Positions 1 to 48,480 of a DNA stretch of 48,480 nucleotides are shown in pieces. The first letter of the stretch is position 1. Each line of letters opens with the position of its first letter. Source of the stretch: a virus; the IMG/VR virus record IMGVR_UViG_3300035698_024300, positions 1-48,480 of that record. One strand, given 5' to 3'. The position numbers were made by a program, and so were the translations under genes. The notes beneath the pieces were generated by a model. It saw only the letters and a list, made by a program, of their open reading frames with translations, did no database searches and had not been told where the DNA came from.

Positions 1-29
1 AGGACATGGCCAGGGATAGCTAGGCTTGA

Positions 30-254
30 TCATCGGTATGGTCCTTCAATATCTGGATTTGGGTTGTATCGAAGCCGTCTTTCTTTGACAGCTTCGTCAG
101 CCAAATCAGCTGCCCAGCTAGTGGACACATTTTTCGACTCAACAAGAAAAACCTGCTCCCAGAATCGAACTTCATCATGGTTGAGGCTGATCAGTTCAAT
201 TTCCCTTTCTGGCGTCTCTTCTTCCACTGCTGGAAACTGGCGATAGTCAGTCAT
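30..254 (-). CDS. Small hypothetical phage protein (74 aa)
   Basis: I do not recognise this protein. It is small and strongly charged, with an acidic N-terminal third and a predicted helical middle (around FWEQVFLVESK), and no membrane segment. Its ATG overlaps the last 8 bases of the gene upstream (ends at 247), which is typical of a co-transcribed phage operon and supports this frame over the plus-strand alternative. It is the last minus-strand gene before the left edge. Confidence 0.72.
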   Translation of the reverse strand: MTDYRQFPAVEEETPEREIELISLNHDEVRFWEQVFLVESKNVSTSWAADLADEAVKERRLRYNPNPDIEGPYR

Positions 255-612
255 CTAAAATCCAAACTCCTGTAGGCTCACATGAGGCAAGCCTAGCTGC
301 ATACACTGGTATTAGCGTACCACATTTCGTGAATGAGATAAACCTATAAGGGTTATAAGTTATTCGTGCTGCACCTGTTAGAGAGTGGAAGGGATAAGGT
401 GCAGTGCCAAGCCATTTGCCACGGATCCCAGCATGTACATTCTTTTGCTTTCGATGTAGGACCCTTTGCCTGCCTTTCTCCGAGACCACAAACTCAGGAT
501 TTTGAATAACAGCCCACTTTACCCGTGCAATGACCCTACCTTTACTTGGACCTTGCAGTGCTCTAACAGAATAGCAGTCCTTGTGTAGGTTTCGGTAAAC
601 AAAGACTCTCAT
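247..612 (-). CDS. Conserved hypothetical phage protein (121 aa)
   Basis: This basic protein has an N-terminus of a type I recall from many phages: MRVFVYRNLHKDCYSVRAL, then a glycine/lysine turn, then VSEKGRQRVL and KNVHAGIRG. The family has no known function. No signal peptide or membrane segment is visible. It lies 9 bases after the membrane-protein gene at 622 and overlaps the next gene by 8 bases, so it belongs to the same leftward operon. The family match is from memory of the pattern, not a search. Confidence 0.82.
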   Translation of the reverse strand: MRVFVYRNLHKDCYSVRALQGPSKGRVIARVKWAVIQNPEFVVSEKGRQRVLHRKQKNVHAGIRGKWLGTAPYPFHSLTGAARITYNPYRFISFTKCGTLIPVYAARLASCEPTGVWILDD

Positions 613-621
613 GCTAGTTGC

Positions 622-1059
622 CTACTGAACATGCACTGAGCTTGTTTGCATCTCTTGGTTATTGATATCAATCGTAATGATTTCACTATCATTACCACAA
701 GTCAAGATATCGCTACCCACATCCCAACCAATGAAATGCATATTCATAGCTTGACATGATTCCTCCATACCTGCTCTAAGAGCTTGCTCGGTTTCTAATC
801 TTGCCCTGATACCTTCTGGGGTATCCGAACAAGAATATACAGTCAGAGGAACTGCAAAGATTAATGACACAATGGTTATTAAGGATCCGAAATAACCCCA
901 AGCAGGCTCATCTTTAAAGTTGTCATAGAGACTTTCACGGATACCCTTAAGAACAGTGCCTTTTGTGCCAACAAATTCTTTTTTTAGATATTCGACGTCA
1001 CTTTCAAGGTTTGCTAGGCGAGCTTCCGCATTGATGTATTTTTCTCGATATGGGTCCAT
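622..1059 (-). CDS. Single-pass membrane protein with coiled-coil N-terminus (145 aa)
   Basis: Residues 1-35 form a heptad-like charged helix (EARLANLESDVEYLKKEF). A hydrophobic stretch near residues 57-78 (GYFGSLITIVSLIFAVPLTV) looks like one transmembrane helix. The C-terminal domain contains two cysteines and would sit on the other side of the membrane. A GGAG Shine-Dalgarno lies 7 bases before the ATG. Function unknown; an inner-membrane phage protein is the most I can infer. Confidence 0.78.
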   Translation of the reverse strand: MDPYREKYINAEARLANLESDVEYLKKEFVGTKGTVLKGIRESLYDNFKDEPAWGYFGSLITIVSLIFAVPLTVYSCSDTPEGIRARLETEQALRAGMEESCQAMNMHFIGWDVGSDILTCGNDSEIITIDINNQEMQTSSVHVQ

Positions 1060-1145
1060 TAGCTACTCCAAGACTAAATGCTGCCGCTGCCGCACTCTAG
1101 CTACTCTAGCAAGCATCAGTTCTGAGAGGAGGTTGCCACAAAATA

Positions 1146-1180
1146 AAGTCCGAATAAACCTATTAGGTTTATTCGGACTT
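1146..1180 (-). terminator. Hairpin terminator, perfect 15-bp stem
   Basis: AAGTCCGAATAAACC, a 5-base loop, then the exact reverse complement. On the minus strand the stem is followed by TATTTT, so it fits a Rho-independent terminator for the gene ending at 1225. It could also act on plus-strand transcripts. Confidence 0.75.
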
Positions 1181-1224
1181 AAGAAAACGAACATCGTTTG
1201 CCGAGGCTATTTGCTCATCACGAC

Positions 1225-1500
1225 TCAGCGGGTTCGACGAGTACGGGCCAGGCCCTTCTCGGCAGTGGTCAGCTTGTCATAGGCTTCCTTGAGCTGCCTT
1301 TTGCGAGCTTGAATCTTAGCACGCTTTGCAGACTTGGCCTTAGCAGCCCTAAGTGCTTTAATGCGTGCGACCCGACCTTCCTTCAATGCTTTTGACTTGC
1401 TGGACTTGGCCTCAGTAAGGCGACGATCAATTTCCTCTTCAAGAACCTCGTAGATGGTATCTCGAATGGTTTCTAGCAGTTGATTTTTGTTTAGCTTCAT
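1225..1500 (-). CDS. Highly basic coiled-coil protein (91 aa)
   Basis: A lysine/arginine/alanine-rich protein, almost entirely predicted helix. Residues 1-25 (LETIRDTIYEVLEEEIDRRL) form an amphipathic acidic helix, and residues 30-91 are dominated by K, R and A repeats. Such composition suggests nucleic-acid or scaffold binding, but nothing identifies a family. A strong SD (AAGGAG) precedes the ATG, with a 14-base palindrome just upstream and a terminator downstream, so it looks like its own transcription unit. Confidence 0.75.
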   Translation of the reverse strand: MKLNKNQLLETIRDTIYEVLEEEIDRRLTEAKSSKSKALKEGRVARIKALRAAKAKSAKRAKIQARKRQLKEAYDKLTTAEKGLARTRRTR

Positions 1501-1512
1501 TTTTTACTCCTT

Positions 1513-1526
1513 ATCCTGCGCAGGAT
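1513..1526. repeat. 14-base perfect palindrome in 5' leader
   Basis: ATCCTGCGCAGGAT lies immediately upstream of the Shine-Dalgarno of the gene starting at 1500. It could be an operator or an RNA hairpin near the ribosome binding site. There is no evidence for a specific regulator. Confidence 0.4.
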
Positions 1527-1560
1527 ATTTACAAGTAAGTATGAGGAAGGCATGCCTTTT

Positions 1561-2010
1561 TCAAGTATTGTCGTCTTCTGATTTAATGTAAGTCTCCATG
1601 AAATTTTCGCTTGGACCGTAATAGAAATATTGTCTATCTCCCTTACCATGCGAATACTTCGGAATCTTCACTGAGAATAGGTCAAGCCACTCCTGATACT
1701 CCTCAGTCCCCAGGAGTCTGTTCATCTCATCTTTTAGCCTAGTCCATTCTGATTTAGCTACCTTCTTCTTTGCCTTCTGCTCTCCTTCTACAGACAGACG
1801 ACGGATAATGCTGCTAACATCTTGCAAACCTATGCCAATGTCGATACAATCATTGGCTATTTCAGAATGAAATTGCTCTGAGCCGATGGCCTTGAGCGCA
1901 TCGTCAATTCTATCTCTGTAATCTCGGAGCTTAGCTCCAGCCTTCATTAACTTTTTGGTGCGCTCAACACGAGTCTGCATTTCCTCTTGAGTTGGGTTTC
2001 CCTTGCTCAT
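1561..2010 (-). CDS. Hypothetical helical protein, third member of a paralogue trio (149 aa)
   Basis: Mostly helical, charged and soluble. A segment around residues 13-45 (RVERTKKLMKAGAKLRDYRD) resembles RTKRIIAVAPLIRDL in the gene at 2786 and the matching region of the gene at 2007, each followed by a conserved helix. It may therefore be a shortened relative of those two. Its ATG overlaps the TGA of the upstream gene (ATGA), implying translational coupling. Function unknown. Confidence 0.78.
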   Translation of the reverse strand: MSKGNPTQEEMQTRVERTKKLMKAGAKLRDYRDRIDDALKAIGSEQFHSEIANDCIDIGIGLQDVSSIIRRLSVEGEQKAKKKVAKSEWTRLKDEMNRLLGTEEYQEWLDLFSVKIPKYSHGKGDRQYFYYGPSENFMETYIKSEDDNT

Positions 2011-2789
2011 TTTTTGTTTCGCTCATGGCCGATGTGTTTGAGTGTTCGTGTGGCCGTAGTAATCTTGTCGATTTTGTTGTCAATATAGGTAAGGTCCAAT
2101 TCTCTTGTTTCATCTTTGAGTTTTTCTCGTAGGCCTGCTGTTTCATCATACAGATCCTTGAGAGCCATAGCAAGTTTGATTTTTCGGCCAAGGTTATCTG
2201 CCATTTGCTCACCAGCCCTGAGTCTACGCTTCTTCTCACGTTTCTTTTTATCCTCCATAGCCTTCTTGTCTATATACTCGTTGACTTTTACGCCAGCCTG
2301 CATCGCTTCCTTTCTCAGGTTTTCCTTGCGTACTTTAGCTAGCATTCGACTTCTTTTGCGCTTAAATTCTTTGTGCTTCTTTACTATCTCGGCTCTAAGT
2401 TCATCTTTATCCCACCACGATTTCTGTGGCCCAGGAGACCTGTTAGACCATTTTGTTGGTTTGTAACCAATGGTGTCAAAGTGCACCCAATCTTTTTCGT
2501 CAACTGACACCTGTGGAATTACTTCGTCTTGGTTTCGATAACCAGCGTAATGGTTTGTGGCACTTGAACGGGTATACCACCTCAAACAATACTTTCCATA
2601 CCGAACCACCTGCATTGGGTAATCAGGCCAAACTTGAAAAATTTTACCTAGCCTCAAATCATATATACGGCGGTTATTGGAAGGCCTGGAGTTCTTGTAC
2701 GCCTTAGCATCTTCTGGATGTCCTGACAAGGTTGGGTCGTACTCACAATTTGTTTCAGACTTATCTGAGCTGTGTGGCATTACACTCAT
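2007..2789 (-). CDS. Hypothetical protein, paralogue of neighbour (260 aa)
   Basis: It has an N-terminal domain with aromatic residues (YDLRLGKIFQVWPDY, then YCLRW), a long K/R-rich coiled coil in the middle (about residues 130-200), and a C-terminal helix ending TYIDNKIDKITTATRTL. The upstream gene at 2786 has the same order: HYLDTRTFKIF, YSFRW, a basic coiled coil, then TYVKRASRDIASATNFL. The two look like an old tandem duplication. The start is supported by TTAGGAG 7 bases before the ATG, and it overlaps its neighbours on both sides by ATGA. No function assigned. Confidence 0.8.
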   Translation of the reverse strand: MSVMPHSSDKSETNCEYDPTLSGHPEDAKAYKNSRPSNNRRIYDLRLGKIFQVWPDYPMQVVRYGKYCLRWYTRSSATNHYAGYRNQDEVIPQVSVDEKDWVHFDTIGYKPTKWSNRSPGPQKSWWDKDELRAEIVKKHKEFKRKRSRMLAKVRKENLRKEAMQAGVKVNEYIDKKAMEDKKKREKKRRLRAGEQMADNLGRKIKLAMALKDLYDETAGLREKLKDETRELDLTYIDNKIDKITTATRTLKHIGHERNKK

Positions 2790-3544
2790 GACTGTCTCCT
2801 AATTCCTTTGTTCCACGCCGACAAAAAGTTTGTTGCGCTAGCAATGTCACGACTGGCTCGTTTGACGTACGTGATTTTAACGCAACTTGGGTCTGACTCC
2901 AACTGTTTCATGATGGCATCCACCTCAGTCTTTAAGTCACGGATCAACGGAGCAACCGCAATAATTCTTTTTGTGCGTTGGACATCAGCCTTGGTGGCCC
3001 TGCTATTACGTTCGTTGAACTTTTCCTCAGCGATGGAAGCAATCGCCTCTTTTTCCGACATGTTGCACTCAGCTTGCTTCGCTTTGATTCTTGCTCTTCG
3101 CTCTCTCGCCAGGCGAGAGGTCCGCCTTTTTTTGAAATCAGCACGAATCTTAGTAAGCTCGTCTAGGATAACCCGTGGAGATTCCAGGTTCTTGACATCT
3201 AAGTCTGAGATGCGGTTATTGGTATTCCCAAGCGCCTGTCTCACACGTGGCAGTCTGCCACAAGAAAATGGCAACCATTGGTTATCACCTGTGGAGATAT
3301 AGGTGGTTATGTCAACCCAGTATCGGCTTTTCCACCTATTGGTCTGCTTCTTTGACCTTGTCCACCTAAATGAATATGGTCCGTGGCTCGAAACCTCTTC
3401 GGGCATCGAGGCAAAAATCTTAAACGTTCTTGTGTCCAGATAATGTCTTGGCCGACAATCCTCCTCAACGCTTTCAGAGCGCAGGTAATGTCTGTAGATG
3501 TGTGCTTCTCTCATAGAGCATAGTATGCGTCGAAACGCTACCAT
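2786..3544 (-). CDS. Hypothetical protein, paralogue of neighbour (252 aa)
   Basis: Same architecture as the gene at 2007: an aromatic N-terminal domain, a basic helical middle (FKKRRTSRLARERRARIKAK, about residues 136-155) and a C-terminal helix with SATNFLSAW. The start is uncertain. The first ATG (3544) lacks a good SD, and an internal ATG about 10 codons later begins MREAHIYRHYL. It is the first gene after the tRNA-like sequence at 3577 and probably heads a three-gene coupled operon. Function unknown. Confidence 0.75.
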   Translation of the reverse strand: MVAFRRILCSMREAHIYRHYLRSESVEEDCRPRHYLDTRTFKIFASMPEEVSSHGPYSFRWTRSKKQTNRWKSRYWVDITTYISTGDNQWLPFSCGRLPRVRQALGNTNNRISDLDVKNLESPRVILDELTKIRADFKKRRTSRLARERRARIKAKQAECNMSEKEAIASIAEEKFNERNSRATKADVQRTKRIIAVAPLIRDLKTEVDAIMKQLESDPSCVKITYVKRASRDIASATNFLSAWNKGIRRQS

Positions 3545-3576
3545 TTTCTAACGAAACAGCGAATATAAGAAATTAG

Positions 3577-3648
3577 TTCGGGAACTAGGACTTGAACCTA
3601 GAGTGACCTAAAATTGATTCAGAAAACTTGCCTGTTACCTATTCCCGA
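3577..3648 (-). tRNA. Degenerate or atypical tRNA (anticodon possibly CAA)
   Basis: On the minus strand there is a perfect 7-bp acceptor stem (TCGGGAA/TTCCCGA) and a perfect T-arm (CTAGG TTCAAGT CCTAG). The anticodon stem contains wobble pairs (TCTGA/TTAGG) with loop ATCAATT, which would read CAA. The D-arm pairs poorly. Size (72 nt) and spacing fit a tRNA. The CAA reading would suggest Leu, but the long variable arm expected of tRNA-Leu is absent and position 37 is a pyrimidine, so identity is unsure. It may be a decayed tRNA. Confidence 0.55.
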
Positions 3649-3672
3649 AGTCTCTTGGATAGGGACTGTGTT

Positions 3673-3852
3673 TTAGCCAAGCTTACTTTTTACAAAGTCT
3701 ACAAGCTTTGGAACGCCCCAAGAAAGTACCAGGCCAGCACCAACAAGCAGAGCTGCGAGTGGAAGACTTGGGATACCTGTGGTTGCGCCGTACAATGCAA
3801 GGAGTGCTGCGGCTGGACCGCCCCATCTTGCTACTTTTTTTACTTTATCCAT
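3673..3852 (-). CDS. Small hydrophobic membrane protein (59 aa)
   Basis: A short open frame starting MDKVKKVARWGGPAAALLAL and ending VDFVKSKLG. A positively charged N-terminus is followed by two hydrophobic stretches (about residues 11-25 and 31-47), so it probably has two membrane helices in a hairpin. A GAGGT Shine-Dalgarno sits 7 bases before the ATG, which strongly supports translation. Size and layout resemble small holin-like phage proteins, but no lysis gene lies beside it, so the role is open. Confidence 0.75.
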   Translation of the reverse strand: MDKVKKVARWGGPAAALLALYGATTGIPSLPLAALLVGAGLVLSWGVPKLVDFVKSKLG

Positions 3853-3937
3853 TATTTACCTCGTTAAGTGAACGATGATAAATATCAACAACCGCACAAA
3901 AAGTCTCATAGGCGTTTAACAAGGCCAATCCTTGCTC

Positions 3938-4789
3938 CTAAAAGTTAAAAATTTTCTTTCTAGCTTTTTTGAGTTTTGAGAAGTCCTTGTCGGAATGTCC
4001 TCTGGCTAGGAAAGCCCACCTGGAAATGATATTGCCCCCTTCATCGAAAAAGTAATCAGGCTCATCGATAGATCGGGCATCCATCAGCCTGCGTGCCGTT
4101 GTGGAAATAATGTTTTCTTTAGTGACCACATACTCGGCACTGCCTACGTCTAACAGAAATTCAGAAATGGCCTGATCAGCCTCATAAAGTTTTCTTGCCA
4201 CCTTCTGGAAAAGTGGGAATCGGAAAGTATCATTGATCACGTCGTGTACCTTTACCTTGCGTGCTTTACGTTGGATACGACGTTCCAAAGCCTTTAGTTC
4301 CGGCTTTTTCTCTTCGAGTCCTTTTTGCAGCCGCTCGATTTCCTTGTCTTTTGCTCGAAGTTTATACTCCAAGGTCTTTGCAGCTTGTTTGAGTGCCGAT
4401 GCCAGACGCTCGTCAACAACCTTGCCCATGCCCATCTCACCTTCTGAAGGAAGGCTCTTTCGTGCCTTTTCGTTTCGGATGTCATCAAGTGCTTGTCGCC
4501 TCCGAGCTAGGGACAAATAATTGTGGAATTGCAGACTGTGTTCTTTGAGAGCAACCTCGGAAATATCCTTTAAGTGACGGTAATAACTCCTCAGTGCAAT
4601 GTCACCACGTTTTGCATACATCGCCTCTTCTTCAGCTTTCTCAACACGCATTTGTGTACTGTATGGTGTTGGCACCGACTTTTCTTCTGCGTCTTCTGAG
4701 GGCTTCTCATCGACGGCCCCAACTTCTTTTTTTTCTTCAAGCATTCTGAATGCAATGCCGACCTTGGCCTTCTTATCATTTTTGGTCAT
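3938..4789 (-). CDS. Coiled-coil hypothetical protein (283 aa)
   Basis: Charged, soluble and largely helical, with an acidic disordered N-terminus (residues 18-45) and a long coiled coil (about residues 130-180, YKLRAKDKEIERLQKGLEEK). The C-terminal domain may be globular. A GAGGAG-type SD lies just before the ATG, and a promoter-terminator module lies upstream. It could be a scaffold or DNA-associated protein, but there is no recognisable family motif. Confidence 0.78.
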   Translation of the reverse strand: MTKNDKKAKVGIAFRMLEEKKEVGAVDEKPSEDAEEKSVPTPYSTQMRVEKAEEEAMYAKRGDIALRSYYRHLKDISEVALKEHSLQFHNYLSLARRRQALDDIRNEKARKSLPSEGEMGMGKVVDERLASALKQAAKTLEYKLRAKDKEIERLQKGLEEKKPELKALERRIQRKARKVKVHDVINDTFRFPLFQKVARKLYEADQAISEFLLDVGSAEYVVTKENIISTTARRLMDARSIDEPDYFFDEGGNIISRWAFLARGHSDKDFSKLKKARKKIFNF

Positions 4790-4810
4790 GTCTTACTCCT
4801 CATTTGGATA

Positions 4811-4839
4811 ACTGTACAACGCAAAACGGGAGTTGTAAA
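4811..4839 (-). promoter_or_regulatory. Candidate sigma70-type promoter
   Basis: Minus strand TTTACA, 17 bases, TACAGT, ending about 20 bases before the ATG of the 283-aa gene. The -35 box lies inside the terminator hairpin at 4822-4853, so ending one transcript and starting the next share the same bases. Confidence 0.5.
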
Positions 4840-4853
4840 CAACTCCCGTTTTG
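4822..4853 (-). terminator. Hairpin terminator, perfect 14-bp stem
   Basis: CAAAACGGGAGTTG, loop TAAA, then the exact reverse complement CAACTCCCGTTTTG. A/T-rich arm ends on both sides allow bidirectional use. It separates the small membrane-protein pair (4986-5401) from the gene starting at 4789. Confidence 0.7.
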
Positions 4854-4985
4854 TTCGTTTGAAGAATCGGTCTGACTAGACCCGACCTGTCATTTTTGAA
4901 TCTCTATTTTGATTTAGGCCACTCAAGGTTATTTGCAAAATACCTAAGGGTTCTATGTTATTGTAATTGCAACCTTTTTAGGGAA

Positions 4986-5210
4986 TTACGTTTCATCCTC
5001 TTCGAACTGTGTTTGAAACCTCTCTTCTTCCCTGGTTTCAACAAGGGTCTCCAGCCATCTCCCAAGTAAAACGGAACTAATGGTTGCGATAATTAAGATT
5101 GCCAAGGAAACGTTTGTAAGCCCAAGTACTGCAACGGCTGTGGCTGCAAGTACAGCAGCAGTTCCTACGGTTCCCATGAATACCATATTTCCCTTTTCTG
5201 AATACATCAT
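4986..5210 (-). CDS. Two-helix small membrane protein (74 aa)
   Basis: Reads MMYSEKGNMVFMGTVGTAAV at the start, then two hydrophobic helices (about residues 10-30 and 33-50), then a highly acidic C-terminal tail ending EEDET. I chose the start at 5210 because it overlaps the stop of the upstream gene as ATGA and has a GGGGAG SD; longer in-frame extensions run into that gene. The pair may be a holin/antiholin-type couple or a membrane-remodelling pair, but no endolysin is adjacent. Confidence 0.75.
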   Translation of the reverse strand: MMYSEKGNMVFMGTVGTAAVLAATAVAVLGLTNVSLAILIIATISSVLLGRWLETLVETREEERFQTQFEEDET

Positions 5211-5401
5211 TTTTCTCCCCATACACGCTTGTGTATCAACATTCCACCAAGACCAATAATCCCTCCTGACACGACTATGGCAAGAGCAGTAATCCAGGCT
5301 CCTGCTGCGGGCAGGAAAAACAGTGTCCAAAAAACACCGTTAGTCATAGAGACAGCGATCACAATAATTGCATAAAGGATGTTGCGTATATGCTCGTTCA
5401 T
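5207..5401 (-). CDS. Small membrane protein (64 aa)
   Basis: Begins MNEHIRNILYAIIVIAVSMT and contains two hydrophobic spans (about residues 7-30 and 33-55) followed by a basic tail (HKRVWGEK). An AGAAGG SD is present. It is translationally coupled to the next gene by ATGA. Topology and size fit small phage inner-membrane proteins; the specific role is not evident. Confidence 0.78.
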   Translation of the reverse strand: MNEHIRNILYAIIVIAVSMTNGVFWTLFFLPAAGAWITALAIVVSGGIIGLGGMLIHKRVWGEK

Positions 5402-5462
5402 TCTAGAACCTTCTAGCCTTCTAAGAGAATTGGGTGCGGTCAGGGTATACCTTACTATTGAT

Positions 5463-6539
5463 TTATTCTACTGTAAACCCCAATCGTCCGTATTCATCTT
5501 TTTTGTGTTTCAAAAAAGCAATGATATCGGTGCCACGTTCCTCTAATAAGTTACGATAGTACGAACTATCGTCAATGTTCTCCAGGGCTTCTATAGCTTT
5601 GCTAATCCTCTTGGGGTTGAGGAGGTTAGCGTAATATGGCCTGACAGTAAACAGAAAGCCGTTCAGGGGTGGAAACGGAGTGACGGTTTGTCGCTCGAAT
5701 CGAATGTAAAGTTCTTGGTTTTCATCAAAGTTCCAAGAGCATTCTGGTTCAACATCTGGGTGCAAATCCTGCTTAAAGTATGTTCTAAAAGAAATGGCTC
5801 CGACCCGCTCGACACCTTCTTTCATCCTCATTATTCCATTGATCATTCCAGGCGGGTGTTTAATGACAGGAGTACCATCTGACTTCTTGACTTTGGCGTG
5901 AATCTCAGTGAAAGATTTGCCAATTGCCCACTCAGTTGACCAGCCTGCTGGGCTCATAAGATGAGCCCAGGCAACTTCACCAATGTCTGAGTCGTTTTTT
6001 CTGGCGTAGAAAACAATGTCTTCTGGGACTTGCATCGCCAATGCCTCGAACCCTGTCCTTGTGTAATGGATTTTGTACTCATTCGGATACCCAAACGGCA
6101 ATCCATTACTCTCTGCTATTTCCTGGAAATGTTGGTAGTGCAGTCCCTTCCGATCATTGGTAAAGGTTAGAACTTCCCCTGTTAGGAGGCAGTGCAAATT
6201 TAATGTATTCCGAGATGGGTCATAGCAGGAGTTGAAAAATGATGGGTATGCTTCAGTCAAGTGTTTGACGATAAATGAGTATAGCGCTGCCAACTCACCA
6301 TCAAAGCTGAGCGGTCCGCTCTTCCTTTTGGAAAAGTACATATCTTTTCTATTAGAAGTATTCAGCTGCAATTTATGGACTAATGTTTGTTTGACCCATT
6401 TATCGATTTGAAAGAGGGATTGCCGTTCCGCTGGGAGGGTGGAAAGTCGCTTCATCTTAGCCGATGATGCTGGTACCCTCCCGTCCTGAAGCGGGTAGTA
6501 ATTTAGGGTATCCGTGTCGATGCCTTTATAGTTCCTCAT
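5463..6539 (-). CDS. Haem-dependent oxidative N-demethylase-like protein (DUF3445-type)
   Basis: Four blocks match, in order, the DUF3445/HODM alpha-subunit pattern as I remember it: ALYSFIVKHLTEAYPSFF (residues 85-102), LHCLLTGEVLTF (115-126), the EDIVFYAR...GW...IGKSFTEIHAKV stretch (173-217) and LYIRFERQTVTPFP followed by FLFTVRPY (277-302). The founding enzymes bind haem and oxidatively demethylate dimethylamine-type nitrogen. That this phage protein is catalytic, or what it would act on, is inference. At 358 aa it is about full length. It overlaps the synthetase-like gene by 14 bases, so the two are probably co-translated. Confidence 0.72.
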   Translation of the reverse strand: MRNYKGIDTDTLNYYPLQDGRVPASSAKMKRLSTLPAERQSLFQIDKWVKQTLVHKLQLNTSNRKDMYFSKRKSGPLSFDGELAALYSFIVKHLTEAYPSFFNSCYDPSRNTLNLHCLLTGEVLTFTNDRKGLHYQHFQEIAESNGLPFGYPNEYKIHYTRTGFEALAMQVPEDIVFYARKNDSDIGEVAWAHLMSPAGWSTEWAIGKSFTEIHAKVKKSDGTPVIKHPPGMINGIMRMKEGVERVGAISFRTYFKQDLHPDVEPECSWNFDENQELYIRFERQTVTPFPPLNGFLFTVRPYYANLLNPKRISKAIEALENIDDSSYYRNLLEERGTDIIAFLKHKKDEYGRLGFTVE

Positions 6540-7281
6540 CTAAGATGACCTCATTTCTGATGCATGGCACCCTTTCAGCGAGATGTCGCCTTTGCTGTTT
6601 TAGGGCCTGGGAGAATCGTGGTTCGGCTAGCCCCGTCCCAAATAGCCATCCAAAATCGTCATAAACCCTCAGGCCGTAGGAACCTACTTCTATACCACCA
6701 ACGGTCCAGTCAATACCTTCGTCCGTCTCCTCGCTTTGTGGGAGCGCTCCTTCACTTGCAAAAAATTGGCCTGCATCATGAAATAGCTGCGCTGGTTTTT
6801 TATCACGTGTGTAACACTCTGCCCCGTCCCAAATTGGTTCAAAAAGTTCAACCTTCATAAAATATGGCTGATGTAAGGCATCAACAGGTTGTGAATCACG
6901 GAAGCAGGGTGTCACAGCGACGTAACGACCAGCATAATCCAGTCGTTCGTTAGGCCGCTGCCCCCACATGTAAGTTTTTACTTGTATTTTGTCCTTAAAT
7001 GCAAGTTGCAAAAAAGACTGCTCAGCTGACCCAACGAGGTCGCCTTTAGAAGTCTGGAAGGCATTTTTGTGAGGATAGGTCAGCTCTCGATATACTGGCT
7101 CAACTAGCCATGGAACTTCTACTTTCTTGTATCCTAGCGATTCATAAAACTCGACTGCTCGGGCAATTCTGGACCAGTCAATATCTAGCCAGGCCATCTC
7201 TTTTTCATGTGCACGGTGGATTTCTCTTCGTTCCTGGTCACGGAGTTCAAGAGAAGTTTTCTTAAGCCTCTTTTTAGTCAT
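6526..7281 (-). CDS. Class II aminoacyl-tRNA-synthetase-like protein (251 aa)
   Basis: A stand-alone class II synthetase catalytic fold. It has a motif-1-like helix and strand (FYESLGYKKVEVPWL, 45-59), DLVGSAEQSFLQLAF (81-95), motif 2 (VAVTPCFRDS at 121-130, then YFMKVELF at 140-147) and motif 3 (GTGLAEPR, 215-222). This arrangement binds ATP and activates an acid or amino acid. No tRNA-binding or anticodon domain is present and it is much shorter than real synthetases, so it more likely aminoacylates something else. The start overlaps the upstream gene (ATGA-like, 8 bases) with GGAAG as SD. The substrate cannot be read from sequence. Confidence 0.75.
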   Translation of the reverse strand: MTKKRLKKTSLELRDQERREIHRAHEKEMAWLDIDWSRIARAVEFYESLGYKKVEVPWLVEPVYRELTYPHKNAFQTSKGDLVGSAEQSFLQLAFKDKIQVKTYMWGQRPNERLDYAGRYVAVTPCFRDSQPVDALHQPYFMKVELFEPIWDGAECYTRDKKPAQLFHDAGQFFASEGALPQSEETDEGIDWTVGGIEVGSYGLRVYDDFGWLFGTGLAEPRFSQALKQQRRHLAERVPCIRNEVILDEEL

Positions 7282-7540
7282 CCGAAACTTCCCTAGCTAC
7301 TCGTGTTCCATCCCCAAAAGCTTCTGAAGTGACTTTTGACATCTTAGCCAAATCCTCCATTGACATCCTATGGTGCTTCTCCAAGTAAGCTTGCATTGCA
7401 CCGTACATGTCCGATAGCTCGGTTAGCTCCATGACAATTATGCCTCGCTCATTGGCGTCCTTCGCTTCCCAAAACTCTTCTTCAATTTTGGAAAAATCAC
7501 CAAACTTTCCTCTCGGAATTTCTCGTTTGTGGTAGCCCAT
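7274..7540 (-). CDS. Short MazG-like all-alpha NTP pyrophosphohydrolase candidate (88 aa)
   Basis: Contains the paired acidic signature of all-alpha NTP-PPases: EEFWE at residues 21-25 and ELSD at 41-44, on two helices separated by about 20 residues. The rest (YLEKHHRMSMEDLAKM) looks like the C-terminal helices of short phage MazG relatives. Such enzymes hydrolyse NTPs to NMP and PPi. It is coupled to genes on both sides. Assignment rests on the ExxE...ExxD pattern alone. Confidence 0.6.
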   Translation of the reverse strand: MGYHKREIPRGKFGDFSKIEEEFWEAKDANERGIIVMELTELSDMYGAMQAYLEKHHRMSMEDLAKMSKVTSEAFGDGTRVAREVSDD

Positions 7541-7846
7541 TTATCCCCCCATTTTTTCGTAGTTACCCCAGTCAATACCAGGAGACGTCGTGCCTTGTTT
7601 TAAGCCGTTTTGGCTTAGCCAGGCTTCAACTTTCGGCCAATCATCGACCCAAAAGAACCCTTCAAAGCGACCCCCTCCACTTGTCATGGTACGGGCAGGA
7701 CTGAGTTTTTCCTTTTGAAGGAAACGCTTAAAGTCTCCAATAGCAGTGACCGCCTCTTGGTTAACTGCGTAAGGTTCTCGGTCGGGTGTACCCAACCTAA
7801 CCCATATAACTGAGCTGTAATCAAAATGGAGTCTTATGTTGGTCAT
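7541..7846 (-). CDS. Hypothetical protein (101 aa)
   Basis: I do not recognise it. It is predicted mixed alpha/beta, with N-terminal strands (IRLHFDYSSVIWVRL) and an aromatic C-terminal half (GFFWVDDWPKVEAWL). It overlaps the cupin gene by 4 bases (ATGA) and directly abuts the MazG-like gene, so it is part of the 5463-8349 operon. Confidence 0.75.
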   Translation of the reverse strand: MTNIRLHFDYSSVIWVRLGTPDREPYAVNQEAVTAIGDFKRFLQKEKLSPARTMTSGGGRFEGFFWVDDWPKVEAWLSQNGLKQGTTSPGIDWGNYEKMGG

Positions 7847-8349
7847 TTATTTTCTTTAAGAACACGGGTGCCATCAGGGTAGAGCCAATAAAAGTCCTGG
7901 TCCTCTGATATCAACGTTCTTTTTTCGCAATAATTCAACTTCTTGTCGAACTTTCCTTCGTGTTTCATCACTCGATATTCGGAGGATTCAACCTTGGTAC
8001 CATTGACCAAAAAGTGCCATGGTGTGCGGCGACCATAAGCAAGGAAAAGAGTTTTCACAGGGCCATTCAGGATAGACCCAATTTTGTGGAAACCGTATCG
8101 TGACATTTTTGAGAAAGACCCAGGAGATTTAATCGCAGCATAGCCCTTTTGGCTAATAGCCAAGTAGCAACCTGAGAGAACAACGGTGAGGAAATTCCAA
8201 GGGTGGCTGTGCAGGTGTTTATCTTCATCATGCTTGTGGATGGTATGAACATAGAGAGCAAAAATCGACGTTTCGATAATGGCATATCTCTCAAAGTGCA
8301 GCACACCTTCACGAGAACGAATTTCTTTTACTTTTTCGAAGAGTTTCAT
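7843..8349 (-). CDS. Cupin-like protein (168 aa)
   Basis: Shows the cupin first motif as HLHSHPWNFLTVVLSGCYLA (residues 45-64), with clustered histidines (H38, H40, H45, H47, H49) suited to a metal. Later strands include GPVKTLFLAYG and PWHFLVNG. Similar phage/bacterial proteins are usually annotated as cupin-fold proteins of unknown substrate. It could be a metal-dependent dioxygenase-like or sugar-isomerase-like enzyme. A GAAGGGCG sequence just before the ATG serves as SD. It is the 5'-most gene of the accessory enzymatic operon. Confidence 0.65.
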   Translation of the reverse strand: MKLFEKVKEIRSREGVLHFERYAIIETSIFALYVHTIHKHDEDKHLHSHPWNFLTVVLSGCYLAISQKGYAAIKSPGSFSKMSRYGFHKIGSILNGPVKTLFLAYGRRTPWHFLVNGTKVESSEYRVMKHEGKFDKKLNYCEKRTLISEDQDFYWLYPDGTRVLKENK

Positions 8350-8370
8350 TTCGCCCTTCAGGAACTTGGG

Positions 8371-8673
8371 TTACGGGTTATCTTTGACGTAATCAAGAAT
8401 TATCTCACGAAGAGAAGGCTCAAGCATGAGTGTTTCAAGGAAATCTTTAATGGTTTGACCTGTCATTTCCAGACAAAAATCTGAGTCTTCAAAGTCGAAC
8501 ACGTCCTGTTGTTTATGAAAGTCGATTTCATATACGTGCTTCAACTCTAGGCCTCGGCCAGACAGGATCGTACAAACCTTTTTTTTCACTACAGCAGTAA
8601 GTCGTTCACTTAGCCTACTATGTTGTGTCTGGCTTGTGACATCTATTGCAGTAGGTTTGATTTTCTTGCTCAT
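8371..8673 (-). CDS. Hypothetical protein (100 aa)
   Basis: Soluble and acidic in its second half (FDFEDSDFCLEMTGQTIKDF), with a basic N-terminus (MSKKIKPTAIDV). No domain recognised. It lies 21 bases upstream of the cupin gene and is probably co-transcribed. Confidence 0.72.
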   Translation of the reverse strand: MSKKIKPTAIDVTSQTQHSRLSERLTAVVKKKVCTILSGRGLELKHVYEIDFHKQQDVFDFEDSDFCLEMTGQTIKDFLETLMLEPSLREIILDYVKDNP

Positions 8674-8744
8674 AACTGTAACTATGAAAGGTTTGCAGTA
8701 CTCAACTCGACCTTTAATTTATCTTACTTCCACAGTACCACAAA

Positions 8745-9272
8745 TTAACTCCTGTTTAAACGTCTGTCGAGTGAATCAAGGAGAAAGCCTGTCGGATCAA
8801 GAAGGTTTTGAGGCATTGCCTGGTTAGAGAGCCACCAGGTTGATTTGGTTGTCCCAGGTTTATATAACTCAAAGTGCAGCATAAATCTGGAGTGGCCAGG
8901 GATATCAGTGCGCCTTTTTCCTTCCTGGAGAACGGGCATCACGTGAGCAACCAACTGACCCCGCTCAACCCTGTCTCTTACAGCAAGATTTGAGGGGGTT
9001 ACCTCGCCGTAGCACACGACGCCTGAGCTTCCCTCAATCAATATAGATTTGGTCGGGAGCCACCAGGGAGACTTAGCTTTTGGACCAGTGTAATCTTCTA
9101 CCTGAACTACAATGCCATCTTCAACCGCATAAACAGATTCGTTGCCTAAAACATACAGGTCAACGCCAGTGTGGTGATCATATTTTCTTTTAGCGGCAAA
9201 CGCACCTGGGTGAGGACCAGTTGGGATTTCACCTTCCCAGCCCCTAAGTGGGAAGTTCCATTTATTCGTCAT
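8745..9272 (-). CDS. M23 (LytM-like) peptidase domain protein, possibly altered active site (175 aa)
   Basis: Fits the M23 fold. HHTGVDLY (residues 33-40) provides the first zinc ligands (H34, D38), and FMLHFELY (130-137) provides the last ligand (H133). The usual motif there is HxH; here the first histidine, thought to act in catalysis, is M131. It may still bind zinc but have reduced or altered peptidoglycan hydrolase activity, or be a binding protein. No signal peptide. The start lacks an SD and lies inside a possible frameshifted upstream gene, suggesting translational coupling. Confidence 0.72.
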   Translation of the reverse strand: MTNKWNFPLRGWEGEIPTGPHPGAFAAKRKYDHHTGVDLYVLGNESVYAVEDGIVVQVEDYTGPKAKSPWWLPTKSILIEGSSGVVCYGEVTPSNLAVRDRVERGQLVAHVMPVLQEGKRRTDIPGHSRFMLHFELYKPGTTKSTWWLSNQAMPQNLLDPTGFLLDSLDRRLNRS

Positions 9273-9331
9273 ACGTGATAAGGCATCTACTGTTTGTCAG
9301 TTCAGCCTTCCTTCCATACTCTGTCCAAATT

Positions 9332-9514
9332 TCAAATCGTGAAATACTTTTCGGCAAAATACTTGTAAAACGCCCCCTCAAAAACAACCGTAGCCTCCTG
9401 CTGAACAACAGTAACATCGTAACAGCGTGCTGCGCCTGAACGAGCAAGTTGCCTGTCTTTTAAAAACCCTGCTACAAGCTCTGTTAGGTTTGATTTTCTT
9501 GGGTTTAGTTTCAC
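9332..9514 (-). CDS. Hypothetical protein, possibly frameshifted (60 aa)
   Basis: Begins with GTG overlapping the upstream stop (GTGA), then MKLNPRKSNLTELVAGFL. It stops after KYFAEKYFTI. A different frame from about 9345 stays open to 9262 with protein-like sequence (SRFEIWTEYGRKAELTN) and ends inside the next gene's start. The intact protein may therefore be about 83 aa with a single-base frameshift. Function unknown. Confidence 0.55.
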   Translation of the reverse strand: MKLNPRKSNLTELVAGFLKDRQLARSGAARCYDVTVVQQEATVVFEGAFYKYFAEKYFTI

Positions 9515-9729
9515 TTCTTGTCTTTTTTTGCCGTCGTCTCAGGAACAGGAAACCCGACGACAGTCTCGCCTGTCAATACTTCCAGTATTTCCTTGTACGC
9601 TCGGTGTCTACCCCTGTAGTGAGCCTTCTCAGCTTCTGTTTGTGCCCAGTTCTCGGAAAAGCGTATTTCGATTTTTCTCATCCAGATCTGGATTATTCGA
9701 ATCAGAAATTGCTTTTCGAGTTTGTCCAC
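9511..9729 (-). CDS. Small basic hypothetical protein (72 aa)
   Basis: Starts at GTG (MDKLEKQFLIRIIQ). It is helical, with HYRGRHRAYKEILEVLTGE in the middle and a lysine-rich C-terminus. An AAGG lies about 13 bases upstream as a weak SD. It is linked to the following gene by a GTGA overlap. No family recognised. Confidence 0.68.
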   Translation of the reverse strand: MDKLEKQFLIRIIQIWMRKIEIRFSENWAQTEAEKAHYRGRHRAYKEILEVLTGETVVGFPVPETTAKKDKK

Positions 9730-9736
9730 TGTGTCT

Positions 9737-10018
9737 TTAGCCTTGCACTCTTTTTAAGAAACCCGTAATGTCTTTTACAGGAACCCAGTGCCTGGTTTGC
9801 GTCCTGAAAAACTTGATTTCATACTCCAGGATTGGCTTGGCTTCCTCAAAAGGGTCACGGCGCTCTGGGTCGTGCCCTGTGGCAATATGCCACCCATAAA
9901 CTCTTCCTCTCCGAACTTTGTCATCATTAAAGATAGAAGTGCACCGAACAGAAACAATTGTATTTTGCTCGATAGGCTCCCAGTTTTTTGCAAATGGGTC
10001 AAACACCACTAAGTCCAA
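9737..10018 (-). CDS. Hypothetical protein (93 aa)
   Basis: Mixed strand/helix with YGWHIATGHDPERRDPF and an aromatic C-terminus (HWVPVKDITGFLKR). The start is ambiguous: TTG at 10018, or GTG at 10009 or 10006. The GTG at 10009 overlaps the upstream TAG by one base and is perhaps more likely. No known domain. Confidence 0.7.
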   Translation of the reverse strand: MDLVVFDPFAKNWEPIEQNTIVSVRCTSIFNDDKVRRGRVYGWHIATGHDPERRDPFEEAKPILEYEIKFFRTQTRHWVPVKDITGFLKRVQG

Positions 10019-10638
10019 GGGCTCTTGAGTCCATTACGCTTTCTATAAAGCTTTACTAGCTCATAGGACCCAGTAAATCTTGAGAAGTCGACCACCTCGT
10101 GAGTAAGACATCCAGGCTCTGGGCCTGGCTTGTAGCCTCCAGGCCCAACCTTCTCCCAAATGCTGCCACGTTCTTTCCAACGAGCATAGCCAGGCTCACT
10201 TCTAAATTCATCAGGTGGATCGGTGTTGTCCCAGTAACCGAACTCTTCTATCCATTCAGGGTGCTCCGCAGATTCAAGAAATCGCTCTGGCCTATAAGAA
10301 CCCCAGGGAATAACATATACAAATCCATCGTGGAACCAGGCATTGAACCCACAACTCATGCTGTCATACAAACTCTTGATATATTCGTCCCCTAGAACAA
10401 GCATGTCTTGTAATGCAAGGATTTTTGCCTCGATGCTAAATACCTTTTCTGGGGACTTGGGAGTGAGTCGATTGTCTTCGTCAGTTGCCACAGCATTGAA
10501 CCTCTCAACGGTCAGCATATTCAGTGCTGTTGTATAAGAGATGAGGGAGCCCTCCAAAAGAAGTTCATGGAAATGTTGGATACCTTTTTCCACACGTGTG
10601 ATCGGGAATCGGTAGGCACAGTAAATCTTAGTACTCAT
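10009..10638 (-). CDS. Hypothetical phage protein (209 aa)
   Basis: Begins MSTKIYCAYRFPITRVEKG with a TAGAG SD. It is mixed alpha/beta with a Trp/Gly/Pro-rich C-terminal half (GYWDNTDPPDEF, PGGYKPGPEPG). No catalytic motif or membrane segment stands out. It is the first gene after the RNA-ligase terminator and heads the 9262-10638 operon. Confidence 0.75.
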   Translation of the reverse strand: MSTKIYCAYRFPITRVEKGIQHFHELLLEGSLISYTTALNMLTVERFNAVATDEDNRLTPKSPEKVFSIEAKILALQDMLVLGDEYIKSLYDSMSCGFNAWFHDGFVYVIPWGSYRPERFLESAEHPEWIEEFGYWDNTDPPDEFRSEPGYARWKERGSIWEKVGPGGYKPGPEPGCLTHEVVDFSRFTGSYELVKLYRKRNGLKSPWT

Positions 10639-10657
10639 AGTTAATCTCTAATTGAAG

Positions 10658-10677
10658 AAACCCTGCAAGCAGGGTTT
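10658..10677 (-). terminator. Hairpin terminator after RNA ligase gene
   Basis: On the minus strand AAACCCTGC/GCAGGGTTT form a short stem with flanking A/T, 3 bases past the RNA-ligase stop. The plus side is followed by six T, so it may act on both strands. Confidence 0.65.
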
Positions 10678-10679
10678 TT

Positions 10680-11924
10680 TCAGTTCTCTGTTTGACGAAG
10701 GATAGAATCAAGGAAGTTATTTGCCCAACCACCATTGACATGACGCTTCTTGGTCGCCCAGTCCAACAAGTCAGTCACATTGCCCTGGTATTGCTGCATT
10801 AGCGGTGACATCCAAGCCTTTCGGGCGTTTACGGCAAGCGCAAACGCCTTACGGTGTTCACACTGGTATGCATCCCCGACAAGTGGTGCCCCTTCATCGT
10901 CGTATGTGACCTTCAGGGCAGCGTTAGCTTCGTCCAAACACTCTTGGAATATGGACTTATGCGAGATAACAAGCTTACGAAAGTTTTCACGCAGAGCCTC
11001 TGCACGCTTTACAATCTCCTCTGGGAGAAGCGGAAGAGCATCATCTAGCTTCTCCATAAGGATTAGTTCAACGATACCACGAGGTGAGTTGAGAACAGAG
11101 TCTCGGATCTTGTTCAAGGCCAAATACCCAGCGTTCTTAACCTTAATTCGGTTGAAGTTCTGGTCGCAGACCACGATCCCCTCGTAAGCGGACGGATCTC
11201 GTTCAGATACGAAATCAACCATTTCCTTGAGTGAACCAAAACGGAAGCGCTCAGCAACTGGAGTCTTTACCTTTGCCTGGACAAACGCAGGGAAAAGCTC
11301 CTTGCCTGTGCGAGTCTTACGGGCTGCAAGTAGAGTGATCCCATAACCCTCATAGTCAACAACGATACGGTTTAGTGGCGTCGTCAGCTCAAACATGTAC
11401 GTAGTGTCACGGAAAAGCATCTTCTCGGTCCATACACCAAAGTCCTTGCCAACGGTCTCAAGGACCGCCTTCTCAAACAGAGTACGGAAAGTAAACTCTT
11501 CGAAACCAGACATCGGCAAATCCGCTTCTGGGACAGAGCGAGTTGCGACATGCCATTCCTTTTTGTGATCATCGTAGTAGACGATACAAAGAGTGCCGTC
11601 CATCTTCTCATAGAATGAGGTTGCAGGGTGATCGATATCCACCTCAGCAGCAGCAGCCTGACCAAGGTTGAAGAAGCGATCAAAAGGGCGAGCAAGCACA
11701 ACCGTCTCACCAATCGGGCGATCGGAGACGATAACTTGTGAATCGGGATCTGCTACCCGCAGAATCAGACCACGGCACTGTTGTGCCAAAACATCATCAT
11801 CACGAGACTCGATCTGGTTATAGTTCAGGCTAAACTTATGCCCACACACACGAGCCTTCACTCCATGTGCAAGCTCCAAGTCGTCCAACGAATGCTTCTT
11901 GAGATACTCTTGTACCAACGTCAT
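10680..11924 (-). CDS. rnlA: T4 Rnl1-type RNA ligase (414 aa)
   Basis: An ATP-dependent RNA ligase that seals 5'-phosphate and 3'-OH RNA ends through a covalent lysyl-AMP. Visible motifs: the upstream RGLILRV (51-57) and RPFDRFFNLGQ (79-89), motif I KMDGT with nucleotidyl lysine K107, motif III YMFELTTPLNR, motif IV YEGIVV and motif V RIKVKNAGY. Length is close to T4 RnlA (374 aa). In T4 the enzyme repairs tRNAs cut by host anticodon nucleases. Here no polynucleotide kinase gene is visible, though tRNA genes are. It has its own GGTTCA-type promoter, a TAGGAG SD and a terminator, so it is a single-gene unit. Confidence 0.92.
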   Translation of the reverse strand: MTLVQEYLKKHSLDDLELAHGVKARVCGHKFSLNYNQIESRDDDVLAQQCRGLILRVADPDSQVIVSDRPIGETVVLARPFDRFFNLGQAAAAEVDIDHPATSFYEKMDGTLCIVYYDDHKKEWHVATRSVPEADLPMSGFEEFTFRTLFEKAVLETVGKDFGVWTEKMLFRDTTYMFELTTPLNRIVVDYEGYGITLLAARKTRTGKELFPAFVQAKVKTPVAERFRFGSLKEMVDFVSERDPSAYEGIVVCDQNFNRIKVKNAGYLALNKIRDSVLNSPRGIVELILMEKLDDALPLLPEEIVKRAEALRENFRKLVISHKSIFQECLDEANAALKVTYDDEGAPLVGDAYQCEHRKAFALAVNARKAWMSPLMQQYQGNVTDLLDWATKKRHVNGGWANNFLDSILRQTEN

Positions 11925-11944
11925 TACTAATTCTCCTATGCTTG

Positions 11945-11975
11945 ATTATAACAGCAATGGGCCCACAAGTGAACC
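11945..11975 (-). promoter_or_regulatory. GGTTCA-N19-TATAAT promoter (RNA ligase)
   Basis: Minus strand GGTTCA at 11970-11975, then 19 bases, then TATAAT at 11945-11950. TTCANN would sit as a -35 box at the normal 17-base spacing. It is followed by the SD and ATG of the RNA ligase gene. A GGG/CCC inverted repeat overlaps its upstream part. Confidence 0.8.
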
Positions 11976-12069
11976 CATTTAGCTTTTTCTAAGTGTCCCT
12001 AAATAGGGAAAAATTGTATTTCAGTTGTTCGCTACTTTCAGGCCATCACTCAGCATTCCAAGGAACATC

Positions 12070-12681
12070 CTAGTCTTCCAAAGGTGCAACCATAGCCTTG
12101 TCCTTCCAGAACATAAAGGACTCCCGAAGCATCTTGACAAAGTCTTCGTCAGAGAGCCCCGTGTCGGTCCCGCCATTAGAACCAAAGTGGTTATGCATTA
12201 GGACATTCGGCCCGATGGGCATTTCGCCCTCACAAGGGTTTGCGTTGATTGAGATAATCTCCCAATTCCCCTCTTCTGCGGGAAGTTCGTTATCACCACC
12301 CTCAGCAAGGACCGTCGAGGCGTAGAGTACGATCTCTACAGACTTCGCAGGAAGCTTGTCCGCTGCCACGGCGCCAACACTCTTTCGTGGCGCCTCACCA
12401 GCCCGTCGGGCCTTGAATGAACCACGAAGCTCACTGCCCTCTTCAAGAGTAACTACCCCCGAAAAGAAGTATTGTGGGTTGCATGGAACAAGCACTACAC
12501 CATCACGGTATCCAGGCTTGCTAACTCCATCAGCTAGCATCAGCTCAATGGAGGCACGAAGGTTCTCCCAAACATCAGCAGCCCCAGGAGGGCCATCGAA
12601 GTGTGAGAACTCACTCTCAGGGGTCTGGCGCCTGACGAAACTGTTCACGTGTACTGTAGTCGTTGTTCCTGCCTTTTTCAT
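12070..12681 (-). CDS. DUF3228 family protein (203 aa)
   Basis: The sequence fits the DUF3228 family along its length as I recall it: VHVNSFVRRQTPESEF near the N-terminus, then GVVLVPCNPQYFFSGVV, KSVEIVLYAS and PNVLMHNHFGSNGGTDTG. No function is established for the family. The start is set at ATG 12681 (MKKAGTTTT). The promoter TATAAT ends only 6 bases upstream, so the transcript should begin at or beside the ATG, i.e. a leaderless message. Longer frames would start upstream of the promoter. It is a single-gene unit. Confidence 0.85.
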   Translation of the reverse strand: MKKAGTTTTVHVNSFVRRQTPESEFSHFDGPPGAADVWENLRASIELMLADGVSKPGYRDGVVLVPCNPQYFFSGVVTLEEGSELRGSFKARRAGEAPRKSVGAVAADKLPAKSVEIVLYASTVLAEGGDNELPAEEGNWEIISINANPCEGEMPIGPNVLMHNHFGSNGGTDTGLSDEDFVKMLRESFMFWKDKAMVAPLED

Positions 12682-12687
12682 TCTTCC

Positions 12688-12718
12688 ATTATACCATATT
12701 TGGGATGGCATATGAACC
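12688..12718 (-). promoter_or_regulatory. GGTTCA-N19-TATAAT promoter (DUF3228 gene)
   Basis: Minus strand GGTTCA at 12713-12718, 19 bases, TATAAT at 12688-12693. The ATG of the DUF3228 gene is at 12681, leaving no room for a 5' leader. Confidence 0.82.
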
Positions 12719-12760
12719 GCTATTTCTCATTTTAAGCTGGTTTTCTTCTTTCTGACTGGT

Positions 12761-13093
12761 TCATTGCTTTTCCTTGTACAGTTGGGTTATTCGGCGGACC
12801 ACAACCTTGGATTTCTGGCGATATTCCTGAGACTGGAAGCTCCAGTAATAAAACCACAGGTTACGCAGGTTCTCAGACCTAATGCTCCATTGAGCAAACC
12901 AGCCCTTAGTGATGTTTGCATGGATTTTGGTCAGTTCGACATGCATCAGGAAAATAGGCCACAGCAGACCATCCAGGTCATTTTCTGGGCTTCCAGAGAC
13001 TTCTCGGCCAAACCAAACCCCAGTTTTGAATACAACCTGGGTAAAGAACCCCAGTACCTTCAGCTGCCTACGCTTCACAATTGCCACAGACAT
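12761..13093 (-). CDS. Hypothetical aromatic-rich protein (110 aa)
   Basis: I place the start at ATG 13093 (MSVAIVKRRQLKVLG), 4 bases after the stop of the zinc-finger gene; longer frames overlap that gene deeply. It is rich in Trp, Phe and Tyr (WFAQWSIRSENLRNLWFYYW) with a basic C-terminus. No known domain. It probably shares a transcript with the zinc-finger gene from the promoter at 13497. Confidence 0.65.
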   Translation of the reverse strand: MSVAIVKRRQLKVLGFFTQVVFKTGVWFGREVSGSPENDLDGLLWPIFLMHVELTKIHANITKGWFAQWSIRSENLRNLWFYYWSFQSQEYRQKSKVVVRRITQLYKEKQ

Positions 13094-13097
13094 TTTT

Positions 13098-13475
13098 TCA
13101 ATCTTTCTTTCTGACCTTACAGGTGCGTGCATTATGGCCAGCGTTTCCACACTTGCCACACTTGCGAACATTTTTCTTACGTTCAACCCGCTTAGGGCGG
13201 GCCAGCTCCTGAGTACTATTGCCGCTGTCAATGCCCTCCTTAACTGAAGAAAGGCGAAGGACCACTCCCATTGCTCGAAGTTCACCCTCAGATTTCACTC
13301 GGCGAGTAGCTGGATCGTGAGTCTTCATAGCCTCTAGACGTCGAGCAAGGCTCTCGGATTCATGGAGGTCTCTACACTCCTGGGAACAATAGAGAAAGAG
13401 TTCCTCATCTCGTTCAGGCGTCAGTGGGGGTTTTCGAGCCTTACAACGTGTGCAAAGCATTATCGGGTGAATCAT
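13098..13475 (-). CDS. Two-zinc-finger protein with CCHC knuckle (125 aa)
   Basis: The N-terminus has a four-cysteine cluster (CTRCKARKPP, then YCSQECRDLH), like FCS/MYM-type treble-clef fingers. The C-terminus has a retroviral-type zinc knuckle, CGKCGNAGHNARTC (C-x2-C-x4-H-x4-C), in a K/R-rich tail. These suggest single-stranded nucleic-acid or RNA binding. The start is ATG 13475, preceded by AGGAAGG and the GGTTCA-type promoter; an alternative ATG is at 13460. It could be a regulator or RNA chaperone; the target is unknown. Confidence 0.78.
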   Translation of the reverse strand: MIHPIMLCTRCKARKPPLTPERDEELFLYCSQECRDLHESESLARRLEAMKTHDPATRRVKSEGELRAMGVVLRLSSVKEGIDSGNSTQELARPKRVERKKNVRKCGKCGNAGHNARTCKVRKKD

Positions 13476-13496
13476 TGGTCTTACCTTCCTATCTTC

Positions 13497-13527
13497 ATTA
13501 TACCAAAATGAAGATAGGGTTTGAACC
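13497..13527 (-). promoter_or_regulatory. GGTTCA-N19-TATAAT promoter (zinc-finger gene)
   Basis: Minus strand GGTTCA at 13522-13527, 19 bases, TATAAT at 13497-13502, about 22 bases before the ATG. It lies between the acetyltransferase start of coding sequence and the zinc-finger gene, near the 3' end of the former. Confidence 0.82.
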
Positions 13528-13552
13528 AACTTTCGGACATTTAACCAAAAGG

Positions 13553-13987
13553 CTAAACTGGCATGTTCTTTCTGCGGTCTATGTAGGCCCAGCTCACTGG
13601 AATGTCGGGGACATCGTTGGAACTGTAGAAGCTTCGACCTGCCTCGTTCCAGGAATTGGAACGCATTGTTAGCCTGTTTGCCTTGCACCAGGCTTTAGCC
13701 TTAGCGATTAATCGTGAGCCAACCCCTCGGCGCCTGTGTTTTGAGCCAACGAAACATCCAACTTGACCAACCCCCTTTTTTGTTGGGTTGAAGGTTACGG
13801 AAGCCCAGCCTATCGGTTTACCGTGTTCCCAGGCAACGAACATCATCATAGGCCGCCCGAGATCCAAATCCGAGTTCATCCCCGAACCAATGTCCCAGTT
13901 GCCGTCGGCGTAGTTGTTGAGATGGTCTTGAAGGTAATCAACTAGCTTGAACCTTTTTTGAAAAACGTAGGCACTTTCATAGCGCAT
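13553..13987 (-). CDS. GNAT-family N-acetyltransferase (144 aa)
   Basis: The GNAT acetyl-CoA site is clear: the strand QVGCFVGSKH followed by RRRGVGSRLIAKAKAW, with the (R/Q)xxGxG/A loop. After it come SWNEAGRSFYSSNDV and VSWAYIDRR, as in motif B. PIGWASVTFNP is the preceding strand. I chose ATG 13987, which follows the UvsE stop by a few bases; a GTG at 14014 would overlap that gene. Substrate unknown: protein, small molecule or antibiotic-like amine are all possible. Confidence 0.82.
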   Translation of the reverse strand: MRYESAYVFQKRFKLVDYLQDHLNNYADGNWDIGSGMNSDLDLGRPMMMFVAWEHGKPIGWASVTFNPTKKGVGQVGCFVGSKHRRRGVGSRLIAKAKAWCKANRLTMRSNSWNEAGRSFYSSNDVPDIPVSWAYIDRRKNMPV

Positions 13988-13991
13988 GATT

Positions 13992-14951
13992 TTAATCACT
14001 GCCCACTCCGACACAGTCCCATTCCTTACGATATCTTAGCAGGGCTAGTTCTTTGGCCTTGGCTTCGATCATAATATCGATACTCTTACCGTGATCGCCG
14101 ATAGGGTTGAAGATGTAGTCAGAGTGTGCTTGAGGTTTGCAGTAGTCGGTGCCGTCGGCATTGCGCTTAGTCTCCGAGTAGTGTGTTACAGGTCTGACGT
14201 GTCCCCAGGTGGACATCGCAAGTTCTAGGGCGTCCAGGACAGGAAGATCAGAGCGGAACTTGTGGTGGTGGAAATCAAACACAACGGGGATACCGAGAGG
14301 TTTGTGTACATATTCATATAGTTCCTTGGTGGAGTACAACGAGGGTCGGTCATCATTCTCAACCGTGAGACGAGTTTTGACCGAATCAGGAAGTTTATCG
14401 AAGTTTTGACAGAACTGCTTGAGAGCAGCGGGCTTGTCATCATAGGCTGCGCCTACATGAATATTGATCTTGTTGAATGGAGTCCGTGAAAGGCCAATAA
14501 GGTCAAAAACTTCGCCGTGAATCTCCAAGTCACGAATGGTATTTGCCACAACTCTTGGTTTGGAACTTGCCAGCTTGTTGAACGGACCAGGGTGTGAAGT
14601 GATGCGATGACCATGCTGCTTGGCAAAATCACCAGCAGCCCTGAGAGTCGTCACAATCTCGCCGTAGTCGGGCAAGTCAGAAAGGTTGTACTCGGAAGCC
14701 CAGGGACAAATGTCACTTGAAAGTCGGAAGAAGGTAATGTTGTGCTCTTCATTCCACTTTAGAATAGTAAGCAAATCCCTGGCGTTTTGAAGAAGCAGCT
14801 CAGATGCGTAAGCTAAGCCTTTGGCTTCAAAGGTTGCTTTGCGCATTGTGCGATTGGTGGTAACACGATTCTTTTTAGGCTTCACGTTCGTCAACGTCAT
14901 GTTGATACAGGCATAGCCTAGCGAAGCGTAATGATCAGTACGAGTTGTCAT
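13992..14951 (-). CDS. uvsE: UV DNA damage endonuclease (319 aa)
   Basis: A UvdE-family TIM-barrel nuclease that nicks DNA 5' to UV photoproducts and other distortions, starting an alternative excision repair. Hallmarks: SLGYACINMTL near the N-terminus, FFRLSSDICPWAS, RITSHPGPFNKL, KINIHVGAAYDDK, RLTVENDD and VFDFHHHKF. These carry the His/Glu/Asp metal ligands of the family. Length (about 300 aa) is normal. Codon use looks richer in GC than the small orphan genes nearby. The family is known from marine and environmental phages as well as bacteria. Confidence 0.92.
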   Translation of the reverse strand: MTTRTDHYASLGYACINMTLTNVKPKKNRVTTNRTMRKATFEAKGLAYASELLLQNARDLLTILKWNEEHNITFFRLSSDICPWASEYNLSDLPDYGEIVTTLRAAGDFAKQHGHRITSHPGPFNKLASSKPRVVANTIRDLEIHGEVFDLIGLSRTPFNKINIHVGAAYDDKPAALKQFCQNFDKLPDSVKTRLTVENDDRPSLYSTKELYEYVHKPLGIPVVFDFHHHKFRSDLPVLDALELAMSTWGHVRPVTHYSETKRNADGTDYCKPQAHSDYIFNPIGDHGKSIDIMIEAKAKELALLRYRKEWDCVGVGSD

Positions 14952-15018
14952 GAGGTTACTTTACCATGCCTGGTAATCCTTATAAACTGTTTCTGGGACG
15001 CAAATAACGAAAAGGTTG

Positions 15019-15051
15019 CACAGGCTGGGAAATGAATCCCACGGTCCTGTG
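15019..15051 (-). terminator. Hairpin without T-run between genes
   Basis: CACAGG...CCTGTG enclosing an inner TGGGA/TCCCA helix. It lies just downstream of the stop at 15057 on the minus strand. No U-tract follows, so it may be a processing or protective 3' hairpin rather than a true terminator. Confidence 0.4.
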
Positions 15052-15056
15052 AGCTT

Positions 15057-15617
15057 TTAGGCTTTTTTCTGTTTCTTAACTTTTTTGACCGTTTTGCTAT
15101 GGGAGGCAAAGTTTTCCTTATAGAAAGAATGCCAGTTTTTGTTCGGGACAAAATCACCCTTATATCCGTGTCCACACTGTGCTGGCTCTTTGGGTCCCCA
15201 ATCGCAAAAATAAGAAAGCCAGGCTGAAGCCTCTGCATTTGGAACGAGTCCATGGTCGCTCTTCCATTGAGCAGCCCTAACTGCTTTTACTTTCAACGTC
15301 TGGAACAGGGTCTCGGAGGAATATTGGTTCAGTCCAAGCCTGATATCCTTCGCCACATCACTGTTCGTATAGTTGGTATATTTTTCTGGGTATTCCTGGG
15401 GCGCCAGTCGGTCGAATCCACTGCATCCTCTCATAATATCAAGCATTTCCTCCAGGTGTTCTGCTTGACTCTTTAGGACCATAGCCCACTCCATGTATTT
15501 TAGGGTACGTTCAGAACGATATTCCTCATCAAATGAAAAAAACCTCAGTGCCAGATTTCGGAGTTCTTCGCTGTGTTCATCTCGGGTTCTTTCTGTCCCA
15601 AATTTCCTAAATGGCAT
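15057..15617 (-). CDS. Hypothetical protein with basic tail (186 aa)
   Basis: Start at ATG 15617 (MPFRKFGTERTRDEHSEELR), supported by AAGGGG 8 bases upstream; an earlier ATG has no SD. Helical N-terminal half with EYRSERTLKYMEWAMVLKSQ, a Trp/Gly/Cys-containing middle (YFCDWGPKEPAQCGHG) and a lysine-rich C-terminal tail. No recognised domain. Confidence 0.75.
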   Translation of the reverse strand: MPFRKFGTERTRDEHSEELRNLALRFFSFDEEYRSERTLKYMEWAMVLKSQAEHLEEMLDIMRGCSGFDRLAPQEYPEKYTNYTNSDVAKDIRLGLNQYSSETLFQTLKVKAVRAAQWKSDHGLVPNAEASAWLSYFCDWGPKEPAQCGHGYKGDFVPNKNWHSFYKENFASHSKTVKKVKKQKKA

Positions 15618-15653
15618 ACAACACCCCTTCTGCACATATTTGTGTACTGTGTT

Positions 15654-15824
15654 TCAATCAGATGCATCTGTAGCGGATTTGTATTCCTGTGAATATGGTT
15701 CTAGGCTATTGACAAGAGTTGTCGCATATGAACGAGCCTCTTGAGCTGCCGCTTGTTCAATTTCGGGGCCGATGTCATTAGCAAAGGTGGTAAATACCTG
15801 GACCTCAGCCAAGTTTGCCACCAT
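15654..15824 (-). CDS. Small hypothetical protein (56 aa)
   Basis: A short frame reading MVANLAEVQVFTTFANDIGP and ending SATDASD. It has protein-like composition and no rare-residue runs. A GGGAG lies 11 bases upstream. It partly fills the 340-base gap between 15617 and 15974 that otherwise looks empty. Function unknown. Confidence 0.5.
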   Translation of the reverse strand: MVANLAEVQVFTTFANDIGPEIEQAAAQEARSYATTLVNSLEPYSQEYKSATDASD

Positions 15825-15850
15825 TCCTGGGAACTTCTCCCAGGTGAATT

Positions 15851-15961
15851 TCAGCCCTGGTTAGATTCATCTTGAAAGAACTCAAACAACCTGGTCGCTA
15901 GGATGCGACCATACTCCTGAGCTAACTCAATTTGGCTTTTCTTCTTTTTCTTCTTACTCAT
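15851..15961 (-). CDS. Very small lysine-rich ORF (36 aa)
   Basis: Reads MSKKKKKKSQIELAQEYGRI and on to FFQDESNQG, starting 13 bases below the stop of the 84-aa gene. Composition is plausible for a small phage protein, and the helix after the lysine run is amphipathic. It is short enough that chance cannot be excluded. Confidence 0.42.
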   Translation of the reverse strand: MSKKKKKKSQIELAQEYGRILATRLFEFFQDESNQG

Positions 15962-15973
15962 CGGCACGCCCTG

Positions 15974-16228
15974 TCAATCAACCTTGGTCAACTTGTTGGC
16001 AACAATGCTCCAGAGGTGCTTGTTCCCGTGAGCATCCTCAAGTTCAAGAACTCGTGAGTTGGAGTTGGTCCCGTTGAGAAGTCCAGAGCACATGATCGTG
16101 CAGTTCAATTCCTCTTCAACATGCCGAATAAGGAGGTGATACTCGTCGGTCCCCTCCTCGGACATCCTATCGAGAGCCATATCCAGGAGATTGAAAATGA
16201 AGTCTGAACTGTGATCATTTTTGTTCAT
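15974..16228 (-). CDS. Hypothetical protein (84 aa)
   Basis: Begins MNKNDHSSDFIFNLLDMALD. Acidic helical N-terminal half, then strands with RVLELEDAHGNKHLWSIV. No known family. It is the first coding gene below the tRNA region. Confidence 0.7.
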   Translation of the reverse strand: MNKNDHSSDFIFNLLDMALDRMSEEGTDEYHLLIRHVEEELNCTIMCSGLLNGTNSNSRVLELEDAHGNKHLWSIVANKLTKVD

Positions 16229-16258
16229 CGGGGTTATCTTCTCTTTCTATTCATTTAG

Positions 16259-16330
16259 TGGGTCCACTCAGATTCGAACTGAGAACCAAGAAGTTAAAAG
16301 CTTCCTGCACTGCCATTGTGCTATAGACCC
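16259..16330 (-). tRNA. tRNA-Lys (anticodon TTT)
   Basis: A complete cloverleaf on the minus strand: acceptor GGGTCTA/TGGACCC, D-stem GCAC/GTGC with AATGGCA loop, anticodon stem GGAAG/CTTCT with loop CTTTTAA (anticodon UUU), and T-arm CTCAG TTCGAAT CTGAG. The discriminator is A; CCA is not encoded. It reads AAA/AAG lysine codons, which are common in the phage's genes. Confidence 0.93.
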
Positions 16331-16455
16331 AGGTTTGGCGCTTTTATATTCTCTATTTATAGCTTTGCGTTCACATTGGGTAGCGCCTGGTTGTTTGGAA
16401 CCACAACCTATGTTGTTCTATCCCGCTCAACCTTTGAAAACCCAGAATTTTTCGT

Positions 16456-16619
16456 ACGCTGTCGGATTTGAACCGAGTCAGTTTACCTGCCAAGTTGCCA
16501 TCTTAGTACATTTTAATCTAATCTTTTTCGGTTAGACGATCCCAGGCGAACGGGCTTCTACAGGATGTCTGACCAGCTTCATCGGAGGTCAATGCCTCCT
16601 CCACCAGGTGTCACAGCGC
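16456..16619 (-). ncRNA. Candidate structured tRNA-like RNA (about 164 nt)
   Basis: On the minus strand GCGCTG at the 5' end can pair with CAGCGT at the 3' end. The 3' arm directly follows a T-arm-like hairpin (TCGG TTCAAAT CCGA). In between are hairpins GGAGG/CCTCC, GATG/CATC, TCTAA/TTAGA, an anticodon-arm-like CTAAG ATGGCAA CTTGG and CAG/CTG. Coding potential is nil. It may be an odd tRNA-like RNA, an expanded tRNA relic, or fused relics. All pairing was found by eye. Between it and tRNA-Lys (16331-16455) I see another D-arm/T-arm-like relic and no gene. Confidence 0.35.
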
Positions 16620-16687
16620 TCTCACAACGTACAAAGACTTTCAAAGACCTGTCTTCTTTCTAGCAAAGAATAGGCAGAATCTGAACC

Positions 16688-16903
16688 TCAAATCACCTTT
16701 TCACCTTTTTTTGTGAGGCTGCCGTTCTTTATTTTACAGAGCCTACTGAATACTTTCAACACACGCAAACGTGGGCAGGTTGGTGTTACCGACACATTAG
16801 ATGTAGACACCAGAAAGTCACCATGAACAATCAGAGGTGCACCACATGCCGCCCGCTCGGCAGCATTCTCTGAATAAATGTGTGTGTACTTACCTTTACT
16901 CAC
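16688..16903 (-). CDS. Small hypothetical protein coupled to DNA ligase (71 aa)
   Basis: Begins MSKGKYTHIYSENAAERAAC and is basic at the C-terminus. Its ATG overlaps the ligase stop (ATGA), supporting it as a translated co-operonic gene. No domain recognised. Confidence 0.68.
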   Translation of the reverse strand: MSKGKYTHIYSENAAERAACGAPLIVHGDFLVSTSNVSVTPTCPRLRVLKVFSRLCKIKNGSLTKKGEKVI

Positions 16904-17961
16904 TCGTAGTCCCGCACCGCTACGAACTGTGGAAATCTTGGCACACCAGTTTCCTTGAACGTTTCTGTGTATCGAAAAGTAATTACCGACCCAAGTGGCG
17001 GTGGGTTTTTGCGGAGCTTGTGTGTAAGCCCACCAACCTTAGTTTCAACATTGCCCCACTTCAAACGGATCGAGCCAACCCTACCCTTGTGTTGGCCCTT
17101 ACCATCGATGTATCCAACGACCACACCCTCATCATCGAACCACTTCTTCACCTTCAGGCAGGTGTTGGACTTACCCTCTTCATACATTGAACCAGGCATG
17201 CGAATCATGATGCCCTCGCCGCCCTCAGCGACAATCTTGTCGACTCGCCTGGTAAGATCAGCAGCGGACTTACACCTGGTGTGCGGAAGCACACGAGCAA
17301 CCCCACCCTTTGAACCAGGCTCCCAGACAGGAAAAAGCCCCTTGAGAAACTCAACACGAACCTCAAAAGCGTCACCTTGCTCTGGAGCGTCGAAAATCAC
17401 ATATGTGATGTTGTTCCACTCGTCATCATTCGGGATGAGCTTACGGGCAGCGCCCGAGGTCTTGGTAAAGTTTCCTCGACCAGCAAAAAGCTCGCCATCA
17501 AGAACAACGCCCCTGGGCAACTGTTCCTTAAACCACTTGGGTGCATGGAACTCATTGCCATTGCGACTTAGAAAGCGCTCACCAGTCCACCAGGCTCGAA
17601 CGCCATCAAGCTTTTCGGACATCCACCAATCAGTCGGGTCCTCATTCTCCCACTTGTGGGCGAGTAACACGGGAGGTGCAGCATCCTTTTTGACGGCAGC
17701 CTTTCTCGGAGCGCCCTTGCCGCCCTTCTTCGGTTTGGCCTTTTTGCTGTCGTACATCGCATGGGCCTGCGGGAGCAAGCAGGCACGGTCAACGTTCGCA
17801 CGGATGTGCTTGCAGACACGGAGATCAAGAGGGCCTCCGATGTTCCGCCAGGCGGGGCAAGAACAGTCCACCACGCCGCCGACGTTTCTGAGCAGGTATG
17901 GTTTCTTTCCTGAACCCTTTACTTCGATTGAGTCGCCGTCGTTCAAAAACACTTTAGTCAT
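16900..17961 (-). CDS. ATP-dependent DNA ligase with N-terminal SWIM zinc finger (353 aa)
   Basis: The catalytic core joins DNA nicks using ATP. Motif I is EKLDGVRAW with nucleotidyl lysine K117; further on are GVVLDGELFAGRG (motif III region), GEGIMIR (motif IV) and CLKVKKW (motif V), then an OB-fold with GSIRLKWG. Residues 33-52 form a SWIM-type zinc finger (C33, C35, C50, H52), a module for DNA or protein binding, joined by a K/G/A-rich linker (72-93). The ligase core is small like other phage ligases. It has its own GGTTCA-type promoter with AAGGAAACG as SD. Confidence 0.88.
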   Translation of the reverse strand: MTKVFLNDGDSIEVKGSGKKPYLLRNVGGVVDCSCPAWRNIGGPLDLRVCKHIRANVDRACLLPQAHAMYDSKKAKPKKGGKGAPRKAAVKKDAAPPVLLAHKWENEDPTDWWMSEKLDGVRAWWTGERFLSRNGNEFHAPKWFKEQLPRGVVLDGELFAGRGNFTKTSGAARKLIPNDDEWNNITYVIFDAPEQGDAFEVRVEFLKGLFPVWEPGSKGGVARVLPHTRCKSAADLTRRVDKIVAEGGEGIMIRMPGSMYEEGKSNTCLKVKKWFDDEGVVVGYIDGKGQHKGRVGSIRLKWGNVETKVGGLTHKLRKNPPPLGSVITFRYTETFKETGVPRFPQFVAVRDYE

Positions 17962-17988
17962 TTCGTTTCCTTAGTTTTCCATTCTTCA

Positions 17989-18019
17989 ATTATACCAGTT
18001 TCGAGGTCACATTTGAACC
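17989..18019 (-). promoter_or_regulatory. GGTTCA-N19-TATAAT promoter (DNA ligase)
   Basis: Minus strand GGTTCA at 18014-18019, 19 bases, TATAAT at 17989-17994, about 27 bases before the ligase ATG. Confidence 0.82.
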
Positions 18020-18022
18020 TAT

Positions 18023-18277
18023 TTACCAGGAAATATCAGCAGAATCCCGCTTTTTCGGGCTGCGGTGACGTCGTTCCTCGGCTGCTGAAGCAGTGTCTAC
18101 CGCAAGGTCCCACACAAAATGGGTGTCATCGTCGAGCCATGCAAGGCAATCGAAGTGCAAAGCAGCCTCTTCGGCTAGTTTGGTGCAGTTGACATCTCCA
18201 TGTTCGTCCCAAAGACCACAATCGTAATCTTGGAGAGTCTGAAACATGAACTTACGAATTTTGGCTGGATTGCTCAT
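18023..18277 (-). CDS. Hypothetical acidic protein (84 aa)
   Basis: Begins MSNPAKIRKFMFQTLQDYDC, with a helical middle (CTKLAEEAALHFDCLAWL) and a charged disordered tail. A GAGGAG SD and its own promoter (18308-18338) precede it. Its composition resembles small phage proteins with predicted helix-turn-helix-free helical folds. Function unknown. Confidence 0.75.
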   Translation of the reverse strand: MSNPAKIRKFMFQTLQDYDCGLWDEHGDVNCTKLAEEAALHFDCLAWLDDDTHFVWDLAVDTASAAEERRHRSPKKRDSADISW

Positions 18278-18307
18278 CTGACTCTACTCCTCGTTTCCTT
18301 CTAATTG

Positions 18308-18338
18308 ATTATAGCAGATTTATATGCCAAAATGAACC
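18308..18338 (-). promoter_or_regulatory. GGTTCA-N19-TATAAT promoter (84-aa gene)
   Basis: Minus strand GGTTCA at 18333-18338, 19 bases, TATAAT at 18308-18313. The GGTTCA box is the distal arm of the terminator hairpin at 18333-18365. Confidence 0.82.
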
Positions 18339-18365
18339 CCATAGGTAAAAAACCTATGGGGTTCA
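18333..18365 (-). terminator. Perfect 14-bp hairpin overlapping next promoter
   Basis: TGAACCCCATAGGT, loop AAAAA, then ACCTATGGGGTTCA. It stands about 40 bases after the stop of the 126-aa gene and its 3' arm on the minus strand contains the GGTTCA promoter box of the following gene. Confidence 0.7.
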
Positions 18366-18405
18366 CACGAAAAAGGAGATTTAAAGACCACACATGGGCT
18401 GGGTT

Positions 18406-18786
18406 TCAGAGCCGTTCTAGAAGGTTGCCAGCAATACGCTCCTTGATACGTGAAATCACATAGACAAGGTGCTCGCTTGAGCCGTCTTCTTCTGCGTATA
18501 GAGGAGCCCATGAGGCTCCAATGGCCTCGTGCTCCTGAGGCTCCAGATAAGTTGCAGCCATCTTTAGTGAAGTCGCAGCATTACACCAACCGTGGTGATT
18601 GAAGCCATCACTTACACCCTCGACAACTTGGTCGAGGAGCTTATGGACGTACTTGATCGTCCTAAGACGATTCCTTTCCGCACGTTGTCTGCGTTTGTCT
18701 CTCTCTGTTTCTTTGTCACTCGTTGAACTGGAAGTCTCGCTGGTTTTTGGACCACTGGGCTTTTTCTTTACGTAATCTCTGCTCAT
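18406..18786 (-). CDS. Hypothetical protein (126 aa)
   Basis: Begins MSRDYVKKKPSGPKTSETSS, with a low-complexity Ser/Thr and then basic region (KETERDKRRQRAERNRLR), followed by a helical domain (YVHKLLDQVVEGV, LVYVISRIKERIAGNLL). No known family. A weak member of the GGTTCA promoter group lies upstream. Confidence 0.72.
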   Translation of the reverse strand: MSRDYVKKKPSGPKTSETSSSTSDKETERDKRRQRAERNRLRTIKYVHKLLDQVVEGVSDGFNHHGWCNAATSLKMAATYLEPQEHEAIGASWAPLYAEEDGSSEHLVYVISRIKERIAGNLLERL

Positions 18787-18831
18787 TTTGCCTCTTCGTA
18801 GCGACCATTTGGTCGATTAGGTTACCAACTA

Positions 18832-18862
18832 GTGGTATCATGTGGGCTCAATTAGTTGAACC
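18832..18862 (-). promoter_or_regulatory. Weak GGTTCA-type promoter (126-aa gene)
   Basis: Minus strand GGTTCA at 18857-18862. The -10 at 19-base spacing is only TACCAC; GATACC at 17 is an alternative. GGTTCA sits in a 9-bp inverted repeat (TGGGTTCAA/TTGAGCCCA). Confidence 0.4.
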
Positions 18863-18870
18863 CATTATTT

Positions 18871-19272
18871 TCAGGGAGTTTTAAGTTTTTTGGCGGGCGA
18901 AAGTAGGTGTAGCGGGACAAGGTACTTCCGATCAAATCCTAGGATACAAGCCATATGTCTTGTCTTATTCCCAGTTGTGACCAAAAACCTTTTCAAGAAC
19001 ATTCCTAACGCTGGAAGCTCTGGTGACCTTCCTAACCATTTGTCTTCGTCCCTCGTTAAAGATGAGGATAAAATCCAACTAGGGGCACATTCTTCATACA
19101 TCCGTGATGAATGATCAAGCACCACTGTTCTAAAAAACTGTTCCAAGTGCGGCTCAACCCTAATCGAATTACCTTCTGAAGATTCAAAAAGTTCCTCTGA
19201 CAGAACTCTCCAACAAAGTGACTTTTTGTCGTCATTAATGTAGACGAGTTTGCCTGGGTGATACTTGGGCAT
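18871..19272 (-). CDS. Member 6 of tandem paralogue array (133 aa)
   Basis: Shares the array pattern: HPGKLVYINDDKKSLCWRVL near the N-terminus, a later hydrophobic strand (MFLKRFLVTTG) and a C-terminal strand-turn-strand (ACILGFDRKYLVPLHLL). The fold is probably a small beta barrel (SH3-like), inferred from strand order only. It is the most downstream of six genes running leftwards from 21050. No function known. Confidence 0.75.
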   Translation of the reverse strand: MPKYHPGKLVYINDDKKSLCWRVLSEELFESSEGNSIRVEPHLEQFFRTVVLDHSSRMYEECAPSWILSSSLTRDEDKWLGRSPELPALGMFLKRFLVTTGNKTRHMACILGFDRKYLVPLHLLSPAKKLKTP

Positions 19273-19282
19273 CGTTTATTGA

Positions 19283-19759
19283 CTATATCTTAGCAGGTTC
19301 GATCAAGGGAATAAACACTAATCCTGGATGCTTCGACAATTTTTCTTCTGTAGTGTATTTGAGGAGGGACCTGCCAATACCTTCGTCCTTCTGTACGGCT
19401 ATGACAGACTCGTACAACTTGTCTCCCGAAAGGAGGATAAGCGAGGCATAACCCAAATGGTTTAGGGCCCAGGAACCCCTTTTAGCAGATTTCTCGTAAT
19501 GTTGTTGGCAGTGACACCAAGTAGGTTTTTTCACAACAAGCAGGATGGCCTCGGTCATAAAGTGCAAATGGGTCTTTGGGCGGCCTAAAGATGTTCCTGG
19601 AATTGGTGACTCAAGAGGAAGTGCCAAAAGTGAAAAACGAGGCCTTATGAGATTTCCAGGTTTCAAAACATCAGATGCATATTTTGCCGCATCAAGTTTG
19701 GACTCAAAAAGGGACTTGAGGAAAGCCTGTTTGTTGTATTCGTAGCTATAGGTTAACAT
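19283..19759 (-). CDS. Member 5 of tandem paralogue array (158 aa)
   Basis: I start it at ATG 19759 (MLTYSYEYNKQAF) because GCGAGG lies just upstream; a longer frame to 19876 overlaps member 4 far more. After an N-terminal helix the array pattern appears: LKPGNLIRPRFSLLALPL, then AILLVVKKP, then SLILLSGDKLYES. It is longer than the others, with inserts and a C-terminal extension. Unknown function. Confidence 0.72.
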   Translation of the reverse strand: MLTYSYEYNKQAFLKSLFESKLDAAKYASDVLKPGNLIRPRFSLLALPLESPIPGTSLGRPKTHLHFMTEAILLVVKKPTWCHCQQHYEKSAKRGSWALNHLGYASLILLSGDKLYESVIAVQKDEGIGRSLLKYTTEEKLSKHPGLVFIPLIEPAKI

Positions 19760-20087
19760 GTGCCTCGCTATTATTAATAGGTCGTATGATCCCCGAAATG
19801 CGACTCTGGAGGTCTCCCATATGGAGTATCTGTTCGTTATACAGAGAGTAGACTCGCAAGTATGGGTTTTTGCCACTTTCGGTTCTAAAGGTCAGGGTAT
19901 TTACTTTTACTACCATAATAATTGCGTTAGCTGGAACTGGTACTAATTCAAAATCGCAGCCAACCATAGCGTCCCAAACGTCCCAACCGTCGGCGCCGAG
20001 CACCATCTGCGCCGTTTGTGCTCTTATGAAATATGTATCCACACAAACCTGGTAGAGCTTACCAGCTCTTATTTTGGGTTCAAACAT
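19746..20087 (-). CDS. Member 4 of tandem paralogue array (113 aa)
   Basis: Pattern: RAGKLYQVCVDTYFIRA, then AIIMVVKVNTLTF, then LRVYSLYNEQILHM. The central insertion (LGADGWDVWDAMVG) differs from the others. It overlaps neighbours at both ends, 19 bases with member 3 and 14 with member 5, as expected for a coupled array. No function known. Confidence 0.72.
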   Translation of the reverse strand: MFEPKIRAGKLYQVCVDTYFIRAQTAQMVLGADGWDVWDAMVGCDFELVPVPANAIIMVVKVNTLTFRTESGKNPYLRVYSLYNEQILHMGDLQSRISGIIRPINNSEAHVNL

Positions 20088-20413
20088 GCTGGTATGGTAA
20101 CATGTTTCCCAACCAAACTTGACTCACTTTGGTTGGTTAACCTATTGCCCGATATGTAAAAAAGCCTACTGTCATGCAAGAAGACAAGAACTTCGCTAAA
20201 CATTGGTTGCTCGGGAGAGTAATGGTTGTGGATACTGCCACTGAGGACGTAGTGTCTCATTACCATAACAGAAGCACCTTCTGTCAGATGGTTGGAAACG
20301 CCCCAAAAACTTGGCTGTTTCGGGATATCGTCAAGGTCGGACAAGCGGTATGCCAGCATGTTTCGGTTTATAACAACTAACTGCCCTGGTTTCAAAGTAT
20401 TGCAGCTCTGCAT
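20069..20413 (-). CDS. Member 3 of tandem paralogue array (114 aa)
   Basis: Pattern: LKPGQLVVINRNMLAYRL, then ASVMVMRHYVLSG, then EVLVFLHDSRLFYISGNRL. It probably has the same small barrel as its neighbours. The SD is weak. It sits 24 bases downstream of member 2. Confidence 0.73.
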   Translation of the reverse strand: MQSCNTLKPGQLVVINRNMLAYRLSDLDDIPKQPSFWGVSNHLTEGASVMVMRHYVLSGSIHNHYSPEQPMFSEVLVFLHDSRLFYISGNRLTNQSESSLVGKHVTIPACLNPK

Positions 20414-20437
20414 ATAGGGTAAGTGTGCAGACGGATA

Positions 20438-20764
20438 CTATTCTTCACCAATTCTTTGATCTGGGATGGAAAAAATATTCCAGGGTGGCAGATAACAAAA
20501 GAATCGAACAATTTTTTCGCCTTGTAACAGGTCAAATTGTAGTGCTGCCATCATGGCTTGTTCGGTTTCAAGCCTTGGAACTTTAACAAGCAAGAATATT
20601 GTGTCTGTCTCAAAAGTCTTGTAGCGATACAGCTCCTCATCGTCACCTTTAAGAATACGTACACTAATTGGGTGTTGGTTTACCAGAAGCATTCCAGGTT
20701 TATATGCCCGCTCAATTTTTTTCCAAAATAATGGGTTCGGGTTTTCGGCGTTATTGTACAACAT
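20438..20764 (-). CDS. Member 2 of tandem paralogue array (108 aa)
   Basis: Start placed at ATG 20764 (MLYNNAENPNPLFW), with GGAG 13 bases upstream and a 14-base overlap with member 1; a longer frame would lie mostly inside member 1. Pattern: YKPGMLLVNQHPISVRIL, then IFLLVKVPRLE, then DLLQGEKIVRFFCYL. Function unknown. Confidence 0.73.
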   Translation of the reverse strand: MLYNNAENPNPLFWKKIERAYKPGMLLVNQHPISVRILKGDDEELYRYKTFETDTIFLLVKVPRLETEQAMMAALQFDLLQGEKIVRFFCYLPPWNIFSIPDQRIGEE

Positions 20765-21050
20765 CGAAATATTCGCTCCAAGTGTGGACGGATGTAGATA
20801 TGCACAACTTCTCCCCGTATAGGAAAACAATGCTTTTTGCGATAACGGCTGAAGTCCACCCTGGAAAGTAGTGTGTCGTGTCTGTTGGTACCTCTACCAC
20901 CATTAGAATCTGGTCTCTACTGATTTTGAAGCCTCGAAGTGTTTTACGCTTGTCTATGGACAACTTTAGTTGATCTGAGAAGTCCAGTGGAATCTCCGAA
21001 ACCTCCATGGTTGTCTTGGTGACTAGGAGCTGACCAGGTTTTATTTCCAC
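20751..21050 (-). CDS. Member 1 of tandem paralogue array (99 aa)
   Basis: Starts at GTG 21050. It is the most compact member and shows the core pattern best: IKPGQLLVTKTTMEV, then ILMVVEVPTD, then SIVFLYGEKLCIS. It follows the 158-aa gene by 5 bases, so the array may be transcribed together with it. Function unknown. Confidence 0.75.
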   Translation of the reverse strand: MEIKPGQLLVTKTTMEVSEIPLDFSDQLKLSIDKRKTLRGFKISRDQILMVVEVPTDTTHYFPGWTSAVIAKSIVFLYGEKLCISTSVHTWSEYFDVVQ

Positions 21051-21055
21051 ATAAG

Positions 21056-21532
21056 TTAAATAGAGTGTCCATCAATGTCAAACTTAGTGTAATCAAATTC
21101 TACGGAAAACTCGCATGCCTCGGGTCTTACTTGAGCAGCATAGCCAAAATCAATCGCATGTACAGTAGGCTCGTGGAAAGTCCAGGTTGAAAGTATCGCA
21201 GCCTCCTCTTCATCAAGAAAGTTAATTCTGAGTTCTTCCATGCCTTCGTTTACCGACCTAAGGATTTCACCAAAGACGCCATTTTTGTGGCTACCATTGA
21301 ATGTGAAGAGCAGATAGCCCTTCTCTGAATAGCCAACTTTGGGATTTAAATCGTTGAATATGTATTTGGGAAGAATAATGCTTTTTATGTCTTCCTGCTC
21401 AACTTCTAATCCTTCCACAAAGAAGTGGTCCTTGTGGACTGGTTCCCCAGGAGCGGGTTCTGCTGGAAGCTTTGCTGTCTTTCCTGACTCAATGGGGCCT
21501 TGAAACGTTGGCTCTTGATGTTCTTCACTCAT
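21056..21532 (-). CDS. Hypothetical protein (158 aa)
   Basis: A disordered acidic, proline-rich N-terminus (residues 1-35), then a likely beta-rich domain ending in EACEFSVEFDYTKFDIDG. The C-terminal strand pair resembles small phage accessory proteins, but I cannot place it. It lies directly upstream of the paralogue array. Confidence 0.75.
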   Translation of the reverse strand: MSEEHQEPTFQGPIESGKTAKLPAEPAPGEPVHKDHFFVEGLEVEQEDIKSIILPKYIFNDLNPKVGYSEKGYLLFTFNGSHKNGVFGEILRSVNEGMEELRINFLDEEEAAILSTWTFHEPTVHAIDFGYAAQVRPEACEFSVEFDYTKFDIDGHSI

Positions 21533-21588
21533 ACCTGTATTGTGCTTTCTGTTCTACCATTTGGATCACCTGCCTTGTTCAAATAACG

Positions 21589-22233
21589 TTACCAGGTTGA
21601 AGGATTTGTGTAGATGTCAGTCTTACTGGTTTTCCCATCCAAGATGTCATCAATTTTTCCGAAGCGTACTTCACTCTTGGCTCCTCGGGCATGCTGCTCC
21701 ATAATATTGTCATAATAGGCTCGTCCTCGGTGCTCCCCAACCATATTGGTAACTGATTCAAGAACAATTGACAGTTTCGTAACGAGGAGAGAACTCGGAC
21801 AGATTAGCCATATGAGAAGTCCTAGCCACCATAGTCCTGTGCCAATGGTTGCAAGCCCCACAAAAAGCCCCAAAAGCCCAAAAGTGAACCCTCGTTGTAC
21901 TGATTGGCGAACATGCCTCATTTCGTGGTGTAATGTAAATGTGTTCATTCCATTTTCAGAAAGCATGATGGCGTAAGGGAACAAAGCAGTGCCGTTCCAG
22001 GGTTTCTTGTGCTTAGAGCCATCTGAGTAAGTCTTTTCAAGGAGGTACCACCCTCCAAACTTTTTCTCATCATTGACAGGCCAAGAGTCATTTCTCAGAA
22101 CGGTACAAAGTGCACCTTCCCACCAGAAAAGCCGCCGACCCCACATTGCATGGATGACCAAAACTACCAGCCAGCCAAAAAGGGCAAGTAGTGGCACAGA
22201 GCATATTCTCAATATCGTAAAAAATGTATTCAT
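21589..22233 (-). CDS. Membrane protein with HExxH metalloprotease-like motif (214 aa)
   Basis: One N-terminal membrane helix (about residues 7-30), then a domain containing FTLHHEMRHVRQ with HEMRH at 103-107, the zinc-binding HExxH signature. Two further hydrophobic helices follow (about 113-150), and the C-terminal part is soluble. It might be a membrane-bound zinc protease-like protein, perhaps of the kind annotated as peptidase-like domains near phage genomes' accessory genes. A third zinc ligand cannot be named with confidence; E169 or H170 in the region around VGEHRGRAYYDN is a possibility. Confidence 0.68.
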   Translation of the reverse strand: MNTFFTILRICSVPLLALFGWLVVLVIHAMWGRRLFWWEGALCTVLRNDSWPVNDEKKFGGWYLLEKTYSDGSKHKKPWNGTALFPYAIMLSENGMNTFTLHHEMRHVRQSVQRGFTFGLLGLFVGLATIGTGLWWLGLLIWLICPSSLLVTKLSIVLESVTNMVGEHRGRAYYDNIMEQHARGAKSEVRFGKIDDILDGKTSKTDIYTNPSTW

Positions 22234-22249
22234 GTTGTACGTTCCTGTG

Positions 22250-25200
22250 TTAGGCGAGAACTTTCGATTCGATGCCGTCGTTTTTGACTTCGATCATTCG
22301 TTCAGCAACCTCCTTGACTGGAGTGACATGCGAAATCACAAGAATCGTCTTGAAGTACCCACGAAGGAAGGTAAGCATATCCATACAGCTCTGGATGTTA
22401 TTTTCATCCAACGCACCGAAGCCCTCATCGATAATGAGCACATCGGGTTTTGGAAGCGACGATAGGTTGATTAACGCAGCCCTTAGGGCCATGCTTGCAA
22501 TTGTCTTTTCCATGCCAGAAGCCAACTCGATAATACGCTGGCTGTGTTCATCCTGAATATAGACGTCCATGACATTGGAGTTAATATCAGTCTCCAGACC
22601 AATCTTGAAGTCGGTGATACCCTCAAGAATCTTTGACAGTTCTTCGTTGATGGCAGGAAGCTGGGACTTGAGGACCATAGCGGGGATTCCCGTCTTTGAG
22701 AATGCGGATAGGATGGAGTCATAAATCTTCAATTTGCCTATCAACGATTTTGTTTCTTCCTCTTCCATAATAAGGTTTTTCAACCCCTCTTTCTTGCCGC
22801 CTAGTTTTACCAGGGTTTCCTGGCGCCTTGTTTCAATATCCGCAACTAGTTGACGACATTTATCAAGCTGAATTTTCTTCTTCTCATACTCTTTGCCCTC
22901 TAACACGTTGACCTTCTTCTTCAATGAAGAAATTTCGTCCTTGATTTTCTTGACTTCAAGTTTTGTTGATGTGAACTCCTTTTTCAGGAGTTCACGGTGC
23001 TTTTTGCTTGATTCAATAGTGCGAATAAGATCAAATTCCTGACGGTCCAAGGTTTGGTGTGTGGTAATCTGCTCACGAAGTTTTTTAGCAACGTACTCTT
23101 CAAAAGTCTTTTCATTTATCTCATATTGGGACGTGAGTTTCTTTACCAGCTCTTCTTGAGTTTTAACCTTCTTTTTGTCTCGGTGACCGTCTTTGATATA
23201 ATGGCAGTCTGGAAACTGGTCACCACAAGGCACGACTTCCAGTTTTTTGATGTTCTTTTTCTGGTTGTTTAGTACGGCCTTGTGCGAGTTCAGCTCTGCT
23301 CTAAGTTCATGCAAAAGCGACTTTAAGGATTCAAATTCTTCAAGCTGTTCCTTGAGCGACACAACGTCGATTTTCTTCTTGTCAGCCTTTACGTCTTTCA
23401 GCTTAGTTTCATTAGATTTGAGTCCTGATTTTAGTCTTACAAGACTGTCTGACTTTGCCTTGACAGTCTTTTCACCAGCAATCACCTTTCGCTCCAGCTC
23501 TTCCATGTGAGCGAGGTCGACATCCGCAGCATTTTTTTCGTGATGCATCAGCCAAAGCTTGACTGAATCCTTTTGCTCACGGAGTTTTCGTAGTCGCTCC
23601 TCAAGTGAGCCAACTTCATTTTCTCCCTGGGCAATTATCTTCCTCGTTTTCACGATTTGATTGCTTACGGTCTGTGGTGAAAGAGAGTTTCCACGAGTGT
23701 TAAGTCCGCTGTAATCATCCTTGCAGAGGTAATAGAGGTTGTCAAATATATCAAGTTCTAGGAAGCGAGCCAGAATTTTCTTTCGCTCTGTTGGGCCTTC
23801 CTTGATAAAGCGATCTACCGAGCCCTGAGAGGACAGGGCAGTCAGTAGAAAGTCATTGGATGTTCCGACAAGCTTTCTGATTTCTTTGTCCGTGTCGTCA
23901 CGAGTGACGGAGTTCATAACCACTTTTTTCTCGTGACCTGTTACTTCATCCCGTTCAATGCGATAGAAATTCAAAGTGGTGGTGGTCTTGTTCGGGTCTC
24001 GCTTTGAAGTCTTCTTTTTAGGGACGACCCTAGTGCTCTTTCGTTCAACGATATAATCCGTGCCACCCACATTGATACGGACCTTACCACGACACCAATT
24101 TTTACGTCGGTTAATGATGTGAGCATTTTTCATCGGACCACGATCGGTGGTGTTGTACAAAACATACATCAAGGCTCCGACAATGCTGCTTTTCCCTATC
24201 TTGTTTGGACCGAAAATACCTACTATGCCCTCTAGGTCTGAGAAATCAATTTTATTGCCTTCGCCGTAACGGAAAATGTTGTCAAACTCCAGATATTTGA
24301 TCGACCAGTTGGTTGTCCTGGCAATTTTGTCTGAGTCTCGAATCATGAGCTTTGACATGTAACCACGAATAAGCTGGTCTGCTTCTTCGATAGCATCACG
24401 GTCAAAGTTGTAGCTAGCGATATGAGCTGTTAGATAATCTAAGTAAAGCCGAACAACTGCGTCTGGATCCTGCCTTAGGCTTTTTTTGGAAATCTTAAGG
24501 TTGTCATTTGTAGACACATGGTCCATTCTTGACAACATATTGTATTTAAAGACTACCTCAGAAGCTTTCTTCTCTTCCCTGAGCGAATGGACCAATTTTC
24601 GGGCTTCGACACTAGGAATTGCTGAAGAGGAGGACACACGGAAACGGCTGCCCTTGAGGAAAGCTCGTGTGCCCCTTGAATCCTTGACTTTTTGCAGTGT
24701 GTTTTCAACTGAGCCTTCCCAGCCAATGGTTATAAAGGGCATGCGGTTCTCAAGCTCATGGAACTTGATGGACCAGTCATCCTTGTCCTTTATGTCCCAA
24801 ATCAAGTAACCCTTCTTTTCGGATTCTCCGAAGTTTTGTTGAATCAGGGAGCCAGGGTAAGCCATCCAAGGCTTAAGTTTTCCATTTTTGTCTTTACGCT
24901 GTGCTAGAGTCTGGTGCTTGTGAATGTCACCAAGCAAAGTAAAATCAAACTGTGCAAAGTCAGTAGTCACTGCTTCGGCGATGCCTTCTGGCATCTTCCA
25001 GTTGTTGTCCATTAAAGAACCTGCAACCGAACCGTGGTATAATGCTATATTGATCGCCCCTTCGATAGGTTTGACTTTGGGCCAGCCCTTTTGATCAAAA
25101 GGGGAATATACACACAGATGGACGTCTTTTCCTTTAACTTTCTCGCTGAGTTTGAAAGTTCCTGATTCACGTAGTAGGTGAGCACGAGGGTGCGCAATGG

Positions 25201-25498
25201 ATTCGTGAATTGGTGTGATTGTATCCTTGCGATATAAATTCGTCAGATTGCCATCGTGATTCCCTAAGATGGTGTAAGACGGTGCGATGTCCGCAAGCGA
25301 GCGAAACATCCAAGCAAGCCGTTCAATGATTTCTGGTGTTATACCCTGGGTTTTGGTATGGAACGTATCCCCTGTATTCACAATTAGGTCTGGCTTGTGG
25401 TGTCGAAGCTCTTCAAAAAGACGTTCAAAAGCTTGAACGTACTCTTTATGACGAGAAATGCCACGCCAATGTATGTCGGAGATGTGAGCAATTTTCAT
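22250..25498 (-). CDS. Fused SbcD-SbcC (Mre11-Rad50-like) recombination nuclease/ATPase (1082 aa)
   Basis: One polypeptide combining both subunits that in T4 are gp47 and gp46. Residues 1-250 are a metallophosphoesterase nuclease: D8-H10 (SDIHW), D44 (NTGDTF), GNHD at 79-82, H155 (YHGS) and GDIHKH at 190-195. From about 400 it is an SMC-like ATPase: Walker A GPNKIGKSS (430-438), a long coiled coil with a turn containing CGDQFPDC, a signature-like ASGMEKTIAS, and Walker B IIDEG at about 1022. Such complexes process DNA ends for recombination-dependent replication and may degrade host DNA. The start is ATG 25498, with AAAAAGGA upstream, overlapping the HNH stop as ATGA. Confidence 0.93.
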   Translation of the reverse strand: MKIAHISDIHWRGISRHKEYVQAFERLFEELRHHKPDLIVNTGDTFHTKTQGITPEIIERLAWMFRSLADIAPSYTILGNHDGNLTNLYRKDTITPIHESIAHPRAHLLRESGTFKLSEKVKGKDVHLCVYSPFDQKGWPKVKPIEGAINIALYHGSVAGSLMDNNWKMPEGIAEAVTTDFAQFDFTLLGDIHKHQTLAQRKDKNGKLKPWMAYPGSLIQQNFGESEKKGYLIWDIKDKDDWSIKFHELENRMPFITIGWEGSVENTLQKVKDSRGTRAFLKGSRFRVSSSSAIPSVEARKLVHSLREEKKASEVVFKYNMLSRMDHVSTNDNLKISKKSLRQDPDAVVRLYLDYLTAHIASYNFDRDAIEEADQLIRGYMSKLMIRDSDKIARTTNWSIKYLEFDNIFRYGEGNKIDFSDLEGIVGIFGPNKIGKSSIVGALMYVLYNTTDRGPMKNAHIINRRKNWCRGKVRINVGGTDYIVERKSTRVVPKKKTSKRDPNKTTTTLNFYRIERDEVTGHEKKVVMNSVTRDDTDKEIRKLVGTSNDFLLTALSSQGSVDRFIKEGPTERKKILARFLELDIFDNLYYLCKDDYSGLNTRGNSLSPQTVSNQIVKTRKIIAQGENEVGSLEERLRKLREQKDSVKLWLMHHEKNAADVDLAHMEELERKVIAGEKTVKAKSDSLVRLKSGLKSNETKLKDVKADKKKIDVVSLKEQLEEFESLKSLLHELRAELNSHKAVLNNQKKNIKKLEVVPCGDQFPDCHYIKDGHRDKKKVKTQEELVKKLTSQYEINEKTFEEYVAKKLREQITTHQTLDRQEFDLIRTIESSKKHRELLKKEFTSTKLEVKKIKDEISSLKKKVNVLEGKEYEKKKIQLDKCRQLVADIETRRQETLVKLGGKKEGLKNLIMEEEETKSLIGKLKIYDSILSAFSKTGIPAMVLKSQLPAINEELSKILEGITDFKIGLETDINSNVMDVYIQDEHSQRIIELASGMEKTIASMALRAALINLSSLPKPDVLIIDEGFGALDENNIQSCMDMLTFLRGYFKTILVISHVTPVKEVAERMIEVKNDGIESKVLA

Positions 25499-26184
25499 AT
25501 TGAGTCCTTTTTCAGAAGGGCTTTGGTCCGAGCCCCCCAAGTTTTTGTTTTTTTGTGGCATGAAATACAAAGTGTTCTTCCGTTACCAATATCCCACAGT
25601 TCGACACATTTCACAGCTTCCTCCAGGGTCTCGATGGCATTTCTCTGTATCAACAGAGCCAGAGGAACAATATGGTCTGCATTCAGATTTCCACCTTTTG
25701 TTTTGCAAAATTGACAGGTGTAATCATCTTTTTCAAAAACTGCTTGCCGCCAATTCTTGGATTCAATTCTATCTCGCAAGGCTTTGTTTAAGGTTTTCTT
25801 GTGTTGGTCTACTGGTTTCCAGTTGGGACTCTTCCTCCCAGCCAACCTTCCTTTGTTTGCCTTGCTTATTTTGTTCTTGGTGTGGTCAGAATGAGTTTTT
25901 CCAAAAAATCCATTGTTCTTACCACAAGTCGCCCGAGACATCTTTTCCAAAGATTGCCTTGTGTGCTTACGACCAAAAAAAGCATTTTTGTTGCCCTGGG
26001 CAGCTTCTGTTCTAGTTCTTCTCGGGATGCCAAATTTAATCAACTTGGCTCGCACAGTCGCATACGTAACGCCAAACAACTCTGCAACTTGCCTTAAAGA
26101 TAACTCTTGTGTGCAATACAGTTTGGTAAGTGTTTCTTTGTTAGTGCCACGCCAATGAATACCAGATATGTGAGCAATTTTCAT
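25495..26184 (-). CDS. HNH homing endonuclease with NUMOD3-type repeats (229 aa)
   Basis: The C-terminal HNH nuclease has CQFC, LNADHIVPLALL and GNGRTLCISCH; the NUMOD3-like DNA-binding repeats are at GRKHTRQSLEKMSRA and GKTHSDHTKNKISKANKG. An N-terminal HTH lies near LSLRQVAELFGVTYATVRAKL. The first 14 residues (MKIAHISGIHWRGT) duplicate the start of the downstream SbcDC protein, including their bases. The ORF's 3' end supplies the SD for SbcDC and overlaps it by ATGA. A mobile gene that cleaves a target and copies itself in. Its own start has no good SD. Confidence 0.88.
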   Translation of the reverse strand: MKIAHISGIHWRGTNKETLTKLYCTQELSLRQVAELFGVTYATVRAKLIKFGIPRRTRTEAAQGNKNAFFGRKHTRQSLEKMSRATCGKNNGFFGKTHSDHTKNKISKANKGRLAGRKSPNWKPVDQHKKTLNKALRDRIESKNWRQAVFEKDDYTCQFCKTKGGNLNADHIVPLALLIQRNAIETLEEAVKCVELWDIGNGRTLCISCHKKTKTWGARTKALLKKDSI

Positions 26185-26261
26185 ATTATTTTACGATCTA
26201 TGAGTAACTACTTTCTTCCCATGCACACAATGTATGAAATGAGTAAATTCAAAACTCTTTG

Positions 26262-27290
26262 TTAATTTAACAGAGACGTGATTCTCATTCTGAGTTCGTA
26301 GTTCTCTGTAAGAGGTTTAGCAGAGTTGAGTAGTTTCATAAACTCGTTTCGAGTCATGTCGCCGATATCCTTGTCCCAGGAGGGGTATTCGAGAATCCGA
26401 ACTGATATATCAAACTCTGCCAGGCGTTTTGCAAGCCTAAATTGTTTTTTCTGAGCCTTGGGTTCAGGGTCAAATGCCAATACAACTGGTGTCTTATTGA
26501 TAACGATTTTCTGTAAAAGCGCAAATTCTAAAGTCAATTCCTCAGAGCCAAGAACCGCTGTAGCATTCTGGTTCGCCTTCAGCAAATCAAAGGGGCCTTC
26601 GACTATAGTCAAGGGCTCTTCCCAATCAATGTTCAATTCATTGAAGATTATCTTACGTCGGTCGCTTGGCGGGTTCTTGTAATTGAACATTGGCTTCCTT
26701 GTCCAGGAACGAGCCGTCCAATAAGATAGTTCTCCGCTTGAATCATAAGACGGAATGATAATGCGATACTTGCACCTAGCTTCACGGTCTTCTGTGATGC
26801 CAAGCTTCCAATACCACAACTCAGTCCTTGTATTTATATTCCTCGATTTTAAATATTCGAGTGCCTGTTGCACATAACGTCGTGTGACAGGAGAATGTAT
26901 GGAGTCGAAGTCCCTGACAAGCTCTGCCAATAACTTAAAACCCGCTGGGAGTTCGACAACAGTTTCTTCTGGCCCTTCATCCGAATCCTGGGCCTCAAGC
27001 TCCTCAGCGTTTACAAAAGATTCCTTGTACTCTTTGAGATTTGCAGGATGGTATTTGGCGATAAGCTTGTAGATGTTGCGAGCCTTATACCCACAAACCC
27101 AACAGTGAACAAAATGCGGATGAACCGTCTTAATGACCAGCTTCTGCTTAGTGTAAGATGAACCTTTAAATTGCCTGCACATAGGACAAACGACGGAAAA
27201 GTTTTTCCCGCCGTTTGAAGGTTTTCCATCGCCAAAAACCTTTTCTATGAAGTCAATTGCTTGACCTTGTGTGAAATAATTTTGACTCAT
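26262..27290 (-). CDS. DnaG/T7-type DNA primase (342 aa)
   Basis: An N-terminal zinc ribbon (CPMC, later CWVCGYKA) recognises template; the TOPRIM catalytic part has LTIVEGPFDLLKAN with the key Glu, and VVLAFDPEPKAQKK with the Asp-containing segment. Between these is an RNA polymerase-like domain (YRIIIPSYDSSGELSYWTAR). It lays down RNA primers for lagging-strand replication. No helicase domain is fused. It was presumably directly upstream of SbcDC before the HNH gene entered. Confidence 0.85.
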   Translation of the reverse strand: MSQNYFTQGQAIDFIEKVFGDGKPSNGGKNFSVVCPMCRQFKGSSYTKQKLVIKTVHPHFVHCWVCGYKARNIYKLIAKYHPANLKEYKESFVNAEELEAQDSDEGPEETVVELPAGFKLLAELVRDFDSIHSPVTRRYVQQALEYLKSRNINTRTELWYWKLGITEDREARCKYRIIIPSYDSSGELSYWTARSWTRKPMFNYKNPPSDRRKIIFNELNIDWEEPLTIVEGPFDLLKANQNATAVLGSEELTLEFALLQKIVINKTPVVLAFDPEPKAQKKQFRLAKRLAEFDISVRILEYPSWDKDIGDMTRNEFMKLLNSAKPLTENYELRMRITSLLN

Positions 27291-27302
27291 CTGACTTCTG
27301 TC

Positions 27303-27725
27303 TTAGGCCACCTTTGTACAAACCTTGTGGGGAACAAGGATCATCTTGTCCTTGACCATGATGAAGCAGTAAATGGCGTAGCCAGGTTCCAACTCAGGAT
27401 TCTTCTGTAGTTCTTCCTCGGTGGGCAGTGACTCGATCCAAAACTGTGACAAGACCATGCCGTGGGACCCGCTCTCGAAGTGTACCTGCTCAGTAGCTTC
27501 GGCAAATCGGCTAGGAGCCTCGGAACCATCTGGATAAATATCCTCAGACCCCAGGATCATGCCGTGTTGACCCATTAGCCAGTCAACAATGGCCTGTTTG
27601 GAAAATGCGGCAGCTGACACCTGACTCTGTTTGCTTCGTACCTGCTTGGCATTGCCCTGAAGGTACACTGTCTGACCCACAGGCCAAAGGTGCGGCTTCC
27701 TCGGATCATCAATTTCTCTAGCCAT
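27303..27725 (-). CDS. Hypothetical protein (140 aa)
   Basis: Begins MAREIDDPRKPHLWPVGQTV. Mostly strands with some helices, ending MILVPHKVCTKVA. No recognised motifs. It starts the leftward transcript from the divergent region, 20 bases or more past a GGTTCA-type promoter, and lies 12 bases before the primase. Its position suggests an early gene. Confidence 0.75.
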   Translation of the reverse strand: MAREIDDPRKPHLWPVGQTVYLQGNAKQVRSKQSQVSAAAFSKQAIVDWLMGQHGMILGSEDIYPDGSEAPSRFAEATEQVHFESGSHGMVLSQFWIESLPTEEELQKNPELEPGYAIYCFIMVKDKMILVPHKVCTKVA

Positions 27726-27754
27726 TCTCGTCGTTCCAGTCTGTTTTAGAAAGT

Positions 27755-27770
27755 GTTATATCACTATAAC
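27755..27770. promoter_or_regulatory. Inverted repeat overlapping -10, possible operator
   Basis: GTTATA-TCAC-TATAAC straddles the -10 of the leftward promoter. A related 9-mer, TTAGGTTAT, occurs on the minus strand (27766-27774) and again on the plus strand (27881-27889), flanking the divergent gap. Confidence 0.35.
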
Positions 27771-27794
27771 CTAATGCTCGGTACCAAGTGAACC
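27764..27794 (-). promoter_or_regulatory. GGTTCA-type promoter for the leftward arm
   Basis: Minus strand GGTTCA at 27789-27794. At 19 bases the hexamer is TTATAG; at 20 it is TATAGT. It precedes the gene starting 27725. The rest of the 214-base gap (27726-27939) holds the start region of the rightward arm. I see no convincing plus-strand promoter with proper spacing there, only a lone TATAAT at 27847. Confidence 0.65.
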
Positions 27795-27939
27795 CTTTTC
27801 TGTTAATGGCAGTTTTGGCCGACAAATAACTTTCTTGACCCATCCTTATAATATTGTTCGATCATATTAGTACAGATAGGTTAGGTTATCATTGAAAGTT
27901 AGCCTAAACTCTACTTACTGACAGACGGTGAATCTATAG

Positions 27940-30381
27940 ATGAGAGCACGAATCAAAAGAACTGCGAATATCATGCAAGTCCCAAGCGAGTTTGCCAAAC
28001 TGGAAAAAATTACCCAGGGTGGTGAGTTTGTTTACAAAGTCAAATTCAGGATTGACCCAGTCAAGGCTGCGAGGGCCAAGGCATTCAAAGTTCGTATCTC
28101 AGCTGCTGAGCAGCCTGAGGTAAAGAAGACCTTTCGGACCTTTACCAATTTCAATGCCGAACTTATCACCAAACGCTTGTTAGCACGTCCAGCGGCGCTC
28201 AAGGACATTGCTCGGCAAAGGGATAGCGCTAGGTTTTTTACCTATTTGTCGGATATCACTAAACGAATTCCAAATAGCCGAACCATACACCTGTCGAAAG
28301 GCGTTTTCACAGCGCCCCAGATCGCTACGAAGGTTCGACGAATACGTCCTGCACTAGCAAGTGATTTAACAGATAGAAACTTACGTCTACCAGTTCTAGA
28401 CCAAAACCTAAATCGTAACATCGATTCAGATAGAACAGTCTCAACTCGGCTGATTCGTTCTTCAGCCACAAGGTTGCTTTTTGGCTGCAAGTGTGACCCA
28501 GCAAGCTTCGTTGGTGCTCGTACAAACGTTATTCGTTCTGCGGTTAGAGCCTCTGCTGGAACCGTCTCGAAAAAGACTCCGTCAAATCAGTCCAGGCTTG
28601 CCCCAGGGAGACTGTTGGTCGGGTCTCTTTTGAATAACCGACGGTACTCCAATCAGGCTCAAGTCAATTCATCACGTTTTCTCAACACAATCGTCCGTGA
28701 AGAGTCTTCCTGGATCGAAATTGAAGAAGAGCTGCGCATTCCCATCGGCGACCTTGATGAGGACGAGTTCTACTATATTTTTGAACTGGTCGATATGCGG
28801 AATATTCGTGTTCAAACTATCACACGTGCTGTGCCTCACAGCAAAAATGTATCCCAACTTCAAATTCCAACAAAGGCTCCAACCGTTTCTGCTGTCCCCA
28901 TTGGGAAACTCGGTAAAACTGTTTTGAATATTAAACAGAACGACCTCAATGCAACATCCGTCAACATCTACAGACGTGATGTCAAAAAAGCTGTACCAAA
29001 TATCGATGCACAGTATGACCTAGTAGGTTCCCTTGATATTGAACAAGGATATGGTTTCAGAAAAATAGAAGACGTGTACGCATCTACCAATCCTATCATC
29101 TACCGTGTTGTGCCAGTAAACTCAAATGGTATTCTAGGCGCTGAATTCGACTCTGTCGTCGTTCAACAACAAAGAGGGAACTTGGCCTCTAGAACTAACT
29201 TTTTCCGACGAACCTATTACGTTTCAGTTACACACGAAATTTTGGATAGCTCTATCGTCATTTCAGTCTCTGATGTTCCTTCAGGGCCTATCGCCGTTAG
29301 TTTACAACGCAAGGATAAGACGATAAACCAAAGGACGTTTACGAGCATCGGTGACATCACACTAGTAGATGAAGATTCTAACGCTCCTATTGTATTTGAG
29401 GATTCCTCGGTTAAGGAAGACCGCATCTATGAGTACCGTGTAATTCTATTGTTCATTGATGGAGCTTCGGAGATAGCAGCAAATAACCTTATCATCGAAT
29501 TTTGCCCTATCGCTAACAACATTCTGAGTTTGGAGGTCACCGAGCCAGAGGTGGAGGAATCAGGAGATGACGTTGATGTCATCTTCAATATAACAAAAAA
29601 TGTAATCCAGGGGGACGCAGATTTAGTTAAAACTTTCCTAGGTGAGCAGGGATTTACATCGGAATACCAAGACCAGCTGCTGGCCAACCGTAACTTGCTT
29701 CAAGATTTGTTTGCTGTCAGAATTACCAGAACCAACCTGGGCACTGGTGAATTGGAAGATTTTGGCATTATTGATAGTGCAGATTTCTCAGACAAGAAAT
29801 TCGGGAGAGTTAAAGGAGTAAAACCTTTGCAGGGTGGGTTTGGTTATAACTACAATATCACAGCTCACGCCCGAGAAACGGACACACTCTTTGAAACCTT
29901 ATCTAGAACAATTACTCCACGAACAAATGTCAGTTACTCATTTGCACCAGCTAAGTGGAAACACCCATTGGCTCTGCTCAGGGGCAATCTCTCTAGTCAA
30001 TCTTCTCGACTAAGAAACCACTCAAAGAGTACCTTTACTTTTGGTCGGGTTGTTGATACACAAAATGTAGTTGTATCTTTAGCTGACATAATTCCTTCTT
30101 TGACCGAGGGCAAGATCAGCCAGTTTGGAGAGAGTAATATTTTTATCCAATGGAAAGTTCAGGGTAATGTCAATAAGATAGACCATTTCATAGTTATCCT
30201 TGACGTTCTTGGCATTCGAACTGTTGTTGGCAAATCACACAACATCACGAATTCCAACTACTTCCAATTTGTAGATGAACTTACAAACCAAGAGTGTGGA
30301 GAATTGACCTACTACATTGTTCCTGTGATGTTCGACTATAGTCGGGGTCCAGAACTCAAAACAAACTCGGTGGTAATTTAA
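27940..30381 (+). CDS. Virion structural protein, large (813 aa)
   Basis: A long beta-rich protein at the head of the rightward arm. After a basic region (residues 1-260, many short R-rich stretches) it has repeated Ig/fibronectin-like strand patterns: VDMRNIRVQTITR, TAPTVSAVPIG-type starts and PISYRVVPVNSNG-like repeats. Such domains are common in phage tail and baseplate proteins. ATG at 27940; a second ATG (MQVPSEFAKLEKI) is also possible. It joins the next gene by a one-base TAATG overlap. Confidence 0.75.
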   Translation: MRARIKRTANIMQVPSEFAKLEKITQGGEFVYKVKFRIDPVKAARAKAFKVRISAAEQPEVKKTFRTFTNFNAELITKRLLARPAALKDIARQRDSARFFTYLSDITKRIPNSRTIHLSKGVFTAPQIATKVRRIRPALASDLTDRNLRLPVLDQNLNRNIDSDRTVSTRLIRSSATRLLFGCKCDPASFVGARTNVIRSAVRASAGTVSKKTPSNQSRLAPGRLLVGSLLNNRRYSNQAQVNSSRFLNTIVREESSWIEIEEELRIPIGDLDEDEFYYIFELVDMRNIRVQTITRAVPHSKNVSQLQIPTKAPTVSAVPIGKLGKTVLNIKQNDLNATSVNIYRRDVKKAVPNIDAQYDLVGSLDIEQGYGFRKIEDVYASTNPIIYRVVPVNSNGILGAEFDSVVVQQQRGNLASRTNFFRRTYYVSVTHEILDSSIVISVSDVPSGPIAVSLQRKDKTINQRTFTSIGDITLVDEDSNAPIVFEDSSVKEDRIYEYRVILLFIDGASEIAANNLIIEFCPIANNILSLEVTEPEVEESGDDVDVIFNITKNVIQGDADLVKTFLGEQGFTSEYQDQLLANRNLLQDLFAVRITRTNLGTGELEDFGIIDSADFSDKKFGRVKGVKPLQGGFGYNYNITAHARETDTLFETLSRTITPRTNVSYSFAPAKWKHPLALLRGNLSSQSSRLRNHSKSTFTFGRVVDTQNVVVSLADIIPSLTEGKISQFGESNIFIQWKVQGNVNKIDHFIVILDVLGIRTVVGKSHNITNSNYFQFVDELTNQECGELTYYIVPVMFDYSRGPELKTNSVVI

Positions 30382-33300
30382 TGGCACGTAGAAAGCGCAG
30401 AACCAAGTCAACTGGGACGGCAGCCGTGCTCGGACGTTTGTCAACCCAGGCGGTTGTACCTACAAGTACAAGCAGAAGAACGTCAACTCGGACGAGTTCG
30501 GCTTCGACCTCAGTTTCAAGGGTGGGAACCAAAAGGCCAGCTGTAACAGCTGTCTTTCCTCGGTCCAGTCCCAGGGGCACGTCGCCGCTTACTCTTCGAC
30601 AACTGCCTGTAACGAACAATCTGAATATTAGTGGGGTCGCCGACCTTCGTCGGTTAACTCGCACCATAAGATTGCCACAATTCAAACTTCAGCTTCCGCT
30701 GTTGAAGCGACCCCCTGCCGAGAAATACTCTGAGGATGTTCTAGATGTGTCTGAAACTCGTCTCGCAAACTCACAATTCGTTCCACTTGAACGTAATGGC
30801 ATTTCTGCATTTCGCCCTGAAATAATCCAAATAACAGACTTCCTGCCTGTATGGAAGGATAGGTCACAAGCACGTTACCTTAAGGATTTCTCACCTGCTG
30901 GCAAACTCATTGACACTCAATACAATGCACTGTGGCTCCGACGTGACACATTGGTCGGTCTTCTGGAAGGCATGTCCAAAGACAACAACCAAAGAACAGC
31001 GGAAATTTTGTCAGGGATTCGCAACCGATGGCAGAGCAATTTGGGACGAACTGACAGAACTATAGAGTGGTATGGTCAAATCCTTGATAAGGTTGAAGTG
31101 ATTAAAAAGCTGCTTGATCTCAAGGACATTCCTAGGTCGGACTTTGACAAGCACCTTCTCCCATTGGATGACTTTTTTGACCGCCGAATGCAGCTCTCAA
31201 AAGATAAGCTCGACGCCTTTTCTGATACCAAAATCATCCTTCAACTGCTTGCTGATTTCAAGGAAATTTCTGAAAACTACTCGGTCAACCTGCTTGACCT
31301 AGAAGACAGCGATCGAGTCAATGATTTTGACCCAGTTAGCATCGACACCACCTACACACTGAATGATGGGTTTTCATTCACGATTGACCAAATACGTTCA
31401 AGGAACTTAGCAGCGAATGCAGCTCAGCGTTCCTTTTTCAACACCTTCTTGAACTCGTTACCAAATGATCCTGATGATAGACTTCGTTTGCTGTTGACAA
31501 TAATCAGCAAAGAATACCGCATTTCTAGAAGTCTTGGTATCCCTAAAATTAAAAGAAAATTACAGGATGTCTTTGCAAGCGGAGATACAGGCTCACCTTT
31601 TGACAACATAATCGGCATTCCTGGAACTGATATATTTGAGCAGCCGCTCGGGGACAGATCACTATCTTCTTTGTTTGTACAACCCTTATCAGAAAACTCG
31701 GTCGTGCTTCCACTTGAGAAGAAATACGTTGATGCGAGTGACAGCAAAAAGACATTCATTCCTGGGAGTGGCTTTTTTGTCGACTCCGTGCTCCAGATCA
31801 CTGATGGCCGATTCAACACACAACCTTACGTGAATTTTGCTAACCAGGTTTCCAGCCGAATCAACGAAGCAAGCAATCTCATCTCTGAGATGTTCAGTCT
31901 CAATAAGCAAGGAACTTTAAACGCTGACCCGCTCGTGGACCTTGTTTATACTTCTTTCAGGGATGCCACTGTTGGCATGATTGATCTAAACAGCTTGAAT
32001 CGTGACCAGGCAGTAATCACTGCTATCTTTAAACTGGCTAACACAGACAACGAACTCAAAAGTAAGTTATTCCAATTCTGTATGCTTTCGGGCCTTGCAA
32101 GCACCTCACCTAACGATCAAAAGCCTGTGTTTCAGGAGCTTGCTCGTGAATTTGGGAATATCCGTTCCTTCCCTAATGTAAATGTTTCCAAGCGAAGGAA
32201 CCCAAGGCTGGGCGGCGGGATCCGTACTTTACGACCATACCTGCAACGCCTAGCGGCGGACATAGAAAATCGAGTTATTGCCCTGACAACTTCTGCTCCC
32301 AAGTTTAACCTTGGTCTAGTCCTAAGAGCCAGTCCAGATTATACCAGGTTCAGAGCAACCAAGTCTCCGAGAGACATCAACCTTTCAGCCCATGCGAGAC
32401 TTTCCGTTAACGCTTTGACCTTCAACCAAACTACTATCAACATCCCTCGTTACACCATCCGTAAAATTCTGATGAGCAACGTGGATCCGAAATCTGCAAC
32501 CTCAACAAATCTTATTAAACAATTTGTAGATATCGCAAATTCACTTACGCAAGCCGCAACTCACAACGGAGAATCCGTTCACCTCCTTGACGATCAATCG
32601 GGCCGCACTCGGTTCAACTTCCTTAGCACAAGTACCCAGCTTTTGATCATTTTTGAAATCCTTGCAAGCATGACATCCAAATACAGTTTTTCGAGCTTTG
32701 GTAGATCAAGAAGTATTTTTAGCACCTTCATCACAATCGATGCACAAAAAAGCGATTTCGTTGTTAAATCAATCAACGACGTCATTACGGTCCGACCTAT
32801 TCAATTTTCACCTGCGCTACTCAGACGTTCCACTACTCGTCTTCCACGTGCAGCGCTGACAACACTCGCATCCAAAAACTCAAAGACATCGACTGCATTT
32901 AGTAGGTTACTCACTCCGACTCTTACCAGGATTATGCGTTCAGGAGATTCCACAGCGAACACTAGTAAGACAGCCATGGCTGCGAGCACGCTTAGCTTCT
33001 TGACCGACAACAACAGTCGGACTTCAGGCAATACGAAAACGCTGGTTAATAGGAACCTAGGCTCAGCTTTCCTTGGGACCCGCCTTATTCAGAAATTGGG
33101 GCCTGCAAATATTGAAGCTCTGTCATTCTCACGTGACACAATCAACCTCAAAAACAACCTGAAGGCGACAAAAAACAAGGTGGTTACTGAGGATAAGATT
33201 ATTGAAAATATCCTCAATATCCTTTCAGTTGTTGAAGGTCGAATTCGAAGCGGAAAAAGGAGTATGGTAAACTTCTTCTCTCCAGAATTCCTAAATAACT

Positions 33301-34475
33301 TCCTTACAGAAAACTCGATTGAGGACTTGGCTATTGCTCGAAACCCATCTCAGGTCCGTACAGCCGCCTTCATCCAACGTGAAGCCAGGAATCGCTCTCG
33401 CAATTTTGCTGAAACTGATCAGGCAGCCCAAACAGGCCTGGGCCGTGCCTTGGGTTTGGGGCGTGCAGAGAATGCTCTTGTGGATGATGAAATCATATTT
33501 CCGTCAACCAGGAACGCACTAATTTCTTTGTTGTCTGAGCCCAAATATCTCTTGGGGTCAAATGCTGATCTTAGAACCAAGATTATTTCCGTTGGAATCC
33601 CATCTGGTTTTTCCCAGCAGCTAGCAGACCGAATTGAGCGCATGGACATAAACCAAAGAAGCTTCAAAGACAAACAGTTCGATGTCGTGGCAATTAAGCT
33701 TTACAAGCGTGACCAACGTTTTGAGGATATTATCTTTAAACCAAAGACATTCCTGTTCGACCTCAGCTTGTTTCAGGAAGAAAACCTAGAACTTACTCAG
33801 GCAAATAAAGGTGAGGCCTGGTCGAAGATTGTACAGCGAAACAAAATTCTTGACCTTGGCATTGTCTCAAACCCTAAGACTCGTTCCTGGAACAACATTG
33901 CTGACGATGATGGGTATGACTTTTTATCTCTTGGACAGAAGCGTGAACTCATAGAAAATCATACTGCTGATGGGCTGCTAGGCCTGTATATGAGATTGCT
34001 AACAGGCATGCGTATTGACGAAGCTACTTTTGCCAAGAACAAGATTGAACCTGGTACGACCTTTAGCGAAGAATTGAACAATCTTGTCTTTACCTATTTG
34101 CGAGACACCCTCAAAAAGAAGGTGCCTAATCAGCCAATTCCTGACTTGCTCGCCAACAACAACGTGGACGATGAAACAAAAGATGTTTTGAGGCTCTTGA
34201 CTTATGGTAACGCTGTATTTGAGCCCGAAGTTCTTCGCTCCAAAGTTACAAGCCCTAAAATGTTTGATCGAGTTTTTCATCTCGCATTCAATACAGAAGA
34301 TTTCGAAATTGATGAGGAAGAGACACTAGATTCAGAGAGCGGCAAACTCACATTCCAAAAATCCGTTGTTCAAGAACGCATTGTGAATCAAAACGGTATT
34401 CTGTACTTACGCCCAAAGACCAGAAACGAACTTGTATTTGAAGACTACTTTGTAGTCGTGGAGAACTCAATATAA
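30381..34475 (+). CDS. Large virion structural protein (1364 aa)
   Basis: An arginine/serine/threonine-rich N-terminus (residues 1-70) is followed by a long mixed domain with no repeats I recognise. Length, lack of enzyme motifs and position in the late operon suggest a tail, baseplate or internal virion protein. TAATG overlaps at both ends couple its translation to its neighbours. No tape-measure-like hydrophobic or periodic coiled structure is obvious. Confidence 0.78.
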   Translation: MARRKRRTKSTGTAAVLGRLSTQAVVPTSTSRRTSTRTSSASTSVSRVGTKRPAVTAVFPRSSPRGTSPLTLRQLPVTNNLNISGVADLRRLTRTIRLPQFKLQLPLLKRPPAEKYSEDVLDVSETRLANSQFVPLERNGISAFRPEIIQITDFLPVWKDRSQARYLKDFSPAGKLIDTQYNALWLRRDTLVGLLEGMSKDNNQRTAEILSGIRNRWQSNLGRTDRTIEWYGQILDKVEVIKKLLDLKDIPRSDFDKHLLPLDDFFDRRMQLSKDKLDAFSDTKIILQLLADFKEISENYSVNLLDLEDSDRVNDFDPVSIDTTYTLNDGFSFTIDQIRSRNLAANAAQRSFFNTFLNSLPNDPDDRLRLLLTIISKEYRISRSLGIPKIKRKLQDVFASGDTGSPFDNIIGIPGTDIFEQPLGDRSLSSLFVQPLSENSVVLPLEKKYVDASDSKKTFIPGSGFFVDSVLQITDGRFNTQPYVNFANQVSSRINEASNLISEMFSLNKQGTLNADPLVDLVYTSFRDATVGMIDLNSLNRDQAVITAIFKLANTDNELKSKLFQFCMLSGLASTSPNDQKPVFQELAREFGNIRSFPNVNVSKRRNPRLGGGIRTLRPYLQRLAADIENRVIALTTSAPKFNLGLVLRASPDYTRFRATKSPRDINLSAHARLSVNALTFNQTTINIPRYTIRKILMSNVDPKSATSTNLIKQFVDIANSLTQAATHNGESVHLLDDQSGRTRFNFLSTSTQLLIIFEILASMTSKYSFSSFGRSRSIFSTFITIDAQKSDFVVKSINDVITVRPIQFSPALLRRSTTRLPRAALTTLASKNSKTSTAFSRLLTPTLTRIMRSGDSTANTSKTAMAASTLSFLTDNNSRTSGNTKTLVNRNLGSAFLGTRLIQKLGPANIEALSFSRDTINLKNNLKATKNKVVTEDKIIENILNILSVVEGRIRSGKRSMVNFFSPEFLNNFLTENSIEDLAIARNPSQVRTAAFIQREARNRSRNFAETDQAAQTGLGRALGLGRAENALVDDEIIFPSTRNALISLLSEPKYLLGSNADLRTKIISVGIPSGFSQQLADRIERMDINQRSFKDKQFDVVAIKLYKRDQRFEDIIFKPKTFLFDLSLFQEENLELTQANKGEAWSKIVQRNKILDLGIVSNPKTRSWNNIADDDGYDFLSLGQKRELIENHTADGLLGLYMRLLTGMRIDEATFAKNKIEPGTTFSEELNNLVFTYLRDTLKKKVPNQPIPDLLANNNVDDETKDVLRLLTYGNAVFEPEVLRSKVTSPKMFDRVFHLAFNTEDFEIDEEETLDSESGKLTFQKSVVQERIVNQNGILYLRPKTRNELVFEDYFVVVENSI

Positions 34476-36283
34476 TGGCCCAGTCCCTTCCTTCAAAGCG
34501 TATCGCATACGTGGACGTTCCAGAGGTTAAAACCTTTGATGCGTCGTTTGTCTATGGCTTCTTTGAGGCTGATGAGAGAGTTAGCGATTCAGAACTTGAA
34601 TCACCAGAATTTATCCGCAACCGCTCAGCAGGAGGATTCGACAATTCCTTTATCGATTCAATTAATTTCCGACGTTTTACCCCGAGGTTTGTACGTTTTT
34701 CTTGGACTCCAACAGTTGACCAAAGCAGACTTGGAAGTATAGAAAACCCGACAATAAACAACGTGAGTATTCAGTCCAACTTGAAGAAGATCCACAATGA
34801 ACAAACTTTCGTTACAGATGAGTACACCAATGTCTATCTTCAGGATAACGGCGCCGACGAGAAAATGGACTTTTTCTTAAATCGTTTACTTCAGGAAGTA
34901 AGAGACCACCAGAATCCAAACGATGAAGAATCCCCAATTGACATTCTGCGATTTTTGAGAACCAAAACAAATCGCAGAATTGACACAAGGTTTTTAACCA
35001 ACACCTTCTTTACGATGTCGGAAAACGGATACACCTTCCTGGATAGTCGTGGTCGTGAGAAGGTGGTAGAGAGTTTAACCGATGAAATATCTCAAGTTCG
35101 AGTCAGAACCCAACTAAACAATAAGGTCGCTGCGACGCTGCTGAAAACTACGCAGGAGAACACAATCAATATTTTTGATGACGAAGCTAGTCAGCTACTA
35201 GAAAGTGCCAACCAAATACAGCAAGAGGCAACCTCCCAGAAGAACTCTACCATCTTAGATGGCCGTGATTACGACTTCGAAGTCCTGGAATTCCTTGACT
35301 ACCGTGAAGTAGACCCAAATGCTTTTGACCCAACCGTTCAGGTTATTGGTTATGTGGTTGATAAAATTGAATACCTGGCCGATGGTGGGTCCGTCGACCA
35401 CGACCCAATTATTGTTGAAAATCCAAGAGCAAATGCTGCTGTTGATCTTCGGGTGAGATATGGAACCACCTATGGCTACACTATCCGCACTATTGCGTTT
35501 GTGGAACTTCAAGTTGAAGACACGGACTCAAATTCAGTCGTTGCAATCAGCTTCCTCATTTCTTCTAAGCCAACTAAGAGGGTCTTGGTACGCACCGAAG
35601 AAAGTGTAGCCCCGCCCCCACCGTGTGACTTCAATGTAAATTGGTGTTATACCAGTCAGGCTGCCAGGCTTATGTGGAACTTTCCTGTAAATCCGCAAAG
35701 AGACATCAAGAAATTCCAGGTCTTTAGACGGTCTTCTATTCTAGAACCATTCCAACTAATTCGTGAGTTCGATTTCGATAACTCTGTTGTTAAATCGCCA
35801 GCCAGGGAATTCCCAGACCCACAGCTCATAATAAAACTTTCTTCGCCCCAGTCATATTACATCGATAAGGAGTTCGACAAGGATTCCAGGTACATATACG
35901 CAGTTGCGGCTGTTGATGCACACGGATTTACTTCTGGTTATAGCATACAATTTGAAGCATCCTTCAACAGGTACACAAACAAGATCGAGAAGAAGCTGAT
36001 CTCACTAACGGGTGCCCCGAAAGCTTACCCCAATGCCTTCCTTCAGGAGGATACATTCGTTGATTCAATTCGTGATTCAGGGCACAAGAAGGTCAAAGTT
36101 TACTTTAACCCAGAATATCTGAATGTCATTGACTCACAAAACAACGATCTCGGCCTACTTAAAACGGACCGTGGTGCTGATTACCGATTGCAGCTGATAA
36201 ACATCGATCTACAACAACAACAAGTTGTCAAAATTAAGTTACAAGACAAAAGAACAACTACAGAGAAGAATAATGAAGAGTAA
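34475..36283 (+). CDS. Virion structural protein (602 aa)
   Basis: Begins MAQSLPSKRIAYVDVPEVKTF. The C-terminal half has Ig/fibronectin-like strands (FNVNWCYTSQAARLMWNFP, IYAVAAVDAHGFTSGYS) resembling the 813-aa protein. Ends in a basic QQQQ/K/T-rich tail. It probably belongs to the same tail or baseplate assembly as the two upstream genes. Confidence 0.77.
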   Translation: MAQSLPSKRIAYVDVPEVKTFDASFVYGFFEADERVSDSELESPEFIRNRSAGGFDNSFIDSINFRRFTPRFVRFSWTPTVDQSRLGSIENPTINNVSIQSNLKKIHNEQTFVTDEYTNVYLQDNGADEKMDFFLNRLLQEVRDHQNPNDEESPIDILRFLRTKTNRRIDTRFLTNTFFTMSENGYTFLDSRGREKVVESLTDEISQVRVRTQLNNKVAATLLKTTQENTINIFDDEASQLLESANQIQQEATSQKNSTILDGRDYDFEVLEFLDYREVDPNAFDPTVQVIGYVVDKIEYLADGGSVDHDPIIVENPRANAAVDLRVRYGTTYGYTIRTIAFVELQVEDTDSNSVVAISFLISSKPTKRVLVRTEESVAPPPPCDFNVNWCYTSQAARLMWNFPVNPQRDIKKFQVFRRSSILEPFQLIREFDFDNSVVKSPAREFPDPQLIIKLSSPQSYYIDKEFDKDSRYIYAVAAVDAHGFTSGYSIQFEASFNRYTNKIEKKLISLTGAPKAYPNAFLQEDTFVDSIRDSGHKKVKVYFNPEYLNVIDSQNNDLGLLKTDRGADYRLQLINIDLQQQQVVKIKLQDKRTTTEKNNEE

Positions 36284-36347
36284 GAACAGTCAAAGAGTTC
36301 GGCACGCTTCCAGCCAAAGAATTTATTAACAGGCTTAGGGTAAGATA

Positions 36348-37061
36348 ATGGGATTTCTACAGAACGATACAAACAACATCATTTTAGACGCTGTTTTAAC
36401 AGACAAGGGCCGTGAGTTCTTGGCCAGAAACGATGGCAGTTTTTCTATCGTCAAATTCTCCCCTGGAGATGACGAGATAGATTATACGATCATTCAGAAA
36501 TTCGGCCGAACAGTCGGCAAAGAGAAGCTGGAAAAGAACACACCAATTTTTGAAGCATTGACCAACCAAGGCCTCGCCCAAAAATATAGAATGATCAGTG
36601 TGTCCAATCCGAGCTTGATCCGCCTGCCAACCCTGTCCCTGACAGGTGAAGGTGTTACTGCAACTACCAACGTCGTCTCTATTGGCAGCACTACCGTCAA
36701 ACGACGAAACCTCACCGTTGCTCAAGACATTCAGGATGAAAACTCCATTGACGTAGAGCTGAGAGACCAGGCTTTCATTGTGGAAATGAACAATCAGTTC
36801 CTACAGGTGCTCGGCTCCACTCCAGAAGATATCGATGGTCAGCAGAGAGCAACTTACTTGTTAACTCGTGATGCTGTTGAAACCGCTGTTGGCGGTTCAC
36901 GGCTCTCTTTCACTCTTGCAACCAAGGCGATAACAGAATCGCAGTTCCAAATTTACGGAGCAACATTCAACAAGAGCTTGATCAGCACCTTTGTTAAAAT
37001 CTCAGGTGTGCAGTCAGGCGCTGTATACGAATTTGAGACACAAATCTCAAAGAACACATGA
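36348..37061 (+). CDS. Virion structural protein, LTDKGREFLARNDGSF type (237 aa)
   Basis: Its N-terminus (MGFLQNDTNNIILDAVLTDK, then GREFLARNDGSFSIVKF) matches a family I recall in the tail or structural regions of many environmental phages. The rest is beta-rich with threonine/serine. The recognised conserved N-terminus is the sole basis for a structural role. A 65-base gap separates it from the upstream gene. Confidence 0.72.
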   Translation: MGFLQNDTNNIILDAVLTDKGREFLARNDGSFSIVKFSPGDDEIDYTIIQKFGRTVGKEKLEKNTPIFEALTNQGLAQKYRMISVSNPSLIRLPTLSLTGEGVTATTNVVSIGSTTVKRRNLTVAQDIQDENSIDVELRDQAFIVEMNNQFLQVLGSTPEDIDGQQRATYLLTRDAVETAVGGSRLSFTLATKAITESQFQIYGATFNKSLISTFVKISGVQSGAVYEFETQISKNT

Positions 37062-37074
37062 TCTAATACTTTTT

Positions 37075-37323
37075 ATGCAAAACACATCCATAGAAGAGTT
37101 CACTAAGAAATTTTGCGGTGCTACACATGTGCAACTAAATGTTAATCATATTAAGCCCTTTGCTTTAATCGTACATCGCAATAAGTTGAAATCAACACAC
37201 GAAGCGCAAAGCTGTGAGGCGCTTTGGGATATTAAAAATGGTAGAACATTGTGTGAACAATGTCACAGGGCAACTACAACGTATGGTCTGCCTTTAATTA
37301 ACCAACAGCAAATAAGCAAGTAG
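37075..37323 (+). pseudogene. Truncated HNH endonuclease remnant (82 aa)
   Basis: Its sequence (LNVNHIKPFALIVHRNKL, LWDIKNGRTLCEQCHRATTTYG) is closely related to the C-terminal half of the HNH protein at 41556. The N-terminal HTH/NUMOD part and the first CxxC pair are missing; only FCG remains. It lies between two structural genes. It is likely a decayed mobile endonuclease with no activity. Confidence 0.7.
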
Positions 37324-37333
37324 AAGGTATATT

Positions 37334-38509
37334 TTGGCTACATTCAAAGAATTCGCAGCAGAAGATGTGAAAACAAGCAGAAGCTTTTTGAACCAATTAG
37401 TGGACGTGATCAACACAGATATTTCTGCATCGAGCACACGAAGAAAATTTCAAGTTTTTGTGACTGGCGGTGTGGGACCTGGTGTAACGTCATCATTGTT
37501 CCAGACTGTATACGATCAAGACTTCACTCTCCAGACAGCAAACCCTGTTTTCGATATAACGATTGGACTTGCTAGCGGCTCAGAGGTTGTTCAGAATGCT
37601 AACCCGACGATTGATGCTAACGGCAAATATCTGTTTGGCTCTGACACTCTCATGATGCGTGAAAAGATGGATCTCTACCGCCAATTTGCCCAAAACCTTC
37701 TTGGGGATTCCGCCGCTGTTTTCACAGCTCGCTCAGGCTCTACCTCCTTCCAAATTAAGGAAGCTGGGTTCCTTTGCTTTAAGCGATTGTTCTCCCGTGA
37801 TCAGATGAAGCGTGAGACTTTTGCCTTGCGCTACTTCCCAACTGCTAGTCTGGATGGTTTCAAAAATGCCGATACCCCGACTATCAGTACCCCACCAGAG
37901 AGCGCTACAAAAATCCTTACAGATATCAACTCGTCTGTAAATAAGGAGTTCACTTTTGGCGGTCAGGTCTCTACGGTTGTCGATTCATCAAATACAGCTG
38001 TCCCTCTTGGGCTTTTGTTCATTGATAAAGGCATCTTTGTCATGGACCTTTCTAGGTCTATGGATCAGACAGTGGAAATCTCAGGAGCAATTGATGGCGT
38101 AACAGCTACAGGCACTGCCTTCCTTTCTGGTACATTCGATAAGCTGCTGCTTTCGGCATCGATTGATGATGTTGTTGATCATTTGGCATCCACCAGATTC
38201 CTCTCGGGAACCGTTGACCAGACAGCAATCACATTTCAGAACATCACAAACATCAATTCATCACTTTTCTTTGCTCGACTTGCTGCCGATGAATTCAACT
38301 ACTCAAGTAACCCTTCTTACGTAGATTCCGAAAATCGTATCGTTGTCATCGACGAAGGCCAAGAGGAAACCCAAAGAAGCTTTACATTTGTTTCAAGCAT
38401 CGGCATGTATGATGCTTTTGATAACTTATTGGCCGTCGCTAAGCTGAGTCGTCCCGTTCTAAAGGACGACGAAAGGGATATCACCTTCAAAGTAAGGCTG
38501 GACTACTAA
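37334..38509 (+). CDS. Virion structural protein (391 aa)
   Basis: Starts at TTG (ATFKEFAAEDVKTSR) with AGAAGG upstream. Beta-rich, ending IGMYDAFDNLLAVAKLSRPVLKDDE and then a strand ending KVRLDY. The C-terminus resembles the end of the 782-aa protein downstream. A hairpin terminator follows. Tail-associated or fibre-like role inferred from position and composition. Confidence 0.77.
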   Translation: MATFKEFAAEDVKTSRSFLNQLVDVINTDISASSTRRKFQVFVTGGVGPGVTSSLFQTVYDQDFTLQTANPVFDITIGLASGSEVVQNANPTIDANGKYLFGSDTLMMREKMDLYRQFAQNLLGDSAAVFTARSGSTSFQIKEAGFLCFKRLFSRDQMKRETFALRYFPTASLDGFKNADTPTISTPPESATKILTDINSSVNKEFTFGGQVSTVVDSSNTAVPLGLLFIDKGIFVMDLSRSMDQTVEISGAIDGVTATGTAFLSGTFDKLLLSASIDDVVDHLASTRFLSGTVDQTAITFQNITNINSSLFFARLAADEFNYSSNPSYVDSENRIVVIDEGQEETQRSFTFVSSIGMYDAFDNLLAVAKLSRPVLKDDERDITFKVRLDY

Positions 38510-38537
38510 CAGAAGCTAAGCTGTGCAGCCCCATGAG

Positions 38538-38573
38538 ACCTCGCTATGCTACTTAGTAGTTGGCGAGGTTTTG
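38538..38573 (+). terminator. Nested hairpin terminator
   Basis: ACCTCGC/GCGAGGT stem enclosing a CTAC-TTA-GTAG hairpin, followed by TTTTG. It ends the transcript reading through the structural genes at 38509. Confidence 0.72.
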
Positions 38574-38575
38574 TT

Positions 38576-38662
38576 ATGGCAAGAAGAATAACGTTTGGTG
38601 AAATTGAAAAGCGCTTTGCAGAGCAAGGCAGAGACGATATAGAGATTTGCAAACATGGATGA
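38576..38662 (+). pseudogene. Remnant of an endonuclease-like N-terminus (28 aa)
   Basis: Reads MARRITFGEIEKRFAEQGRD, then stops. The wording resembles the start of phage-borne homing-type endonucleases (ITFxEVxKxFxxxG), but the frame ends after 28 codons. It may be a relic of another insertion. Confidence 0.35.
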
Positions 38663-38771
38663 AAGGAAGTTGCCTCAAAGTGAGCACGCAAATGAGTTAG
38701 GTTGGTATAAAATCTATGATGCGGGGCAAGGGTTGTTCGTAAAAAACATAGGCTTATCAAAGTCAACGTAG
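38655..38771 (+). CDS. Very small ORF (38 aa), perhaps relic
   Basis: MDERKLPQSEHANELGWYKI and on to SKST, overlapping the end of the 28-aa remnant in another frame. It could be a frameshifted continuation of the same lost gene. Low support. Confidence 0.3.
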   Translation: MDERKLPQSEHANELGWYKIYDAGQGLFVKNIGLSKST

Positions 38772-38787
38772 TATCATACCTAATGTT

Positions 38788-39108
38788 ATGGTATCCATCA
38801 GAAGACGTTACGGGCAGCCAAAGCTGAAAAAGGTCAAGTGTGAGATGTGTGGCCTTGATGAACCAAGTGCTCTTGAGGAACACCACGTTATCCCCCGACA
38901 CGACCCAAGAAGCCACAACAATAATGGAAACCTCGCTGTAATTTGTGGTTCGTGCCACAACCTGGTTCATACGGGGGAAGCTATCATTCTCGGTGTTTAC
39001 AAAAGCACTGGCGGAAGAATCGTCATGTGGCATCGCAAGGGCGAAGAGGCTCCCCTAGCAGAGGAGTTTTGGCTGGTTAAGAACAATAGTGGTGTAAAGA
39101 CCAGGTGA
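38788..39108 (+). CDS. Small HNH endonuclease (106 aa)
   Basis: The HNH core is visible: CEMCGLDEPSALEEHHVIPR with the metal His, then CGSCHNLVH as the second Cys pair and C-terminal His. It lacks the NUMOD part of the larger HNH genes. Free-standing in the late operon between structural genes, probably mobile or a nicking endonuclease. Confidence 0.82.
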   Translation: MVSIRRRYGQPKLKKVKCEMCGLDEPSALEEHHVIPRHDPRSHNNNGNLAVICGSCHNLVHTGEAIILGVYKSTGGRIVMWHRKGEEAPLAEEFWLVKNNSGVKTR

Positions 39109-39156
39109 CATTTTGATACATAAAATGCATACTGTCTATTTACCTTTGGAAACTAA

Positions 39157-41505
39157 ATGATTACCAAACTTACACCTGACAACTTCGAGTTCTTTAGTTT
39201 AGTCACAAACCCACGGCGAACTTTCACATCTGGTTCGGGCACCGAAGGAGTAACGGGTTCGGTAAACATATTCCCGAGACGTTCAACCTACGAGAAAGAG
39301 GTTCAACCACTTTCGTTGTTCAGTGCCTCTCTATACCAAGACAGTAATTTAGATGACCTTCGGGTTATTGCCGTTACTACTACTTCATCAAATATTGAAG
39401 ACTCGATTATTTCCTATATGAGTGGGGTGCAGGGTCAACAACAATCAATTAGAAAACAACAGCAGGTTGAGATTATTCGTTTCACACCTTCTTTCAGATT
39501 CTCGTCAAACACTCTTCGCAAAAACATTGTTCGTCAGCTTTTGATGCCGTATTACAGAACAGTTAGTCCAAGAGCCCAGTGGACAATAGGCAATTACAAC
39601 TGCCTCAACTTCTTCACAAGTAGCACTGTTCCAACCGACTCAGCACTTCTGTATCCAAATACCAGGTCGGTTGATATTTCTGTGCAGGCAACTGGATCGA
39701 AATTCCAAATTACGGGTGCATTCTCTTTCGACTTCCATATCCGCCCAAAGTATACGACGCTTGTTGAGTCAGCTGAATACAAGCCAGGCACACTTATGCA
39801 CCTAACTGGTGGGTATTCGCTGACGCTCCATTCAGGGTCCAGTAAGGACATCAGTGGCTTGCCAAATAGGTATAGAATTGCTCTTGCCGTGTCGAGCGCA
39901 GCCAATACAGCGCCCAGCCAGCTTCTTGAGGGTCAGGAGTTTGTACATTTTAGTGACGACAACGCCCTGTCTAAGGATGAATGGCAACACGTAACTGTAC
40001 GATGGGGCGGAACCGATTACAACTTTGGTTCTGGCTCATTCGTTGTTGACAGTGTCAACAGGGGAAGGTTCAATATTACCGAATCGTTTTCAGCGGGTTT
40101 CTACGAAAACGGAGAAGACCCTTCAGTTCTTGTTGTGGGCAACTATTACGAGGGCGAAAACAATTCGACCACGGCCTTAGACCGATTTTTTGCTCAAGAC
40201 TCGGCTACAAGAGATGGCATCTTACAACTCAATACAACCACTGATGTGTTCGCCCCTTCAACTTCTTCATTCACTCATCCTTTAAACGCTGAAATTCATG
40301 ACATAAAGTTGTATGACAAGTACCTGACTCTTGACGATATTAGTCAATTGTCTGCATCAGGCCCTACAAACCTTGACAATCTTAGATTTTATCTCCCACC
40401 ATTCTTTACTCAGGAATCACCATTTAGGCAGGATTTAAATAATTTCGGTGGTGTTCTATACACCCCGTTCTTTGCCGTAGACGGGACGACTGAGACACCT
40501 TACGCAGGCGAAATGGCTTTCGGAGCAGGTGGGCATTATATCAACCTTGAGAATTACACTAGAGAGTTAGTTACTGGTTGCTACCCAAGGCTTTGGCAAT
40601 TGAGTGGTTCTACGTTTGAACCACCGTCTACCACAGTTCTCAGTGCTAATGATTTTATGTATCAGACTGGTTCTGTTCGCCGTCGCCTTTACACCATTCT
40701 CCCATGCGACAATGGCAACTTTCAGCCCAACTTTGATTTGCTATCAAAGCTCTCTGGTTCCAAATTTGTAAATGACCTTGGAAACACAGAACTTGGTATA
40801 ATCACCCTAAACAACATTGTTGATTCGGCAGGTGCTCGTGCTTCGTCGACCATTCTTACATCGGGTTCAATTCTTGACGATGTGCTTGGTGTTCAACCTG
40901 AGTCTGGCTCGGTTAATGTGCTGCCTGGCGATTCTCTCGCTGTCCTTCATCGCACCAAGGACCCAAGTTCTAACCAGGTCGTTTTCTTTGATGTGTCAAA
41001 TCTCTTCTATGGAAATAGGATTAAGCCTGGTTCTGTTGTACTTTCTGATACAGCTTTATCGTACTCTGGTGGCGCTCTTGCAATCACCGTACGAGATGAT
41101 GGGCTTGGAAACCTCTACAGGGGAGATGCGAGTGGCTCACATGCAACTTGGAACTCAGTAGGTAATGTCTTCTATAACGAGGGAATAATTGTTCTTAAAC
41201 ACCCACAACTGTACTTCTTCGGTGAGGGCGGCTTTACGGTTGAGCTACAGGGTGAGAACAACATCCATATATTGACTGTCAATGCATTTGCACGTTCTCT
41301 GAGGGAGGTGACTTCTTCTAATCCATCATACCAGCCCTTCGTTATCAATGAGCTGGCAAACGAAACAGATTCAAAGGCTACATGGATTACAGGCATAAAT
41401 CTTCACGATGACAACTTAAACATCATTGCTCGCACGAATCTAGCCCAGCCCGTTTTAAAGCGCAGCGGTGATAAATTTCTCTTTAAGATCAAATTAGATT
41501 TCTGA
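39157..41505 (+). CDS. Virion structural protein with LamG-like region (782 aa)
   Basis: A middle region (GAFSFDFHIRPKYTT, then GGYSLTLHSGS and EWQHVTVRWGG) resembles laminin-G/concanavalin-type lectin domains used in tail spikes and fibres to bind glycans. The rest is beta-rich. The C-terminus (NIIARTNLAQPVLKR, FLFKIKLDF) matches the end of the 391-aa protein. It could be a receptor-binding or fibre protein. Confidence 0.78.
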   Translation: MITKLTPDNFEFFSLVTNPRRTFTSGSGTEGVTGSVNIFPRRSTYEKEVQPLSLFSASLYQDSNLDDLRVIAVTTTSSNIEDSIISYMSGVQGQQQSIRKQQQVEIIRFTPSFRFSSNTLRKNIVRQLLMPYYRTVSPRAQWTIGNYNCLNFFTSSTVPTDSALLYPNTRSVDISVQATGSKFQITGAFSFDFHIRPKYTTLVESAEYKPGTLMHLTGGYSLTLHSGSSKDISGLPNRYRIALAVSSAANTAPSQLLEGQEFVHFSDDNALSKDEWQHVTVRWGGTDYNFGSGSFVVDSVNRGRFNITESFSAGFYENGEDPSVLVVGNYYEGENNSTTALDRFFAQDSATRDGILQLNTTTDVFAPSTSSFTHPLNAEIHDIKLYDKYLTLDDISQLSASGPTNLDNLRFYLPPFFTQESPFRQDLNNFGGVLYTPFFAVDGTTETPYAGEMAFGAGGHYINLENYTRELVTGCYPRLWQLSGSTFEPPSTTVLSANDFMYQTGSVRRRLYTILPCDNGNFQPNFDLLSKLSGSKFVNDLGNTELGIITLNNIVDSAGARASSTILTSGSILDDVLGVQPESGSVNVLPGDSLAVLHRTKDPSSNQVVFFDVSNLFYGNRIKPGSVVLSDTALSYSGGALAITVRDDGLGNLYRGDASGSHATWNSVGNVFYNEGIIVLKHPQLYFFGEGGFTVELQGENNIHILTVNAFARSLREVTSSNPSYQPFVINELANETDSKATWITGINLHDDNLNIIARTNLAQPVLKRSGDKFLFKIKLDF

Positions 41506-41555
41506 TCACAACAGGTGTTTCTGCACATTTAGATGATTTGTGACACACTAACGGA

Positions 41556-42335
41556 ATGGTTGTTACTGACGAAACTTTGCCTGCAACATTGTTTGAACTT
41601 TACATAGCTCAAAAATTGTCTATCCAAAAGATTGCCAAGAAACTTGACAGCAGCTATGGCACAATTTATCGACGTTTAAAAAAGTTCGGCATTCCCGTAA
41701 GAAAAAAAACGGACTATCCTAATCCATTTTTAGGAAAGACGCATACATCTGCGGCTCGGCAAAAAATTAGTAAGGCCAACAAAGGTCAGCGTTGGGGTCC
41801 GCTTTCCGAAGAGACAAAAAAGAAAATTAGCGAGGCACACAAGGGCAAAGTAGTCTCAGCTGAAACAAAACAGAAAATATCCAAAAATCACGCAAACGTA
41901 TCTGGTCAAAATAATCCGATGTGGGGCGAGAAACACTCTTTGGAAACACGAAAGAAAATCTCCAAAGCAATTAAAGGAAAATTGCGAACTGGCAGTGAAC
42001 ACCATTGGTATAAAAAACCAAACGAAAGAGTGACTAGCCTTTTAATGCTAGTTCGAACTTGTACCCAGTACAAAAGCTGGCGTACATCCGTTTACAAGCG
42101 TGACAAGTACACGTGTGTTTGGTGTGGAAAAAACACTGGCAATGACAATAAATGTTGTCTGAACGCTGATCACATCAAGCCATTTGCATTGATCATAAAA
42201 GAAAATAAAATTACAACTCTTGAGCAAGCAATTAAATGTAAGCTGTTGTGGGATATCAAAAATGGCAGAACACTGTGTGTCGAATGCCACAAGACAACGA
42301 GTTCATTCGCAAAACGAATTTCTCACTATAGCTAA
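41556..42335 (+). CDS. HNH homing endonuclease with HTH and NUMOD3 repeats (259 aa)
   Basis: An N-terminal HTH (YIAQKLSIQKIAKKLDSSYG), then several NUMOD3-type repeats (GKTHTSAARQKISKANKG, EETKKKISEAHKGK, GEKHSLETRKKISKAIKG), and an HNH nuclease (CVWCGKNTG, LNADHIKPFALI, NGRTLCVECHKTT). Related to the HNH protein at 25495 and the remnant at 37075. A copy of the tail of the preceding structural gene lies immediately downstream (42363-42403), see findings. Confidence 0.88.
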   Translation: MVVTDETLPATLFELYIAQKLSIQKIAKKLDSSYGTIYRRLKKFGIPVRKKTDYPNPFLGKTHTSAARQKISKANKGQRWGPLSEETKKKISEAHKGKVVSAETKQKISKNHANVSGQNNPMWGEKHSLETRKKISKAIKGKLRTGSEHHWYKKPNERVTSLLMLVRTCTQYKSWRTSVYKRDKYTCVWCGKNTGNDNKCCLNADHIKPFALIIKENKITTLEQAIKCKLLWDIKNGRTLCVECHKTTSSFAKRISHYS

Positions 42336-42396
42336 AGAAGTAAATGTTACCAAAGTTCACATAATATCATTGCACAAGCGAACTTGACTCAGCCGA

Positions 42397-43170
42397 TTGC
42401 TTGAGAAATCTGATTTGCAAGAATGCAAGGAATGGGGATCTTGGCTAGGCGACCTATTTAGTCATATGCCAGCAAAGACAGCAAAAGAACTCAGGGGCGA
42501 GGGTCTGTCCTTATACCTCTTCAGATACTCGGGTGGCCTAAAGGCTTTTCTTTATGACGGCAATGCTCTTTTAGCCACAGTACTTGAAGAGCTTTTATTG
42601 AATGGCGCTGAGGAGGAGTCAGAAGGAGTACGCATCCCAAAGAAACAAAAACAACTTTGGACTAATGCGGCCCTAGCTGAACTCGACGGTTCCGAAGTTG
42701 GTTATGGGATGATAGACGGTAGCTGGAACCGCAGCTGCGGAGCATTTGAAGTTGAACTGGTCGCAGCGGAGCGTGGCTATGGTCCATTCATGTATGATGT
42801 CGCTGGGTCTGTTTTTAAATGGATTATGTCAGACAGGCAAACTGTATCTAGCCAGGCTCTTTATGTTTGGGAGTGGATGAAGAAACATCCAGAACTTTAC
42901 ACCAGCAAATATATTGCAGACCCAGAAGTGTCGGATCCCTTTGACGTGGGCGCTACGGAAGATAACCCGTGTGTTCCTTATACTGAGGAGGAAGTCTTAC
43001 TGTATGCCTATCGGCCCAAAAATAGTAAAATGGCTAGAACAAAAGCCCTGGTCAACAACCACAAAAAAGTAGTTGCTAAACTCAGAGAAAAAGGCGTCTC
43101 CGCAAACACGGTCAATGACTGGTTCGCTCGGGCTGCTGAAGATATGTTTAGAAGCAAGCACCTGTTTTAG
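42397..43170 (+). CDS. Hypothetical protein (257 aa)
   Basis: No ATG is available near the N-terminus; TTG 42397 is the first usable start, overlapping the QPIA stop of the relic tail. The protein contains GMIDGSWNRSCGAFEVELV and AERGYGPFMYDVAGSVF, which faintly recalls a GNAT-like acetyl-CoA binding loop, but this is not secure. Helical C-terminus. The final hairpin overlaps its stop codon. Confidence 0.7.
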   Translation: MLEKSDLQECKEWGSWLGDLFSHMPAKTAKELRGEGLSLYLFRYSGGLKAFLYDGNALLATVLEELLLNGAEEESEGVRIPKKQKQLWTNAALAELDGSEVGYGMIDGSWNRSCGAFEVELVAAERGYGPFMYDVAGSVFKWIMSDRQTVSSQALYVWEWMKKHPELYTSKYIADPEVSDPFDVGATEDNPCVPYTEEEVLLYAYRPKNSKMARTKALVNNHKKVVAKLREKGVSANTVNDWFARAAEDMFRSKHLF

Positions 43171-43183
43171 AACAGGTGGTTTT
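43159..43183 (+). terminator. Hairpin terminator between convergent genes
   Basis: CACCTGTT, loop TTAG, AACAGGTG, then GTTTT on the plus strand. It overlaps the stop of the 257-aa gene and abuts the stop of the oppositely oriented lipoprotein gene. Confidence 0.72.
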
Positions 43184-43838
43184 AGAAAGTACCTTCAAAG
43201 TAAAACGGGTCATTCCGAGGTTCGACAATCATGTCAATGACATATTGGATATCCTCTTGAGTTATCTGGTTTGTTCTGTCTGGTTGATTGAATGGAAACA
43301 TAATTGATTCAATCTCTGGGTCGTGGTTCAAACCGAGCATGTGCCCAAATTCGTGAATGGCTGTTGAGGTAATTCGGTCCTGAGGGACACCAGAATGAAA
43401 TTCGACCCAACCTCGATTGATACTTGTTTTGATTCCAAGAATATCTGCCTCATATAGGCGATGAGCAAACCCGTAGTATTGGCCACCACATGGAGACGAG
43501 CCAAGTTCGCTTTCGGTAACCCAAATAGTTCCTGTCTGTTCTGGGTTAGGTCCTTCACCAGCGTAGGTGAAAACTTCTAAACCTGTCTGTTGATTCCAAA
43601 CTAGCATCGCTTCAAAAGCTGCGCTGCGGCGTTCGTCTCCCAAATTTGGATCCAACGTAACCCTGATTGGGAATGCATTTTGGCTCCATCTAAGGGGTTG
43701 GCCAAAAGAGTTTTCAACTGAATTGGGTCCGTTAATTGGCAGCTGTTGTCTTTGCCCGCAGATAGGAACATTGATAGCGGCAACACATCCTGATAGAACA
43801 CCCAGGGCAATAAGCAAAACAGTCAGCTTTTTGAACAT
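43182..43838 (-). CDS. Secreted matrixin-like zinc metalloprotease lipoprotein (218 aa)
   Basis: Residues 1-18 form a lipoprotein signal (MFKKLTVLLIALGVLSGC, lipobox LSGC, C18). The domain shows the metzincin zinc site HEFGHMLGLNH (162-172) and a Met-turn (SIMFP with M180), as in matrixins. Catalytic Glu163 is kept. It would be anchored in the envelope facing the periplasm or outside. It is alone on the minus strand within the rightward arm. Start at ATG 43838; upstream in-frame codons overlap the divergent gene. Target unknown; host surface or cell-envelope proteolysis is possible. Confidence 0.85.
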   Translation of the reverse strand: MFKKLTVLLIALGVLSGCVAAINVPICGQRQQLPINGPNSVENSFGQPLRWSQNAFPIRVTLDPNLGDERRSAAFEAMLVWNQQTGLEVFTYAGEGPNPEQTGTIWVTESELGSSPCGGQYYGFAHRLYEADILGIKTSINRGWVEFHSGVPQDRITSTAIHEFGHMLGLNHDPEIESIMFPFNQPDRTNQITQEDIQYVIDMIVEPRNDPFYFEGTF

Positions 43839-43870
43839 ATTGTTAAATAGCGAACCTCTACTTATGGGTG

Positions 43871-46459
43871 ATGCCAAAACGTCGAAAAAGTCTTAAGTCC
43901 CTTGTGGAAGCTCTAGAAGAGTCGGGTTATGCTGGCCAAGGGCACGGTTCGGGTGCAGAAAGTTTCTACGGAGGCTTTTTTGGATATGGTGGGGACAAAC
44001 AACTCGCTAAAAAACAAGACCCAACTGTTCGCAGAATAAAGCAAATGACAGACGCTGAAGCTGGAGCTAACTTCCAGGCCAAGCAACAGCGAGGCCGAGG
44101 CTACCCCGCTTCTAGAGATAGCCTTGGAATTTCAGACAAGGGTGGTGTTGGTGCAAGTTTTCCTGGAGAGGAGTTGAACCAGGTGGGCAAAAGTCCACAA
44201 AAGCTTGACTCAATGTATATTACAGATCCTCGCAAGGACTATTGGAGTGATCGTGTTGTTGAAGACGAGGTGGTAGTCCTGGCTGATGAAGCTGAAGAAC
44301 AGCGACGTGAAGAAGAGCGGGAACTTAAGGAACAAGGTGGAACGGCCAGTGGCGGGGGCGCTGGGCGAGCCGTAGCTTCTGATAGCAGGCACAGAGACCT
44401 TCCAGGTTGGCCTCGCATGAATTCCGTTGAAGAGCCTGTGGACTTTGTTCCTGAAGTTGAAGGAGACATCGATGGTGATGGTGAAGAGGACGTGTATTTG
44501 GAAGATGACGAATATGTCAATGACGTAATGAGGTTAAATGGCCTTTCGTTTGCACCAGGTCAATTTAAGCGCCTGTTTGGCGTGGACTCTTTGGAAGAGC
44601 GAACCCTTTATCACGGAACTGTCATTGACAACAAGGAAAGCATAGAAAAATATGGGTTTTCAGGTGAGCTAGGAGATTTCGTAAAAGATTCTTATGGCAT
44701 GGAATTTGACGACGACACCTTAGAAGGTGTGACTTTTGCTGCACAAAAAGACGATATGGGTAAAGCCGAAGGTGCAATTCGCTACCACATTGGCAAGAAG
44801 ATTGGGAAGTCGATCGGTGAGGTTACCATTGAAGACATTCGTCGTTGGGGCATGCTCGCCGTTCTCAAAGAGATTGAAGAAGACGATGATTACGGCGACG
44901 GGTGGAGACGACGTCCTGAAAACTGGGAAGTTGAAGGTTACTATGATGAATACCCACCCGCTGTTGAACCTGGTGATTGGTTTACGGAAAATAACGTACA
45001 CGTAGACCACATACTCACAGGTCAGAAACTTGTAGATTTCCTCAGACGTCATGGGGCACTTGAACATGTTGAAGGTGAAAATGAAAGAGAAGTTCTTCAG
45101 GATTTGATTCAGGCTGCTGTAATCTACCATGGCCCAGATTCTAGGGATGCCGTGGTGAAAAAAGTTAAAGCGCTGACCCACAAAGAACGTAAAAAGATGC
45201 TTTCCGTTTATTTTGACAATTACGGAGATGAAATTCAAGCCAGGCTTGACAAACAACGACACCAAAAATATGGCACTCAAAAAGCCAAACAACTGAAACT
45301 GGACTTCAGCGAGGGTAAATTGTCATTGAAGAGTGTGTTCTTCGAGAGCAATAGCGAAACTAGAAAAACTGCCGTTATCATTAAAGGAAACCCGAAGTAT
45401 ATCGAAGGTAGCCAAGAAGCCTCCAGCTTCTACAAGGAAATAAGATCGTTCTTGGAAGATGAGGGTTATGACGTCCAAATGCATTCAGGCGAGCCTTTTT
45501 CAACACCACCCAAGGCAGACCTGTGGGCAGGGCACTCAAGAGGTGTCGACAGGCTCACCCACGCCCCAGAAGAAATCAAGACAGTTGCAATCGGCACATC
45601 CGACGGCATTGCTCATCCCAGGGACAACTCAGCGAAGATAGATGGCAAACCACCCAAAGGTTTTAAGCCTAACAAATATCACTATGTGTTCACAGACGAG
45701 ATGAAGAAGGCACTGACGTCTGAAAAGATCGAGGAACAAGGTTCTAACACACCAGGTGGGTCTGAACGTTACAAACAAGGTAAATTGGTCAGAGACCATG
45801 AACCTGATGCGACAAAGAAGCTAATCAAACATGTGGATTACACAGGTGGTCATGCAGAAATGGCCGCAGCTAATCACAGCCCAGGAGCACAGGCATACGG
45901 AAATGTCGCTGCCCCCAAGGACTTCGTACCAGAGGACTGGGAACAGAGGCACCCGAAAACGAAAGAAGCACCTATCGACATGGAAACCATGGAAACAATT
46001 GAAGAGGTGATTGGACACCTCGTAAAAGAGGCGCTTGCAGAGCGTACTGTGATGTCCTCAAAGAAACTAGCCAAGAAGCTCCGTAAAAATAGGGAGCCTG
46101 GTTGTGACCACGTGAGACAAAAGGGCTCGCACGCAGTCTACCAGTGTGGTCTTTGCAGTACCGTCGTTCCAATGCACGGCTCCAAAGACATCAAGCATGG
46201 AACCCTCAAGTCGATCGAAAAAGACCTTGAAGGCTGCTTGGGAAATGACTGGCTCGATGAATCCATTTCCGCCGTGGTGTCTCAGGCGCTCGGTGAGGCT
46301 TTCACTGGCATAGATGATGAGACGGGCGAAGGAAAAGCCACAGGCGGCTCAGAAGCTTTTAATAAATCCCGTAAGAGTGTTTTAGACTACAATGAGAAGC
46401 AAAGTCCTGAAGGCGTAGAAGACCTTGAGAATTATCATCTAGGAGATGACGACAAATGA
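43871..46459 (+). CDS. Polyvalent protein: ART-like, deoxyribosyltransferase-like and HicA-like domains (862 aa)
   Basis: Several enzyme-like modules in one chain (residue numbers from the upstream GTG). Residues 1-225 are disordered, acidic and low complexity. About 245-400: an ADP-ribosyltransferase-like region with LYHGT (247-251), a GVTFAAQ strand (287-293) and a later EPGDWFTENN. About 500-620: TAVIIKGNPKYI, EDEGYDVQMHSGEPF and AGHSRGVDRLTHAPEEI, like nucleotide/deoxyribosyltransferase-related alpha/beta proteins. About 728-797: HicA-like SSKKLAKKLRK, VRQKGSHAVYQC, VPMHGSKDIKHGTLKSIEKDLE. Polyvalent proteins are thought to travel in virions. Roles are inferred from motifs only. Confidence 0.78.
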   Translation: MPKRRKSLKSLVEALEESGYAGQGHGSGAESFYGGFFGYGGDKQLAKKQDPTVRRIKQMTDAEAGANFQAKQQRGRGYPASRDSLGISDKGGVGASFPGEELNQVGKSPQKLDSMYITDPRKDYWSDRVVEDEVVVLADEAEEQRREEERELKEQGGTASGGGAGRAVASDSRHRDLPGWPRMNSVEEPVDFVPEVEGDIDGDGEEDVYLEDDEYVNDVMRLNGLSFAPGQFKRLFGVDSLEERTLYHGTVIDNKESIEKYGFSGELGDFVKDSYGMEFDDDTLEGVTFAAQKDDMGKAEGAIRYHIGKKIGKSIGEVTIEDIRRWGMLAVLKEIEEDDDYGDGWRRRPENWEVEGYYDEYPPAVEPGDWFTENNVHVDHILTGQKLVDFLRRHGALEHVEGENEREVLQDLIQAAVIYHGPDSRDAVVKKVKALTHKERKKMLSVYFDNYGDEIQARLDKQRHQKYGTQKAKQLKLDFSEGKLSLKSVFFESNSETRKTAVIIKGNPKYIEGSQEASSFYKEIRSFLEDEGYDVQMHSGEPFSTPPKADLWAGHSRGVDRLTHAPEEIKTVAIGTSDGIAHPRDNSAKIDGKPPKGFKPNKYHYVFTDEMKKALTSEKIEEQGSNTPGGSERYKQGKLVRDHEPDATKKLIKHVDYTGGHAEMAAANHSPGAQAYGNVAAPKDFVPEDWEQRHPKTKEAPIDMETMETIEEVIGHLVKEALAERTVMSSKKLAKKLRKNREPGCDHVRQKGSHAVYQCGLCSTVVPMHGSKDIKHGTLKSIEKDLEGCLGNDWLDESISAVVSQALGEAFTGIDDETGEGKATGGSEAFNKSRKSVLDYNEKQSPEGVEDLENYHLGDDDK

Positions 46460-47043
46460 GTAATGATATACCTGAGTGGGAACGTAAATATTGGGCCGAG
46501 AAGCAACGGCAGGCAAACCAAGGACACACACATCCCCAGGACATACCGCACTATGAGCCTTTGCACGTAACGCAAGGCAGAGAGCGCAATGCCCACAACC
46601 CACAGCAACAACACAATCCGCATGCGCCAACTGGCCAATGGCGAGACGTTGATGCTATGTCAATAATGCAAAGCAGACAAGGTGGAATGGCAATCCCTGG
46701 GATGGTTCCATCACCACAAAACGCAAGCGCTCCAATGGTAATGCTCCGTGAGGGTGCTCGATTTTATCGTGCAGTTCAGGCCGAAAAATGGGGACATACA
46801 CAGACTATGGTAAGAAGTGGTGGTGAGGTTCAGGGCGTAGCTGGAAGGGAATTCCAACTCAAAGGTGAGAGTCAATGTTACTGCATCGATAATCTCCCAG
46901 TTGTAGACTTGACTCAAGTCAACCCACAACATATGCTTAACCTTGTAGAAGTTAGTGCACCTTTCGTAGGCACAATCTTGGTCGAGCGGAGTGCCGTTGT
47001 GCCTGTTGGTCGTACTGGCGGTCCACAACTTTTGAAAGGTTGA
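46456..47043 (+). CDS. Hypothetical late protein (195 aa)
   Basis: ATG overlaps the previous stop as ATGA. Proline/glutamine/histidine-rich disordered N-terminus (residues 1-65), then a beta-rich domain (ARFYRAVQAEKWG, VEVSAPFVGTILVE). Likely a minor virion or accessory protein; no known family. Confidence 0.75.
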   Translation: MSNDIPEWERKYWAEKQRQANQGHTHPQDIPHYEPLHVTQGRERNAHNPQQQHNPHAPTGQWRDVDAMSIMQSRQGGMAIPGMVPSPQNASAPMVMLREGARFYRAVQAEKWGHTQTMVRSGGEVQGVAGREFQLKGESQCYCIDNLPVVDLTQVNPQHMLNLVEVSAPFVGTILVERSAVVPVGRTGGPQLLKG

Positions 47044-47087
47044 GTCTAAAGTTCTTGCTCAACAAGATAACTATATTTCGTAACCAA

Positions 47088-47116
47088 TTGACCAGATGTG
47101 ACAAATATGTTAAACT
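47088..47116 (+). promoter_or_regulatory. Candidate sigma70-type promoter
   Basis: TTGACC, 17 bases, TAAACT on the plus strand, about 22 bases before the ATG of the 161-aa gene. It differs from the leftward GGTTCA type. Confidence 0.55.
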
Positions 47117-47138
47117 AACACATCTATCGGAGTAACAG

Positions 47139-47624
47139 ATGTCTGGAACAGTGTTTCATTTTGAAAGTTTTGATATTGACGTTTTCAGCGGTCGGGAAAT
47201 TGATCTAGACTGCTGGAGATATGCATGTAAGGCATTCGGCCTTCGCAAGATGTGCATGATTGACAAAGTGCCTGGCGGCACTCAGGTAGCTATGCGTGAT
47301 ACTGAAATACAATTTGAAAAGTTCTCTTCACTGAAAGAGTTTGAGGCTGCACACTTGGACGATACTCTAATTTACCTAGAGACCGCATGGGTGTTTACAG
47401 ACCGAGACCTACCTGTTCCAACGTTCCTCAAAGACTTTAAGCACCCAGCTGATGAAAACACCTGGTACATATTTGGCCCAGCCATGGGCTTTGCTCCAGA
47501 GGTTGATAGCACAAGAACTTGGGTCTCAATTCTTCAGGATGGTCGTGGGGCAATGCACAGTGTTCATGTTGCACCAATAGTCTTACGTGACCGCTTTCTG
47601 AAAACTAGCGGAAATAACAGTTAA
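47139..47624 (+). CDS. Hypothetical late protein (161 aa)
   Basis: Begins MSGTVFHFESFDIDVFSGRE, with a CGGAGTAA SD. Mixed alpha/beta with LETAWVFTDRDLPVPTF and WVSILQDGRG. It is followed by the 152-aa gene through a one-base overlap (TAATG). Unknown; virion-associated by location. Confidence 0.76.
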   Translation: MSGTVFHFESFDIDVFSGREIDLDCWRYACKAFGLRKMCMIDKVPGGTQVAMRDTEIQFEKFSSLKEFEAAHLDDTLIYLETAWVFTDRDLPVPTFLKDFKHPADENTWYIFGPAMGFAPEVDSTRTWVSILQDGRGAMHSVHVAPIVLRDRFLKTSGNNS

Positions 47625-48082
47625 TGGTTGCGCCTACAGTCACGGCTATTTCTACTCTAATCAACGATGCTGATTCAGCAACTGGGTGGTCAGGTGGTTC
47701 TTTGGATACTGACTCCGAAGTGCAGGGCACGGGGTGCATTGGCAGTAAGGTTTCAAACTCCACCGTTAATTTCATTTATGACGCCTCAGGCGAACCAGAT
47801 GCTCCATTCGATTTCTCATCAGGCGGGGCTTTCTTTGGCCAAGGCATTTATGTTTGGCTGAACTGTCTAACGCCCACATTGGATACTTTTACAAACGGAG
47901 GCCTTCGAATTTATGTTGGTGATGGAACAAACGCAGGGGTGTGGTATGTTGCTGGGTCAGATGCAAACTACAGTGGAGGCTGGAAGAACTTTGTTGTAGA
48001 TCCAAGTCGAGATTTTGACGAGATTATTGCTGGAACTTGGACCTTGGCACAATATGATCCTGCAAATGGCTTTACAGGTTAG
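47624..48082 (+). CDS. Virion structural protein (152 aa)
   Basis: Glycine/serine/aspartate-rich beta protein (PTVTAISTLINDADSATGWS) resembling tail-tip or fibre-like sequences I recall from environmental phages. TAATG overlap with the gene before. No catalytic residues visible. Confidence 0.77.
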   Translation: MVAPTVTAISTLINDADSATGWSGGSLDTDSEVQGTGCIGSKVSNSTVNFIYDASGEPDAPFDFSSGGAFFGQGIYVWLNCLTPTLDTFTNGGLRIYVGDGTNAGVWYVAGSDANYSGGWKNFVVDPSRDFDEIIAGTWTLAQYDPANGFTG

Positions 48083-48091
48083 AGTTTATAA

Positions 48092-48480
48092 GTGTACTTC
48101 ACCAGATCAGATACAGGTTTCAGAGTATGGTTTCAAGTTGTTCGTAGTAATGGGCTGCTTAGGACCGACATTACTGGCAGCGACTTTACAGCCCTGGTCG
48201 TAGATGCAAGCGATACAACCTCATCACAAATGGTGGTCACGCAAAGCCAACAAAAGGCAGGCTTGTACCGTTTTGACGTCCCATCAGTCTTCCTCGTGTC
48301 TAATGGTAGTGGCGAATATGGTGTAAGTGTAGAGCTGGACACCTCTTCGCCTCCTCACGTCACCACCGCCTTTTCTGAAATCCTCAAGGTGTCCGAAGAT
48401 GACTTCAATTCCCTGAGTGGCTCAATCCAGATAGGTGAAGTCTCCGCTTCCTTTACAGTTGATGTAGACTCAATTGTTTC
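48092..48480 (+). CDS. Structural protein, partial at right edge (at least 129 aa)
   Basis: A frame from GTG 48092 stays open to the window end, reading YFTRSDTGFRVWFQVV, FTALVVDASDTTSS, QKAGLYRFDVPSVFLV and VSVELDTSSPP. Beta-strand-rich wording fits a tail/fibre protein and matches the layout of its neighbours. A TAA sits just upstream in frame, so the start is GTG or later. The 3' end is missing. Confidence 0.65.
   Translation, partial: MYFTRSDTGFRVWFQVVRSNGLLRTDITGSDFTALVVDASDTTSSQMVVTQSQQKAGLYRFDVPSVFLVSNGSGEYGVSVELDTSSPPHVTTAFSEILKVSEDDFNSLSGSIQIGEVSASFTVDVDSIV

Follow-up and report, generated by a model that had tools for sequence, protein, structure and literature searches.

A putative HNH homing endonuclease gene between two copies of the SbcDC start in a phage genome

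We find that an HNH endonuclease gene in a phage genome lies between two diverged copies of the start of its neighbor, a gene encoding an SbcD-SbcC (Mre11/Rad50-type) fusion protein. The locus is part of a 48,480-nucleotide stretch of viral DNA (IMG/VR record IMGVR_UViG_3300035698_024300), which we call the window. The endonuclease gene is inserted at the SbcDC start, this start is duplicated across the insert, the SbcDC gene is intact, the displaced start is captured in frame by the endonuclease gene, and the arrangement recurs in relatives. We propose that this HNH gene and others like it are probably homing endonuclease cassettes, each bearing a diverged replacement terminus of the gene that it targets. 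Four parts of this proposal are ones that we infer from sequence comparisons: cleavage of the uninterrupted site, homing, immunity conferred by the differences between the copies, and the identity of the SbcDC-joined copy as the one imported into the window.

The HNH gene and the duplicated SbcDC start

On the minus strand of the window, a primase-like gene (26262-27290) is followed by a 77-nt A+T-rich gap (26185-26261; 30% GC) in which no sigma-70-like promoter was recognised, then by the HNH ORF (25495-26184), and then by the SbcD-SbcC fusion gene (22250-25498), which is the presumed homing target. Fusion of SbcD and SbcC in one gene is common in these phages, and Mre11/Rad50 fusions have been described (PMC3175470).

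The starts of the HNH and SbcDC genes share a 43-nt direct repeat whose copies, 686 nt apart, are identical at 38/43 positions (88%). Copy A (26145-26187, minus strand) is the displaced SbcDC start, consisting of AAT and codons 1-13, and forms the in-frame N-terminus of the HNH ORF, at the inner edge of the gap behind the primase. Copy B (25459-25501, minus strand) is the start of the intact SbcDC gene. A first-pass annotation of this DNA had described 14 shared codons; the repeat itself stands, and it runs from 3 nt 5' of the ATG to the first base after codon 13 (GGC A). The same annotation had placed the base differences in the middle of the repeat, and all five mismatches do fall within one 10-nt span (P ~0.005 if randomly scattered), in the four consecutive codons 6-9 and at codon positions 3, 3, 2, 3, and 3, while the flanks of the repeat remain identical. 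At the differing codons, the HNH gene reads ATA TCT GGT ATT and SbcDC reads ATC TCC GAC ATA; over the two copies, pS is 0.52 and pN is 0.03. The sole amino-acid difference is at residue 8, which is Asp in SbcDC and Gly in the HNH protein. This Asp is invariant across the SbcDC family alignment and supplies the first metal ligand in the SbcD/Mre11 motif.

It is hardly credible that the repeat is an assembly artefact or a product of chance, for which nothing speaks other than the metagenomic origin of the DNA. The next-best matches to the 43-mer in the window are 24/43 (plus strand) and 23/43 (minus strand), and this gap, together with the lack of a second copy in 90 related loci (see below), excludes a chance repeat. 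A second contig (IMGVR_UViG_3300022821_000019) has the same arrangement, and the two contigs show 2 differences over 13.2 kb; this counters an assembly artefact weakly because the second contig is perhaps from the same sample as the window contig. Parallel cases in unrelated contigs (see below) argue against both artefact and chance.

The HNH protein (229 aa) begins with the SbcDC-derived residues 1-13, followed by an HTH (about residues 16-58, at 26011-26139; helices at residues 16-25, 30-37, and 41-51), a NUMOD3 motif (residues 71-107, at 25864-25974; Pfam E=1.4e-14), and an HNH nuclease domain (about residues 145-215, at 25540-25752; Pfam E 2e-4), all on the minus strand. Such a combination of DNA-binding modules (HTH, NUMOD) and a nuclease domain is that of a free-standing phage HNH homing endonuclease, and several HNH families in PHROGs match the protein. 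In a structure model based on 14 homologues (mean pLDDT 82, pTM 0.47), residues 16-51 form an HTH of three helices and the C-terminal part adopts an HNH fold; among solved structures the model is nearest to 5h0m, the HNH endonuclease of phage GVE2, although the match is weak (Foldseek E 0.015). Homologues align only from about residue 16 on and residues 1-10 are predicted to be coil, and for these reasons residues 1-13 seem to have been added to the protein from its target. We rejected a group I intron or an intein as the housing of the HNH gene, given that there is no Rfam match to a group I intron in window positions 22000-28000 and that SbcDC is intact without splicing. Another HNH gene of this subfamily is present in the window (41556-42335, plus strand), with an HTH and four NUMOD3 motifs, and no terminus duplication was detected around it.

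The two genes are tightly joined. The HNH stop codon TGA (25495-25497) overlaps the SbcDC ATG (25496-25498) as ATGA and, as the first-pass annotation had noticed, the 3' end of the HNH gene encodes the SD of SbcDC, an AAGGA that is a good SD by its sequence (25505-25509, minus strand). In the HNH frame there is no alternative ATG, GTG, or TTG ahead of the HTH.

Related SbcDC and exonuclease loci

Scans of IMG/VR gave 90 further related SbcDC loci, a few of which are the same contig. A second start copy is present in 0/90 of these (best upstream match at most 24/43, versus 38/43 in the window), and two copies as the ancestral state can therefore be dismissed. In the closest relative, L024, whose SbcDC is 51% identical to that of the window, the stop codon of the primase gene overlaps with the start of SbcDC. 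The primase is likewise followed by a single SbcDC start in L016, L017, L018, L021, and L027, and in more distant relatives another gene often intervenes between the two. The HNH gene is absent from the equivalent locus in relatives and hence sporadic in its presence; the empty relatives are single-copy and the window has two diverged copies, both of which are traits of the fungal mORF type discussed below.

Relatives carry a single SbcDC start, which in the closest of them comes directly behind the primase. The HNH gene has therefore been inserted at this start, in frame with the displaced start of its target, and the target keeps a complete second start. The first-pass annotation had proposed just such an insertion, with a second, altered start kept or restored and with a single start in phages lacking the HNH gene, and the comparison bears it out on each of these points. 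It had further proposed that the endonuclease took over the start codon and the leader of SbcDC. The copy of the start codon is there, but the 77 nt in front of it may not represent the ancestral leader, given the overlap of primase and SbcDC in L024.

The SbcDC start may be targeted repeatedly. Between the primase and SbcDC genes of L066, at the site occupied by the HNH gene in the window, there is an ORF (L066:3099-3998, plus strand) with weak Pfam matches to a ROS/MucR-like zinc finger and a TnsA-like nuclease, and its stop overlaps the TTG start of SbcDC. Because this nuclease ORF is unrelated to the HNH protein and occupies the same place, it suggests that the SbcDC start is a recurrent target. 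A possible remnant of an SbcDC start ahead of the L066 nuclease was set aside: the leader aligns to L064, but the remnant is too short for a claim.

Two other features of these SbcDC genes were seen. In L018 (reverse strand of 1-375), an intein appears to be inserted in SbcDC at its conserved GNHD motif, where the sequence is ...ILGNHDCFTEAHEVLTKNGWKKFSN.... In L064, L069, L070, L076, and L078, a -10-like box (e.g. TATCAT) precedes the SbcDC ATG by ~6-7 nt and there is no SD, suggesting that SbcDC transcripts are leaderless in this clade.

A second target gene is found with the closest full-length homologues of the window HNH protein, L110 and L111, which are located between dUTPase and 5'-3' exonuclease genes. 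A truncated exonuclease start lies 5' of the HNH gene (MQERPILIIDGMNIFVRA and a stop codon in L110, MQERPILIIDGYNLFVRA and a stop codon in L111), and the intact exonuclease gene behind the HNH gene opens with MNERPILIVDSMNIFVRHF. The naming of the gene as an exonuclease was tested by profile. An HNH-free relative, L191, has one exonuclease start. Compared with L191, the intact L110 gene is identical at 35/51 positions (69%) in its first 51 nt and at 48, 46, and 47/51 (90-94%) in the next blocks (Fisher P 9e-5), and the divergent tract and the duplication both end at nt 51. Given that the divergence is confined to a tract of the duplication's length, the joined start in L110/L111 is a replaced tract and not a simple tandem duplicate. 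A replaced tract is the expected leftover of a cassette with its own gene end. L191 is matched better by the displaced L110 copy (40/51) than by the joined one (35/51); the displaced L111 copy, at 36/51, is hardly closer than the joined one. A foreign joined copy and a native displaced copy are supported for L110/L111. For the window, the comparison is with L024, whose SbcDC is 51% identical and whose start is about equally similar to the two copies (33 and 34/39), and the relatives nearest in DNA did not single out either copy as the native one; an HNH-less relative of the window phage above 51% protein identity was not found in the IMG/VR scans.

The 8.6-kb loci of L110 and L111 are themselves 97% identical. 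Among their densest difference clusters is 3926-3939, inside the displaced exonuclease start, with 7 substitutions in 14 nt, and the restored copy is identical between the two.

These comparisons bear on the main rival to a replacement cassette, which is plain target-site duplication followed by drift. Here, repair of staggered nicks ~43 nt apart would have duplicated the start, after which copy B remained under selection and copy A was free to change. The duplicated stretch borders the insert precisely on either side, which fits this account, as do the flanks of the repeat that are still identical and the fact that the HNH homing enzymes MobA and MobE are nickases (PMC2988022). However, changes in a drifting copy A should be mostly nonsynonymous, and 4/5 of the differences are at third positions (though five differences are few); synonymous sites are more diverged in the other cases too; and copy B of L110 is a replaced tract relative to the HNH-free L191. 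We therefore regard target-site duplication as unlikely.

Terminus duplications in a screen of HNH loci

A screen for terminus duplication covered 133 non-redundant HNH ORFs from fetched loci, with the flanks compared across each ORF and mismatched locus pairs used as the null; it was designed after the first cases had been sighted. In the 3' test, 7 pairs scored at least 35 versus 0.17 expected, and in the 5' test, 2 pairs scored at least 40 versus 0.10 expected. Altogether there are ~15 cases among the 133 HNH loci, ranging from strong to weak and located at gene starts or ends. The strong cases are the window, L110/L111, L285, L283, L279, and L256 (L257, L258, and L260 contain the same element as L256), and the moderate ones are L282, L176, L011, L131, L242, L262, L014, and L157. 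At 5' ends, the HNH frame begins with the displaced start in the window, L282, L283, and L262, while in L110 and L242 this start is a short ORF before the HNH gene. At 3' ends, the displaced end closes the HNH frame in L285, L279, L176, L011, L014, L131, and L157, and follows it in L256. The targets include DNA methyltransferase, terminase, exonuclease, VRR-NUC-like, and glycosyltransferase-like genes, names that are mostly given by sequence reading. The most striking case is L256, which encodes REVILEEFNV and a stop twice; the copies differ at six sites over these 10 codons, all of them synonymous, and no relative of its target gene was found in the phage collection.

Most of the screened HNH loci have no duplication, and neither do the HNH loci in annotated phage records (0/12; L288-L299). 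Three high-scoring loci were set aside as phenomena of another kind: in L186 the repeat joins two tail genes, in L216 there are tandem HNH genes, and in L263 an intron-like repeat of ~180 nt (2617-2798 and 3538-3717) flanks the HNH gene. The L263 repeat resembles group I intron sequence and perhaps represents tandem introns. The window locus is one of a set in which an HNH gene duplicates a gene terminus.

Duplication at both gene starts and gene ends speaks to two further explanations. One is translation capture only, in which the duplicated start serves to express the HNH gene and is unrelated to mobility or immunity. The in-frame N-terminal capture in the window, L282, and L283 is consistent with this, and in L110 the short upstream ORF ends a few nt before the HNH start. 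Nevertheless, no obvious SD was found for copy A of the window, and at the gene 3' ends duplicated in L285, L279, and L256 there is no start to be captured, leaving translation capture alone quite improbable. The other is that the nuclease binds copy A ahead of its own gene and thereby represses itself, by analogy with I-TevI, which is both an endonuclease and an autorepressor (PMC2988022). Copy A is indeed located at the HNH start, but in the 3'-end cases the copy is not at the position of an operator, and we consider self-repression of this kind very improbable.

The mechanism that we propose is one in which a free-standing HNH homing endonuclease gene moves together with a diverged replacement of its target gene's end. 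In the window, the cassette would have entered SbcDC within its first 13-14 codons. Copy A, the original start, would have been left on the outer side, where it now opens the nuclease reading frame, and copy B, the cassette's version of the start, would have been joined in frame to the remainder of SbcDC, which leaves the target gene complete. The five bases that distinguish the copies fall in the codons for the metal-binding Asp motif and would plausibly stop the nuclease from cutting its own genome; as the first-pass annotation had suggested, they may also mark the cleavage site.

Comparison with known systems

Homing endonucleases prefer conserved, functionally critical codons, which raises the question of how the target survives and how self-cutting is avoided. 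Introns and inteins answer it by splicing, and in the case of T4-type mobE and mobA the genes are split. The phage loci described here would have another solution, a replacement gene end borne by the nuclease gene, as may be the case at roughly 11% of the HNH loci sampled. We tentatively suggest that phage HNH homing endonucleases could include a widespread natural "home-and-rescue" class, in which a recoded, uncuttable target start or end is carried along, the most conserved positions of important genes are occupied harmlessly, and gene ends are swapped between phages. If true, phages would commonly trade the termini of their genes in this way, some of the odd fusions at N- and C-termini in annotated phage genes would be accounted for, and recoded-rescue gene drives would have a natural counterpart to serve as a model. 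Home-and-rescue (HomeR) gene drives have been engineered (PMC7968924). In the general design of such drives, a nuclease is linked to a recoded copy of the target, and the phage cassette would work in a like way; the drives are a man-made analogy only and not a family.

Among phage genes, the closest comparison is with MobA, MobE, and Seg of the T4 family, which are also found beside or inside replication and nucleotide genes, at functionally critical codons (PMC2988022). Unlike the window HNH gene, MobA and MobE split their target genes. Terminus duplication is not mentioned in that review and is not described in a survey of phage homing endonucleases (PMC10448857), and we found no phage precedent in the open-access papers searched, which leave out most subscription journals.

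In Tremella fuciformis mitochondria, "introns with N-terminal duplication" have been described (PMC7315562). As in the phage cases, the N-terminal part of a host gene is duplicated across a mobile insert, and exchange of gene fragments was proposed there. The Tremella inserts differ in being mitochondrial, intron-like, and larger, whereas the phage duplications span ~13-17 codons and involve no intron here.

The mORFs of fungal mitochondria offer a close parallel. In Glomus sp., mORFs in atp6, atp9, cox2, and nad3 bring replacement C-termini and the native ends are displaced (PMC3630166), and an Allomyces atp6 mORF is cited in that paper. As in the window, an endonuclease ORF lies between two diverged copies of a target end. 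The carried copy is fused in frame to the gene body and the native end is displaced to the far side, as would also hold in the window if copy B is the imported one. The fungal endonucleases are of the LAGLIDADG or GIY-YIG type, mitochondrial, and found at 3' ends, whereas the window has a phage HNH gene with HTH and NUMOD3 at a 5' end, and other phage cases are at 3' ends. Because the fungal mORFs and the Tremella introns have been described and the phage sources searched are silent on terminus duplication, we take the phage cases to be a known principle in a new setting, namely that of the fungal mORFs, here with HNH nucleases in phages.
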